A DNA stretch of 64,000 bases from Algiphilus aromaticivorans DG1253 (lineage in GTDB: Bacteria; Pseudomonadota; Gammaproteobacteria; Nevskiales; Nevskiaceae): NCBI RefSeq assembly GCF_000733765.1, contig NZ_JPOG01000001.1:1302001-1366000 (forward strand), written 5' to 3'. The position numbers and the translations under genes were made by a program. The notes under the pieces were generated by a model that searched no databases, was not told the origin of the DNA, and saw only the letters and a list, made by a program, of their open reading frames with translations. Positions 1 to 64,000 of this stretch are shown here, piece by piece. Position 1 is the stretch's first letter, and every line of letters starts with the position of its first letter.

Positions 1-155
1 CCATCGGCGTCGAAGGCGTGTGCCTGAAAGCCCAGTGGCGCCAGCTCGGCGGCGAGGATGTCGCAGCAGCCGGCGTCGTCCGGCGTCACCGAGGCGCGGG
101 CGATCAGGCGCTTGAGCAGCGCGCGCGTCGGGTCGCCGGGCCGGTCGCTGGTCAT
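1..155 (-). CDS. dapE: Succinyl-diaminopimelate desuccinylase, N-terminal part (cut by window edge)
   Basis: Only about the first 51 codons are present; the gene runs off the left edge. The reading frame begins [20 protein letters not shown] and continues with a [17 protein letters not shown] segment, which matches the start of DapE (the S-x-S/T-PDDAGC motif near residue 20-30 is typical). DapE is a zinc M20-family hydrolase that removes succinate from N-succinyl-LL-diaminopimelate in the lysine/peptidoglycan branch. The ATG lies 4 bases after the dapD stop, so the two consecutive pathway genes are co-transcribed. Catalytic metal ligands are outside the window. Recognition rests on the N-terminal motif and the dapD context. 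Confidence 0.85.
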
Positions 156-159
156 CGGC

Positions 160-981
160 TCAGACGTCGCGCAGCAGTGCGTTGAGGCCGACCTTGGCGC
201 GGGTCGCGGCGTCGACGCGCTTGACGATGACGGCGCAGTTGATGCTGTAGGCGCCGTTGTCGCGCGGCAGCGATCCGGCAACAACCACCGAGCCGGCGGG
301 GACGCGGCCACGCAGGATCTCGCCGGATTCGCGATCGTAGATGGGGGTTGACTGCGTGATAAAGACGCCCATCGAGATCACCGAGCCCTGTTCGACAACC
401 ACGCCTTCGACAATCTCCGAGCGCGCGCCGATGAAGCAATCGTCCTCGATGATCGTGGGGTTGGCCTGCAGCGGCTCCAGCACGCCGCCAATGCCAGCAC
501 CTGCCGAAACGTGAACGTTGCTGCCGATCTGGGCGCAGGAGCCAATGCTGGCCCACGTATCGACCATGGTGCCTTTACCGACCCAGGCGCCGATGTTGAC
601 GAAGGATGGCATCAGCACGACGTTGGGTGCGATATAGGCGCCACGGCGCACGGCCGCCGGTGGCACCACGCGCGCGCCCTGGTCGCGAAAGTCCGCTTCG
701 CTCCAATTCGCGTACTTCAGCGGTACCTTGTCCCAGCCGCGCAGCGCGCCCATCTCGACGGGCTCGTTGCCCTGCAGACGGAAAGACAGCAGCACCGCCT
801 TCTTCAGCCACTCATTGACGCGCCAGCCGCCGTTTCCGTCCGGCTCGGCGACGCGGCCCTGTCCGCTGTCCAACAGCTGGATGCAGGCCTCGACGGATTC
901 CGCGACCTCCCGATTCGCCGGGGTGATCGAGTCGCGGGCCTCCCAGGCCTGCTCGATGGCGGATTGCAGCTCGGTGCTCAT
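160..981 (-). CDS. dapD: 2,3,4,5-tetrahydropyridine-2,6-dicarboxylate N-succinyltransferase
   Basis: A 273-residue protein, against 274 in E. coli. It transfers succinyl from succinyl-CoA to tetrahydrodipicolinate in the cytosolic lysine/meso-diaminopimelate pathway. An N-terminal helical domain (about 1-100) is followed by a left-handed beta-helix of hexapeptide repeats (about 105-235), visible as the regularly spaced I/V-G pattern around [19 protein letters not shown]. Asp141 (in MVDTWAS) and Glu189 (in ARSEIVEG) coincide with the residues proposed as catalytic in E. coli. The start is supported by a strong ribosome binding site (AAGGAGAA, minus strand, just upstream of 981). It lies between glnD and dapE in a minus-strand operon, as in many gammaproteobacteria. 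Confidence 0.98.
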
Positions 982-1026
982 TGCAGTGCTTTCTCCTTAG
1001 TTCTTCGGAATATGCATCGGGAAGGG

Positions 1027-3693
1027 TCAGTTCTGCGCGTCGTCGCGGATACGTGCGGTGAGCGCTTCGCACAGCGCCTGCAGCCGCTGGTCATCCTGCA
1101 GCGCCTGCTGCTGCGCGTCGGTGACGTAGAAGACGTCCTCGGCGCGTTCGCCAATGGTGGCGATCTTCGCCGCGTCCAGACGAACCCCGTGCTCGGCGAA
1201 GATCTCGCCGACGCGCGACAGCAGGCCGGGACGATCGGCGCTGACCAGTTCGATGGCGGTGCGCGCGCGGCCTTCCTCGGGGTAATAGTGCGCCGTGGTG
1301 GGCGTGTTGAAGTGCCGCAGCTGGCGCGACGGCTTCTGCGAGACGGTTACGCGCGTCAGCTGCGGGCCGGTAAGCTTGGCCAGCAGGGCGTCGCGGATCT
1401 CCTTGCGGCGGCCGTCGCTGTCGATCGGGCTGCCGTCGCCCTCGACCACGACATAGGAGTCGAGCGCATAGCCGTCCGCGGTGGTGTTCAGGCGGGCGTC
1501 CAGAATGGTGAGCCCCAGTTGCGCGAGCACGCCGGTGCTGACCGCGAAGAGCAGATCCCGGTCGCGGGTATAGACGAAGACCGTGGTGCCGCGCTCGGCG
1601 ACATCGTCGACCAGCGCGAGCGTGTCGCTCTGCCGGGATTCCAGCAGCGCCGGCAGATGCCAGGCCAGTTCCTCGGGCGTGTGGCGCAGGAAGTAGTCGG
1701 TGTCGAAGCGCTGCCAGATTGCTTCTGCGCGTGCGGCGTCGATGCCGCTGATCTCCAGGGCGCGGGCGCGCCGGTCGGCGACGACCTCGGTGGTGTCCTG
1801 CGGATGCTCGGTGCCGCGCTCGAAGGCTGCGGCGGTAGCGCGGTACAGCTCTTCAAGCAGCGACTTGCGCCAGCTGTTCCAGAGCTTGGGGTTGGTGGCG
1901 CGGATGTCGGCGCAGGTCAGCAGGAAGAGGTAATCCAGCCGCGCCCGCGAGCCGACCTTCTGCGCGAACTCGTTGACGACTTCCGGATCGGAAATATCCA
2001 TGCGCTGGGCGGTCAGCGACATCAGCAGATGGCTGCGCACCAGCCAATCCACGAGCTCGGCGTCAGCGTGGGACAGGCCGTGCTCCAGGCAGAAGCGACG
2101 CGCAGTCTCGGCGCCGATGGTGGAATGGTCGCCGCCCTGGCCCTTGCCAATGTCATGGAAGAGCCCGCCCAGATAGAGCAGATCCTTGCGGGGGATGCGC
2201 TTCATCACCTTGTGGGCGAAGGGCAATTCCTCGCGGAAGCGCTCCATGGCCATGCGGCGCAGGTTGCGCACGACATAGAGGGTGTGCTCATCCACCGTCA
2301 ATGTGTGGAAGAGGTCGTACTGCATGTGCCCGATGACCCGTCCGAATGTGGGCAGGTAGCGGCCCAGCACGCCGTAACGGTTCATGCGGCGCAGTGCCCG
2401 CGTCAGACCCCGGCCTTCGCGGAACATGGTGATGAAGAGTTCACGCGCGAGCACGGTCTCGCGCAGGCCTTCGTCGACCAGGCGGCGGTCGCGCCGAATC
2501 AGGCGCAGCGTGCCGGCGCTGATGCCTTGCACCTCGGGGTGACGCTGCAGCAGGAGGAATATCTCGATGAGCGCCCAGGGCTGTTCGCGGAATACGTTGT
2601 CGCGGCGGGCCTCGATGAAATGGTTGCGCGTGCAGAAGCGGGCGTTGATGTCGGTAGTTTCGCCGGCGTTCTCGTCGCCCAGGATCGCCTGCTCGAAGAG
2701 TTGCAGCAGCATGTCGTTCAGGCAGATCAGCATCTTGATCGTGCGGTAGTACAGCTGCATAAACTGCTCGACGGCCAGCGAAGAGTCGGCGTCCTCGTAG
2801 CCGAAGAGCTCGGCGACGCGCGCTTGGTGATCGAAGAGCAGGCGGTCCTCTTCACGCCCGGTGAGCATGTGCAGTGCGAAGCGCACGCGCCAGAGGAAAT
2901 CTTGCCCGGCGTAGAGCTCGTCGCACTCCTGCTTGGAGAGAAAGCCGCGCTCGCGCAGGTCGGCGAGGGAGCGCGCGTCGAAATGCCGCTTGGCCACCCA
3001 TGCGACGGTCTGGATGTCGCGCAATCCCCCGGGGCTTTCCTTGACGTTGGGCTCCAGCTTGTAGCCCGTGTCATCGAACTTGGCGTGGCGTGCCGCCTGT
3101 TCGGCCTTCTTGGCGCGGAAGAAGTCGGCGCTGGGCCAGACGTTATCCGGTCCCAGCTCGCGCTCCAGCGTTTCCACCAGCTTCGGGCTGCCGACGAGCA
3201 GACGGTGTTCGGTCAGTGTTGTGAAGATGCTGAGATCGTCGCGCGCCTGCTCGCGGCAGTCGGCGGGTGTGCGCACGGAGGCACCGACTTCCAGGCCGAT
3301 GTCCCAGAAAAAGGCCATCATCTGCTCGATACCGGCGCGGTGGCGTTCCAGGCCTTCCTCGGAATGGAGAACGAGCAGGTCGATGTCCGAATGCGGTAGC
3401 AGCTCGCGGCGACCGTAGCCGCCGACGGCGAGCAGGGCGAGGTCGTCGCCGGCTTCGCCGACGTGTAGCTGCCAGGCGGCGTGCAGTAGCTCGTCGACGA
3501 GCTGAGCGCGGGCGCGCACCAGGTTTTCTGCCGGCGCGCCCTCGTGAAACAGGGCCGTCAGGCGCTCGCCGCCCCAACGCAGCGTGTCGCGGAAGCGCGC
3601 GATGCGCCCATCGGCATCGCCGCGCAGCCGCTTGCGGATGCTGTCCGGGCTGAAAGTGACGTCGTTCTCGCTAACGGCTTCGTCGAGATCCAT
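1027..3693 (-). CDS. glnD: Bifunctional uridylyltransferase/uridylyl-removing enzyme of PII
   Basis: An 888-residue protein (E. coli 890). It uridylylates PII proteins under nitrogen limitation and deuridylylates them when glutamine is high. Domains in order: nucleotidyltransferase with GGYGRRELLPHSDIDLL at 91-107 (the GG and DxD metal site are intact), GlnD-type helical region, HD hydrolase domain with H513-D514 (HDIGKGQGGDHS), and two C-terminal ACT domains at about 703-780 and 813-885 that sense glutamine. The first ATG is 7 bases beyond the map stop, so translation follows map closely; the ribosome binding site is weak. No PII gene (glnB/glnK) is in the window. Confidence 0.98.
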   Translation of the reverse strand: MDLDEAVSENDVTFSPDSIRKRLRGDADGRIARFRDTLRWGGERLTALFHEGAPAENLVRARAQLVDELLHAAWQLHVGEAGDDLALLAVGGYGRRELLPHSDIDLLVLHSEEGLERHRAGIEQMMAFFWDIGLEVGASVRTPADCREQARDDLSIFTTLTEHRLLVGSPKLVETLERELGPDNVWPSADFFRAKKAEQAARHAKFDDTGYKLEPNVKESPGGLRDIQTVAWVAKRHFDARSLADLRERGFLSKQECDELYAGQDFLWRVRFALHMLTGREEDRLLFDHQARVAELFGYEDADSSLAVEQFMQLYYRTIKMLICLNDMLLQLFEQAILGDENAGETTDINARFCTRNHFIEARRDNVFREQPWALIEIFLLLQRHPEVQGISAGTLRLIRRDRRLVDEGLRETVLARELFITMFREGRGLTRALRRMNRYGVLGRYLPTFGRVIGHMQYDLFHTLTVDEHTLYVVRNLRRMAMERFREELPFAHKVMKRIPRKDLLYLGGLFHDIGKGQGGDHSTIGAETARRFCLEHGLSHADAELVDWLVRSHLLMSLTAQRMDISDPEVVNEFAQKVGSRARLDYLFLLTCADIRATNPKLWNSWRKSLLEELYRATAAAFERGTEHPQDTTEVVADRRARALEISGIDAARAEAIWQRFDTDYFLRHTPEELAWHLPALLESRQSDTLALVDDVAERGTTVFVYTRDRDLLFAVSTGVLAQLGLTILDARLNTTADGYALDSYVVVEGDGSPIDSDGRRKEIRDALLAKLTGPQLTRVTVSQKPSRQLRHFNTPTTAHYYPEEGRARTAIELVSADRPGLLSRVGEIFAEHGVRLDAAKIATIGERAEDVFYVTDAQQQALQDDQRLQALCEALTARIRDDAQN

Positions 3694-3700
3694 GGTGGGC

Positions 3701-4483
3701 TCAGACGGCGCCGTTGCGCAGGGTCAGGACTTCGTAGCCCGAGTCGGTAACGGCGATGGTGTGCTCCCACTGCGCCGACAGCGAGTGGTCGCGGGTCACG
3801 ACGGTCCAGCCGTCAGGCAGCTCGCGGGTGCCGGGCGCGCCGGCGTTGACCATCGGCTCGATCGTGAAGGTCATGCCGGTCTTCAGCACTTCGCCCGCAC
3901 CGGGCTTGCCGTAGTGCAGCACCTGCGGGTCCTCGTGGAAGACACGGCCGATGCCGTGGCCGCAGTACTCGCGCACGATGGAGAAGCCCTCGGCCTCCGC
4001 TACCTGCTGGATGGCGTGACCGATATCGCCCAGAGTGGCGCCCGGGCGCACCTGCTCGATGCCGGCCACCATGGCGGTGTGCGCCGTTTCGGATAGGCGC
4101 CGGCCCAAGACTGTGGGCTCGCCGACGTAGAACATCTTCGAGGTGTCGCCGTGCCAGCCGTCCTTGATGACGGTGACGTCGATATTCATGATGTCGCCGC
4201 GCTTAAGCTTCTTGTTGCCCGGAATACCGTGGCAGACGACGTGATTCACCGAGGAGCAGATGGCGCCGGGGAAGGGCGGCCGGCTGCCACCGGCGGTATA
4301 ACCGATGGTCGCAGAAGTGCAGCCGAGCGGACCGAGCACGTATTCCCGTGCTAGATCGTCGAGCTGGCCGGTGGTGACGCCGGGCTGCACGTGGTCTTCG
4401 AGGTACTGGAGCACGCTGGCAGCAGCCTGACAGGCGGCACGCATGCCTTCCAGCTCCTCGGCGTTCTTGATCGTGATAGCCAT
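3701..4483 (-). CDS. map: Type I methionine aminopeptidase
   Basis: A 260-residue protein (E. coli 264) that removes the initiator methionine from nascent proteins. All five metal ligands can be placed: D102 (NIDVT), D113 (GDTSK), H176 (CGHGIG), E209 (TIEP) and E240 (WEHT). The frame stays open for 76 codons upstream, but MAITIKNAEELEGMR is the conserved family N-terminus, so the start is put at 4483; the upstream sequence GGGACG gives a modest ribosome binding site. It heads the minus-strand operon map-glnD-dapD-dapE and is divergent from rpsB, the usual gammaproteobacterial arrangement. Confidence 0.97.
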   Translation of the reverse strand: MAITIKNAEELEGMRAACQAAASVLQYLEDHVQPGVTTGQLDDLAREYVLGPLGCTSATIGYTAGGSRPPFPGAICSSVNHVVCHGIPGNKKLKRGDIMNIDVTVIKDGWHGDTSKMFYVGEPTVLGRRLSETAHTAMVAGIEQVRPGATLGDIGHAIQQVAEAEGFSIVREYCGHGIGRVFHEDPQVLHYGKPGAGEVLKTGMTFTIEPMVNAGAPGTRELPDGWTVVTRDHSLSAQWEHTIAVTDSGYEVLTLRNGAV

Positions 4484-4496
4484 CGACGTCCCGCCA

Positions 4497-4526
4497 TTGT
4501 TGGCAAAAGGCGCGGCATGGTATAAA
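4497..4526 (+). promoter_or_regulatory. Candidate sigma-70 promoter of rpsB-tsf (overlapping a possible divergent map promoter)
   Basis: TATAAA at 4521-4526 is preceded by TGG, which makes an extended -10, and followed by a GC-rich GCGCGCCCCC discriminator. TTGTTG at 4497-4502 lies 18 bases upstream; the alternative TTGGCA at 4500-4505 would have a 15-base spacer. On the minus strand TTGCCA (4545-4540) and TATACC (4524-4519) could serve map with a short 15-base spacer. The heptamer TTGGCAA occurs twice as a direct repeat (4500-4506 and 4539-4545). The promoter assignment is inferred from motif and position only. Confidence 0.55.
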
Positions 4527-4532
4527 GCGCGC

Positions 4533-4694
4533 CCCCGTTTGGCAATGCAGCATCCATGCCGTTCAGGGGCGTGGCCGGCTTTTCCCTCGTGGAAGTGTCC
4601 GGTGGCGTAATTCCATTCGCGCGACCGTCCTGGGTGGCCCTTCAAGGGTTCGAACGATGCGGCGCGCGATCTGCAGACAACCCAAGGAGTCAAC
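4533..4694 (+). promoter_or_regulatory. Structured 5' leader of rpsB
   Basis: About 160 untranslated bases separate the predicted rpsB transcription start from its ATG. The leader can form a two-step hairpin: CCGG 4575-4578 with CCGG 4599-4602, enclosing TTCC 4582-4585 with GGAA 4591-4594. A short CCCT/AGGG hairpin lies near 4648-4660. The segment ends with AAGGAGT (4684-4690), a strong ribosome binding site. Gammaproteobacterial rpsB leaders are known to be bound by S2 for autogenous control. That role here is an inference from position and folding potential; I did not align it to the known S2-binding motif. Confidence 0.45.
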
Positions 4695-5504
4695 ATGGCT
4701 GACATCACCATGCGCCAGCTGCTGGAAGTGGGCGCGCATTTCGGTCACCGTACGCGGTATTGGAACCCGAAGATGGATCCGTACATCTTCGGGCACCGCA
4801 ACAAGGTGCACATCATCAACCTTGAGCATACGCTTCCCATGCTCAAGGACGCTTGCAACTACGCTGGGCGGCTGGCCGCCAACGGCGGCACCATCCTCTT
4901 CGTTGGCACCAAGCGCGCTGCGCGCGATGTCATCGAGGAAGAGGCCAACCGTTGCGGCATGCCCTACATCAACCAGCGCTGGCTGGGTGGGGCGCTGACC
5001 AACTTCAAGACGGTCAAGGCCTCCATCAATCGCCTGCTCGATATGGAGCGGCAGGTCGAGGACGGCAGCATCCACCGCCTGCCCAAGAAGGAGCAGCTCG
5101 AGTTCCAGCGCGACCTCGCCAAGCTGCAGCGCTCGCTGGGCGGCATCAAGCACATGAACAGCCTGCCCGATGCGCTTTTCATCATCGATACGGGCTACGA
5201 GGATATCGCCGTCAAGGAAGCTCGCAAGCTGGGCATCCGCATTATCGCGGTGGTGGACAGCAACAACAGCCCTCAGGGAATCGACAGTGTGATTCCGGGC
5301 AATGATGACGCCACACGCGCGATCAAGTACTACTCGCAGTGCATCGCCGACGCGGTCATCGACGCCAAAGGCGCGAACTCGGTCGGCGGCGGCGCCGCGC
5401 GCGACGCCGAGAAGCAGATGGCGGCCGCCGCAGAGAAGACCGAAACGGCCGAGACGGCTGAGCCAGCTGAGCCGGCGGGTGATGCCGAGGAGGCTTCGGC
5501 ATGA
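4695..5504 (+). CDS. rpsB: 30S ribosomal protein S2
   Basis: A 269-residue S2 protein, somewhat longer than the 241 of E. coli because of an Ala/Glu-rich C-terminal tail from about residue 228. The conserved start [20 protein letters not shown] and the motifs [10 protein letters not shown] (around 96) and [12 protein letters not shown] are intact. S2 binds the 30S head/body junction and is needed for S1 binding. The start follows a strong AAGGAGT site. The stop overlaps the tsf start by 4 bases (ATGA), coupling the two genes as in other proteobacteria. Confidence 0.98.
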
Positions 5505-6382
5505 GCATTTCCGCCGCACAGGTCAAGGAGCTGCGCGAGCGCACCGGCGCTGCGATGATGGACTGCAAGAAGGCCCTGCAGGCCACCGACGGTGACATCG
5601 AGGCTGCCATTGAGCAGATGCGCAAGGACGGCATGGCCAAGGCCGACAAGAAGGCGGGTCGCGTCGCCGCCGACGGCATCATTGTTGTTGCCGAGGACGA
5701 CAAGGCCGTCGCCATGCTCGAGTTCAACAGCGAGACCGACTTCGTCGCCAAGAACGAGGATTTCGTTGCGCTGGCGGATTCCGCCGCAAAGATGGTGCTT
5801 AAGCACCGTCCCGCCGATGTCGATGCGCTGCTGGCGCTGGATGACGGCAATGGTGATTTCGAGACGCAGCGCAAGGCCCTTGTCGCCAAGATTGGCGAGA
5901 ACATGAGCCTGCGCCGTTTCGAGGTGATCGAGAGCACCGGCGGCGCTATGGCCTATTACCAGCACGGTGCCCGTATCGGCACCGTCGTAGCGCTGGCCGA
6001 TAGCGACGACAAGCAGCTCGCCAAGGATCTGGCGATGCATATCGCGGCCTCGAATCCGCAGTATCGCAGCGCCGACGACGTGCCGGCCGATGTGCGCGAG
6101 TCCGAGAAGGAAATCCTGAAGTCGCAGGTTGCCGACAGCGGCAAGCCGGCCGACATTATCGAGAAGATGATCGAAGGCCGGCTGCGCAAGTATCTCGCCG
6201 AGATCACGCTCTACGGCCAGCCCTTCGTGAAGGATCCCGACATCACGGTCGAGAAGCTGCTCGCCTCCAAGGGGGCCTCGGTGGGGCGCTACGTTCGCTT
6301 CGAGGTCGGTGAGGGGATCGAGAAGCAGGAGAGCGATTTCGCCAGTGAGGTGGCTGCGACCGCGAAGGCGACGATGGGCTAG
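5501..6382 (+). CDS. tsf: Translation elongation factor Ts
   Basis: A 293-residue EF-Ts (E. coli 283), the guanine-nucleotide exchange factor for EF-Tu. The UBA-like N-terminal domain ([19 protein letters not shown]) and the [10 protein letters not shown] segment that contacts EF-Tu are both clear. It begins in a 4-base overlap with rpsB and is followed by two GC-rich hairpins before pyrH, so the rpsB-tsf pair may form a semi-separate transcript. Confidence 0.98.
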
Positions 6383-6387
6383 ACTTT

Positions 6388-6448
6388 CGCGCGCCGCGCG
6401 GGGCTCTCGCGCGGCACGCGCCTTGCCTTGCGGGCGCGCTTGCGCGCC
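6388..6448 (+). promoter_or_regulatory. Two GC-rich hairpins between tsf and pyrH
   Basis: First hairpin: 6388-6400 pairs with 6408-6420 around a 7-base loop (GGGCTCT). It has 12 pairs in a 13-base stem with one C/A mismatch. Second hairpin: GGCGCGC 6433-6439 with GCGCGCC 6442-6448, a perfect 7-base inverted repeat around TT. Neither is followed by a T-run, so these are not standard intrinsic terminators. They may attenuate, stabilise or define the processing of the transcript between translation genes and pyrH. In E. coli a terminator lies at this junction. Confidence 0.5.
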
Positions 6449-6487
6449 GCCAACCATTCCTCGCCCATACATGCCGGAGCCTTCCCG

Positions 6488-7207
6488 ATGACAGATTCCT
6501 CCGCCTATCGGCGCATCCTCGTCAAGCTGTCCGGTGAGGCCCTGATGGGGGATCTGGAATACGGAATCTCCTCGCCGGTCATTGGCAAGATTGCCGCCGA
6601 GCTGATCAAGGTGGTGGAATCCGGGGTCGAAGTGGCGGTCGTCATCGGCGGTGGCAACATCTTCCGCGGCGAAGGCCTCGCTAGGGGCGGCATCCAACGG
6701 GTGACGGCCGACCAGATGGGCATGCTCGCCACGGTAATGAACGCCCTGGCGCTGCAGGATGCAGTCGAGAAGCAGGGTAGCGTCTCGCGCGTCATGTCCG
6801 CGGTGCGCATCAATCAGGTTTGCGAGGATTACATCCTGCGTCGCGCGGCTCGTCATCTGGAAAAGGGGCGGATCGTCATCCTCGCGGCCGGCACCGGCAA
6901 CCCCTTCTTCACGACCGACTCGGCGGCGGCGCTGCGTGCCATCGAGCTGGATGCGCAGCTGATGATAAAGGCCACCAAGGTCGACGGTATCTACTCGGCC
7001 GACCCCAAGAAGGACGCCGGCGCCCAGCGTTACGACCGGCTGAGCTATGACGAGGTTCTGGACCGGCGCCTCGGCGTCATGGACCAGACCGCCATCGTGC
7101 TCTGCCGCGACCATCAGTTACCGCTATGTGTCTACGACATCACCCAGACTGGCTCGTTGGCGCGTATCGCCGCCGGCGACACCAGCGTGGGCACGATTGT
7201 CGTCTGA
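6488..7207 (+). CDS. pyrH: UMP kinase
   Basis: A 239-residue hexameric amino-acid-kinase-fold enzyme that phosphorylates UMP to UDP. Visible motifs are the N-terminal [10 protein letters not shown] phosphate-binding segment, the [11 protein letters not shown] glycine-rich loop, and the nucleotide-binding [19 protein letters not shown] region. The frame is open 20 codons further upstream, but that stretch lies inside the intergenic hairpin, and [19 protein letters not shown] is the usual N-terminus. A site resembling GGAGCC sits about 10 bases before the chosen ATG. It is followed by frr after 21 bases. Confidence 0.97.
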
Positions 7208-7228
7208 TTTCCAACCGGAGCCTCTCGG

Positions 7229-7786
7229 ATGATTGAAGAGATCAAGAAGGACGCCAGTCATCGCATGGATCGCGCGATCCAGGTGCTGGAGGCCGAATAC
7301 GCCAAGCTGCGCACCGGGCGCGCCACGGCCTCGCTGCTAGATCATGTGCGCGTGGAATATTACGGTGCCGAACTGCCTGTTTCGCAGGCCGCCAATGTCA
7401 CGGTTGAGGATGCCCGCACCATCTGCATCACCGCCTGGGAGAAGAGCATGGTGTCGGTCATCGAGAAGGCGATCATGAATTCCGATCTCGGCCTGAATCC
7501 GAATACGGCTGGTACGGTTATCCGCATCGTGTTGCCGCCGTTGACCGAGGAGAGGCGCAAGGACCTCGCCAAGGTCGTCCGCCACGAAGCCGAGAACGCG
7601 CGCGTAGCTGTGCGCAACGTCCGTCGCGATGCCAATCAGTCGCTCAAGGATCTGGTCAAGGAGAAGGAGATCAGTGATGACGACGAGAAGCGCGGCGAGA
7701 CCGAGGTGCAGAAAATCACCGATCAGCACATCGCGCGAATAGAAGAGGTGATGGCAGCGAAGGAAAAGGAAATCCTGTCAGTCTGA
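7229..7786 (+). CDS. frr: Ribosome recycling factor
   Basis: A 185-residue protein, exactly the E. coli RRF length. It splits the post-termination ribosome with EF-G. The family-defining [14 protein letters not shown] (near residue 30), the [14 protein letters not shown] stretch (about 105-118) and the charged helical C-terminus are present. It sits between pyrH and uppS, a gene order shared by most gammaproteobacteria; uppS begins 4 bases after its stop. Confidence 0.98.
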
Positions 7787-7790
7787 CGAC

Positions 7791-8507
7791 GTGACGGACT
7801 CTTCCGAGCAAGCGCGAAGCGCAGTACCGCGGCATGTCGCCATCATCATGGACGGCAACGGTCGCTGGGCCCAGGCACGTGGACGGCCCCGCGCGCTGGG
7901 GCATCGGCTGGGCGTACAGGCAGCGCGGCGCGTCGTGCAGGCGGCCTCGGACCGTGGCATCCCTTACATCACGCTCTTCGCTTTCAGCCAGGAGAACTGG
8001 TACCGCCCCGAACGCGAGGTGAGTGTGCTCATGCGCCTCTTCGCGCGCAGCATGCGTCGCGAGCGGGCCGATCTGCAGCGCAACGGCGTGCGTATGCGCT
8101 TCATTGGTGACACCAGCGCCTTCGCCGAGTCTCTGCGAGCCGAGATGCGCGCGGTGGAGGCGGTGGATGTGCCGGAGCCGCGCATTCAGGTTCGCGTGGC
8201 GCTGGGCTACGGTGGCAAATGGGATATCTGCCAGGCCGCCGAACGCGCCCGCCAGGAAGGGGTGGCCATTGATGAAGAATCGCTGGCCGCCCGCCTGAGC
8301 ATGTCCGATGTGCCGGACCCGGACCTGCTCATTCGCACCGGCGGCGAGCAGCGCATCAGCAATTTCATGCTCTGGCAGCTGGCCTATGCCGAGCTCTGCT
8401 TCGTCGATACCCTCTGGCCCGACTTCGAAGCCTCGGATCTGGATGCGGCGCTGGGCTGGTTCGCCCGTCGCCAGCGCCGCTTCGGTCGCGTCGCGGAGTC
8501 TCGCTGA
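7791..8507 (+). CDS. uppS: Undecaprenyl diphosphate synthase (di-trans,poly-cis)
   Basis: A 238-residue cis-prenyltransferase that extends farnesyl diphosphate to undecaprenyl diphosphate, the lipid carrier for peptidoglycan and O-antigen. Signatures: IIMDGNGRWA with catalytic Asp21, FSQENWYRP, and the C-terminal RTGGEQRISNFMLWQ. The start is a GTG at 7791, directly preceded by the frr stop; no ATG gives the conserved N-terminus. Its stop abuts the cdsA ATG. The order frr-uppS-cdsA-dxr-rseP is that of Pseudomonas rather than E. coli, where dxr precedes uppS. Confidence 0.97.
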   Translation: MTDSSEQARSAVPRHVAIIMDGNGRWAQARGRPRALGHRLGVQAARRVVQAASDRGIPYITLFAFSQENWYRPEREVSVLMRLFARSMRRERADLQRNGVRMRFIGDTSAFAESLRAEMRAVEAVDVPEPRIQVRVALGYGGKWDICQAAERARQEGVAIDEESLAARLSMSDVPDPDLLIRTGGEQRISNFMLWQLAYAELCFVDTLWPDFEASDLDAALGWFARRQRRFGRVAESR

Positions 8508-9326
8508 ATGCTGCTTCAGCGCGTCATCACGGCGGCGGTTCTGCTGGTCGCGCTGGCTGCCGCGCTGTGGTGGCTGGAAGGTGGCTGGCTGTACACGGTC
8601 TTCTGCGTCGTGGCGCTGGCGGCCGCCTGGGAGTGGGCGGGCATTGCGGGCTGGCTCACCGCCGCCGGGCACGCTCGTTATCTGCTGCTGACCGCTGCCC
8701 TGCTGGGTGCGGCCTGGTTCGGCGCCCGCGACCACGGACTGGCGCCCTGGATCTGGGCGGCCTCGGTCGCCTGGTGGCTATACGCCGTCTGGTTGCTGCG
8801 TGATTACGCAAGGCGGCTGTCGCTCGAGCGCTTCGGGCGTACGGCGCGTGCGGCAGCCGGCCTGCTCATGATCGTTCCGGTGCCCCTGGCGCTGAGTTAC
8901 ACGGTCGCCACGCCGGGCGGCCTGGTCGCGCTCGGGTTGCTCTTCGCCATCGTCTGGGGCGCGGATATCGGGGCCTACTTCGCCGGTCGTGCCTGGGGGC
9001 GTAGCAAGCTCGCACCCGCGATAAGCCCGGGCAAGACCCGCGAGGGGGCGCTGGGTGGCGCCGTCGTGGCGCTGGCCATCGTCTTGCCGGGGGCATATTC
9101 GGGGCTGCCGCTGTCAGGTGGCGCGTTCGCGCTTTTCTCGGTGCTGGCGGTTATCGCCGTCGCCACATCCATCCACGGTGATCTGGTGGAGAGCGCCTTC
9201 AAGCGGGTCTGCGGCATCAAGGATTCCGGCCGGTTGCTCCCCGGGCACGGCGGTGTGCTCGATCGGGTGGACAGCCTTCTCGCGGTGGCTCCGCTGTACG
9301 CGCTGGGTCTGAGCTGCTTGCTATGA
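8508..9326 (+). CDS. cdsA: Phosphatidate cytidylyltransferase (CDP-diacylglycerol synthase)
   Basis: A 272-residue integral inner-membrane enzyme making CDP-diacylglycerol from CTP and phosphatidate, the branch point to phosphatidylethanolamine and phosphatidylglycerol. Several hydrophobic segments span the protein. The C-terminal family signature is intact: SAFKR, then KDSGRLLPGHGG, then DRVDS. It abuts uppS and overlaps dxr by 4 bases. Phosphatidylserine decarboxylase, further down this pathway, is encoded at 41230-42096. Confidence 0.97.
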   Translation: MLLQRVITAAVLLVALAAALWWLEGGWLYTVFCVVALAAAWEWAGIAGWLTAAGHARYLLLTAALLGAAWFGARDHGLAPWIWAASVAWWLYAVWLLRDYARRLSLERFGRTARAAAGLLMIVPVPLALSYTVATPGGLVALGLLFAIVWGADIGAYFAGRAWGRSKLAPAISPGKTREGALGGAVVALAIVLPGAYSGLPLSGGAFALFSVLAVIAVATSIHGDLVESAFKRVCGIKDSGRLLPGHGGVLDRVDSLLAVAPLYALGLSCLL

Positions 9327-10504
9327 GCGAAGGCCTGGCCATTCTTGGCGCAACCGGTTCGGTGGGTCGCAGCACACTGGACGTGCTGGCGCGGCAGCCC
9401 TCGGCCATGCCCCTGCATGCGCTCACCGCGCATAGCAACGCGGCGGCTCTCGCCGATCTGTGCCTGGCGCATCGACCGCGTTTTGCCGTCATTGCTGATC
9501 CGGCCGGTGAACCGGCGTTGCGCGACGCGCTGAGCGGGGCCGGGATTGCGGTGCGATCCGGCGCGGCGGCCCTCGTCGAGGTGGCGGCTGAGGCCGAGAG
9601 CGTGCTGTCGGCCATCGTCGGCGCTGCCGGCCTGCTGCCCACGCTGGCGGCCGTGCAGGCCGGCCGACGCGTGATCGTGGCCAACAAGGAACCGCTGGTC
9701 ATGGCCGGCGAGCTTTTCCTGGCCGAGGCGCAGGCCAGCGGCGCGGAACTCATCCCCGTGGATAGCGAGCACAACGCTATCTTCCAGTGCCTTCCGGCGG
9801 GCTATCGCTGCGGGCAGCGCCCCGACGGTGTGAAGAAGTTGATCCTGACTGCCTCCGGTGGTCCCTTTCGGGAGTGGGATCTCTCGGCGATGCGCGATGC
9901 CACGCCGGCGCAGGCGGTGGCGCACCCGAACTGGGATATGGGCGCGAAGATATCGGTGGATTCGGCGACCATGATGAACAAGGGGCTGGAGGTCATCGAG
10001 GCGCACTGGCTCTTCGCCATGCCGCACGAGGCCATCGAGGTCGTCGTGCACCCTCAGAGCACGGTGCACTCGCTCGTGGTTTATCGCGATGGCTCGCTGC
10101 TCGCCCAGATGGGGGCGCCGGATATGCGCATCCCGCTGGCGCACGCCCTGGGCCTGCCGGAGCGGATCGCCTCCGGCGCCGATAGTCTCGATCTGATTGG
10201 CGCCGATCTTCGCTTCGAGGCAGTCGACATGACCCGCTTTCCGTGCCTGCGACTGGCGCGCGAGGCCATCGCCACCGGGCTGACCGCACCGGCGATACTG
10301 AACGCAGCCAATGAAGTTGCGGTCGAAGCTTTTCTGGGTGGGCGTCTGGCCTTCGGGCAGATCGCCGAGGTCATCGCCGCGGTGCTGGAAACGGCAGCGG
10401 GGCGGGCTCTGCCAGCGGCTACCGAGTTGCAGGCGGTGCTTGCCATGGACGACTGGGCGCGACAGCAGGCAACTACGACAATGAAGGGGTTGGTGCAGGC
10501 ATGA
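9323..10504 (+). CDS. dxr: 1-deoxy-D-xylulose 5-phosphate reductoisomerase
   Basis: A 393-residue enzyme of the MEP isoprenoid pathway that converts DXP to 2-C-methyl-D-erythritol 4-phosphate with NADPH. The N-terminal NADPH-binding GATGSVGRSTLDVL, the metal site in VDSEHNAIFQCL (about 151-162) and the flexible-loop ASGGPFRE region are all visible. The start overlaps the cdsA stop by 4 bases and its own stop overlaps rseP by 4 bases. It supplies isoprenoid precursor for the adjacent uppS. Confidence 0.98.
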   Translation: MSEGLAILGATGSVGRSTLDVLARQPSAMPLHALTAHSNAAALADLCLAHRPRFAVIADPAGEPALRDALSGAGIAVRSGAAALVEVAAEAESVLSAIVGAAGLLPTLAAVQAGRRVIVANKEPLVMAGELFLAEAQASGAELIPVDSEHNAIFQCLPAGYRCGQRPDGVKKLILTASGGPFREWDLSAMRDATPAQAVAHPNWDMGAKISVDSATMMNKGLEVIEAHWLFAMPHEAIEVVVHPQSTVHSLVVYRDGSLLAQMGAPDMRIPLAHALGLPERIASGADSLDLIGADLRFEAVDMTRFPCLRLAREAIATGLTAPAILNAANEVAVEAFLGGRLAFGQIAEVIAAVLETAAGRALPAATELQAVLAMDDWARQQATTTMKGLVQA

Positions 10505-11862
10505 CAGGCGTAATCTGGTCGGTTTTCGGCTTCGTGGTGGCCATCGGCATCCTCGTGACTTTTCACGAGTTCGGACACTACTGGGTGGCGCGCCGCTGCG
10601 GCGTCAAGGTGCTGCGCTTTTCGGTGGGCTTTGGCCGCCCGTTGTGGTCGCGCCAGCTCGCTAATGGCACGGAGTTGGTGGTCGCTGCCATTCCGCTCGG
10701 TGGCTACGTCAAGATGCTCGACGAGCGCGAGTCCGATACACCGCTTCCGGAGGCGGAGCTCGAGCACGCCTTCAATCGCAAGTCCTTGGCGCAGCGCAGC
10801 GCCATCGTGGCGGCGGGGCCGGTATTCAACTTCATCCTTGCAGCCCTCTTTTACTGGGCGATCCACGTTATCGGCGTGCCGGATATGCGGCCGGTACTGG
10901 CGGAGCCGCCAGCGGGCTCCATGCTCGCCGAAGCCGGCGTAGCCGCCGAAACCGAGCTGCAGGCCGTGAATGGCAAAGAGACAGCGACCTGGACGAGCGT
11001 GCGCATGAGCGTGCTCGATGAGGTGCTGAGCGGTGAGGAACTGGTGCTCCACCTTCGCGCGCCGGAGGGCGCCCAGCGCGAGCTGCGGCTGGATACCAGC
11101 ACTGTGCCGGTGGATCCTGAGCCGCTTTTCGCGAAATTGGGCCTGGAGCTGTACCGACCGTCGCTGCCGGTGGGTCTCGCGGAGATCGTGCCGGGTGAAC
11201 CGGCCGCCGAGGCCGGCCTGCAGCCGGGGGACACCATCATCGCGCGCGACGGCACCCCGGTCTCTGATTGGCGCGGCTTCGTCGAGTGGCTGCGCGCCAA
11301 CCCGGATACGGAAACGCGGCTCACCATCGAGCGTGATGGCCGTCAGATTGAGCGCGCGCTGACCGTCGGTAGCGCGATCGCGGAGGGTGAACAGGTCGGG
11401 CGCCTCGGCGCGCGAGTCGATGTACCCGAGGATTTGTGGCAGGATCTGCGCACCGTCCATCGCGAGGGCATCTTCGAAGCCGCCGTCACAGGGGTGAGCG
11501 AGACCTTTTCGGTGGCTTGGCTGACATTGCGAATGATGGGGCGCATGCTCATCGGCGATGTATCGGTCGACAACATCAGCGGGCCGCTTCAGATTGCAGA
11601 GTACGCCGGCTACACGGCGGCAGCGGGGATCGTGACCTACATCGGGTTTCTGGCGCTGATCAGCGTCAGCCTGGGGGTTCTCAATCTGCTGCCGGTGCCC
11701 ATGCTGGATGGTGGGCATTTGCTCTACTACTTCGTGGAGGCCGTGAAGGGCTCACCGGTATCGGAACGGGTGCAGCTTATGGGGCAACAGATCGGCCTGC
11801 TGATGCTTGCCGCATTGATGACGCTGGCCTTCTACAACGACCTGTCGCGCTTGTTCGGCTAG
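10501..11862 (+). CDS. rseP: Site-2 intramembrane zinc metalloprotease RseP
   Basis: A 453-residue inner-membrane protease (E. coli 450) that cleaves the anti-sigma factor RseA in the sigma-E envelope-stress cascade and clears signal peptides. The zinc site H22-E23-F-G-H26 sits in the first transmembrane segment and the second LDGGH motif (in VPMLDGGHLLYY) lies near the C-terminus. Two periplasmic PDZ domains occupy about 110-200 and 210-290. It precedes bamA, the canonical neighbour. No rpoE/rseA genes are in this window. Confidence 0.98.
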   Translation: MTGVIWSVFGFVVAIGILVTFHEFGHYWVARRCGVKVLRFSVGFGRPLWSRQLANGTELVVAAIPLGGYVKMLDERESDTPLPEAELEHAFNRKSLAQRSAIVAAGPVFNFILAALFYWAIHVIGVPDMRPVLAEPPAGSMLAEAGVAAETELQAVNGKETATWTSVRMSVLDEVLSGEELVLHLRAPEGAQRELRLDTSTVPVDPEPLFAKLGLELYRPSLPVGLAEIVPGEPAAEAGLQPGDTIIARDGTPVSDWRGFVEWLRANPDTETRLTIERDGRQIERALTVGSAIAEGEQVGRLGARVDVPEDLWQDLRTVHREGIFEAAVTGVSETFSVAWLTLRMMGRMLIGDVSVDNISGPLQIAEYAGYTAAAGIVTYIGFLALISVSLGVLNLLPVPMLDGGHLLYYFVEAVKGSPVSERVQLMGQQIGLLMLAALMTLAFYNDLSRLFG

Positions 11863-11884
11863 ACAACAAAGACGAGAGAACCTG

Positions 11885-14188
11885 ATGCATCGAATTGCCA
11901 CCGCTGGATGGCACACCGTCCTGTTGTTCCTGCTCCTGCAGAGCTTTGCCGTCTCCGCGGCCGAGCGCTTCACGATCGAGGACATCGAGGTTCGCGGCCT
12001 TTCCCGCCTCGAGCAAGGCACGGTCCTGAGCTATATGCCGCTGGTGGTGGGCGACGAGCTCAATAGCGAGACGGCACAGCAGACAATCCGCGAACTCTAC
12101 GATAGCGAGCTCTTCGCCGATGTCCGCTTGCTGCGCGAGGGCAATACGCTCATCGTCGAGGTCACTGAGCGGCCGCAGATCGCGAGCTTCGAGATCGAGG
12201 GCAACGAGCAGATCGGCGGCGATGAACTGACCGAGTCGATGACCTCGCTGGGCCTGGCGGAAGGCGAGGTCTTCAAGCAGTCGCTGCTGGATCAGGTGTC
12301 GCTGGAGCTGCGGCGCCAGTATTTCGCCAACGGTTTCTATGACGTCGATATTGACGCGCAGGTTGACGAGTTACCCAACAACCGCGTCGCAATCAGCATC
12401 GATGTGGTCGAGGGCGAGTCGGCACGCATCCGCTCGATCAATATTGTCGGCAACGAGGTCTTTGACGACGACACCCTGCGCGACGTGCTGGCGCTGTCGG
12501 AAACCAACTGGATGCCCTTCCAGAAGAGCGACCGCTACTCCAAGCAGCAGCTCGGTGGCGATCTGGAATCGCTGACTTCCTATTACCAGGACCGCGGCTA
12601 TCTGCGCTTCATGGTGGAAGACGTTCAGGTGCAGCTGTCGCCGGACAAGAGCGGCATCTACATCACCGTCTCGGTCGATGAGGGCGATGTCTATTCGGTC
12701 TCGGATGTGCGCTTCTCCGGCGAGACCGTGCTCAACGAGAAGTTTCTCGATGCACTGGTGACGACTTCGGCAGGCGAGACTTTCTCGCGCCGCAAGGCCA
12801 CCGAGAGCGCCGATCGCATCGAATCGGCTCTGGCAAACGTGGGTTATGCCTTCGCCGAAGTACGCCCCGTTCCCGAGCCGGTCGAAGGTGACGAGCGTGC
12901 CATCAACATCAATTACGTCATCGACCCGAAGAAGCGCACTTATGTGCGCCAGATTCGTTTCCGCGGTAATGCCGGCACCAATGACGAGACATTGCGGCGC
13001 GAGATGCGTCAGCTGGAGGCTGCGCCCTTCTCCCAGTCGGCCGTGGAGCGCTCGCGGGTGCGTCTGGATCGTCTCAGTTTCATCGAATCGACCGAGGTCG
13101 ACACCCAGCCGGTTTCGGGCACGGATGATCTCGTCGACGTCATCTTCACGGTCAAGGAGCGCCCGCCCGGTTCGGTGCAGGTCGGCGTCGGATTCTCGGG
13201 TGCCGACGGCTTCCTGATCTCCGGTTCGGTCACGCATGCCAACTTCCTCGGAACGGGTAATCGTGTGGCCGTCAACCTCGAGAACAACGCCTTCTCGCGG
13301 CAGGTGAGCCTCAGCTGGACCGACCCCTACTTCACCGAGGACGGCATTAGCCAGACAGTGTCCGGCTACTTCCGGAAATCGGATCGCATCATTCGTTTCA
13401 GCTCGGGCTTTTCCAGCAACGTGCTGGGTGGCGACCTGACTTACGGCATCCCGATCTCGGAGTATTCGACCCTGCGTGTCGGTGCCGGCGTCTCGGAAAC
13501 CTCCATCGAAACCTTCGCCGGCCAGACCAGCGACGAGGTTATCGATTTCGTCAGCGAGAACGGCAAGCGCTTCACGGCATTCCAGCTGCGTACGGGCATC
13601 TCGCGCGATACGCGCAATCGCACCATTTTCGTCACCCGCGGCAACCTCATCCGTCTGAACGCCGATATCGTCGTACCGGGCTCCGATCTGCGTTACTTCA
13701 GCACCAGCCTGACCACGCAGCATCATATTCCTCTGCCATTCGAGTTCATCGCGCAGGTCAACACATCGCTGGGCTATGTCGATACCTACGGCAACGCCAA
13801 CACCGTGCCGCCCTACGAGAATTACTTCGCTGGCGGTACGCGTACGGTGCGCGGTTACCGCGACGGCACGCTGGGCCCACGCGACACGCCCTTCGACAAC
13901 CCCTTCGGTGGCAAGCTGCGCACGACCTCGCAGACCGAGCTGATCGTGCCCCTGCCTTTCGAGGCTGACGGGCAGTCCACGCGCTTCTCGCTCTTCTTCG
14001 ACATCGGTAATGTCTTCGCCGAGCCGGGCGACTTCGAGACTGGCGAGTTGCGCCAGAGCGCGGGCGTGGCCTTCCGCTGGTTCACGCCCTTTTTGGGTAT
14101 CCTGAACCTCAGCTACGGTTTCCCGCTCAATGAAGAGCCCACTGACGAAACTGACCGCTTCCAGATCAACTTCGGAACGGGCTTCTGA
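11885..14188 (+). CDS. bamA: Outer membrane protein assembly factor BamA
   Basis: A 767-residue Omp85 protein and the core of the BAM complex that inserts beta-barrels into the outer membrane. A signal peptide (about 1-26, ending SAVSAA-like before ERFTIEDI) is followed by five POTRA domains (roughly 27-420) and a 16-strand barrel. The loop-6 VRGY motif is present as TVRGYRDGTLGPRD, and the chain ends in a terminal Phe (NFGTGF), as expected for a barrel. It lies between rseP and skp as in E. coli. Confidence 0.98.
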   Translation: MHRIATAGWHTVLLFLLLQSFAVSAAERFTIEDIEVRGLSRLEQGTVLSYMPLVVGDELNSETAQQTIRELYDSELFADVRLLREGNTLIVEVTERPQIASFEIEGNEQIGGDELTESMTSLGLAEGEVFKQSLLDQVSLELRRQYFANGFYDVDIDAQVDELPNNRVAISIDVVEGESARIRSINIVGNEVFDDDTLRDVLALSETNWMPFQKSDRYSKQQLGGDLESLTSYYQDRGYLRFMVEDVQVQLSPDKSGIYITVSVDEGDVYSVSDVRFSGETVLNEKFLDALVTTSAGETFSRRKATESADRIESALANVGYAFAEVRPVPEPVEGDERAININYVIDPKKRTYVRQIRFRGNAGTNDETLRREMRQLEAAPFSQSAVERSRVRLDRLSFIESTEVDTQPVSGTDDLVDVIFTVKERPPGSVQVGVGFSGADGFLISGSVTHANFLGTGNRVAVNLENNAFSRQVSLSWTDPYFTEDGISQTVSGYFRKSDRIIRFSSGFSSNVLGGDLTYGIPISEYSTLRVGAGVSETSIETFAGQTSDEVIDFVSENGKRFTAFQLRTGISRDTRNRTIFVTRGNLIRLNADIVVPGSDLRYFSTSLTTQHHIPLPFEFIAQVNTSLGYVDTYGNANTVPPYENYFAGGTRTVRGYRDGTLGPRDTPFDNPFGGKLRTTSQTELIVPLPFEADGQSTRFSLFFDIGNVFAEPGDFETGELRQSAGVAFRWFTPFLGILNLSYGFPLNEEPTDETDRFQINFGTGF

Positions 14189-14238
14189 GCTCTTCCGTTG
14201 CGCCTGATTCTCCCATTCCGACAACTTTGGTAACGCCC

Positions 14239-14739
14239 ATGACGAAAAAACTGATTCCGGCACTCGCTGCCGCAAGCCTCCTGATTCCCGGCCTGGCCAG
14301 CGCGGTGGAGATCGGCACCGTGCGCGCTCAGGAAGTCGTGCAGCAGTCGCCGCAATACGAGGAGGCCGAGCAGCGCATGCGCTCCGACTTCGAAGAGCGC
14401 GCAAGCACGCTGCAGGCCGAAGCACGCCAGCTGCAGTCCGATATCGAGACCTTCCAGAAGGAAGCCGACCTGATGGCGGCCGACGCTCGCCAGGAGCAGG
14501 AGCAGGAGCTGACCACGCGTCAGCGCGACTTCCAGCTCAAGCAGAAGCAGTTCCGAGAGGATGTCTCCAATCGCGAGCGCGAACTCTTCGAGGAGTTGAT
14601 GGGCGAAGTGCGCGACATCATCGAGAAGGTGGCGCGCGAGAAGGGGCTCGATCTGATCGTTTCCGATCCGGTCTACGCCAAGCCCTCGATGGATCTCACC
14701 GATGAGGTACTGCGCCGGCTGAGCCAGCAGGCCGACTGA
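14239..14739 (+). CDS. skp: Periplasmic chaperone Skp/OmpH
   Basis: A 166-residue periplasmic protein with a signal peptide (about 1-22, [20 protein letters not shown] then SA) and a long coiled coil rich in Glu, Gln and Arg (about 40-120), the tentacle of the Skp trimer that holds unfolded outer-membrane proteins. A TTG 12 bases upstream is also in frame, but the ATG at 14239 gives the clean lysine-rich signal start. It sits between bamA and lpxD, the normal place for skp. Confidence 0.95.
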
Positions 14740-14750
14740 CTGGCGCGGCG

Positions 14751-15818
14751 GTGGCCCCGAATCGTGAATTCGCGCTCGGCGAACTCGCCGAGCGCTTCGG
14801 GCTGACGCTGCAGGGTGATACCGACTGCCGCATTCGCGGGGTCTGCACGCTGAGTCCGGGCGAGCCCGGGCATATCGGCTTTCTCGCCAATCCACGCTAC
14901 CGGCCGCAGCTGCGTGAAACGCGTGCTTCGGCGGTGATCCTGGCCGAGCGCGACGCGGCAGGCTGCGCCGGCAATGCCCTCGTTGCGAAGGATCCCTACC
15001 TCGCTTTCGCGCGAATCGCCCAGCTCTTCGTGCCGGCGCCGCCGGATTTCGGTGCGCGGCGGCACGAAAGCGCCGTCGTGCATCCGGACGCCCGGCTGGC
15101 CGAGGATGTGATCCTCGGCCCGCACTGCGTCGTGGGCCCTGACAGCGAGCTGGCAGCCGGTGTTCGCGTTGGCCCCAATTGCGTGATCGGCGCCGGCGTG
15201 CGCATCGGTGCCGACAGCGAGTTGGTGGCCAGCGTGAACATCGGCGACGGTGTGCAGATGGGTGCGCGTTGCCGCATGCATCCAGGCGTCGTGATCGGCG
15301 CGCGCGGCTTCGGCCTGGCGCGCGGTCCGGAGGGCTGGGAAGAGGTGCCGCAGCTGGGCAGCGTGGTGATCGGCGATGACGTCGAGATCGGCGCCAATTC
15401 GGCCGTGGATCGGGGCGCGATCGAGGACACCGTCATCGCCGACGGGGTAAAGATCGACAATCTGGTGCAGATTGCGCACAACGTGCGCATCGGCCGCAGC
15501 ACGGCCATTGCGGGTTGCGCGGCCATCGCCGGCAGCACGCAGATCGGCGCGAACTGCATGATCGGAGGCGGGGTAGGGATCAACGGCCATATCCGCATCT
15601 GCGATGGCGTCATCATTCTCGGCTTCTCGATGGTCACCCATTCCATCGAAAAACCGGGACAATATGGCTCCGGCTGGCCGTTGGAGCCGGCTCGCGTGTG
15701 GCACGGCCAGCTGAAGCGGCTGCGCCGGCTGGACCGGCTGGAGTCGCGTGTTGCGGCGCTGGAGTCGGGCGGAGACACGCAGCAAGGCTCGGGACAAAAT
15801 CAGGGAGAGCAGCAGTGA
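14751..15818 (+). CDS. lpxD: UDP-3-O-(3-hydroxyacyl)glucosamine N-acyltransferase
   Basis: A 355-residue LpxD (E. coli 341), the third step of lipid A synthesis: N-acylation of UDP-3-O-acylglucosamine from acyl-ACP. An N-terminal uridine-binding domain (1-100) precedes a left-handed beta-helix of hexapeptide repeats. The catalytic His is in [11 protein letters not shown] (near residue 244). The start is the GTG at 14751; I see no better ATG that keeps the conserved [12 protein letters not shown] region. The Gln-rich C-terminal tail is longer than usual and ends in a 4-base overlap with the fabZ GTG. Confidence 0.97.
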
Positions 15819-16291
15819 GCACTGGTGAATCGGGCGCCGCGGATAGTGGCGTCATTGGCATCGACGAGATCATGCGGGCGTTGCCGCATCGCTATCCTTT
15901 CGCGCTGCTGGACCGCGTCATCGAATGCGTGCCCGGCGAGCACGCCGCCGGCCTGAAGAACGTCACCATCAACGAGCCATTCTTTCAGGGGCACTTTCCG
16001 GATGCCCCCATCATGCCGGGCGTGCTGATTCTGGAATCGCTGGCGCAGCTCAGCGGCATTCTCGCCATTCGCACCGAGGTTGGTCGCACCCGTGAGCCCA
16101 GCCAGAAGCTCTACTTCGCCGGCATCGATGACGCCCGCTTCAAGCGCCCGGTCGTGCCGGGGGATCAGCTTCGGCTGGAAACCACGCTGCAACGCAGCCG
16201 CCGCGATATCTGGCGCTTCTCGGCGCGGGCCAGCGTCGACGGCAAGCTCGCGGCCGAAGGCATCCTGACCTGCGCGCTCAAGAGCGCATGA
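15815..16291 (+). CDS. fabZ: 3-hydroxyacyl-ACP dehydratase FabZ
   Basis: A 158-residue hot-dog-fold enzyme (E. coli 151) dehydrating 3-hydroxyacyl-ACP in fatty-acid elongation. Catalytic His60 ([10 protein letters not shown]) and Glu74 ([10 protein letters not shown]) match E. coli H54 and E68. The frame is open far upstream inside lpxD, so the start must be chosen: the GTG at 15815 overlaps the lpxD stop by 4 bases, has GGGAGA 8-13 bases upstream, and gives the normal length. It competes with LpxA for hydroxyacyl-ACP, and the two genes overlap by 4 bases. Confidence 0.96.
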
Positions 16292-17070
16292 GCACCGCGA
16301 TTCATCCCACCGCCATCGTCGAGGATGGCGCCGAGATCGCCGCCGGGGTACGTGTCGGCCCCTACAGCATCATCGGCGAGGGCGTGACCCTGGGGCCGGA
16401 GTGCGACGTCGGCCCGCATGTCGTGCTGCGCGGCCCGATGGATGTTGGTCGCGGCAACCGCTTCTTCCAGTTCTGCTCGATCGGCGAGATCTCGCAGGAC
16501 TTGACCGCCAAGCAGGACGATCCCACTCGGGTCGAGATCGGCGACCACAACACCTTCCGCGAATACGTCACCGTGCAGCGCGGGACGATGAAGGACAAGC
16601 AGGTCACGCGCATCGGCGATCACAACCTGCTGATGAACCAGGTGCACATCGCTCACGACTGCCAGCTCGGTGATCGCATTGTGCTGGCCAATGGTGCCTC
16701 GCTGGCAGGGCACGTCGATATCGAGGATCACGCGATTCTCGGCGGTTTCACGCTGGTGCACCAGTTCGTGCGCATGGGGGCCCACTGCTTCACAGGCGGT
16801 GGCTCCGTCGTGCTGCGCGACGTACCGCCCTGGGTGATGAGCGAGGGGTCGCCGGCCGAGCCGCGCGGCGTCAACAAGGAGGGCCTGCGTCGGCGCGGCT
16901 TCGAGCCCGAGCAGATTCGCGAGGTCCAGACGCTCTATCGCCTGATGTATCGCGAGAACCGGCGACTGGCCGAGGTGCGCGAGCTGCTCGCCGAGCGCGC
17001 CGCCAGCTCGCCGCTGGCCGCTCAGCTGAACGCCTTCCTGGAGCGGTCGCAGCGCTCCATCCAGCGCTAG
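16288..17070 (+). CDS. lpxA: UDP-N-acetylglucosamine O-acyltransferase
   Basis: A 260-residue acyltransferase (E. coli 262) that starts lipid A synthesis by 3-O-acylating UDP-GlcNAc from hydroxyacyl-ACP. Hexapeptide repeats form the left-handed beta-helix in the first 190 residues and a helical C-terminal domain follows. The catalytic His123 lies in [11 protein letters not shown], equivalent to E. coli H125. It overlaps fabZ by 4 bases and precedes lpxB by 9 bases. Confidence 0.98.
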
Positions 17071-17079
17071 GCCCCGGCC

Positions 17080-18219
17080 GTGCGGGTGGTCCTGCTCGCG
17101 GGTGAGGCTTCGGGCGACCTGCTCGGTGCGGCCATCGTGCGCGCCCTGCGCGCGCGCAACCCCGATATCGAATGCCTCGGCATCACCGGCCCGCAGATGC
17201 GTGCCGCGGGCTGCTCCAGCCTGGGCGACATCGAGGCGCTATCGCTGATGGGTATCTTCGAGATCCTGCGCGAACTACCGCGCTTGGTCCGCTTTCGGCG
17301 CGAAATGCGCGAGGCCATCATCGCCGCCAAGCCCGATATCGTCGTCGGCATCGACGCGCCCGACTTCAATCTAGCGCTGGAAGGGCAGCTGCGTGAACGC
17401 GGCCTGCGCTGCGTGCACGTCGTCAGCCCGACGATCTGGGCCTGGCGCCCGAAACGACGCTTCAAGATTGCGCGCAACTGCGACGCCATTCTCTGTCTCT
17501 ATCCCTTTGAGCCCGAGTGCTACGCCGACACCGGCCTGCGCGCCGACTTCATCGGCCACCCGCTCGCCGACGAGCTGGATGACAGCGTCACGCCGGCTCA
17601 GGCACGAGCGCAGCTTGGCCTAGATCCAGAGCAGCCTGTGCTGGGGGTGCTCCCGGGCTCACGGCGCGGCGAAGTTGCGCGCCTGATGCCCGACTATGCG
17701 CAGGCCGCGCGCTTGCTGGCCGAGAAACACCCGGGCATCCGCGCTGTCGTGCCGGTGGCGCACGAAGGCTTGCGTGAAGCCATCGCCGCGCATACCCAGG
17801 ACGCCCCCGGGTTGGAATGGACGCTGCTCGAAGGCCAGTCGCGCGAGGTCATGCGCGCATCGGATCTTCTCTTGCTGACTTCCGGCACCGTGACGCTGGA
17901 GGCCTTGTTGTTGGGACGGCCGATGGTAGTGGCCTACCGCGCCTCGGCGGCCACCATCTGGCTGCTGCGTACCTTCCGGATGGTGCGCACCGCCCACTTC
18001 TCGCTGCCCAATGTGCTTACCGGCGAGCGCACCGTGCCGGAGTTGCTGCAGGATCAGGTCAGCGCCGAAAAACTGGTGGCCGAGCTGGAGCCGCTCTGGA
18101 CCGATCCGCAGGTGCGTGCGTACCAGATGCGGCGCTTTGCCGAGGTGCGCGCGCAGCTGGCACGCAATGCCGGTGCCCGCGCCGCGGAGACCATCGAAGC
18201 GCTCGCCGGGCGCGCATGA
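17080..18219 (+). CDS. lpxB: Lipid-A-disaccharide synthase
   Basis: A 379-residue GT19 glycosyltransferase (E. coli 382) that joins UDP-diacylglucosamine to lipid X at the inner membrane. The N-terminal [15 protein letters not shown] motif, the [11 protein letters not shown] segment and the [10 protein letters not shown] stretch are all characteristic. The start is a GTG at 17080; no nearby ATG would retain the conserved N-terminus. Its stop overlaps rnhB by 4 bases, so four lipid A genes and rnhB-dnaE are translationally chained. Confidence 0.97.
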
Positions 18220-18778
18220 TCGCCGGCGTCGACGAGGCGGGGCGAGGGGCGCTTGCCGGGCCCGTGGTGGCCGCGGCGGTCATCCTGCCTGCGGCGGGCC
18301 TGCCGGGCCTGGGTGATTCCAAGACACTGAGCCCGCGTCGCCGCGAGTCTCTGGCGAGCACGATTCGCGAGAGCGCTGTGGCCTGGGCGGTCTGTGCCGT
18401 TGAGCCGGAAGTCATCGACCGAATCAACATTCTGCAGGCCAGCCTGCAGGCCATGGCCGCAGCGGTTGACGACCTGGCTACGGCGCCTTCAGAAATCCTG
18501 GTCGACGGCAGACAGCTGCCGGCCTGGCACTGGCCGTCGCGCGCCATCGTCGGCGGCGATGGGCTGGAGCCTGCGATCATGGCGGCTTCGATTCTTGCCA
18601 AGGTCCATCGCGACGCCCTGATGACGACCATGGACGCCGACTTCCCGCACTACGGCTTCGCCGGCCACAAGGGCTACCCCACGGCCACGCATCTGGCGGC
18701 GTTGCACGCGCATGGTGTCTGTCCACAGCATCGCCGCAGTTATGCGCCGGTGCGGCGCTGCCTGGCGGAGGCCGCGAC

Positions 18779-18782
<4 letters not shown>
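18216..18782 (+). CDS. rnhB: Ribonuclease HII
   Basis: A 188-residue RNase HII (E. coli 198) that nicks RNA-DNA hybrids and single ribonucleotides embedded in DNA. It begins [20 protein letters not shown], which carries the first catalytic Asp-Glu pair of the DEAGRG signature; the further acidic residue is in ILVDGRQLP and the C-terminal [10 protein letters not shown] motif is intact. The frame is open for 133 codons upstream inside lpxB; the ATG at 18216 in the lpxB stop overlap is the correct start. Confidence 0.96.
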
Positions 18783-22300
<3,518 letters not shown>

Positions 22301-22364
22301 GTCCGCACGGCGTCAGTAACTTGCGTAAGCTAGGGCGCAGTCCAGGACGGAGGAAGACGGGGGC

Positions 22365-23327
22365 ATGAATCTGAATTATCTCGACTTCGAGCAGCCGATC
22401 GCGGAGCTGCAGCAGAAGATCGAGGATCTGCGCAACATGTCGGATGGGTCGCAGGTCAGCCTCTCCGAGGAGATCCAGCGCCTCGAAGCCAAGCAGAAGC
22501 AGCTGACCGAGCAGATCTTCTCCAAGCTCGAGCCCTGGCAGATCACGCAGCTCGCGCGCCATCCGCAACGCCCCTACGCGCTGGACTACATCGAGAGCCT
22601 CTTCACGGAATGGGAGGAGCTGCACGGCGATCGTGCCTTCTCCGACGATCCCGCCATCGTCTCCGGCATCGCCCGCATGGATGGTCGGCCGGTCGTGGTC
22701 ATCGGCCAGCAGAAGGGGCGCGACGCCAAGGAGCGCATCCACCGCAATTTCGGCATGCCCATGCCGGAGGGCTACCGCAAGGCCCTGCGCATCATGAAGA
22801 TGGGCGAGAAATTCTCGATGCCGGTGCTGACCTTCATCGATACGCCGGGGGCCTTTCCGGGCATCGGCGCGGAGGAGCGCAACCAGTCCGAGGCCATCGC
22901 TCGCAATCTGCTGGAGATGTCGCGGCTGCGCACACCCATCATCGCCACCGTTATCGGTGAAGGTGGCTCCGGGGGTGCGCTGGCGCTGGGCGTCGCCGAC
23001 CACGTCATGATGCTGGAGTTGTCGATCTATTCGGTGATCTCACCGGAAGGCTGTGCCTCCATCCTCTTCAAGAGTGCCGAGCGCGCGCGCGACGCGGCCG
23101 ATGCCATGAAGATTACCGCCAAAGATCTGCAGGGCTTCGGCCTGATCGACGAAATCGTCTCCGAGCCGCTCGGTGGCGCCCACCGTGATCCCGAGGCCAT
23201 GGCAGCCAAGTTGCGCGAAAGCCTGGTGGAGCAGCTCGACCGGCTCTGTCGCCAGCCGTTGAGCAAGCTGCTGGAGACCCGCCAGGAGCGCCTGATGCGC
23301 TACGGTGCCTTCCAGCTGGAGCAGTAA
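22365..23327 (+). CDS. accA: Acetyl-CoA carboxylase carboxyltransferase subunit alpha
   Basis: A 320-residue subunit (E. coli 319) that with AccD transfers carboxyl from biotin to acetyl-CoA, giving malonyl-CoA for fatty acid synthesis. It begins [20 protein letters not shown], and the carboxylase core motifs [17 protein letters not shown] and [11 protein letters not shown] are intact. GGAGGAAG upstream is a strong ribosome binding site. The 64-base gap from dnaE shows no convincing promoter. The partner subunit accD is at 57938-58810, as usual unlinked. Confidence 0.98.
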
Positions 23328-24636
23328 CGCGGCCCTCGATGTCGCGGCGCTTCTGCGCGAGGCGGCGCAGGCGCTGCCGGTCCACCGCGGCATCGCGGTC
23401 GCCTTCAGCGGTGGGCGCGACTCCACTGCCTTGCTCGCCGCGTTGCACGCGCTCTGCCCCGATCGGGTGCGCGCCATCCACATCCATCACGGCCTGCACG
23501 CCCATGCTGACGCCTGGGCCGAGCACTGCGCCGCCTTCTGCTTGGCCCGCGGTATTGCCTACGAGGCGCGCCGCGTGGCGGTAAGCGCCGACGGGACCGG
23601 GCCGGAGGCCGCAGCGCGCGAGGTGCGCTACGCGACGCTGCAGGCTGCTCTCGGGCCGGGCGAAATTCTGGCCGTCGCCCATCACGCTGACGATCAGGCC
23701 GAGACCGTGCTTTTTCGCCTGTTGCGTGGTGGCGGCGCGCGGCTGGGCATGCAATCGCTGCGGCGCCTGAGAGGGAGCACGGCGGAGAGCTGGCTTTGGC
23801 GCCCGCTGCTGGCGGTGCCGCGTGCGGCGCTCACGGCCTACTGCGAGGCGCAGGGGCTGGCCTATGTCGACGATCCCGGCAATGACGATGGCGCCTCGAA
23901 CACACGCGCTCGGCTGCGCGCGCTGATGCCCGAGCTGGAAGCGGTGGTACCCGGTGCGGCGTCGGCGCTGTGCCGACAGCTTGCGTTTCAGGACGAGACG
24001 GCCGAGCGAGAGGCCATCCAGCTCGGTCCGGACATCGCCACGCGTCTGCACGACGGGACGCTCGCCATCGGCGGGCTGATGGCCTGGTCCGCCGCGCGGC
24101 GCCGGGCGCTGCTGCGCGCGTGGTTGCGGCTGCTTGGAGCGCCTGCGCCGGGCGCCGACTGGCTGGCCTGTTGCGAGCAGGAGGTCATTGGCGCGGTCGA
24201 GGACGCCCAGCCTGAGCTGGCGCTCGGTCCGTGGTGCCTCCGGCGCTTCGATGCCCGGTTGTGGCTGCTGCCGGAACTGCTGCCGGTGCCAGAAAGGTGG
24301 CAGGTCGAGTGGGAAGGGGAGGCGCCCATCGAGTTGCCCGGCGCGGCCGGGTGGCTGGAGTGCGTCGCTGGCCCCCCGCGGCCATTGCAGCTGCGCTTTG
24401 CCCGCCCGGGCGATGCGCTGGCGCTGCGCGAAGGCGGAAAGCGTCAGCGCCTCAAGCAGCATTTCCAAGCCGCGCGCGTGCCCCCCTGGGAGCGCTTGCG
24501 CACGCCGGTGCTGCTCTGCGGCGACACGCCCGTGCAGCTCGGCAATCGCCGTCTCGCCGGTGCCGACGCGATGCTCGGCGAAAGCCGGATCGCGTGGCTT
24601 CAGCGGGGCTGGCATCGACGCCCGGAGCCGGGTTGA
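23305..24636 (+). CDS. tilS: tRNA(Ile)-lysidine synthase
   Basis: A 443-residue protein (E. coli 432) that modifies C34 of the CAU-anticodon tRNA-Ile to lysidine so that it reads AUA. The ATP-pyrophosphatase P-loop is [12 protein letters not shown] (about 32-43); [12 protein letters not shown] and [18 protein letters not shown] are further family motifs, followed by the C-terminal TilS domain. The start is a GTG inside accA (23-base overlap) because no ATG precedes the P-loop in frame; the exact start is therefore uncertain by several codons. Confidence 0.93.
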
Positions 24637-24671
24637 GGCGGCCCGCAGGGGTCGGGAAAAAGGGCCGGACG

Positions 24672-24732
24672 TGCTAGACTGTCGTCTTTTCCAGGCCTTG
24701 TCACAGGGCGCTGCGCGTGCGCCGCGCGCAGC
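24672..24732 (+). promoter_or_regulatory. Candidate gyrA promoter (extended -10) and leader hairpin
   Basis: TGCTAGACT (24672-24680) is an extended -10 element; no good -35 lies 16-18 bases upstream, which is tolerable for extended -10 promoters. In the leader, GCTGCGCG 24710-24717 pairs perfectly with CGCGCAGC 24725-24732 around a 7-base loop, ending 16 bases before the gyrA ATG. The hairpin is followed by no T-run, so it would act, if at all, on stability or translation. Functional role is inferred. Confidence 0.4.
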
Positions 24733-24748
24733 CTGAAACGGGACGCAC

Positions 24749-27394
<2,646 letters not shown>

Positions 27395-27407
27395 GGAACC
27401 CAACCCG

Positions 27408-28490
<1,083 letters not shown>

Positions 28491-28523
28491 ACCATTCAAA
28501 GCAAAGAGGATATCGCTATCCCC

Positions 28524-29696
28524 ATGTACCGTATTCAAACGCTGAACAATATCTCGCCCCGCGGCCTTGAGCATCTGCCGCGCGACCGCTACGAAGTCGC
28601 CAGCGAGATCAGCAACCCCGATGCCATCCTCGTGCGCTCCTACAAGATGCACGACATGGAGATTCCCGAAACCGTGCGCGCCATCGGCCGTGCCGGCGCG
28701 GGGACCAACAACATCCCGGTCGAGGCCATGAGCGAGCGCGGCGTGCCCGTGTTCAACGCGCCCGGCGCCAACGCCAACGCCGTCAAGGAACTGGTGGTCG
28801 CCGGCATGCTGATGGCGGCGCGCAATATTCCGCAGGCGCTGCGCTTCGTCGAGAGCATCGATGCCGACGACGCCAAGGCGGTCGAGGATGGCAAGAAGAA
28901 GTTTGCCGGCTACGAACTCCCTGATCGCAGCCTCGGCGTCATTGGTCTCGGTGCCATCGGCGTTCGTGTCGCCAACGCCGCTTACGATCTCGGCATGAAG
29001 GTCACGGGCTTCGACCCCAAGATGACGGTGGAGAACGCCTGGCTGCTGTCCTCCGGTGTTCAGCAGTCGGTCTCCGTCGATGAGCTCTGCGCCAATTCGC
29101 AGTTCCTTACCGTGCACGTGCCGCTGATCGAGGCGACGCAGAACCTGATCAACGCCGAGCGCATCAAGCTGATGCCCAAGGGCGCGGTGATTCTGAACTT
29201 CGCGCGCGGCGGCATCGTCGATGAGGATGCTGTTCTGGCTGCGCTGGACGAGGGGCATCTGCACGCCTACATCTGCGACTTCCCGTCGAGCAAGCTCAAG
29301 GCGCACGACAAGGTCGTCGCGCTCCCGCATCTCGGCGCTTCGACCGGGGAAGCCGAGGAGAACTGCGCGATCATGGTGGCGCGTCAGGTACGCGACTTCC
29401 TCGAGAACGGCAATGTCACAAATTCGGTGAACTTCCCCGAGTCCGTTCTGCCGCGCGTCGAGAACGAGCCGCGGTTGTGCATCGCCAATGCCAACGTGCC
29501 GAACATGGTCGGTCAGATCACCACGGCGCTGGCCAAGCACGACCTCAACATCGCCGACATGCTCAACAAGTCGCGCGGCAACGTCGCCTACACCATGGTG
29601 GATGTGGATTCCGACATCCCTGAGTCCGTGGCAGAGGAGCTGCGCGCCATCAAGGGCGTGCTCTCCGTGCGCCTGCTCGACGCCCCGGCTGCGTGA
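28524..29696 (+). CDS. serA: D-3-phosphoglycerate dehydrogenase, short ACT-containing form
   Basis: A 390-residue NAD-dependent 2-hydroxyacid dehydrogenase. Substrate-binding residues in VRSYKMHD and RAGAGTNNIPVEAM are followed by the Rossmann motif GVIGLGAIGVRVANAA (about 137-152), the catalytic Arg in NFARGGIVDEDAV and His in LPHLGASTGEAEEN. A C-terminal ACT domain (about 318-388) suggests serine feedback. Its N-terminus differs from E. coli SerA (409 residues), so this is a different subfamily; the serC neighbour supports a PGDH role over another hydroxyacid dehydrogenase. The stop overlaps pheA by one base. Confidence 0.9.
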   Translation: MYRIQTLNNISPRGLEHLPRDRYEVASEISNPDAILVRSYKMHDMEIPETVRAIGRAGAGTNNIPVEAMSERGVPVFNAPGANANAVKELVVAGMLMAARNIPQALRFVESIDADDAKAVEDGKKKFAGYELPDRSLGVIGLGAIGVRVANAAYDLGMKVTGFDPKMTVENAWLLSSGVQQSVSVDELCANSQFLTVHVPLIEATQNLINAERIKLMPKGAVILNFARGGIVDEDAVLAALDEGHLHAYICDFPSSKLKAHDKVVALPHLGASTGEAEENCAIMVARQVRDFLENGNVTNSVNFPESVLPRVENEPRLCIANANVPNMVGQITTALAKHDLNIADMLNKSRGNVAYTMVDVDSDIPESVAEELRAIKGVLSVRLLDAPAA

Positions 29697-30802
29697 TGAG
29701 CGGGGACCGCCTGAGCCAGGCGCGGTCGCGCATAGACGCCCTGGATGCCGAGATCCAGGAGCGCGTCGTAGAGCGCGCCCGCGTCGCGCAGGAGGTGCGC
29801 GACATCAAGCGCGAGGCCGGTGATCTCTCCGATCACTACCGCCCCGCGCGCGAGGCGCAGGTGCTCAAGGCCGCGGTCGAGCGCAACAAGGCGCTGGGCA
29901 GCCCGCTTTCCCAGGCGGCGATGACCAGCATCATGCGCGAGATCATGTCCGCCTGTCTGGCGCTGGAGAGCCCGCTGTCGGTGTCCTATCTGGGCCCCGA
30001 AGGCACCTATACGCAGTCGGCGGTCTACAAGCACTTCGGTCACCAGGTGTCCACACGTGTGGCGCCGGCCATCGACGACATCTTCCGCGATGTCGAATCC
30101 GGAACGGCGGCCTACGGCGTGGTGCCGGTGGAGAATTCGACGGAAGGCGTGGTCTCCAGCACGCTGGATCTGCTGCTGGCCACGCCGCTGTCGATCTGCG
30201 GCGAAGTTATGTTGCCCGTGCACCACCATCTGCTGTCGGGGCACGAGGACATGGCGCGCATTGACGTGGTCTATGCGCATCCGCAGTCCTTCGCGCAATG
30301 CCGGCGGTGGCTGGACAACAATCTGCCCAATACGCCGCGCGAGCCGATGGCCAGCAACGGCGCGGCGGCGCGGCGCGTTGCCGAGACCAAGCGCGGCGCG
30401 GCCATTGCCAGCGCGGCGGCCGGGGTGCTCTACGGTCTGAACGAGCTGGCCGCCAATATCGAGGACGACCCCAACAACACGACGCGCTTTCTGGTCATCG
30501 GCCGGCAGCAGCCGGAACCGACCGGCGCGGATCGCACGTCGCTTGTTTGCTCGGCGCCACAGGGCGGCGAGCCGGGAGCGCTGTTCTCGCTGCTGGAGCC
30601 CTTCGCCCAGGCGGGGGTCAACCTCAGCAAGATCGAGTCCCGGCCCAGCCGCAGGGCCGCCTGGGATTACAATTTCTACCTGGATCTCGACGGCCACCAG
30701 GCCGACCCGAAGGTGGGCGCGGTCATCGACGACGTGCGCAGCCGCTCCGCTTTCTTCAAGATCCTCGGTTCCTACCCACGGGCCAGCGATCAGAGCATTT
30801 GA
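29696..30802 (+). CDS. pheA: Bifunctional chorismate mutase / prephenate dehydratase
   Basis: A 368-residue P-protein. The N-terminal AroQ chorismate mutase (about 1-90: DRLSQARSRIDALDAEIQER) is fused to prephenate dehydratase (about 95-275, with VSYLGPEGTYTQSA and the NNTTRFLVIG motif) and a C-terminal ACT domain (SLLEPFAQAGVNLSKIESRP) for phenylalanine feedback. A GTG directly before also starts in frame, but the ATG at 29696, forming TGATG with the serA stop, is preferred. Tyrosine's dehydrogenase is separate (tyrA at 32097). Confidence 0.97.
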   Translation: MSGDRLSQARSRIDALDAEIQERVVERARVAQEVRDIKREAGDLSDHYRPAREAQVLKAAVERNKALGSPLSQAAMTSIMREIMSACLALESPLSVSYLGPEGTYTQSAVYKHFGHQVSTRVAPAIDDIFRDVESGTAAYGVVPVENSTEGVVSSTLDLLLATPLSICGEVMLPVHHHLLSGHEDMARIDVVYAHPQSFAQCRRWLDNNLPNTPREPMASNGAAARRVAETKRGAAIASAAAGVLYGLNELAANIEDDPNNTTRFLVIGRQQPEPTGADRTSLVCSAPQGGEPGALFSLLEPFAQAGVNLSKIESRPSRRAAWDYNFYLDLDGHQADPKVGAVIDDVRSRSAFFKILGSYPRASDQSI

Positions 30803-30809
30803 TTTGGTT

Positions 30810-30938
30810 GAGCTACGGATTGCACAGATATTCACAGAGTAGTGTCGGGGTTGCGCGAAGTATCTAGCCTCTGCGAAGAAGTGCCTCAGCGCTTAAGACT
30901 GATCTTCTAATCCCTTGAATCTGTGTAATCTGCGGCCC
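30810..30938. repeat. Imperfect palindromic intergenic element, copy A (pheA-hisC gap)
   Basis: The left arm 30810-30827 (GAGCTACGGATTGCACAG) and right arm 30921-30938 are inverted repeats agreeing at 13 of 18 positions. The left arm agrees at 16 of 18 positions with the left arm of copy B at 56955, and both right arms are followed within a few bases by TCTTGA. The middle, about 93 bases, differs in sequence and is GC-richer than that of copy B. It starts 7 bases after the pheA stop and ends 19 bases before the hisC ATG. No open frame of note is inside. Confidence 0.75.
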
Positions 30939-30957
30939 CTTCTTGACAGGCACAGGC

Positions 30958-32100
30958 ATGGCTGAACCTGAATTTTTGCAGCGCGTACCGGAAGGCATTC
31001 GCGGCATGGCGCCGTACCAGCCGGGCATGCCCATCGACGAGCTGCAGCGACGGCTCGGGCTGTCCGATGTCATCAAGCTCGCCTCCAATGAGAATCCGCT
31101 GGGTTGCAGCCCGCAGGCGGCGGCGGTGCTGCGCGGCGAGCATCAGCTCGCGCGCTACCCGGATGGTGGCGGCTTCGCACTGAAGGCGAAGATCGCGGCT
31201 TTTCATGGTGTTGCGCCGGAGCAGGTGACGCTGGGCAACGGTTCGAACGATCTGCTGGAATTCGTTGCGCGCATCTTCCTCGGGCCAGGCAGGGCGGCGA
31301 TGTACTCGCGGCACGCCTTTGCGGTCTATCCGCTGGCGGCTGCTGCGCAGAACGCGCCCAGCGTGGTGGTGCCGGCGCGGCCGGTCGACGCCGAAGATGC
31401 CTATGGCCACGATCTGGTGGGCTTTGCGCGCGCGCTCAGCGACGAGGTCGCGGCGATCTTCATTGCCAATCCGAACAATCCCACTGGCACCTGCCTGCCG
31501 GGCGGCGCGGTGGCTGATTTCCTCGGCGAGGTGCCGGAGTCGACCATCGTCGTGCTCGACGAGGCCTATTGGGATTATCAGGATCCCTCTACACGGCCCG
31601 ATATCGACGCGCTGCTGGCGCGCCACCCGAATCTGCTGGTGACGCGCACCTTCTCGAAGATCTATGGTCTGGCCGCGCTGCGCTTGGGCTATGGCCTGTC
31701 GCATCCGGCTCTGGCCGATCTGCTCAATCGCGTGCGCCAGCCCTTCAACAACAACAGCCTCGCGCTGGCCGCCGGTGAGGCTGCGCTGGCCGATCAGGCC
31801 TTCGTTGCGGAATCGGTGGCGCTGAATGCCCGCGAGCGGGCGCGGCTGGAGCGCGAGCTAAGTGCACGCGGCCTGCAGGTGCTGCCGTCGCACGCCAATT
31901 TCGTGGCCGTCGGCTTCGGGCGTGATGCGGCGCCCATCCATCAGGGCCTTTTGGAAGCCGGCATTATCGTGCGTCCGATGGGCAGCTACGAGATGCCACA
32001 CTTCCTCCGCGTGTCGGTGGGCACCGAGACCGAGAACGACCGCTTCCTCGCCGCGCTCGACGGCATCATGGGCACAGCCCGGGACGCCGCCGCCGGATGA
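30958..32100 (+). CDS. hisC: Histidinol-phosphate aminotransferase
   Basis: A 380-residue class I/II PLP aminotransferase. The N-terminal substrate region LASNENPLG, the IANPNNPTGT motif, VLDEAYWDY and the PLP Lys234 in RTFSKIYGLAALRLGYG are diagnostic. In this gene neighbourhood the Pseudomonas-type HisC2 may also transaminate aromatic precursors. An in-frame TTG 15 bases upstream falls in the tail of the repeat element, so the ATG at 30958 is chosen. The tyrA start overlaps its stop by 4 bases. Confidence 0.93.
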   Translation: MAEPEFLQRVPEGIRGMAPYQPGMPIDELQRRLGLSDVIKLASNENPLGCSPQAAAVLRGEHQLARYPDGGGFALKAKIAAFHGVAPEQVTLGNGSNDLLEFVARIFLGPGRAAMYSRHAFAVYPLAAAAQNAPSVVVPARPVDAEDAYGHDLVGFARALSDEVAAIFIANPNNPTGTCLPGGAVADFLGEVPESTIVVLDEAYWDYQDPSTRPDIDALLARHPNLLVTRTFSKIYGLAALRLGYGLSHPALADLLNRVRQPFNNNSLALAAGEAALADQAFVAESVALNARERARLERELSARGLQVLPSHANFVAVGFGRDAAPIHQGLLEAGIIVRPMGSYEMPHFLRVSVGTETENDRFLAALDGIMGTARDAAAG

Positions 32101-32978
32101 CGGCGCCGAATCGCGTCGCCATCGTCGGCCTTGGGCTGATCGGTGCCTCGCTGGCGCGCGCGCTGCGTGTCGCGCCCGCCGCTCCCCGCGTGCTGGGTTG
32201 GGACGCCGACGCGGCCAGCCTGCGCACGGCTGTCGAGCGCGGTTATATCGACACCGCCGTTGACAGCGTGGAAGCCGCGGCGCGAGAAGCCGACTTGCTC
32301 ATCGTGGCGACACCGGTGCGCAGCATCGCCGGCATCGCTGCCCGCGCGCTGGCTGCCGACAGCAAGGTCATCGTCAGCGATACGGGCAGCGTCAAGCAGG
32401 CCGTGCTCAGCGGGCTGGAAGGCGAGGGGGGCGATCTCCGCCGCTTCGTCGCCGGGCACCCGGTGGCCGGCAGTGAACGCTTCGGCGTCGACGCCGCCGA
32501 CGACACGCTTTTCGCTGGGCGGCGCGTCGTGCTGACGCCGACCGAGACCACGACCGAGACGGCGCTGGCTGTGGTCCGGGCGACCTGGGAGGCGGCCGGC
32601 GCGCGCGTGGAATGCATGTCGCCGGACCACCATGACGAGGTGCTGGCCGCCACCAGTCATCTGCCGCACGTGCTGGCCTACGCGCTGGTCGACTGCCTGG
32701 CCGGCATGGAGGGCAACCGCGAGCTCTTCGCCTACGCCGCCGGCGGCTTCCGCGATTTCACGCGCATCGCCTCCAGCAGCCCGGAGATGTGGCGCGACAT
32801 CCTGATGGAGAATCGCGCCGCGCTGGAGCCGACGCTGGAAGCCTTCGAGACCACGCTGAGCGCCATGCGCGTCGCGCTGCGTAGCGGCGATGAAGCCAGC
32901 GTGCTGGCCACCCTCCAGCGCGCGCGTACCGCGCGCGAGCGATTCCTCAACCTCATGGACGCCCCCGATGCCCGCTGA
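32097..32978 (+). CDS. tyrA: Prephenate dehydrogenase
   Basis: A 293-residue monofunctional NAD-dependent prephenate/arogenate dehydrogenase, without a fused chorismate mutase. The Rossmann fingerprint VAIVGLGLIGASLARALR begins at residue 8; GHPVAGSERFG carries the catalytic His, and SHLPHVLAYAL is the second conserved segment. It makes 4-hydroxyphenylpyruvate for tyrosine. It overlaps hisC by 4 bases and aroA by 11 bases. I see no ACT domain. Confidence 0.95.
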   Translation: MTAPNRVAIVGLGLIGASLARALRVAPAAPRVLGWDADAASLRTAVERGYIDTAVDSVEAAAREADLLIVATPVRSIAGIAARALAADSKVIVSDTGSVKQAVLSGLEGEGGDLRRFVAGHPVAGSERFGVDAADDTLFAGRRVVLTPTETTTETALAVVRATWEAAGARVECMSPDHHDEVLAATSHLPHVLAYALVDCLAGMEGNRELFAYAAGGFRDFTRIASSSPEMWRDILMENRAALEPTLEAFETTLSAMRVALRSGDEASVLATLQRARTARERFLNLMDAPDAR

Positions 32979-34302
32979 CGTCGACTACCTCTGCCAACCG
33001 GTGCGCTCGTTGAGCGGCAATCTGCGCGTGCCCGGCGACAAGTCGATCTCCCATCGCGCCGTCATGCTGGCTGCGCTGGCGGAGGGCGATACGCGTATCA
33101 CGGGCTTCCTGCCCGGCGAGGATTGCCTCGCCACCATGCATGCCTTCGCGGCGATGGGCGTGCCCATCGAACGCAGTGGCGATACCGAGTTGCGTGTTAC
33201 CGGTGTGGGCATGCATGGCCTGCGCGCGCCGGCGGCGCCCATCGATCTGGGCAACTCCGGCACCTCGATGCGGTTGCTGGCGGGGCTGCTCGCGCCGCAG
33301 GACTTCGCGGTGACGCTGACCGGTGACGAGTCACTGACGCGCCGGCCCATGCGCCGGGTTACAGATCCGCTGGCGCAAATGGGCGCGAGTATCCGTACCA
33401 GCGAAAGCGGCACCGCGCCCCTGGAGCTGCTGCCGCCGACGGCGCCGCTGCATGGCATCGCCTTCGAGTCGCCGGTGGCCAGCGCACAGGTGAAATCGGC
33501 GCTGTTGCTGGCTGGTCTCTATGCAAAAGGACGTACCGAAGTGCGCGAGCCGCAGGCTTCGCGCGATCACACCGAGCGCATGCTCGCAGCCTTTGGCGTG
33601 ACGGTGACCGCACAGCCGGGCTTGGCGGCGGTGGAAGGCGGCCAAAGCCTGCGCGCGGCCGATGTGGAAGTGCCGGCGGATATTTCCTCCGCGGCCTTCT
33701 TCCTGGCGGGAGCGGCCATGACTCCCGGCGCCGATATCCTGCTTGAGACCGTGGGCCTGAATCCCACACGCACCGGTGTCATCGACATCCTGCAGGCCAT
33801 GGGCGCGGATCTTGTCGTGCAGAACGAGCGGCAGCTTGGCGGTGAGCCGGTGGGCGATATCCGCGTGCGCGGCGGCAAACTGCGCGGCGCCGAGATCGCC
33901 GGCGAGGTGGTCGCCCGCGCCATCGATGAGTTCCCGGCGATCTTTGTTGCAGCTGCCTGCGCGACTGGCGAGACGGTCATCCGCGATGCCGCCGAACTGC
34001 GCGTCAAGGAGTCGGACCGCATCGGTGTCATGGTGCAGGCGCTGCGCAGTCTGGGTATCTCGGCGGTGGCTGCTGAGGACGGTGCGCGCATTCTGGGTGG
34101 GCGCATTCACGGTGGTGTGGTTGATGCCCACGGCGACCATCGCGTGGCCATGAGCCTGGCGATGGCCAGCCTGCGTGCCGAGCAGCCGATCCGTATCCGC
34201 GACTGCGCCAATGTACAGACTTCCTTCCCGGGCTTTCGCGAGCTGGCCTGCGACGCCGGCCTGGAGATTCGCGCGGTGCCCGGCAGCGGGGAGCGCCCTT
34301 GA
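32968..34302 (+). CDS. aroA: 3-phosphoshikimate 1-carboxyvinyltransferase (EPSP synthase)
   Basis: A 444-residue EPSP synthase, the sixth shikimate step. Motifs: VPGDKSISHRAVMLAALAEG (about 21-40), LGNSGTSMRLLAGLL (about 92-106), and the C-terminal HGDHRVAMSLAMA. The frame is open upstream within tyrA; the ATG at 32968, overlapping tyrA by 11 bases, gives the conserved N-terminus PVRSLSGNLRVPGDKS. NSGTSMR rather than GNAGTAMR suggests a class II, less glyphosate-sensitive type, but that is only inferred. Confidence 0.97.
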   Translation: MPADVDYLCQPVRSLSGNLRVPGDKSISHRAVMLAALAEGDTRITGFLPGEDCLATMHAFAAMGVPIERSGDTELRVTGVGMHGLRAPAAPIDLGNSGTSMRLLAGLLAPQDFAVTLTGDESLTRRPMRRVTDPLAQMGASIRTSESGTAPLELLPPTAPLHGIAFESPVASAQVKSALLLAGLYAKGRTEVREPQASRDHTERMLAAFGVTVTAQPGLAAVEGGQSLRAADVEVPADISSAAFFLAGAAMTPGADILLETVGLNPTRTGVIDILQAMGADLVVQNERQLGGEPVGDIRVRGGKLRGAEIAGEVVARAIDEFPAIFVAAACATGETVIRDAAELRVKESDRIGVMVQALRSLGISAVAAEDGARILGGRIHGGVVDAHGDHRVAMSLAMASLRAEQPIRIRDCANVQTSFPGFRELACDAGLEIRAVPGSGERP

Positions 34303-34973
34303 GCGCGCCGCTATGCACCATCGACGGGCCCTCCGGCGTTGGCAAGGGCACGGCGGCCAAGTGGTTGGCTGGACGGCTGGGCTGGCATTTGCTGGATTCC
34401 GGTGCCATGTACCGGGTGGCCGGCATCGCCGCCGAGGATGCGGGTGTGTCGCTGGACGATGCCGAGGCCGTGGCCGCCCGCGTGCGCGACATGGAGGTAG
34501 CCTTCGACGGCGGCTTTGACGATGAGCACATCCTGCTCGACGGCCGCGAGATCGGCGGGCGGGTACGTGAAGAGGCGGCCGGCATGGCGGCCTCGCGCAT
34601 CGCCGTATTCCCCGCCGTGCGCGAGGCGCTGCTGGAGGCTCAGCGTGCCTTCCGCAAGCCGCCGGGGTTGATCGCCGACGGTCGGGACATGGGTAGCGTG
34701 GTCTTTCCGGACGCGCCGCTGAAGATTTTTCTCGACGCCAGCGCCGCCGAACGCACGCGCCGTCGCTGCAAGCAATTGTGGGAGGCCGGCAAGCAGGCTA
34801 CAATAGCCGATGTTTTGGCCGACATCGAGGCGCGTGATGCACGCGATCGGGGTCGTGCGGTGGCGCCGCTGGCGCCGGCACCGGATGCCGTGGAGATCGA
34901 TACCACGCATCTGGATGTCGACAGCGTATGCAACCGCATTCATGGCCTGATCATGGAGCGCGGCCTCGTCTGA
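34299..34973 (+). CDS. cmk: Cytidylate kinase
   Basis: A 224-residue CMP/dCMP kinase (E. coli 227). The P-loop IDGPSGVGKGTAAKWLA starts at residue 8; LLDSGAMYRVAG and the DGRDMGSVVFPDA motif are typical. The start is a TTG overlapping the aroA stop by 4 bases (TTGA), chosen because no other start lies before the P-loop. A promoter for rpsA appears to be embedded in the 3' part of this gene (34776-34804), as cmk-rpsA are adjacent in most proteobacteria. Confidence 0.96.
   Translation: MSAPLCTIDGPSGVGKGTAAKWLAGRLGWHLLDSGAMYRVAGIAAEDAGVSLDDAEAVAARVRDMEVAFDGGFDDEHILLDGREIGGRVREEAAGMAASRIAVFPAVREALLEAQRAFRKPPGLIADGRDMGSVVFPDAPLKIFLDASAAERTRRRCKQLWEAGKQATIADVLADIEARDARDRGRAVAPLAPAPDAVEIDTTHLDVDSVCNRIHGLIMERGLV
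34776..34804 (+). promoter_or_regulatory. Candidate rpsA promoter inside cmk
   Basis: TTGTGG (34776-34781) and TACAAT (34799-34804) are separated by exactly 17 bases, the best-spaced sigma-70 pair seen in the window. It lies within the cmk reading frame and would start a transcript near 34811, giving a 260-base path to the rpsA ATG. In E. coli rpsA is likewise transcribed from promoters lying upstream in the cmk region. Assignment is inferred from sequence and position. Confidence 0.6.
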
Positions 34974-34989
34974 GGCTTAGATTTTTCGG

Positions 34990-35050
34990 GTGCTGCAAGG
35001 ACGCGGCGCCCATTGTCCACAACCTGGCCGGGACGGATTCCGGGCAGCAC
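34990..35050 (+). promoter_or_regulatory. rpsA leader: three-way-junction-like structure with GGA loop, no Shine-Dalgarno
   Basis: GTGCTGC 34990-34996 pairs perfectly with GCAGCAC 35044-35050. Inside, GGAC (about 34999-35002) can pair with GTCC (about 35015-35018), and CCGG 35028-35031 pairs with CCGG 35040-35043, exposing GACGGATT in the loop. Only an A/T-rich stretch (GATCACAACTTT) stands between the structure and the rpsA ATG, with no Shine-Dalgarno sequence. Gammaproteobacterial rpsA start regions are known for weak SD, hairpins with GGA in loops, and S1 autoregulation. The fold here is my hand reading. Confidence 0.55.
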
Positions 35051-35070
35051 ATCGAGTAGATCACAACTTT

Positions 35071-36747
35071 ATGAGCGAAAGTTTCGCCGAACTCTTTGAA
35101 CAAAGCCTCGCACAGGGGCAGTCCATGCAGCCGGGTGCGCTGGTGCGCGCGACGGTGCTGGAAGTGAAGTCCGACGTCGTCATCGTCGACGCCGGCCTGA
35201 AGTCGGAAGGGGTCATCGCCCTGGACGAGTTCAAGAACGAGATGGGCGAGGTGTCCATCAGCGCGGGGGACGAGGTCGAGGTTGCACTGGAAACCGTCGA
35301 AGACGGCTTCGGCGAAACCAAGTTCTCCAAGGAGAAGGCCGAGCGCATCAAGACCTGGGAGCGTCTGTCCCAGTCCTTCGAGAATGGAGAGATCGTCAAC
35401 GGTCTCATTACCGGCAAGGTCAAGGGCGGCTTCACCGTCGACATTGGCGCCGTGCGCGCCTTCCTTCCGGGCTCGCTGGTCGACGTCCGGCCGGTGCGCG
35501 ACACCGCTTATCTCGAGGGCAAGCCCCTCGAGTTCAAGGTCATCAAGCTCGACCAGCTGCGCAACAACATCGTGGTTTCGCGTCGCGAAGTGCTCGAGGC
35601 CGAGTACAGCGCCGAGCGCGAGCAGTTGCTTGAGACGTTGCAGGAAGGCGTGGTGCTCAACGGCGTGGTCAAGAATCTCGTCGACTACGGCGCCTTCGTC
35701 GACCTCGGCGGCATCGACGGCCTGCTGCACATCACCGACATGTCCTGGAAGCGCATCAAGGACCCGTCGGAGGTCGTTGCGGTCGGTGACGAGATCGAGG
35801 TCAAGGTTCTCAAGTACGATCGCGAGCGTCGTCGTGTCAGCCTCGGCCTGAAGCAGCTGGGCGAGGATCCCTGGGTCGATATCGCACGCCGCTATCCGGA
35901 AAAGACGCGTCTCTTCGGCAAGGTCACCAACATCACCGACTACGGCTCCTTCGTGGAGATCGAGTCCGGTGTCGAGGGCCTGGTCCACGTCTCCGAGATG
36001 GACTGGACCAACAAGAACGTCAACCCGAACAAGGTCGTGACCATCGGCGACGAGGTCGAGGTCATGATCCTGGACATCGACGAGGAGCGTCGCCGCATTT
36101 CGCTCGGCATGAAGCAGTGCGTGCCGAATCCCTGGGAAGAGTTCGCGCAGAACTACCAGAAGGGCGACAAGGTTCGCGGCACGATCAAGTCGATTACCGA
36201 CTTCGGCGTCTTCATCGGCATCGATGGCGGCATCGACGGTCTCGTGCACCTCTCCGACCTGTCCTGGAACGAAAGCGGCGAAGAGGCCGTGCGCCGTTAC
36301 TCCAAGGGTCAGGAGATCGAGGCGACCGTTCTTGCCATCGACGCAGAGCGCGAGCGCATCTCGCTGGGCGTCAAGCAGATGACTGCCGATCCGATCGCGC
36401 AGTTCATGGCCGACAACAAGCGCGGCGAGCAGGTCACCGGCACCGTGCGCGAAGTCGAAGCTCGAGGCGCGCTCATCGAGCTGGCTGACGGCGTCGAGGG
36501 CTATATCAAGGCCAACGATCTCGCCCGCGAGCGTGTCGAGGACGCCACCAAGGTGCTCGCGGTCGGCGATGAGCTGACTGCCACCTTCATCGGCATCGAC
36601 CGCAAGTCGCGTGTCATCCAGCTCTCCGTGCGCGCCAAGGAGCTGCAGGAAGAGGAGGAGGCTGTATCCGAGTACAGCAACAGTCGGAACGCCACCACCG
36701 GGCGTACCTCGCTGGGCGATCTGCTCAAGGAGCACATCGGCGATTAA
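35071..36747 (+). CDS. rpsA: 30S ribosomal protein S1
   Basis: A 558-residue S1 (E. coli 557) with six S1/OB-fold repeats: about 20-88, 105-172, 190-260, 277-347, 364-434 and 450-520. Each shows the characteristic G-x-V-x-x-I/V...DYGAFV/DFGVFI pattern and RRRxSLG(L/M)KQ ends. It unwinds and delivers mRNA to the 30S subunit. The frame is open 27 codons upstream but [15 protein letters not shown] is the conserved start. Translation begins without an SD sequence. It ends before a strong terminator. Confidence 0.98.
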
Positions 36748-36811
36748 TTCGGCGAGGAGCTTCGAGCATCATTGAGATGTCTCGTCTATCCTCCTGAAAA
36801 GGAAGCTGAAG

Positions 36812-36843
36812 AAAAGGGGCGCGCTTGCGCCCCTTTTTCTTTT
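36812..36843 (+). terminator. Rho-independent terminator after rpsA
   Basis: AAAAGGGGCGC (36812-36822) pairs perfectly with GCGCCCCTTTT (36827-36837) around a 4-base loop, followed by a T-rich run to 36843. An 11-base stem with a U-tract is the clearest intrinsic terminator in the window, and because of the A-run it could also act on the other strand. It separates rpsA from ihfB, so ihfB-lapA-lapB need a promoter in the following 36 bases or readthrough. Confidence 0.93.
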
Positions 36844-36879
36844 CACCTATCGTGAAACGACTTTTCCGGGCCTGTCTTC

Positions 36880-37179
36880 ATGACGAAATCCGAGTTGATC
36901 GACCGCCTTGCCGAGCGCGTGGCGCCGCTGCAGGTACCCCACGGCGACGTCGAAATGGCGGTCAAGCTGATTCTGGACACCGTCAGCCGCGAGCTGGCGG
37001 CGGACCGTCGGGTCGAGATCCGCGGCTTCGGCAGTTTCTCGGTACATCACCGGGATGCGCGCACCGGCCGCAATCCGCGTACCGGCGTGACCGTCGATAT
37101 TCCGCCCAAGCGGGTGCCGCATTTCAAGCCCGGCAAGGCCCTGCGCGAGCGCGTCGACCGCGGGAACGGCAATGTATAA
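36880..37179 (+). CDS. ihfB: Integration host factor subunit beta
   Basis: A 99-residue HU/IHF-family DNA-bending protein. The start [14 protein letters not shown] and the arm region [20 protein letters not shown] then GRNPRTG identify the beta (HimD) subunit; position after rpsA is the standard ihfB locus. It works as a heterodimer with IhfA, which is not in this window. It overlaps lapA by 8 bases. The upstream gap, 36844-36879, is short and I see no clear promoter. Confidence 0.97.
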
Positions 37180-37471
37180 GCTGCGTCAGGCGGTGATCAT
37201 CGTACTGGTGCTCCTGATGCTGGTGGGCGGCCTGTCGCTTGGGCTGTTCAACAGTCAGATGGTGCGTTTCGACTATCTGGCGGGACAGGTCGAGCTTCCG
37301 CTGATCGCGTTGCTGGTGTTGGCGGCGGTCTTCACGCTGCTGCTGGCTGCGTTGGCGAGCACCATCCCCTATCTCCGTCTGCGGCGCCGTGTCTCCCGAC
37401 TGCAGAAGGATCTCGACCGGGTGCAACAGAAGGACGCCGTAGCGACGCGACTGCCCGCGAATCGGCAGTAG
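37172..37471 (+). CDS. lapA: Lipopolysaccharide assembly protein A (LapA)
   Basis: A 99-residue protein with two transmembrane helices (about 7-27 and 43-66) and a charged cytoplasmic coiled tail ([18 protein letters not shown]), the layout of the LapA domain (DUF1049). In E. coli LapA and LapB link LPS synthesis control, through FtsH-mediated LpxC turnover, to envelope assembly. It overlaps ihfB by 8 bases and is followed after two bases by lapB. The conserved region [18 protein letters not shown] supports the family call. Confidence 0.9.
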
Positions 37472-37473
37472 CC

Positions 37474-38631
37474 ATGCTCGGCAGCTTCGGCATGGCCGTT
37501 CTGCTGCTGCCGCTCGGTCTGGCGCTGGGATGGCATTTGCGGCGACTCGCGGACGAGACACCGGAGTCTCGAAACGGCACGCCGGTATCCGCGGATTATC
37601 TGGAAGGGCTGCAGCTACTCGCCAGCGGCGATCCGGATCGCGCCATCGCGGCATTGATACGCGCGGTGGCGGTCGACCAGGACACCATCGAGCTGCATCT
37701 GACGCTGGGCCGGCTATTCCGCAAGCGCGGCGAGGTCGATCGCGCCATGCGCATCCACCAGCACTTGATGACGCGCGAGGGCCTGCCTGCCGAGCAGATC
37801 AACCATTTGCGGCTGGAGCTGGCGCGCGATTATCACGAAGCTGGGTTGCTCGACCGCGCCGAGGCGCTGTATCGCGAACTGGTCGACGATGGCATGTATT
37901 TGGAAGAGGCACTGCAGGCCTTGCTGTCGATCTTCGAGCAGACGCGCGATTGGGACAATGCCGAAGCCACCGCGCGACGACTGCAGACGGTGGCGGGGCG
38001 ATCTCAGGCGCGCCTGCTGGCGCACTATGCCTGCGAGCGCGCCGATGCCGCGCGCGCCAGCGGCGACGTTGGGCTGGCGCTTGAGCACGCGCAGCGTGCG
38101 TTGCGCGTCGACGATGATTGCGTACGCGCCAGTCTGCTTCTCGGCGAGCTGCGCGAAGCCGCTCAGGACCATGCCGGCGCGCTGCGTGCCTATGAGCACG
38201 TGGCGGAACAGGATCTGCGGTTCTTCCCGACTGTACTCCCGAGGCTGCGTCGTGTGCACACCGAGACCGGCGGTGGCGATGGCTATCGCCGCTATCTTCT
38301 TGCAGCAGAGAAGCACTACGAAAGCGTGGCGCCGCGACTGGCGCGGCTGCGCCTGGATGTGGAGGACGGCGGCGCCGTCGTCGACGAGCTCGCCGAGATT
38401 TGCCGCGCGCAGCCCACCTGGACGGGATTGCGCATGCTTGCCGAGCTTCGCGCCGAAGAGGATGCGCTCGCGCAGGTATTGCACGAAGGCCTCGAGATCG
38501 CTTTGCAGTCCCGAGCGCAGTATCGTTGCGAGAACTGCGGGCTGACGCCGCGTCTTTTGTTCTGGCAATGCCCAGGCTGCAAGCAGTGGGCTACGATTCG
38601 TCCAACCAGTGACCTTCTGCAGGACACCTGA
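37474..38631 (+). CDS. lapB: Lipopolysaccharide assembly protein B (LapB/YciM)
   Basis: A 385-residue protein (E. coli 389): an N-terminal membrane anchor (1-21), tetratricopeptide repeats covering about 45-330, and a C-terminal rubredoxin-like metal knuckle with Cys352, Cys355, Cys366 and Cys369 (YRCENCG ... WQCPGCKQW). The anchored TPR plus rubredoxin fold is diagnostic. LapB delivers LpxC to FtsH, balancing LPS and phospholipid synthesis; the lipid A genes lie about 20 kb upstream. It overlaps nothing downstream; an epimerase gene follows after 46 bases. Confidence 0.95.
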   Translation: MLGSFGMAVLLLPLGLALGWHLRRLADETPESRNGTPVSADYLEGLQLLASGDPDRAIAALIRAVAVDQDTIELHLTLGRLFRKRGEVDRAMRIHQHLMTREGLPAEQINHLRLELARDYHEAGLLDRAEALYRELVDDGMYLEEALQALLSIFEQTRDWDNAEATARRLQTVAGRSQARLLAHYACERADAARASGDVGLALEHAQRALRVDDDCVRASLLLGELREAAQDHAGALRAYEHVAEQDLRFFPTVLPRLRRVHTETGGGDGYRRYLLAAEKHYESVAPRLARLRLDVEDGGAVVDELAEICRAQPTWTGLRMLAELRAEEDALAQVLHEGLEIALQSRAQYRCENCGLTPRLLFWQCPGCKQWATIRPTSDLLQDT

Positions 38632-38677
38632 GACAGTTGCGAATCGAAAGCGCATAACCACCGGCAGGGGAGACAGC

Positions 38678-39676
38678 ATGAAGGATTCCGAGCAGCGCGC
38701 GCCCAGCCTGGTGGTCACAGGTGCCAGCGGCTTCCTCGGAGGCGAGGTCGTACGGCAGGCGCTCGCGGCCGGCATGCGCGTGCTCGCGCTGTGTCGCCCG
38801 GGCAGCGAGGGCGAAATGCCCGTACACGCCAACCTGAAGACCCACGAGGTGGACATCCGTGACGTCGATGGCATCGATGCCGTCGTCCCCGCGGAGCCAT
38901 CCGGAATCATCCATTGCGCGAGCAACACCAGTCTCTGGCGGCGCAACGGCGGCGAGCAGATGCGGGTCAATGTGCGCGGCACGCGTGCACTCGTGCGGCT
39001 GGCAATGGCACGGCGCACCCGGCTCGTGCACATGTCCTGTGCACTGGCTTACGGCCAGCATGGGGGCGTCATCAGCGCCGATACGCCGCGCCTCGGGCGC
39101 AACTCCGCTATCGCCTACGTGCGGAGCAAGGCTCTGGCGGAGAATGAGGTGGAGCACGCCATGCGTGCCGGCGCCGATGCAGTCGTGCTGCATCCGGCCT
39201 TCATGCTGGGTGCGGGCGATCGCAATGGCTGGTCACGCATGGTCAGTCTAGTGGCGCAACGGCGTCTGCCGGGGGTTCCTCCCGGTGGCGCAACCTTCTG
39301 CAGCGTGCAGGGCGTAGCGGCCGCGGCGCTGGGCGCTCTCGACCCGGAAGTGCCCACGGCCAGCCGCTGGCTCATCGGTGGCGTTAGCGCCAGCTATGTC
39401 GGTCTGGCGCGTGAGATCGGTTCCCAGCTTGGGCACCGGCGCTTTCTACGCCCGGTACGTCCGGGCATTCTGCAGGCCTATGCTCGGGTCGAGGAAGCAG
39501 TTGCTCCTCTGCTGGGCCGCGATCCGGAGGTCACCGTCGAGGCCGTCGCGTTGCTCAGCGGGAACATCTACTGTGAAGGTCGAGATGCGGAGCGACACTT
39601 CGGCCTGCAGACGCCCGGTCTGGAAGCCCTTGTTGGCAGTTGCATCGGCTGGATGCGAGATAGCGGGAGGCTTTGA
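38678..39676 (+). CDS. NAD(P)-dependent epimerase/dehydratase-like SDR protein
   Basis: A 332-residue extended short-chain dehydrogenase. The cofactor loop TGASGFLGGEVVRQA is at about 11-25 and the catalytic pair is in AYVRSKALAEN (Tyr-x-x-x-Lys), with MSCALAYG supplying the middle Ser-region. It resembles dihydroflavonol-reductase/NDP-sugar epimerase-like proteins, but the substrate cannot be told. An open frame extends 23 codons upstream into lapB; the ATG at 38678 follows GGGGAGAC, a good ribosome binding site. In Pseudomonas this locus leads into O-antigen genes, so an envelope-sugar role is possible. It converges with the protease gene downstream, 7 bases apart. Confidence 0.8.
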   Translation: MKDSEQRAPSLVVTGASGFLGGEVVRQALAAGMRVLALCRPGSEGEMPVHANLKTHEVDIRDVDGIDAVVPAEPSGIIHCASNTSLWRRNGGEQMRVNVRGTRALVRLAMARRTRLVHMSCALAYGQHGGVISADTPRLGRNSAIAYVRSKALAENEVEHAMRAGADAVVLHPAFMLGAGDRNGWSRMVSLVAQRRLPGVPPGGATFCSVQGVAAAALGALDPEVPTASRWLIGGVSASYVGLAREIGSQLGHRRFLRPVRPGILQAYARVEEAVAPLLGRDPEVTVEAVALLSGNIYCEGRDAERHFGLQTPGLEALVGSCIGWMRDSGRL

Positions 39677-39683
39677 GGCGGCG

Positions 39684-41204
39684 TCACTCGCGCCGGCGCC
39701 GCTCTTCTTCGGGGCGCCAATTGTCCGGGAGACTTTCGCGCACCTCGGTACGGAAGCTGCGCAGTCGGGCGCGTTGCTTGTCGCTAAGTCCCTCGTGGCG
39801 CAGCCCGGCATCGATGTGTCGGATGGCACCGGGCGAGTCGCCGCGCCGCCAGGCGTAGGCCGCGCTCTGGAAAGCGAATTCGGCGCGGTCACCGGAAGCT
39901 CGAGCTGCGCGTGCGAGCACCTGATGGGCGCCGGGGAACTCGCCGATATGCTTGAACTCGTCGAGCAGGAACTGGCGTGCGCGGTCGGCCTGGCCGGCGT
40001 CCATGAGTGTCTCTGCGCGCGCGAAGATCAGCGGCGCATAGCGCGGATGCCGATCCAGCGCCTCGTCGATGGTCGCCAGCGCAGCGTCGATGTCGCCGGT
40101 GCGCCGCTGGTTGTGCGCGTGTAGCAGCATGAGGTTGGGTTGGTTCTCGTGCGCTTCCAAGAGCGGAGCAAGCGATTCCGCTGAGTCGGTGTAGCGCCCC
40201 AGTTCGTGCAGCGCCAGCGCCGCGCCATAGTGCTCGGCAGGATCGTCGGAAGTGCGCTCCAGGCGCCGCCGGAAATGGTCGAGGGCGGCCGAGGGACGCT
40301 CGGCCGTGAGCACACGTGCCCGGGCGCGCATGAGCTGAAAGGTCAGCGGTCGCTCGGCATCGGATCCATCGCTCTGACGCTGCGCGCGGGCCCGAGCCTC
40401 GGCGATACGGGTGGTGTTGACCGGATGCGTGCGCAGGATCTCGGGCATGCCCGAACCGTAGAGCCGTGACTGCTGCTCCAGGCGCTGGAAAAAGCTCACC
40501 ATGCCGGCCGGATCGAAGCCGGCGCTCATCATCGTGCCGATGCCGATGCGGTCGGCTTCCAGCTCGTGGTTGCGCGTGTAGTTGATCTGACGCTGCAGGG
40601 TCGCGGCCTGACCGAGGGAAAGCGCGCCGAGCACGACGTCCGGGGCGGCTGAGCCGGCAATGATCGCCGCCAGCACGGCCGCCCAGGTGGCGATGTCGGC
40701 GACGCGGGTCCCCTCCATGGTGCGGGCGATGTGGCGCTGGGTGACGTGTGCCAGCTCGTGGGCCATGACGCCGGCGAGTTCGCTCTCGCTTTCTGCCGCC
40801 ATCAGGAGGCCGGCATTGAAGCCCATGAAGCCGCCGGGCAACGCGAAGGCGTTGATGCGCGGGTCGCGCACCATGAAGAACTGCAGGTGCTCCGGCAGAT
40901 CGCGCGAGTGCGAAGCGATGTGCCATCCCAGCCGAGTGATGTATTCCACCAGCTCGGGATCCTCCAGCGCATAACCGGCAGAGTGAATCTGCGCGGTGAT
41001 GCGGGCGCCGATCTCGTACTCTTCGCGCGGCGACATGGCAGCGTCCGCCGGCTCGCCGAGCTTTGGCAGCTGGATATCACTGATGCTGGCCTGGAGTCCC
41101 TGGTGGGTCGTCAGCATCGCAAAGGCAGCGCTCATCAGTAGCGTGGCGAGTGGGCGCCACCGGCGCGGGCGGAGGGGGGGAGTGGCGCGATTAGGCATTC
41201 TCAT
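39684..41204 (-). CDS. bepA: BepA-like periplasmic M48 metalloprotease with TPR repeats
   Basis: A 506-residue protein (E. coli BepA/YfgC 487). An N-terminal export signal (about 15-40) precedes the M48 peptidase domain, with zinc site H149-E-L-A-H153 and third ligand Glu214 in the NHELEADRIG motif. TPR-like repeats fill about 290-480, the arrangement of BepA, which repairs or degrades stalled LptD and BamA in the periplasm. The start ATG at 41204 is preceded by GTCGAG; a second in-frame ATG lies two codons in. It is the last gene of a minus-strand group with psd and the SCO1-like gene, 25 bases downstream of psd. Confidence 0.87.
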   Translation of the reverse strand: MRMPNRATPPLRPRRWRPLATLLMSAAFAMLTTHQGLQASISDIQLPKLGEPADAAMSPREEYEIGARITAQIHSAGYALEDPELVEYITRLGWHIASHSRDLPEHLQFFMVRDPRINAFALPGGFMGFNAGLLMAAESESELAGVMAHELAHVTQRHIARTMEGTRVADIATWAAVLAAIIAGSAAPDVVLGALSLGQAATLQRQINYTRNHELEADRIGIGTMMSAGFDPAGMVSFFQRLEQQSRLYGSGMPEILRTHPVNTTRIAEARARAQRQSDGSDAERPLTFQLMRARARVLTAERPSAALDHFRRRLERTSDDPAEHYGAALALHELGRYTDSAESLAPLLEAHENQPNLMLLHAHNQRRTGDIDAALATIDEALDRHPRYAPLIFARAETLMDAGQADRARQFLLDEFKHIGEFPGAHQVLARAARASGDRAEFAFQSAAYAWRRGDSPGAIRHIDAGLRHEGLSDKQRARLRSFRTEVRESLPDNWRPEEERRRRE

Positions 41205-41229
41205 CTCGACTAGGACGCCCGCGGCGGCC

Positions 41230-42096
41230 TTATGGTTCGCCGCTGAGGCTGCCTATGGGCTGACCCATGCGCAAGCTCTGCCCAGGGACCAGTTCCGGGT
41301 GCCAGTCGAGCAGGCCAGGCGTGGCCAGCAGGATGACCGTCGATCCCATATTGAAGCGCCCGATTTCGGCGCCGCGTGCGTATTGGCCATTGGCCGGCAC
41401 GAAGGGGCCGGGGCGGCGATGGTGCGGCGGGCAGATTCGTCCAGCCCAGACGGTATCAACCGAGCCGACGAGCAGCGCGCCCACCATCACCACCGCCAGG
41501 CGGCCAGCGGCGCAGTCGAACTGCGCGACCACGCGCTCGTTGCGCGCGAAGAGCGCAGGGCGCGCGCGCGCCGTCGCCGGGTTGACGCTGAACAGACGGC
41601 CCGGAATGTGCCGGTGCCCGCGCAGATCCAGATCGGCCGGGGCGTGGATACGGTGATAGTCGTAGGGCGCCAGATAGATCGTGCAGAAGGTACCGTCGCG
41701 AAATGCTTCGGCTGGCTCGCCGAGCAGCGCCTCGGCGCTGTAGCGCATGCCCTTGGCCTGTATCAGCATCCCATCGCTGATCCGGCCGAGTTGACTGAGG
41801 CTGCCATCCACCGGACTGACCACAGCACCTTCGTCTTCGGGCAGCGGACGTGCGCCGGGTCGCAGCGCGCGCGTGAAGAAAGCGTTGAAATGCGTGAAGG
41901 CATCGGGAGCCTGCTCCTCGGCTTCGCGCATGTCGACGTTGAAGCGGCGGATGAAGATCCGGATGAGCGCGTTCTTGATCGGCGATACCCGCCAGTGCGC
42001 GATTGCGTGGACCGCGCGCGACAGCGCGCGCGTGGGCAGGCAGGCCTGCAGCAGCACGAGCAGGCGCTCGCGCCAGGACGCAGCGTGCGCGCTCAC
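41230..42096 (-). CDS. psd: Phosphatidylserine decarboxylase proenzyme
   Basis: A 288-residue inner-membrane enzyme converting phosphatidylserine to phosphatidylethanolamine. The autocatalytic site reads MGST (residues 250-253, self-cleavage between G251 and S252) instead of the common LGST; the Ser becomes the pyruvoyl group. Asp97 (VVSPVDGS) and His151 (DYHRIHAP) complete the site. The start is a GTG overlapping the SCO1-like stop by 4 bases (GTGA). In E. coli psd is next to other genes, so the copper-chaperone neighbour is unusual. Confidence 0.95.
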   Translation of the reverse strand: MSAHAASWRERLLVLLQACLPTRALSRAVHAIAHWRVSPIKNALIRIFIRRFNVDMREAEEQAPDAFTHFNAFFTRALRPGARPLPEDEGAVVSPVDGSLSQLGRISDGMLIQAKGMRYSAEALLGEPAEAFRDGTFCTIYLAPYDYHRIHAPADLDLRGHRHIPGRLFSVNPATARARPALFARNERVVAQFDCAAGRLAVVMVGALLVGSVDTVWAGRICPPHHRRPGPFVPANGQYARGAEIGRFNMGSTVILLATPGLLDWHPELVPGQSLRMGQPIGSLSGEP

Positions 42097-42707
42097 GAGC
42101 GGCTGGCCGCGGCCTTGCGCAGATCGGCGCTCAGGCTGTCCGGGCGGTAAGGCGGCTGCAGAAAGCCGGCAACCCTTCCCTGTGGGTCGATCAGCACGAT
42201 GGCCGCGGTATGGTCCACCGTGTAGCCGCCGTCCTCATTGGGCGTGTACTGATAAGCCACCGAGAGATCCTTGGCCAGCCGGCCGATGATGTCCTTGTCA
42301 CCGGTCAGCGCCTTGAACTCCTTGGAGAAGTAGCCAACGTACTCGCGCAGGGCTTCGGGACGATCACGCTCCGGGTCCACCGTGAGGAAGACGACCTGCC
42401 AGTCCTCGGCGCGATCGCCCAGCGTCTCGTAGGCCGTGCGCAGGACGCCCAGGGTCGTCGGGCAGATGTCCGGGCAGTTCGTGAAGCCGGGGAATATTGC
42501 GGTCCAGTGGCCTTCGAGCCGCTCTCGGCCGAAGGGCTGGGCATCCTCGTCGAGCAGCTCGAAATCGCGCACCGGCCGCGGCTGCTCGAGCAGCACGCCG
42601 CCGCTGAGCTGGCGGCCGGGCTCCGGCGGCTGCAGCAGGCTCAGCGCGATCGTGACGCCAGCGACGAGGGCGGCGAGGGCCAGGATAGGGGCGAGGATAC
42701 GGCGCAT
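42093..42707 (-). CDS. SCO1/SenC/PrrC-family copper chaperone
   Basis: A 204-residue membrane-anchored thioredoxin-fold protein. A single N-terminal transmembrane segment (about 5-25) is followed by a periplasmic domain with the copper site Cys78 and Cys82 (TNCPDICP) and His166 (YTVDHTAAI). SCO proteins deliver copper to the CuA site of cytochrome c oxidase. The ATG at 42707 follows GGAG with good spacing; a start at 42748 (MKAPTPS) is also possible and would add 14 residues. The stop overlaps psd by 4 bases; prmB diverges upstream. Confidence 0.9.
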   Translation of the reverse strand: MRRILAPILALAALVAGVTIALSLLQPPEPGRQLSGGVLLEQPRPVRDFELLDEDAQPFGRERLEGHWTAIFPGFTNCPDICPTTLGVLRTAYETLGDRAEDWQVVFLTVDPERDRPEALREYVGYFSKEFKALTGDKDIIGRLAKDLSVAYQYTPNEDGGYTVDHTAAIVLIDPQGRVAGFLQPPYRPDSLSADLRKAAASRS

Positions 42708-42808
42708 GCCGAGCGGCTCCGCGTTGCGGGATGGGGTTGGCGCTTTCATACTACCAAGTCGCACCCCTAAGAAGGCCCCGCGCGGCACTGTCCCGCGCCG
42801 GCTCCGCC

Positions 42809-43750
42809 ATGTCCGAAGAACGCGCTACCGCCGCTGGCGATCCCACCGATGTGCTCTGCACGCCGGCTGACTACGTCCGCTGGGCGGCGAGTCGCTTTGC
42901 GGCCGCGGGCTTGCACTACGGGCACGGTTTCGACAACGCGCTGGACGAAGCCTTCTATCTGGTTCGCCATACGCTGGGGCTGCCGCATGAGCTGCCCGAG
43001 GTCTATCTGCGCGCCAGGCTGATGCCGGACGAGCGCGACCGGCTCCGAGCGCTCATCGATCGCCGCGTGACAACGCGCGAGCCGGTTGCTTATCTCACCG
43101 GCGAGGCCTGGTTCTGCGGCATGAGCTTCCGCGTCGACGAGCGCGTCATCGTGCCGCGCAGCCCTATGGCCGAGTTGATCGCCGAAGGCTTCGCCCCCTG
43201 GCTGAGCGCGCCGCCCGAGCGCGTGCTGGATCTCTGCTCGGGCTGCGGCTGCATCGCCATCGCCTGCGCCGCGGCCTTTCCCGATGCCGAAGTGCACGCC
43301 GTGGAGCTGGATTCGGGCGCCTTTGCGTTGCTCGAAGCCAACATCGTCGACTACAACCTGGGCGAGCGCGTTTACTCGCATAAGGGCGATCTCTTCGCGC
43401 CGCTGGCTGGTGAGCCGCCTTTTGATCTGATCGTCAGCAACCCGCCCTACGTGCCCGAGGCCGAATGGGCCGCGCTGCCCGAGGAGTATCATCGCGAGCC
43501 CAAGCTGGCGCTGGCCGCCGGCGAAGACGGCATGGCGGTAGTGGCTCGGCTACTGGAAGAGGCGCCGCAGTGGCTGCAGCCCGATGGCGTGCTCATCTGC
43601 GAGATCGGCAGCTCGGTGGCCGAGCTGGAGGCGCGCTTTCCGGGCCTGCCTGCCTACTGGCCGGATTTCGAGCGGGGCGGCAGTGGGGTGTTCGTGATCG
43701 ATCGGGCGAGTTTGGTCGCCTGGCAGCAGGGAGAGGTCCATGTCGGGTAA
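42809..43750 (+). CDS. prmB: 50S ribosomal protein L3 glutamine methyltransferase
   Basis: A 313-residue SAM-dependent N5-glutamine methyltransferase (E. coli 310). The SAM-binding [14 protein letters not shown] is at about 139-152 and the catalytic NPPY at 211-214. The N-terminal motif [16 protein letters not shown] is characteristic of PrmB and separates it from the release-factor enzyme PrmC. The ATG at 42809 is chosen over open frame extending 26 codons upstream. It overlaps aroC by 11 bases, a pairing common in gammaproteobacteria. Confidence 0.95.
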
Positions 43751-44843
43751 CACGCTGGGGAAGCTGTTCTGCGTAACGAGCTTCGGCGAATCGCACGGAC
43801 CGGCCATCGGTTGCGTGATCGACGGCTGTCCGCCGGGATTGGCGCTTTCCGAGGCGGATATCCAGCCGGCGCTGGATCGGCGTCGGCCCGGGCGCTCGAA
43901 GTTCGTTACCCAGCGCAAGGAAGCCGACACGGTGCGCATCCTCTCCGGCGTCTTCGAGGGCGAGACCACCGGTACGCCCATCGCGCTGCTTATCGAGAAC
44001 ACCGACCAGCGCAGCTACGACTACGACAAGATCGCGCAGGTCTTCCGGCCGAATCACGCCGACTACGCCTACATGCAGAAGTACGGCCGGCGCGATCATC
44101 GCGGTGGCGGCCGTTCCTCGGCGCGCGAGACGGCCGTTCGGGTCGCCGCCGGCGCCGTGGCGGCCAAGTATCTGCACGAGCGCCTGGGTGTTCGTATCCG
44201 TGCCTGCCTGACGCAGATCGGCGAGCACCAGCTCGCCATCAGCGACTGGACGGCGGTGGAGGCCAATGCTTTCTTCTGCGCCGATCCTGATCGCGTACCG
44301 GAGTTGGAGGCCTACGTCGAGCAGCTGCGCCGCGACGGTGACTCGGCCGGTGCCTGCATCCAGGTCGAAGCCAGTGGCATGCCGCCGGGTCTCGGCGAGC
44401 CGGTCTACGACCGGCTCGACGCCGAGATCGCCTACGCGCTGATGGGCATCAACGCGGTCAAGGGCGTGGAGCTCGGCGACGGCATGGCCGTGGCCGGCAT
44501 GCGCGGTACCGCCCACCGCGACGAGATGCGCGCCGACGGCTTCAAGTCCAATCACTCCGGCGGTGTGGCCGGCGGTATCAGCACCGGTCAGGATCTGGTA
44601 GCCCGACTTGCGATTAAGCCCACTTCCAGCATTACCACGCCGGGAGATTCCATCGACGAGACAGGCGCGGATGTGGAGATGCGTACTACCGGCCGCCACG
44701 ATCCCTGCGTCGGTATCCGCGCCGTACCCATCGCCGAGGCCATGGTCGCTCTTGTGCTGATGGATCACTGGCTGCGACACCGCGCCCAATGCGGTGACGT
44801 CGAGCCGACGACGCCGCGCATTCCCGCGCAGCGTCCGTCCTAG
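43740..44843 (+). CDS. aroC: Chorismate synthase
   Basis: A 367-residue FMN-dependent enzyme making chorismate from EPSP, the last shikimate step. Signatures [32 protein letters not shown] and [16 protein letters not shown] are intact. Its product feeds pheA and tyrA (29696-32978) and the tryptophan genes in this window. It converges with the subtilase gene 26 bases downstream; no good terminator is visible in that gap. Confidence 0.98.
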
Positions 44844-44869
44844 GCTGGCTGAAGCGGGTCCGGCTAGGG

Positions 44870-46168
44870 CTAGTCAGCGCCGACGAAGAGCAGGCGGTCC
44901 GGTGAGCCGTCAAGCTCGCGCAGCGCGCCGGTGGTGGCCTGATCGCGCAACAGAGTCGCAATATCGGCCGGAGTCCGCGTCGGCTGCTCGCTGAGCAGCA
45001 GGGCCGCGGCACCGGCGACGTGCGGACTTGCCATGGACGTGCCGCTGATCGTGTTCCGCGCGGTTCTGCTGGTGTACCAGGCGCTGGTGATGCGGCTGCC
45101 GGGCGCCATCAGGTCGATGCAGCCGCTGCCGGGAGAGAAGCTGCTGCGCCGGTCCTCGCGATCGGTGGCACCCACGGTCAGCGCGCTTGCCTCGCGGGCT
45201 GGAGAGGCCGTGCAGGCATCGACGTCGCTGCCGGCTGCCACCACCGTGATGCCGGCATTGACCGCCGCCCGAACGGCGTCGTCCATGGCACGCGAGTCAC
45301 TGCCGCTGAGGCTCATGTTCACTACGGCGGGCGATTCGTGATTGCGGATCACCCATTCGAGACCGGCGATAACCGTGCTGGTGGCGCCTTCGCCGCTGCA
45401 GTCGAAGACGCGCACGGCGTGCAGCCAGGCCTGCTGCGCCACGCCGAGACTGGTGCCTGCCGCCGTTCCGGCGACATGCGTGCCGTGGCCGTTGCAATCC
45501 CTGAAGTCCGCGGCGTCGTCTCCGGAGGCGGCAGTGCCGAAAAGAGGGCGAGGGGCAGCTGAAGCGTTTCTTTCCACTAAGTTGTGGCCGCCGCGCAACC
45601 GCCCGTCGAACTCCTCATGCTCCGGATTGATGCCGGTGTCAAGCACATAAAGGTGCACACCGGCGCCATCGCCTTCCGGCCGGTAACGCCCGTCGAGCGG
45701 TCGATTGCGCTGGTCAATGCGGTCCAGTCCCCAAGTCACCTGCGCATCGTCGAGCACGGCGCGCGGCGCCAGCGAGAGACGCCGATCCTGCTCGATGTAG
45801 AGCAGGCCAGGGGTATCCGCCATCATCGCCGCCACACTGCTGTAGGGCGGTAGTACGCCGTCGACGATCTCGACAACGAGCGTGTTGAGTGCCACGAAAG
45901 GGCCGATCAGCGCATTGAGCACATCGTCCAGGAACAGATCGTTGACGAAGCTCAGCAGCTGGATGAGCTGACCATCCTGATCGAGAACGGTGGATTGTCG
46001 AATCTCGACGACGTCGGGATCGAAGACGAGGATGTAACGGCCCGGGATGGGATCGCCGCTCGTGTGTGACTGCGCTTCGCTGTCGGGCTCGCTGGAACCG
46101 GAGCAGGCCACGGCCAGGGCAGCGCCGAAGGCGACAAGGCATCGGCAGATCAGGTGTCGCAGGCGCAT
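44870..46168 (-). CDS. Secreted subtilisin-like serine protease, predicted lipoprotein, unusual oxyanion position
   Basis: A 432-residue S8 peptidase of the proteinase K type. An N-terminal signal ends in ALAVAC, a plausible lipobox with Cys22. A variant inhibitor-I9-like propeptide (about 43-130) carries an extra hydrophobic insertion near 70-105. Catalytic Asp177 (YVLDTGI), His228 ([11 protein letters not shown]) and Ser378 ([13 protein letters not shown]) are present. The oxyanion-hole Asn, normally in AAGN, is Ser314 here ([11 protein letters not shown]). Function is unknown; it is an isolated single gene between aroC and the leuCDB operon and is probably accessory. A start at 46168 gives a normal signal peptide. 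Confidence 0.9.
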
Positions 46169-46280
46169 GCACGGCTCCGGTCACAACAAGCGTTCAGTTT
46201 GCGGTCTTCTCGTGAAGCGAGCAAGACGACGAGCGCGCGACGCCGGGACAAGGCATAGACACAGCCCATCGCGGGCTTAG

Positions 46281-46321
46281 CGCGCTGCATGCGGCAGCGC
46301 GCCCCGAGAGCCACTAGAATG
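46281..46321 (+). promoter_or_regulatory. Perfect inverted repeat and -10 box upstream of leuC
   Basis: GCGCGCTGC (46281-46289) and GCAGCGCGC (46295-46303) form a perfect 9-base inverted repeat around a 5-base spacer. Its right arm covers the place where a -35 would be expected for the TAGAAT -10 at 46316-46321, which is followed by GCGCGTCCC. No recognisable -35 is present. Placement suggests an operator for the leuCDB operon; with no T-run a terminator is unlikely. The rest of the 182-base gap between the divergent subtilase and leuC genes shows nothing else recognisable. Confidence 0.5.
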
Positions 46322-46350
46322 CGCGTCCCGACAAGGCCAGTGAGGCTGCA

Positions 46351-47754
46351 GTGGCCGGCAAGACGCTCTATCAGAAAATCTGGGACGCCCATACCGTCGT
46401 CGGCTACGACGACGGCAGCGCGCTGCTGTATATCGACCGGCATCTGGTGCACGAAGTCACCAGTCCGCAGGCCTTCGAGGGGCTGCGCTTGGCCGGCCGC
46501 AAGCCTTGGCGCGTGGACGCCAACCTGGCGGTTCCGGACCACAATGTGCCGACGCGCGACCGCATCAAGGGGATCGCCGATCCGATCTCGCGCGCGCAGC
46601 TCGAAGCGCTGGACACCAATTGCGCCGAGTTCGGCATTACCAAGTTCGACCTGATGGATGTGCGCCAGGGCATCGTGCACGTCATCGGCCCGGAGCAGGG
46701 CGCGACGCTGCCCGGCATGACCGTCGTCTGCGGCGACTCGCATACCTCGACGCACGGCGCTTTCGGTGCGCTGGCCTTCGGCATCGGCACCTCCGAGGTC
46801 GAGCACGCGCTGGCCACGCAGACGCTGGTCATGTGGCCGGCGAAGACCATGCGCGTCACGGTGCGTGGTCACGTTGGCAAGGGGGTGACCGCCAAGGACA
46901 TCGTACTCGCCGTGATCGGCCGTATCGGCACCGCCGGCGGCACCGGTCATGTCATCGAGTACGCCGGCGAGGCCATCCGCGATCTTTCCATGGAAGGCCG
47001 CATGACCGTCTGCAACATGAGCATCGAGGCCGGCGCGCGCGCCGGACTGATTGCGCCGGATGACCGCACCATCGACTACGTCGAGGGCCGCCCCTTCGCC
47101 CCCAAGGGTACGGACTGGGAGAAAGCCGTGGCCGCCTGGCGCGAGTTGGGCAGCGACGACGATGCCGTCTTCGACCGGGAAGTGGTGATCGAGGCTGACG
47201 AGATCGCGCCGCAGGTGAGCTGGGGCACGTCGCCGGAGATGGTGGTTCCGGTCACCGGGGTCGTGCCGGACCCGGCCGAGCAGACGGACGCCGGCAAGCG
47301 CGAGGGCATGGAGCGTGCGCTGGCCTATATGGACCTCAAGCCCGGCATGGCCATGCGGGATATCGCGCCGGACAAGATTTTCATCGGTTCCTGCACCAAC
47401 GCCCGCATCGAGGACCTGCGTGCGGCCGCCGAGGTCGTGCGCGGCCGCAAGCGAGCCGACAACATCAAGCTGGCCATGGTCGTGCCCGGCTCCGGGCTGG
47501 TGCGCGAACAGGCCGAAGCCGAGGGCCTGGACAAGATCTTCCTGGATGCCGGTTTTGAATGGCGTGAACCGGGGTGCTCGATGTGCCTGGCGATGAACGC
47601 CGACCGCCTCGAGCCCGGCGAGCGCTGCGCCTCCACCTCCAACCGCAACTTCGAGGGCCGGCAAGGTGCGGGCGGGCGCACGCACCTGGTCAGCCCGGCC
47701 ATGGCCGCGGCCGCCGCGGTTGCCGGTCACTTCGTCGACGTCCGGGAGCTCTAG
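46351..47754 (+). CDS. leuC: 3-isopropylmalate dehydratase large subunit
   Basis: A 467-residue aconitase-family subunit that, with LeuD, isomerises isopropylmalate in leucine synthesis. The 4Fe-4S cysteines are in [13 protein letters not shown] and [10 protein letters not shown], and NVPTRDR and [20 protein letters not shown] are conserved. The start is a GTG at 46351 with GTGAGG upstream. leuD begins directly at the stop. It forms leuCDB with the two following genes. Confidence 0.98.
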
Positions 47755-48408
47755 ATGATGCAGCCCTTCACGACCCATCGCGGCCGCATGCTGCCGCTGG
47801 ATCGCGCCAATGTGGACACCGACGCGATCATTCCCAAGCAGTATCTGAAGTCGATCAAGCGCACGGGCTTCGGGCCCTTCCTTTTCGACGACTGGCGCTA
47901 TCTGGATCCGGGCACGCTGGATGTCGATCCGGCGACGCGCCGCCCGAACACTGACTTTGTGCTCAACGAGCCGGGCCGCGAAGGCGCCAGCGTTGTGGTC
48001 GCGCGCGACAATTTCGGCTGCGGCTCCTCGCGCGAGCACGCGGTCTGGGCGCTGGCCGACTACGGCATCCGCGCCGTCATCGCGCCGAGCTACGCCGACA
48101 TCTTCTTCAGCAACTGCATGAAGAACGGCTTGCTGCCCATCGTCCTGAAGGGCGACGAGGTGGAACAGCTCCTGCGCGTTGCCACCGCGTCGCCGGCGCG
48201 CGAGGTCGCCATCGATCTGGCCGCGCAGACGGTACAGAGCGACGATCTGCGTTTCTCCTTCGAGATCGACCCCAAGCGCAAGAAGAATCTGCTCGAGGGC
48301 CTCGACGAGATCGGCATCACGCTGACCCAGGCCGACGCCATCCGCGCTTACGAGGCAAGGCGCCGTCAGGAAGCCCCCTGGCTCTTCGCCGACGGAGAAT
48401 CCGCATGA
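47755..48408 (+). CDS. leuD: 3-isopropylmalate dehydratase small subunit
   Basis: A 217-residue swivel-domain subunit (E. coli 201) of isopropylmalate isomerase. [16 protein letters not shown] and the substrate-binding [17 protein letters not shown] motifs are intact. Two adjacent ATG codons (47755, 47758) can start it; the first abuts the leuC stop. It overlaps leuB by 4 bases. Confidence 0.97.
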
Positions 48409-49505
48409 GCGCACGTCTTCTTCTGCTGCCCGGCGATGGCATCGGCCCCGAAGTGGTCGCCGAGGCCGAGCGCGTGCTCGCTGCATTGCGCGACCGATTC
48501 GGTCTCGAGGTGGAATGGTCGGAAGGCCTGATCGGCGGCGCCGCCATCGACGCCGAGGGTGACCCGCTGCCGGCGAGCACGCTGGAAGCCGCGCGCGTTG
48601 CCGACGCCACGCTGCTCGGGGCGGTTGGCGGCCCGAAGTGGGAGGCCATCGAGCGTTCGATTCGGCCGGAGCGCGGTCTGCTGCGCATCCGCTCGGAGCT
48701 GGGGCTCTACGCCAACCTGCGCCCCGCCATGCTGTTCAAGGAGTTGGCCGGCGCCTCGTCGCTGCGCCCGGAGCTGGTGGCCGGCCTCGACATCCTCATC
48801 GTGCGCGAGCTTACCGGCGGTATCTACTTCGGTCAGCCGCGCGGGATCCGCCAGGGAGAGCCACATCCGGACGGCCGTCCGGGCGGGCAGCGCGTCGGTT
48901 TCAACACCCTGGTCTACAGCGAGTTCGAGATCGAGCGCATCGCGCGCAGCGCCTTCGAGGCCGCACGCAAGCGCGACAAGCGGGTCTGCTCGGTGGACAA
49001 GGCGAACGTCCTGGAGTGCTCCGAGCTGTGGCGCGAGGTCGTCACCCGCGTGGCGGCCGACTATCCGGACTGCGAGCTGAGCCACATGTACGTCGACAAC
49101 GCGGCCATGCAGCTGGTGCGCGCACCCAAGCAGTTCGACGTTATCGTCACGGGAAACCTCTTCGGCGATGTCCTGTCCGATATCGCCGCGATGCTGACCG
49201 GCTCCATCGGCATGCTGCCTTCGGCTTCGGTCAACGAGAAGGCGCAGGGGCTCTACGAGCCGGTTCATGGCAGCGCGCCGGACATCGCCGGTCAGGACAA
49301 GGCGAACCCCTTGGCGGCGATCCTGTCGCTGGCCATGCTGTTGCGGCATTCGCTGGATCGCGGCGATCTGGCCGATCGCGTCGAGGCTGCCGTGGCCGGC
49401 GTGCTCGCCGACGGCCTGCGTACCGGCGATCTGGCGGGCGAGGGCGGCACCCCCGTCGGCACCCGCGCCATGGGCGAGGCGGTGGTCGCCCGCCTCGGCA
49501 ACTGA
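48405..49505 (+). CDS. leuB: 3-isopropylmalate dehydrogenase
   Basis: A 366-residue NAD-dependent decarboxylating dehydrogenase. [16 protein letters not shown] opens the chain, and the metal and substrate region includes the [12 protein letters not shown] and [20 protein letters not shown] segments; [16 protein letters not shown] is the adenine-binding stretch. It completes the operon leuC-leuD-leuB; leuA is not in the window. The next gene, asd, begins 37 bases later. Confidence 0.98.
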
Positions 49506-49542
49506 TGACGGCCCACCATTCAACAGGGCGAGACGAAACGAG

Positions 49543-50565
49543 ATGAGCAAGCAATACGATGTGGCAGTGGTTGGCGCGACCGGCGCGGTCGGGCAGGAGA
49601 TGCTCAAGATCCTGCGCCAGCGCAAATTCCCGGTGGGCAAGGTCTACGCGCTGGCCTCGGCGCGCTCGGTCGGCGAGGAACTCGACTTCGGCGCCGACGA
49701 GCTCTACGTCGAGGACCTGGCCGGATTCGACTTCTCGAAAGTGCAGATCGGCCTGTTCTCACCGGGCGCGAGCGTCTCCGCCGAGTACGCCCCCAAGGCC
49801 GCGGCGGCAGGCTGTGTGGTCATCGATAACACCTCGCAGTTCCGCTACGACCCGGATGTTCCCTTGGTCGTTCCGGAGGTCAACGCGCACGCCATCGCCG
49901 GCTATACCAAGCGCGGCATCATCGCCAATCCCAACTGCTCCACCATCCAGATGCTGGTGGCGCTGAAGCCGATCCTGGACGCGGTGGGCATTGAGCGCAT
50001 CAATGTCGCCACCTACCAGTCCGTCTCCGGCACCGGCAAGGAAGCCATTGAGGAGCTGGCCGATACCAGCGCGCGCGCGCTGAGCGGGCAGGACTTCGAG
50101 TCCAAGGTCTATCCCAAGCAGATCGCCTTCAACTGCCTGCCGCACATCGACACCTTCCAGCCCAATGGCTACACCAAGGAAGAGATGAAGATGGTGTGGG
50201 AGACGCACAAGATCTTCGAGGATGATTCGATCCAGGTGAATCCCACCGCCGTGCGCGTGCCGGTCTTTTACGGTCATTCGGAGGCACTGCACATCGAGAC
50301 GCGCGAGAAGATCAGCGCCGATCGCGCTCGTGAACTGCTCGCGGCCGCGCCCGGCATCAAGGTGATGGACGAGCACGTCGACGGCGGCTACCCGACGGCG
50401 GTGACCGAGGGTGCCCACCACGATGAGGTCTTCGTGGGCCGCATCCGCGAGGACATCTCGCATCCGCGTGGGCTTGATCTCTGGGTGGTGTCGGACAACA
50501 TCCGCAAGGGTGCGGCGCTGAACAGCGTGCAGATCGCGGAGTGCCTGATTGCGGAATATCTCTGA
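49543..50565 (+). CDS. asd: Aspartate-semialdehyde dehydrogenase
   Basis: A 340-residue NADP-dependent enzyme at the branch to lysine, threonine and methionine. The Rossmann motif VVGATGAVGQEMLKIL starts at residue 9 and the catalytic Cys132 is in IANPNCSTIQM. It belongs to the Gram-positive-like/short asd class with 340 residues rather than the E. coli 367-residue type. The frame is open upstream inside leuB; the ATG at 49543 gives the conserved start. leuB-asd-fimV-truA is the Pseudomonas-type order. Confidence 0.96.
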   Translation: MSKQYDVAVVGATGAVGQEMLKILRQRKFPVGKVYALASARSVGEELDFGADELYVEDLAGFDFSKVQIGLFSPGASVSAEYAPKAAAAGCVVIDNTSQFRYDPDVPLVVPEVNAHAIAGYTKRGIIANPNCSTIQMLVALKPILDAVGIERINVATYQSVSGTGKEAIEELADTSARALSGQDFESKVYPKQIAFNCLPHIDTFQPNGYTKEEMKMVWETHKIFEDDSIQVNPTAVRVPVFYGHSEALHIETREKISADRARELLAAAPGIKVMDEHVDGGYPTAVTEGAHHDEVFVGRIREDISHPRGLDLWVVSDNIRKGAALNSVQIAECLIAEYL

Positions 50566-50676
50566 CTCGGACGACAAGCGGTAGCGCACAGCGTTTTTGG
50601 CGTGCCCAGAATGGGTTACAAGCGCTTCGTAATGCAGTAGTCTCAGTTCCGGAACCAATCGGGGGTTGCCAGAACC

Positions 50677-53607
50677 ATGTCCGTCGTTAAGCGCATCTCG
50701 CTGCTCTGCGCGCTTCTTTGTGCCGCCGGCGCGGCACATGCCATCAGTCTGGGCGCGATCGAGCTCGAGTCGGCGCTGAACCAGCCGCTGCAGGCGACCG
50801 TTCCGCTACGCGGCGTCGCAAGCGACGAGCTGTCCGGTTTGCGCGTACGTTTGGCCCCGGCCGAGCGCTTCGAGGCCGCGGGCCTCATTCGCGACGACTA
50901 TCTGCGCAATCTGCGCTTGTCGGTGGAAGAGGGTCGGGACGGCCGCCCGGTCGTGCGCATTCGCGGCGAAGGTCCGCTGCGCGAGCCGATGCTTGATCTC
51001 CTTATCGAGCTGCGACAGGGGCGCCAGAACGTGCAGCGCGGCTACACGCTGCTAGTGGATCCGCCGGAGATGGCGCGCGAGCCCAGCGCTGCTGTTCCAG
51101 AGCCGGCGGAAACTCGGCCGGAACCAAAGTCGGAACCAGCACCCGAGCCAGAGCCGGAATTCGAAGGTGCACCCGAATCACGTCCGGCAGCAGAGCGCGT
51201 CGGGGCCGACGCCCAGGACGCCACCACACCCATGGCAAGCGAGGGCGATGGGCAGGAGGCTTCTCCGACGTCCACGGAAGACGGAAGCGCCGCCGAGCCC
51301 GAACAGTCCGCCAAGCAATCGCCACGCTTCTTCGAGGAGCGCGAGCCGGCGAGCGAGCGGCAGCTGGACCCCGAATTGCTGGCTGAAATCGAGGCCGGTC
51401 GAGATCGGCCGCAGCCGCGCGCAGCCCGCGCCTCGACGCAGGCGCTGCCCGCGCGCAGTGCCGAAGATGGCGTCTACGTAGTCCGTGCCGGCGAAACGCT
51501 TTGGCGAGTGGCCTACAACACGCGTGGCGCTAGCGGCGAAGTCACCATGGCGCAGCAGATGCTGGCTATCGTGATCGCCAACCCCGAAGCCTTTGATGAG
51601 GGAGACGCCACAGCGCTGTTGCGGGGCAGCCGCCTGCGCATCCCGCCACCAGACGCGGTACGTCGTATCGATGCCGCTGAGGCGGATAGGACGATGGCGG
51701 CACTGACGGCAGGAGACCGCCGAACCGACGCCGTCAATCCGGACTTGATGCGCACCGAGGACGGTCCGGAGTCGGACGCGGCGCAGACATCCACGACTAT
51801 GGATGACGCTGATGCTGCTGAGAGCCAGCCCGAAGCCGACGATGCGGATGACGGCGGCGGCAAAGGGACCGTGGTGACTGAGGATAGCGAAGCGCAAGCG
51901 GACGCCGCTCCTGATGCCGCCGCTTTGCTGGTGGATCGCGAGCTCACGCGAGCCCAGCAACGAGCAGCGGAGGCCGAAGCCTCGGAGCAAACCGAAGTCG
52001 AACCGGTTCCCGAACAGGCACAAAGCGATGACGCTGAGCCGAAGGCCGACACCGAGCAAGCCCCCGACACGTCTGGCGATGATGCGGCAGCTGTGGGTGA
52101 AGGCGGAGCGCAACCTGCCGAACCGCCGTCTCCCGCGCCAGCAGGCGAAAGCGAAGGTGGTTTCGACCTGCGACTGCTGGGCGCCGTTGCGGTGGTTGTC
52201 CTGCTGCTGGTCGCCCTGTTGGTCTGGCGCCGGCGGCGCGCGGAAGCCGAGGTCTTCGCCAACGACGACGAGGAGGCCAGCGATCTCGTGCCGGCCTCCT
52301 TCGAGACCAGTGACGATGTCGCGGCCGTCAATGGTGATGACGCGTCCGATCCGAGCGAAGCACCCAGCGATGGCGGTAGTACGGAGCCCCCGGAACCACG
52401 AGGCACAACCGGCGAGGGCGACGACCCCATGGCCGATGCCGACTTCCGCATTGCCTATGGCATGTTCGATGACGCGGAAGCGCGGTTGCAGGAGGCAATC
52501 CGGCGCGAGCCGGAGCGCGCCGATCTGCGGCTGAAGCTCGCCGAAGTGCACCATGCTTCCGAGCAGCGCGAAGCCTTTCTCGAGGCAGCGGATGCCGCCA
52601 GCGGTTGTGGGCTCGATGAGGAGCAACGTGGCGAGCTGGCGCGCATGGCGGATCGCATCGCGCCGGATTCGCGGCACGCCAGTGGGCTCGCGGCCGGAGC
52701 AGCCATAGGTGCGACGCTCAATGCCGAGAGCGAAGATCCCGCGACTGCCGAGCCCGCAGCGAGCGAACCCACCCCCGCCGAAGGGGTGCCGGGCGAGGTG
52801 ACAGCGCCGCCAGAACAAGGGCTGGATGTCGACCTTGCCGGGCTCGATACGGAGACCGGCGGAACTCTGGATGAGTCAGACAGTGCGGGCGAGGGCGGTC
52901 TGGATTTCGATCTCGACCAGCTCGACGACCTGCAGAGCGACGACGTCAAGGACTCCGTCGCACCGGCGCTGGACGAGGGCTCCGCGGATAATCTGCTTGA
53001 TTTCGATCTGGATGCCCTGGAAACCGGGGACTCCGACAGTCCGAAGGTGGCGGAGGAGCCGGCCACTCGCACCGATGATGAGAACAGCCTGGACTTCGAC
53101 CTTGACGCGCTTGATTTCGATGCCGACGACAGCGCTACCGCCGATTCAGGCGCCGCGAGTAGCTTCGATGAAGAGCGCGCGCTCGATCTGACGGAAAACG
53201 AAGTCGACGCCGGCGCCGAAGAGCCCGCTGCACAGCCTGCCGCAGAGCCAGAATCTGATGCCCCCGATCTGGATCTGGATGATTTCTCGCTGGCCGATTT
53301 CGATGTCTCCGGAGATGACGAGGGCGCTGAGTCCGAGCCTGCCGCCGAGCCGATGGCAGCCCCAGCCCAGGACCCTGCCGCGGGCGGCGGAGACGAGGAT
53401 TTCGCCATCGGCGGGCTGGATCTGGAGCCGGAAGGCGAGCCCGATGCGGACGACGCGGGCGCCATGGCCGGGCAGCTGGATATGGCCAGGGCCTACGTTG
53501 ATCTCGGTGATGTCGAGCTCGCGCGGCCGATGCTGCAGGAAGTCGCCGAGCGCGGCGACGCCGAGCAGCAGCGCGAGGCCGCCGAGCTGCTCGACAAGCT
53601 GGGCTAG
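50677..53607 (+). CDS. fimV: FimV-like polar pilus-assembly/twitching protein
   Basis: A 976-residue bitopic protein. A signal peptide (1-22, ending AAHA) precedes a FimV N-terminal domain (about 23-125), a Pro/Glu-rich linker, a LysM peptidoglycan-binding motif (about 267-320: VYVVRAGETLWRVAYNTRG) and one transmembrane helix (about 508-526) followed by RRRRAE. The cytoplasmic part is very acidic with repeated LDFDLDxLD units near 740-830 and 860, and ends in a TPR-like FimV C-terminal domain (MARAYVDLGDVELARPMLQE). FimV organises the cell pole and type IV pili. The 111-base gap from asd shows only weak promoter-like matches. Confidence 0.92.
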   Translation: MSVVKRISLLCALLCAAGAAHAISLGAIELESALNQPLQATVPLRGVASDELSGLRVRLAPAERFEAAGLIRDDYLRNLRLSVEEGRDGRPVVRIRGEGPLREPMLDLLIELRQGRQNVQRGYTLLVDPPEMAREPSAAVPEPAETRPEPKSEPAPEPEPEFEGAPESRPAAERVGADAQDATTPMASEGDGQEASPTSTEDGSAAEPEQSAKQSPRFFEEREPASERQLDPELLAEIEAGRDRPQPRAARASTQALPARSAEDGVYVVRAGETLWRVAYNTRGASGEVTMAQQMLAIVIANPEAFDEGDATALLRGSRLRIPPPDAVRRIDAAEADRTMAALTAGDRRTDAVNPDLMRTEDGPESDAAQTSTTMDDADAAESQPEADDADDGGGKGTVVTEDSEAQADAAPDAAALLVDRELTRAQQRAAEAEASEQTEVEPVPEQAQSDDAEPKADTEQAPDTSGDDAAAVGEGGAQPAEPPSPAPAGESEGGFDLRLLGAVAVVVLLLVALLVWRRRRAEAEVFANDDEEASDLVPASFETSDDVAAVNGDDASDPSEAPSDGGSTEPPEPRGTTGEGDDPMADADFRIAYGMFDDAEARLQEAIRREPERADLRLKLAEVHHASEQREAFLEAADAASGCGLDEEQRGELARMADRIAPDSRHASGLAAGAAIGATLNAESEDPATAEPAASEPTPAEGVPGEVTAPPEQGLDVDLAGLDTETGGTLDESDSAGEGGLDFDLDQLDDLQSDDVKDSVAPALDEGSADNLLDFDLDALETGDSDSPKVAEEPATRTDDENSLDFDLDALDFDADDSATADSGAASSFDEERALDLTENEVDAGAEEPAAQPAAEPESDAPDLDLDDFSLADFDVSGDDEGAESEPAAEPMAAPAQDPAAGGGDEDFAIGGLDLEPEGEPDADDAGAMAGQLDMARAYVDLGDVELARPMLQEVAERGDAEQQREAAELLDKLG

Positions 53608-54297
53608 GTGAGCGGCGCGGGCGTATCCGCCGGAGCGCCGCCCCCGGGGCCGCACTGCGGGATACGGCTGCTCGCACTGCTCGCCTTTGCGGCAGCGCTT
53701 CCGGCGCTACCGCTGTCCGCTCTCTGGCTGGCGGGGCTGGTGGCACTGCTCTGGCTGCGGCGCCACTCCATCACCGACGCGCGCTTTTTCCTCAATGGCC
53801 TCTGGCGCCTGCGCTGGCTATTCTTCGCCATCGTTGCATTGCATCTATGGCGCGGCGGTGGCGACCCGATCTGGCCGACGTTGCCCGGGCTTACGGATAT
53901 GGGCGCCAGCGAGGCGCTGCGGCGCTGCGGCGTCCTCGTCGCACTGCTGGGGGCCGTTGTCGTGCTGACCCGGCGCACGCCGCCGGCCTGGCTCGCGGCC
54001 GGCATCATCTGGTTGCTGGCACCCCTGCGCGCGCTGGGCGTACCGGTTTCGCGTTTCGCGCGGCGTCTGGCGATGGTCTTCGCGGCGGTCGATGGTGCGC
54101 GCAGCGAGGCTGCGGGACTGCGCCAGCAGGGTGAGGGGCTGGACACCGCCGCGGCGCGCCTGCTATTGCGTGCCGAACACGGCGCGCTGGCGGGGGAGCA
54201 GATCGCGGAGATTCCGTACGCGGGCCGCCCCGGAGCAGGCGATATGATTTTTCTCAGTATGTTGCTAGGCGCCGTGATCTTGTTGTATCTGGCATGA
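53608..54297 (+). CDS. Predicted membrane protein, EcfT/CbiQ-like
   Basis: A 229-residue hydrophobic protein with about five predicted transmembrane segments (near 21-50, 70-82, 105-120, 125-143 and 213-229) and an Arg-rich cytoplasmic stretch (FARRLAMVFAAVDGARSEAA). The layout resembles the transmembrane component of energy-coupling-factor transporters, but the Ala-Arg-Gly coupling motifs are not evident and no EcfA ATPase or S component is nearby. The start is a GTG directly at the fimV stop, and the stop overlaps truA by 4 bases, so it is tightly co-translated. Function is unknown. Confidence 0.75.
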   Translation: MSGAGVSAGAPPPGPHCGIRLLALLAFAAALPALPLSALWLAGLVALLWLRRHSITDARFFLNGLWRLRWLFFAIVALHLWRGGGDPIWPTLPGLTDMGASEALRRCGVLVALLGAVVVLTRRTPPAWLAAGIIWLLAPLRALGVPVSRFARRLAMVFAAVDGARSEAAGLRQQGEGLDTAAARLLLRAEHGALAGEQIAEIPYAGRPGAGDMIFLSMLLGAVILLYLA

Positions 54298-55073
54298 CTC
54301 GCTGGGTTGCCGGTGTCGCCTATGCGGGCACGGCCTACAGCGGCTGGCAGCGGCTGGCACACATCGACAGCGTGCAGGGGCGTGTCGAGGCAGCGCTGTC
54401 AAGCGTGGCGAACCAGCCAGTCACGATCGCCGCCTCCGGGCGCACCGATGCCGGTGTGCACGCGGCCATGCAGGTCATCCATTTCGACAGCGGTGCGCCG
54501 CGTGGCGTCGATGCCTGGTTGCGCGGCGGCAACAGCCAGCTACCTGCCGATATCGCGCTGCAGTGGGTGATGCCGGCGCCGGAGGGCTTTCACGCGCGTT
54601 ATGCCGCCGTGGCTCGGCGCTATCGCTACGTCATCGCGAATACGCCGGCGCCGCCGGCGCTCTGGCGCGCGCGCAGCGCCTGGCTGCGCCACCCCCTGGA
54701 TGCCGCGCGCATGGATGCGGCAGCCCGGCAGTTGCTGGGCGAACACGACTTTTCGGCTTTCCGCGCGGCCGAGTGCCAGTCGCGTACGCCGATGCGGCGT
54801 ATCACCGATATCAGCGTGCAGCGACGCGGTGAGTTCGTGTTGCTTGATGTGCGCGGCAACGCCTTCCTGCATCACATGGTGCGCAACATCGTCGGCTCGC
54901 TGATGGTGGTGGGGCGGGGACAGCAGCCGACGGACTGGATCGGCATGCTGCTTGCCGGCCGCGACCGCCGGCGGGCAGCCGCCACGGCGCCGGCGGAGGG
55001 ACTCTATCTGCTTGGCGCCGAGTATCCGGAGCATCCGGACATCGCCTCGCCGGCCGATCCGGTCTTCCCCTGA
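54294..55073 (+). CDS. truA: tRNA pseudouridine(38-40) synthase
   Basis: A 259-residue pseudouridine synthase (E. coli 270) acting on positions 38-40 of the anticodon arm. The catalytic Asp52 lies in ASGRTDAGVHA; YSGWQ near residue 15 and FLHHMVRNIVGSL near the C-terminus are typical. It overlaps the membrane-protein gene by 4 bases. A possible promoter for trpF begins just after its stop. Confidence 0.97.
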   Translation: MTRWVAGVAYAGTAYSGWQRLAHIDSVQGRVEAALSSVANQPVTIAASGRTDAGVHAAMQVIHFDSGAPRGVDAWLRGGNSQLPADIALQWVMPAPEGFHARYAAVARRYRYVIANTPAPPALWRARSAWLRHPLDAARMDAAARQLLGEHDFSAFRAAECQSRTPMRRITDISVQRRGEFVLLDVRGNAFLHHMVRNIVGSLMVVGRGQQPTDWIGMLLAGRDRRRAAATAPAEGLYLLGAEYPEHPDIASPADPVFP

Positions 55074-55079
55074 GCGGCG

Positions 55080-55085
55080 TACAAT
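55080..55085 (+). promoter_or_regulatory. -10-like box directly before trpF
   Basis: TACAAT at 55080-55085 is followed by CGCGCCCCC and then the trpF ATG at 55095. The 12-mer TACAATCGCGCC recurs exactly at 60731 before cvpA. No convincing -35 lies 16-18 bases upstream. If used, the start would fall at or just before the ATG, giving an almost leaderless trpF mRNA. Alternatively it is only a chance match in a truA-trpF transcript. Confidence 0.35.
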
Positions 55086-55094
55086 CGCGCCCCC

Positions 55095-55716
55095 ATGACG
55101 CATCGAACGCGCATCAAGATCTGCGGCGTGACGCGGCCCGAGGATGCGCGCCACGCCGCCGCCTGCGGGGCCGACGCCGTGGGCGTGGTCTTTGTGCCCG
55201 CGTCGCCGCGCAACATCGATGTTGAAGCGGCGATGGCGGTGCGCGCGGCCGTACCGCCCTTCGTGCAGCTGGTAGCGTTGTTCATGGATGCCGATGCTGC
55301 GCAGGTGCGCGCCGTTTGCGAGCGGGTCGGCCCCGATCTGCTGCAGTTCCACGGCGCCGAGGACGCGGCCTTCTGCGGCAGCTTCGGTCGCCCCTACATC
55401 AAGAGCGTGGCGACGGCGGCGGGCGCCGATCTGACGGCGGCGGAGCGCGCCTACCCGAACGCGATCGGCCTGCTCGTCGATGGTCACGACGTCGGCGAGA
55501 TGGGGGGCAGCGGCCGCGGCGTGCGACCGGAGCAGCTTCAGGGCGCAACCCGCCTGCCGCTGGTGCTTGCCGGTGGTCTGCGCCCGGACAATGTGGCGGC
55601 GTCGGTGGCGGCCTTCCGGCCGTGGGCGGTGGATGTCTCCAGCGGTGTCGAATCGGCACCGGGAATCAAGGCGGCAGAGCAGGTTGCCGCCTTCATCAGC
55701 GAGGTGCAAAAGGCAG

Positions 55717-55742
<26 letters not shown>
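55095..55742 (+). CDS. trpF: Phosphoribosylanthranilate isomerase
   Basis: A 215-residue TIM-barrel enzyme, third step of tryptophan synthesis, here not fused to TrpC. The general base Cys10 is in [12 protein letters not shown], and LQFHGAED and the phosphate-binding [10 protein letters not shown] loops are intact. It overlaps trpB by 26 bases. trpD, trpC and trpE are not in the window. Confidence 0.96.
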
Positions 55743-56931
<1,189 letters not shown>

Positions 56932-56954
56932 GCGGAGCGTCTTAGAGAGGAAGG

Positions 56955-57057
56955 GAGCCACAGATTGCACAGATTCACACAAAGTCCAAAAAAACAATAA
57001 ATTATGTCTGTTTTTTAACCAATACATTGGGTCGCAACTCTGTGAAATCTGTGGCTC
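56955..57057. repeat. Palindromic intergenic element, copy B (trpB-trpA gap)
   Basis: GAGCCACAGATTGCACAG (56955-56972) and its inverted partner (57040-57057) agree at 17 of 18 positions. Inside lies a second inverted pair, AAAAAACA 56989-56996 with TGTTTTTT 57009-57016. The 103-base unit is AT-rich in the middle, unlike the surrounding high-GC genome. It starts 23 bases after the trpB stop and ends 25 bases before the trpA ATG. Copy A at 30810 shares both arms. As RNA it could fold into one long hairpin. Confidence 0.8.
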
Positions 57058-57082
57058 TTGATGAAACCCAAAAGGAACTTGA

Positions 57083-57892
57083 ATGAGCCGAATTGCCGAC
57101 ACCTTCTCGCGGCTGCGCACCGAGGGCCGGCGCGCGCTGGTGCCCTATATCACCGCGGGTGACCCGCATCCGGATCACAGCGTCAGCTACATGCACGCGC
57201 TGGTGCGCGGCGGTGCGGATGTGCTGGAGCTGGGCGTGCCCTTTTCCGACCCGATGGCGGATGGCCCCATCATCCAGCTTGCCTGTGAGCGGGCTCTGAA
57301 GCACGGCACCTCCTTGCGGGACGTGCTGGGGATGGTGGCGCGCTTTCGTGCCGACGATGACGCGACCCCCGTTGTGTTGATGGGCTATCTGAATCCCATT
57401 GAGCGTTTCGGCTTCGAGGACTTCGCGCAGGCCGCACGCACCGCCGGTGTCGACGGCGTGCTCATCGTCGATCTGTCCGTGGACGAGGCGCCCGATGTCG
57501 CGCCGCAACTGCGCGCGCAGGGGCTGGACTGCATCTTCCTGCTGGCGCCGACCAGCACCGGCGCGCGCATGAAGGCCATCGCCTCGCTGGGCTCGGGTTA
57601 CGTCTATTACGTCTCGCTCAAGGGTGTCACCGGTGCGGCCAGCCTGGACCCGGCGGATGTTGCGACCCACGTTGCCGAGATTCGCGAGAATCTGGAGCTC
57701 CCGGTGGCGGTAGGCTTTGGTGTGCGCGACGCTGCCGGCGCCCGCGCTGTCGGGCAGCACGCCGACGGTGTCGTCGTCGGCAGCGCGCTGGTGCAGCGCA
57801 TCGCCGAGTTGGCCGAGACGCCCGATGCCGTGCCAGCGGTCCTCGAGCAAGCGGCGCGCGAATTGCGCGACGCCCTCGATGCGCTAGCATGA
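57083..57892 (+). CDS. trpA: Tryptophan synthase alpha chain
   Basis: A 269-residue TIM-barrel enzyme (E. coli 268) releasing indole from indole-3-glycerol phosphate. Catalytic Glu49 ([11 protein letters not shown]) and Asp60 ([10 protein letters not shown]) sit at the same positions as in E. coli. AAAAGGAACTTGA gives a strong ribosome binding site just after the palindromic element, so it can be translated independently of trpB. A 45-base gap with a small TGCCGA/TCGGCA hairpin (57897-57911) precedes accD. Confidence 0.98.
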
Positions 57893-57937
57893 AGCCTGCC
57901 GATTGTCGGCATCCGACCCCTTAGCCACGGAGCTGCC

Positions 57938-58810
57938 TTGAACTGGCTCGACAAGATCCTGCCTTCGCGCATCGACACCAGCGAAACCGACCGCAAGAAG
58001 AGTGTGCCGGAAGGCCTCTGGACCAAGTGCGAGGAGTGCCAGTCGGTCCTCTATCGCGCAGAGCTGGAGCGCACCCTGCAGGTCTGTCCGAAATGCAGCG
58101 CGCATCGCCCCATCAACGCGCGCACGCGCATCCGGCATTTCCTCGACGAGGATTCTGAGCAGATCGAGATCGGTGCCGACGTGCGGCCGACCGATCCGCT
58201 GCGCTTCCGCGATTCCAAGAAGTATCGTGATCGCCTTGCCGATGCACAGAAGAGCTCTGGCGAGACCGATGCGATGGTGGTGATGCGGGGCAAGCTGCAG
58301 GGCATGCCGGTGGTCACCGCCAGCTTCGAGTTCTCCTTCCTCGGCGGCAGCATGGGCAGCGTCGTTGGCGAGCGCTTCGTGCAGGGCGTGCAGCATTCCA
58401 TCGACGAAGGCCTGCCGCTGATCTGCTTTGCCGCCAGCGGTGGCGCGCGCATGCAGGAGGCGCTGTTCTCGCTCATGCAGATGGCCAAGACCTCGGCGGC
58501 GCTGGCGCGGCTCGCGGATCGCGGTCTGCCCTTCGTCTCGGTGCTCACGCATCCGACCATGGGTGGTGTTTCGGCCAGCCTCGCCATGCTGGGCGACATC
58601 AATATCGCCGAGCCGGGCGCGCTGATCGGCTTCGCCGGCCCGCGCGTCATCGAGCAGACCGTGCGCCAGACCCTGCCCGAGGGCTTCCAGCGCGCCGAAT
58701 TCTTGCTAGAGCACGGCGCCATCGATGCCATCATCGATCGACGCGAGATGCGCAGCCGCCTGCACAGCATGCTGGCCCTGCTCATGCACGCCCCCTCTGC
58801 CGCCGCCTGA
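57938..58810 (+). CDS. accD: Acetyl-CoA carboxylase carboxyltransferase subunit beta
   Basis: A 290-residue subunit (E. coli 304), partner of AccA at 22365-23327. The N-terminal zinc ribbon has Cys31, Cys34, Cys50 and Cys53 (WTKCEECQ ... VCPKCSAH). The carboxylase core follows, with [13 protein letters not shown] and [12 protein letters not shown]. The start is a TTG at 57938 with GGAG upstream; the conserved [11 protein letters not shown]-terminus supports it. accD-folC adjacency is conserved in proteobacteria. Confidence 0.96.
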
Positions 58811-58820
58811 CGTCACGATC

Positions 58821-60050
58821 ATGACGGCGCCCCGTCCGGAACCGGGCTGGTCGCTTGCCGACTGGCTACAGTGGCTTGAGCAGGGTGCCCGCGGCGAAAT
58901 CCTTCTCGGATTGGAGCGGGTGCAGGTTGTACACGCGCGCCTCGGCCTGCGCCCGCGACCGACGCTCACCATCGCAGGCACCAACGGCAAGGGCAGCTGC
59001 GCGCATGCCGCCGAGGCGATCGCGCGTGCGATAGGGCAACGCACCGCGCTCTACACCTCGCCGCATCTGCTGCATTTCGGCGAGCGCATGCGGGTCGATG
59101 GTGTAGCCGCCAGCGACGAGGCCATTGTCGCCGCGCTGGCCCGCGTCGAAGCCGCGCGCGGCGAGGTAGCGCTGACCTACTTCGAGCACGCCACCCTGGC
59201 CGCGCTTTGCCTCTTCGATGAGGCCGATATCGACCTGCAGATCCTGGAGGTAGGCCTCGGCGGACGCCTGGACGCGGTCAATATCGTCGACGCCGAGGCC
59301 TGCGTCATCACCAGCATCGGCCGCGACCATGTCCGCGAGCTGGGCGAGTCGCTGGCCGGCATCGCCGCCGAGAAGGCCGGCGTCGCGCGGGCGGGCCGTC
59401 CCGCTGTGGTGGCGCAGAATCCGGCGCCGGAGGGCTTGCACGCGGCGCTGGCTGCGCGCGGAGCGCGCATCCTGCAGATGGGAGCGCTGGAGGAGACCTC
59501 GGAAAACTGGAGCCCACCGGGCTGGGGGCTGAGCCTGCCCGCGCCGCCTGCGGGCGGCCTCACACTGCGCCGCAATATCGCAGCAGCGGCGCTGGCGCTG
59601 GAAGCGATGGCATGGTCGCGTTTGGCCATCGCCGACGCATTGACGGGCCTTGTCGCGGATTTTCGCTTGCCGGGCAGGTTGCAGACGCATCGCGGCCTGA
59701 CGCTCGACGTGGCCCATAACGCCGAAGCCGCCGCCGAGCTTGCCGCGAACTTATCCGATATCGCGCCGCGCTGGCGGCTGGTGCTCGGCATGCTGGCGGA
59801 CAAGCCGGTGGAGCAACTGGCGCAGACGCTGGCGCCGCTCTGTGACAGCATCATCTGTGCGCCGCTGCCGCCGCCACGAGGCTTGAGCGGCGAAGCGCTC
59901 GCCAAGCGTCTCGGCGACGCCGGCGTCGCCGCGGGCTGCGCCGGAAGCGTGGCGGAAGCTATCACCGCGGCGCGCGCGGGATGGCCTGCCGATAGCGGAA
60001 TTCTCGTCACGGGTTCCTTCCTGACCGTAGCCGCAGCGCTGCAAACATGA
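58821..60050 (+). CDS. folC: Bifunctional dihydrofolate synthase / folylpolyglutamate synthase
   Basis: A 409-residue Mur-ligase-like enzyme adding glutamate to dihydropteroate and folates. The P-loop is TIAGTNGKGSCAHA (about 48-61); TSPHLLHFGERMRVDG, EVGLGGRLDAVNIV and LDVAHNAEAAAEL are family motifs. The frame is open upstream inside accD; the ATG at 58821 lies 10 bases after the accD stop. Its stop overlaps the SPOR-domain gene by 4 bases. Confidence 0.97.
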   Translation: MTAPRPEPGWSLADWLQWLEQGARGEILLGLERVQVVHARLGLRPRPTLTIAGTNGKGSCAHAAEAIARAIGQRTALYTSPHLLHFGERMRVDGVAASDEAIVAALARVEAARGEVALTYFEHATLAALCLFDEADIDLQILEVGLGGRLDAVNIVDAEACVITSIGRDHVRELGESLAGIAAEKAGVARAGRPAVVAQNPAPEGLHAALAARGARILQMGALEETSENWSPPGWGLSLPAPPAGGLTLRRNIAAAALALEAMAWSRLAIADALTGLVADFRLPGRLQTHRGLTLDVAHNAEAAAELAANLSDIAPRWRLVLGMLADKPVEQLAQTLAPLCDSIICAPLPPPRGLSGEALAKRLGDAGVAAGCAGSVAEAITAARAGWPADSGILVTGSFLTVAAALQT

Positions 60051-60694
60051 GCGGCGAAGATGAACTGTTGCTCCGCCGCCTGATCGGCGCAGCCGTCGTC
60101 TTCGTCGGCGCCTTTCTGCTGGCATGGCTACTGCCACAGCCGGAGGCGGGCAAGAGCGAGGAGGAGGGCACGGTCGTTCTCAGAATGGGTGCGCCGGAGC
60201 CCGCGCCTCGACTCGAGCGGGCGCCGCGGGCGGCCGAAGTCGCTGAAGCTTCGGATCGGTCGGGCGAGAGAGCCGCGTCCGGCGCGCGAGAAGCATCGGT
60301 GGAGACGCCGCCGGATCCTGCGCGAGTATCCGCTGCGGTGGCCGAACCAGCTCCCGAGCCGAAGCCGAAGCCCGAATCGAAGCCTGAACCGAAGCCAGAA
60401 GCTGCGTCCGAGCCGGACCCGCCCGCGCCCGAGGCAACGGTTGCTGATGGTGGCGACTGGTGGATTCAGGCTGCCGCCTACAGCGACCAGGCGGCAGCGC
60501 GACGTGGACGCGAACGAGTTGAAGAGGCTTTCTCGACGGGCAGTCGCCTGCGCGAAGTACGCGTCGACGGCCGGCGCTTCTGGCGACTGCAGGTCGGCCC
60601 GCTACCGCGGGAAGCGGCAGCCCAGGCGCTGGCGGAAGGCCTGCGCGAAAAGGGATTTCAGGGCGCGCGTGTCTTTCGTGAAACGGGGCCTTGA
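60047..60694 (+). CDS. SPOR-domain protein, DedD-like
   Basis: A 215-residue bitopic protein: a short cytoplasmic N-terminus, a transmembrane helix (about 10-29), a long Pro/Glu/Lys-rich periplasmic linker (PEPKPKPESKPEPKPE) and a C-terminal SPOR domain (about 138-212). SPOR domains bind denuded glycan strands at the septum. Position between folC and cvpA matches dedD in E. coli, so a cell-division role is likely. The linker is unusually Lys/Pro-repetitive, but similar linkers are common. Confidence 0.88.
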   Translation: MSGEDELLLRRLIGAAVVFVGAFLLAWLLPQPEAGKSEEEGTVVLRMGAPEPAPRLERAPRAAEVAEASDRSGERAASGAREASVETPPDPARVSAAVAEPAPEPKPKPESKPEPKPEAASEPDPPAPEATVADGGDWWIQAAAYSDQAAARRGRERVEEAFSTGSRLREVRVDGRRFWRLQVGPLPREAAAQALAEGLREKGFQGARVFRETGP

Positions 60695-60727
60695 GGCGAT
60701 GAGCGGCAGGGTTGCGCGTGACGGCGG

Positions 60728-60736
60728 TGTTACAAT
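60728..60736 (+). promoter_or_regulatory. Candidate extended -10 promoter of cvpA-purF
   Basis: TGTTACAAT (60728-60736) is an extended -10 followed by CGCGCCGTC, placed 26 bases before the cvpA ATG. The TACAATCGCGCC 12-mer is identical to that before trpF at 55080. No clear -35 is seen. I looked for a PurR-like operator by eye near this site and found none I could defend. Confidence 0.45.
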
Positions 60737-60762
60737 CGCGCCGTCATCAGCCGGCGGTCCTA

Positions 60763-61284
60763 ATGAACTGGGTTGACTACTGCGTTCTCGGCATCCTCGC
60801 GGTGTCGATGCTCGTCGGCGTTCTTCGCGGCTTCATCCGCGAGGCGCTGAATCTTTCAAGCTGGATCCTCGCCGTGATTGCCGCGCTCGTGCTGGCGCCG
60901 CCACTGGAGCGCTGGCTTGCGGGGCTGATCGCGCTGGATCCCGCGCGGCTCATCATCGCCTATCTGTCGGTCTTCATCCTGGCGCTGATCGTCGGTTCCG
61001 TGGTCACGCATTTCGTGGCCAATGCCATCCGGCGGACTCCCTTTTCCGGCGTCGACCGGGTTCTGGGCGGAGGTTTCGGCACCGCCCGCGGCGTGCTGGT
61101 AATCGTGCTACTGATGGCGGCTGCCGGCCTCACCGTTCTGGATCGCGAACCCTGGTGGCAGGAAGCGCGTCTTCTGCCCTGGTTCGAGCCCATGGCCGAG
61201 TGGGTGCAAGAGCAGTTGCCGGAAGGCTGGATCGAGGACATCAAACCCCAGAGCGAGCCGGAAGCGGCTCGAGTCGTGGAGTAG
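60763..61284 (+). CDS. cvpA: CvpA-family membrane protein
   Basis: A 173-residue inner-membrane protein with four hydrophobic segments (about 3-20, 28-48, 62-85 and 102-122), beginning [20 protein letters not shown]. CvpA proteins were first linked to colicin V production; a general role in envelope or efflux homeostasis is proposed, but the function is not settled. The start at 60763 is chosen over an open frame 17 codons upstream. purF follows after 4 bases, the conserved cvpA-purF pairing. Confidence 0.93.
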
Positions 61285-61288
61285 GCCC

Positions 61289-62824
61289 ATGTGCGGCATT
61301 GCAGGCATTGTCTCGGCCAACGGGCCGGTCAACCAGGATCTCTTCGACGCGCTGACGGTGCTGCAGCACCGCGGACAGGACGCCGCCGGGATCCTGACCA
61401 ACGACGGCAGCAAGCTCTATCTGCACAAGGATCTCGGCCTGGTGCGCGACGTCTTCCAGCGCGACGAGCAGATGGCCGCGCTGCCCGGCCGCATGGGCAT
61501 CGCGCACGTGCGCTACCCGACGGCCGGCGCGGCAAGCCCTGCCGAGGCGCAGCCGTTGTACACCAACATGCCCTACGGCATCGCCTTTGGGCACAACGGC
61601 AATCTCACCAATACGCATGCCCTAAAGGATGAGCTCTTCGCCGAGGATCGCCGGCACATCAACACCGAGTCCGATTCGGAAATCCTGCTCAACGTCTTCG
61701 CGCACGAGCTGATGGAGCAGGCCAAGGGCCCGCTGCGTGCCGAGCACGTCTTCGCCGCCGTGGCGCGCCTGCATCTGCGCGCCCGCGGTGCCTACGCCTG
61801 TGTGGCGATGATCACCGGCTTCGGCATGGTGGCTTTCCGCGATCCCTTCGGTATTCGTCCGGCCATTCTCGGCAAGCGCGAGGGGCCCGACGGCACCGAC
61901 TACATGGTCGCCTCGGAGTCGGTGGCGCTGGATGCGCTGCAGTTCGAAATCATCGGAGACATTGCGCCGGGCGAGGCGGTGGTCGTCACGGCCGATGGTC
62001 GCCTGCTGCGCCATCAGTGCGCGCTGCGGCCGCAGCTTTCGCCCTGCCTCTTCGAGTACGTCTACCTGGCGCGTCCCGACTCGGTGCTTGACGGTGTCTA
62101 CGTCTACAAGGCGCGGCTGCGCATGGGCGAGAAGCTGGGAGACAAGCTGTTGCGCGAGTGGCCCGATCACGACATCGACGTAGTGATTCCCGTACCCGAA
62201 TCCTCACGTACGGCCGCAGCCGAGATGGCCGGTCGGCTGGGCGTGAAGTATCGCGAAGGCTTCATCAAGAACCGTTACATCGGGCGCACCTTCATCATGC
62301 CGGGGCAGGCCAAACGCAAGAAGAGCGTGCGCCAGAAGCTGAACCCCATCGACCTCGAGTTCTACGACAAGAACGTGCTGCTGGTCGACGACTCCATCGT
62401 TCGCGGTACGACTTCGCGCGAGATCATCCAGATGGCCCGCGACGCCGGGGCGAAGAAGGTTTATTTCGCCTCTGCCGCGCCGCCGGTGCGCTTCCCGAAC
62501 GTTTACGGCATCGACATGCCGACGGCCTCAGAGCTGGTGGCCAACGGCCTCAGCGAGGCGGAGATAGAAGAGGCGCTGGGTGCCGATCGTCTCGTCTTCC
62601 AGGATCTGCAGGATCTGATGGATTCGGTGCGCGAGGGCAATGCCAAGCTGGAGCATTTCGACTGCTCTGTCTTCAACGGCGAGTACGTCACCAAGGACGT
62701 CTCGCGCGACTATCTCGACCAGCTGGAACTCTTCCGTTCCGATGCGGCCAAAAACGGCCATTCGGAGAAGCCCGGCATGCCGATCGAGCTGCACAACTCT
62801 GCCCATGGTGCCGCCCATGGCTGA
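61289..62824 (+). CDS. purF: Amidophosphoribosyltransferase
   Basis: A 511-residue enzyme for the first committed step of purine synthesis (E. coli 505). The N-terminal nucleophile glutaminase begins MCGIAGIV with catalytic Cys2, processed without a propeptide. The PRPP-binding loop is [18 protein letters not shown] (about 366-383). It lies between cvpA and metZ, as in Pseudomonas. Its stop overlaps metZ by 8 bases. Confidence 0.98.
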
Positions 62825-64000
62825 CGACCCCGACCAGCCTCGCGCTTACGGCGCGGGCACGCTCGGCGTGCGCGCGGAGACGCTGCGCACACCCTGGCGC
62901 GAGCACTCGCCGGCGATCTTCGCAACCTCCAGCTTCGTCTTTGATTCGGCCGCGCAGGCCGCCGAAATCTTCGCTGAGCGTGAGGCCGGCTACATCTATT
63001 CGCGCTTCACGAACCCGACGGTCGACGCCTTCGAGAAGCGGCTGGCAGCCATGGAAGGCGCCGAGGCGGGCATCGGCACGGCCTCCGGCATGAGCGCGAT
63101 CATGACGCTGTGTCTGGCGCTGTTGTCGGAAGGCGATCACGTCGTCGCTTCGCGCACGCTCTTCGGCTCTACGATCTCGCTCTTCGACAACATCCTGTCG
63201 CGCTTCGGCCTGCATTTCAGCTACGTCGATCCCTGCGATCTCGACGCTTGGCGCGATGCCTGCACGCCGGCTACACGCATGCTCTTCGTCGAGACGCCGA
63301 CCAACCCGCTCTGCGAGATCGTCGACATCGCCGGATTGGCGGCGATCGCGCGCGAGAAGCAGGCGCGGCTGGTGGTGGACAACTGCTTCCTGACGCCGGC
63401 GCTGCAGAAGCCACTGGCGCTGGGCGCGGATCTGGTCATGCATTCAGCCACCAAGTATCTGGACGGGCAGGGGCGCTGCGTGGGCGGCGCCATCGTCGGC
63501 GACGCCGAGACCGTTGCCGGCACGCTCTTCCGCTTCATGCGCACGGCCGGGCCCTGCATGAGCCCCTTTAATGCCTGGACCTTTCTGAAGGGCCTGGAGA
63601 CGCTGAAGGTGCGCATGGAGGCGCACGAAACTCGGGCCCAAGCGGTAGCCGAGGCGCTGCTGGCGCAGAACGCGGTGCAGCACGTCTACTATCCGGGGCT
63701 TCCGGAGCATCCGCAGCACGCGCTGGCCGCACGCCAGCAACGCGGCTTCGGCGGCATCGTCAGCTTCGATCTCTCCGATCAGGGCGCGGCCTGGCGCTTC
63801 ATCGACCGCCTGCAGCTCGCCTCCATCACGGCCAATCTCGGTGATACGAGGACTACCGTGACGCATCCGGCGTCGACCACGCATATGCGCATCGGCCCGG
63901 AAGCACGCGCGCGCGCCGGCATCGGTGACGGCCTGGTGCGCATCGCGGTGGGTCTGGAGGATGCCGAGGACCTGGTCGCAGATATTCGCGGCGCGCTGGC
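62817..64000 (+). CDS. metZ: O-succinylhomoserine sulfhydrylase (cut by window edge)
   Basis: 394 codons are present and the frame is still open at the right edge; Pseudomonas MetZ is about 403 residues, so only a few residues are missing. It is a Cys/Met-metabolism PLP enzyme, with Lys213 in [12 protein letters not shown] as the Schiff-base residue and [14 protein letters not shown]-like contacts near 61-75 (YSRFTNPT). It makes homocysteine from O-succinylhomoserine and sulfide. The ATG at 62817 overlaps purF by 8 bases; another ATG 12 bases upstream is possible. The purF-metZ adjacency supports MetZ over cystathionine gamma-synthase. Confidence 0.93.

Follow-up and report, generated by a model that had tools for sequence, protein, structure and literature searches.

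The described systems closest to the repeat analyzed here are the REPtrons (REP palindromes together with TnpA-REP, or RAYT, enzymes; PMC8266576, PMC3733652), the MITE of Thiomargarita hupL (PMC4853749), and the Correia elements and other bacterial MITEs (PMC10969869). According to the accessible parts of these papers, REPtron enzyme groups are said to have co-evolved with their palindromes (PMC8266576); the Thiomargarita MITE has been linked to PD-(D/E)XK_2 YhgA-type genes, the link resting on MITE homologs in PD-(D/E)XK_2 genes (PMC4853749); and RNase III cuts the message at the ends of Correia elements (PMC10969869). The word "endonuclease" does not occur in the accessible main text of the bacterial MITE review (PMC10969869).

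The element considered here, copy B (56955-57057), separates trpB from trpA in the window (the whole analyzed stretch of 64,000 nucleotides; Table 1). Its near-perfect inverted arms, claimed in an earlier note made from the sequence alone, were recovered by the inverted-repeat search as arms of 19 nt, complementary in 18 of 19 positions (95%), with a 65 nt spacer. In agreement with the same note, the whole 103 bases are predicted to fold as one hairpin that includes the inner A/T pairing: the RNA fold has -33.3 kcal/mol, compared with -15.9 (sd 2.8) for dinucleotide shuffles (z -6.2; none of 200 shuffles is as good), and the z-score for the DNA fold is also -6.2. The G+C content of copy B is 0.379, that of the window 0.666, and the core, still lower (Table 1), is indeed as strikingly AT-rich as had been noted, being the most AT-rich 65 bases of the window: among its 63,935 65-base segments, 29 are as AT-rich, all of them at copy B. 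The gene ends given by the TIGR00263 and TIGR00262 matches (trpB stop at 56931, trpA start at 57083) confirm the reported gap of 151 bases, and a ribosome-binding-like AAAGGA, seen by eye 5' of trpA, agrees with the claim that trpA has its own ribosome binding site.

Table 1. Coordinates of copy B, copy A and their neighboring genes in the window
Feature	Coordinates	Strand	Remarks
Left arm, copy B	56955..56973	+	GAGCC tip and CACAGATTN units; inverted-repeat search; unit match 56959-56975, 0 mismatches
AT-rich core, copy B	56974..57038	n/a	G+C 0.308; inner A/T pairing
Right arm, copy B	57039..57057	-	CACAGATTN units inverted; inverted-repeat search; 1 mismatch at 57037-57053
trpB, upstream neighbor of copy B	55717..56931	+	TIGR00263
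trpA, downstream neighbor of copy B	57083..57892	+	TIGR00262; AAAGGA precedes
Copy A	30810..30938 (129 bases)	n/a	Second, more decayed family member; weaker arms; just past stop of frame 29693-30802
hisC, downstream neighbor of copy A	30958..32100	+	Follows copy A

It is reasonably probable, in our view, that copy B belongs as a gene-less, MITE-like relative to a palindromic intergenic family, the full form of which is a GxxExxY gene within inverted arms of 8-10-base tandem units, here CACAGATTN. Copy B has such arms, but only the 65-base core and no GxxExxY gene between them, and is therefore classed as a gene-less relative rather than a full member. The repeat family of copy B also has the features of MITEs, that is, terminal inverted repeats, small size, no gene and many copies.

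The arm pattern has 80 matches in the genome with up to three mismatches (two for the reversed-pattern control), and 48 matches at 33 places with up to two mismatches. The window contains six matches with up to three mismatches, compared with 0.16 expected; one of these, at 50899, is a solitary match within an open frame and does not represent a copy. Copy A is present before hisC, its arms being weaker (Table 1). The arms consist of tandem units, the number of which varies between copies, and the cores also differ, several of them having an inner GCGCTGAC...GTCAGCGC hairpin and others a longer dispersed repeat. In four cases (L103, L097, L071 and L105; G000:C1 2698496-2699105, 2498000-2498567, 128540-129257 and 2886611-2887028, respectively) the arm pairs enclose a second dispersed repeat of about 400-700 bases, with GCGATGTCGCGAAGCGACGAGCC near its end and no clear gene; one of these pairs has perfect arms of 34 bases. 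By eye, the palindrome at L104 (G000:C1:2780433-2780539) appears nested in another, older inverted repeat (GCGCTTT... / ...AAAAGCGC), much as if it had landed in a terminator-like hairpin.

The arm tips of 25 two-armed copies examined by eye are mostly AGCC or AACC, and none is GTAG. Agreement between the two arms of a copy, tested in all 41 candidate pairs, has p 0.05 overall; the three tip bases give 0.012 and the A/G positions 0.06. In the 25 pairs with up to four mismatches, left after 16 of the 41 had been dropped as doubtful, there is agreement at the base preceding CC in 23 of 25, as against a shuffled mean of 12.1, and at 75 of 100 A/G positions, as against 62.2, whereas the base between units shows no such agreement (5 of 25; shuffled 6.1). 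Since two sub-families (AGCCAC and AACCGC) would explain this agreement as well as a structural constraint would, we do not count it as proof of a working stem. The earlier note had proposed a search for target-site duplications; inspection by eye found none at copy B or in the listed copies of the genome, and no fixed target was found, which counts against our reading.

GxxExxY genes are often located among such repeats. The only PF13366 (GxxExxY) match in this genome, at C1:1531143-1531579, scores 138 bits with TIGR04256 (cut-off 35) and 130 bits with Pfam PDDEXK_3 (cut-off 22). It sits between sufB and sufC, enclosed by CACAGATTN-type arms (GAACCACAGATTTCACAGATT and GAACCGCAGATTTCGCAGATT at its two ends), and its frame extends into the left arm. 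Of the two main arm types, denoted A and B, the genome has 57 A-type and no B-type matches, and the arms of the nuclease gene are A-type as well.

GxxExxY (TIGR04256/PF13366) is a PD-(D/E)XK nuclease domain of about 120 residues. Residues E90, K92 and Q104 (numbering of the protein from this genome) are invariant and D80 is nearly so among 12 proteins; in a 65-row alignment K77 is invariant, and D65, E75 and Q89 are conserved in at least 90% of the rows. The dN/dS ratio is 0.035-0.19 in 10 of 13 GxxExxY pairs, the other three being saturated, and the gene is under purifying selection with its catalytic residues kept. The protein of Solimonas marina, 71% identical to the one studied here, has a confident structure model (pLDDT 96.4), for which four chains of SSO0001, a Cas4 protein, are the only solved matches with E < 0.001 (best 1.1e-4); lambda exonuclease is the next, weaker match (3.5e-3). 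A profile search against sequences of solved structures gave three non-significant matches (E about 0.3), including two endonuclease I chains. From the active-site residues and the predicted fold, GxxExxY can be assigned as a small PD-(D/E)XK nuclease.

In the order, GxxExxY genes were found in 28 of 85 genomes, with 40 matches in total at 38 distinct loci (the other two being second pieces of broken genes). A flanking inverted repeat with a score of at least 15 is present at 31 of these 38 loci, nearly all consisting of 8-10-base units; the seven other loci are that of this genome and L126 (arms broken by mismatches), L135 and L136 (left arm decayed), L140 (fragment), and L141 and L150 (contig end). 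The arm types include CRCRGATTN, CGCAAAGG, CGCAAATGAA and others, with a period of 8, 9 or 10 bases, while L132 has an arm of another kind. The same unit is inverted on both sides in 23 of 40 rows.

The association extends to public genomes, where the best 80 of at least 567 GxxExxY relatives were analyzed. Inverted repeats with a score of at least 15 are seen at 35 of these 80 loci and in none of 255 random control windows (drawn for the public loci only), a few of the 35, such as L192 and L219, not being of the tandem-unit kind; at least three of the 80 loci (L153, L161, L232) carry the same protein as loci of the order (L130, L145 and L138). The search is ungapped and misses some repeats (L175, which is the same place as L142, scored 8 here and 16 in the survey of the order), and the 45 other public loci are those lacking a strong ungapped inverted repeat, which counts against our reading. 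In the unit search, the same unit is inverted on both sides at 32 of the 80 public loci and in none of 172 controls; units are present at the left in 46 and at the right in 47, and wrong-orientation units are seen in 14 of 125 at the left and 11 of 125 at the right. Two GxxExxY genes on a contig of Marinilabilia salmonicolor (L192 and L196), about 6 kb apart, are close neighbors in the tree and have different flanking inverted repeats. Carriage by phages or plasmids was rejected: only five relatives in IMG/VR and eight plasmid records were found, and thus the family is mainly chromosomal.

The nuclease-domain tree comprises 114 rows, viral rows left out, of which 94 have an arm label (three set by hand; a label was taken from a single side if the other lacked one), and many rows lacking a label are from Bacteroidota. 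Arm class, with three states in 94 rows, requires 10 changes, compared with a mean of 33.5 and a minimum of 27 in 100 label shuffles, in a tree having few columns and many open forks, and in which near-copies cluster by themselves. Outside the order (60 rows), eight changes are required (mean 14.2, minimum 12 in shuffles). Host phylum requires 33 changes (90 rows with known phylum), but its 18 states need at least 17, and hence the label shuffles are the fairer test. Arm type follows the nuclease lineage across phyla.

Within the order, dozens to more than 200 arm matches are found per genome. Genomes with at least eight matches of either main arm type, considered high, make up 24 of the 28 with a GxxExxY gene and 14 of the 57 lacking one (Fisher p about 1e-7), although these 14 count against our reading. 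None of 20,000 permutations within eight informative genera is as extreme on raw counts, and subtracting six matches per gene copy gives p 0.001. In single-type genomes (not counting six genomes that combine both types, two of other types and one with a fragment; gene arm types assigned by eye), the dispersed main type coincides with the gene arm type in 7 of 7 A-type and 12 of 12 B-type genomes, that is, in 19 of 19, including G079 and G081 with a decayed left arm, G021 with a gene fragment and G016, whose gene has a stop; counts in G027, G079, G021, G030 and G038 are so small that they may consist largely of matches in the arms of the gene itself. Of the six genomes whose genes carry both arm types, four (G076, G080, G083, G029) have 32-89 A matches and only 1-6 B matches, the B pattern having been searched exactly so that variants are missed; a B-armed gene with hardly any dispersed B hairpins counts against our reading. 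Moreover, G069 (one contig, 99% complete) has 81 CGCAAAK-type (B) and 29 CACAGATT-type (A) matches, no PF13366 match and 11 Y1_Tnp matches, its three genus mates examined having at most seven arm matches, and G022, G057 and G084 have 31-76 matches of one arm type and no GxxExxY gene. For G069, either another mover or loss of the gene is possible.

Comparison of related species shows that the hairpins change. G015 and G004 are 95% identical at trp, and both have arms and lack the GxxExxY gene. Ten joined flanks were searched and 15 palindromes of G015 compared, of which seven had no usable counterpart and eight were aligned (L271 on the right side only). The core of L268 is inverted in place (core, 7.5 direct and 33 inverted; whole palindrome, 44 and 73), L284 shows a weaker sign of a flip (20.5 direct, 38.5 inverted), and the other six usable or partly usable palindromes show none; the number of arm units also changes between the two genomes. 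In the G047 group, where identity around the gene is 85-90%, 12 pairs of flanks were searched and four sites aligned, all concerning B-type hairpins, while the family of the window is A-type. Of the four species, G047 alone has L343, which G049, G050 and G046 lack. L337 occurs in G047 but not in G049, L328 is shared by G047 and G050 and missing from G049, and L327 is found in all four. Presence in one species of four suggests a gain in the case of L343, although gain and loss are not separable site by site in this group. No target-site duplication was found by eye at these junctions, which have diverged too far for base-by-base reading. The sufB-sufC junction is gene-bearing in this genome, in G011 and in Solimonas marina (G011 and S. 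marina carry the same protein), and has a gene-less palindrome of the other arm type in G015 and G004. SufC was named by family search in this genome only; elsewhere, and at the carA-carB, split metH and gcvP sites, genes were recognized by eye. That the two forms at sufB-sufC belong to different genomes and have different arm types counts against our reading.

The trp junction itself is variable. TrpA was found in 39 of 41 genomes; 30 loci, that of this genome included, were examined, five of them stopping short of trpB, and spacing was measured in the remaining 24, all from relatives. Twelve of these have a gap of -4 and eight one of 15-55; two have 105 and 109, and two have 536 and 629, the gap of the last two being filled by an extra open frame. 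By eye, the frame between trpB and trpA at L046 (G005) and L047 (G016) resembles a RibD or dihydrofolate reductase-like protein. In the only same-genus genome examined (L065, G001:C156, 3264-6255), trpB and trpA lie about 3 kb apart, with DUF1800 and DUF1501 genes between them on the opposite strand. The premise that the two genes normally overlap thus holds for 12 of the 24 measured relatives, but not for the other 12 (gaps 15-629). Since spacing differs so widely, a gap is not special to this genome, and the notion of broken coupling is weak. The trpB-trpA gap is labile, and CACAGATTN-type arms at trpA are seen, by a strict search among the 30 loci, only in this genome. As for the suggested recent arrival, membership in a dispersed family and the presence or absence of hairpins (of the other main arm type) between related species bear out that copy B is an inserted copy of a hairpin-forming repeat, but this support does not extend to a recent arrival of copy B itself, the sole same-genus genome carrying about 3 kb of other genes at this place.

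GxxExxY genes and arms are associated, their arm types match, and hairpins are present in some related species and absent from others. A mechanism that would connect these facts is that the nuclease recognizes the arms in a folded state, either as DNA (hairpin or cruciform) or as RNA; its cuts, followed by host repair, would spread, copy and flip the hairpins, and gene-less copies would be moved in trans. A core flip would be the expected product of cutting or template switching at an extruded cruciform. On the other hand, replication slippage at inverted repeats could flip the core with no nuclease involved, and the flip is seen in a genome pair that now lacks the GxxExxY gene. Alternatively, the gene could be a passenger, or could employ the arms solely to control itself. 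In the trp operon, the message presumably contains the element as a stable hairpin that follows the trpB stop, and trpA would depend on a ribosome-binding site of its own; by analogy with Correia elements (PMC10969869), a cut by RNase III in this hairpin would be a possible and the likeliest local effect.

Among the alternatives, one that we regard as unlikely is that the arms together with the nuclease make up a resident unit, regulatory or toxin-like, in which the nuclease acts on its own transcript at the arms, with gene-less hairpins being decay products or processing sites spread otherwise. The position of the gene at an operon junction with a frame running into the left arm, the purifying selection, and the sufB-sufC junction, gene-bearing in some genomes and with a gene-less palindrome in others, are all consistent with it. 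However, the numbers of arm matches per genome and the presence or absence of hairpins between related species require spreading, not only decay in place. Another alternative is that the hairpins are MITEs of an ordinary DDE insertion sequence and GxxExxY a chance or captured passenger, as could be suggested by the inverted ends, the small and varied cores, the presence or absence between related species, and the arms found in some genomes that lack the nuclease gene. We consider this improbable, since no target-site duplication is seen in the copy list, the arms, instead of being fixed terminal repeats, consist of a variable number of tandem units, and passenger status hardly explains why arm type tracks the nuclease lineage across phyla.

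Mobilization of REP/BIME palindromes by a Y1 HUH transposase (TnpA-REP, RAYT) has a similar outline, dispersed intergenic palindromes with an enzyme gene accompanied by cognate palindromes, as far as the accessible part of the source describes it (PMC8266576). Yet the genome studied here has no PF01797 (Y1_Tnp) match, which largely refutes RAYT in this case, Y1_Tnp occurs in 63 of the order's 85 genomes, whether or not these have arms, and the tips of the 25 copies examined by eye, mostly AGCC or AACC, differ from the GTAG or CGTC foot tag; this origin is thus very improbable. An intrinsic terminator or attenuator specific to the trp operon, which a strong hairpin between two genes of one operon might suggest, has scarcely any likelihood either: no terminator site (G+C-rich stem and T run) was found in 56880-57120, Rfam gave no matches within the window, and these arms recur at 33 places across the genome, which refutes it as the origin, although a secondary effect on the trpA level is conceivable.

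Returning to the GxxExxY-palindrome family, a broader proposal, which we put forward tentatively and hold somewhat short of probable, is that GxxExxY proteins are the mobility enzymes of phylum-spanning minimal elements, which would consist of a PD-(D/E)XK nuclease and inverted 8-10-base tandem arms read by it as a folded structure, enter operon junctions with no target-site duplication, transposase or recombinase, and mobilize gene-less hairpins in trans. The pairing, recurrent in many phyla, may represent an undescribed kind of genomic parasite. If true, such a class of mobile elements would lack any known counterpart, and a function would be provided for a protein family that is large and so far unassigned; tying GxxExxY to matched palindromes makes its role directly testable and would explain dispersed hairpins in many genomes. 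The copies inside core operons such as suf and trp are natural insertions of a stable hairpin. In the accessible part of the literature searched, which covers few subscription journals and preprints, there is no described function for GxxExxY, a word that occurs once in each of two papers, and no mention of TIGR04256 or PDDEXK_3; the five exact arm sequences searched there are not mentioned, and among the papers listed for intergenic inverted repeats and MITEs none contains PDDEXK. We claim no priority, as most subscription-journal papers and preprints lie outside this literature.

Compared with known systems, the predicted GxxExxY protein has its nearest folds in the Cas4/lambda-exonuclease branch of PD-(D/E)XK, from which it differs in having only about 120 residues. 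Correia elements and other bacterial MITEs, judging by the accessible text, are likewise mostly intergenic inverted-repeat elements but, unlike the palindromes described here, are regarded as derivatives of insertion sequences (PMC10969869). The REPtrons, as presented in the accessible parts of the sources, share high-copy palindromes and a cognate enzyme gene (PMC8266576, PMC3733652), while here the enzyme is a PD-(D/E)XK nuclease instead of an HUH one, the arms consist of tandem 8-10-base units, and the genome has no Y1 transposase match. The nearest printed idea found, as given in the accessible part of the paper, is the suggestion that the Thiomargarita hupL MITE derives from a PD-(D/E)XK gene and not from a DDE transposase (PMC4853749); that element belongs with a different family (PFAM12784), has a 19-bp inverted repeat and 10-bp direct repeats, and is described from one organism (PMC4853749).
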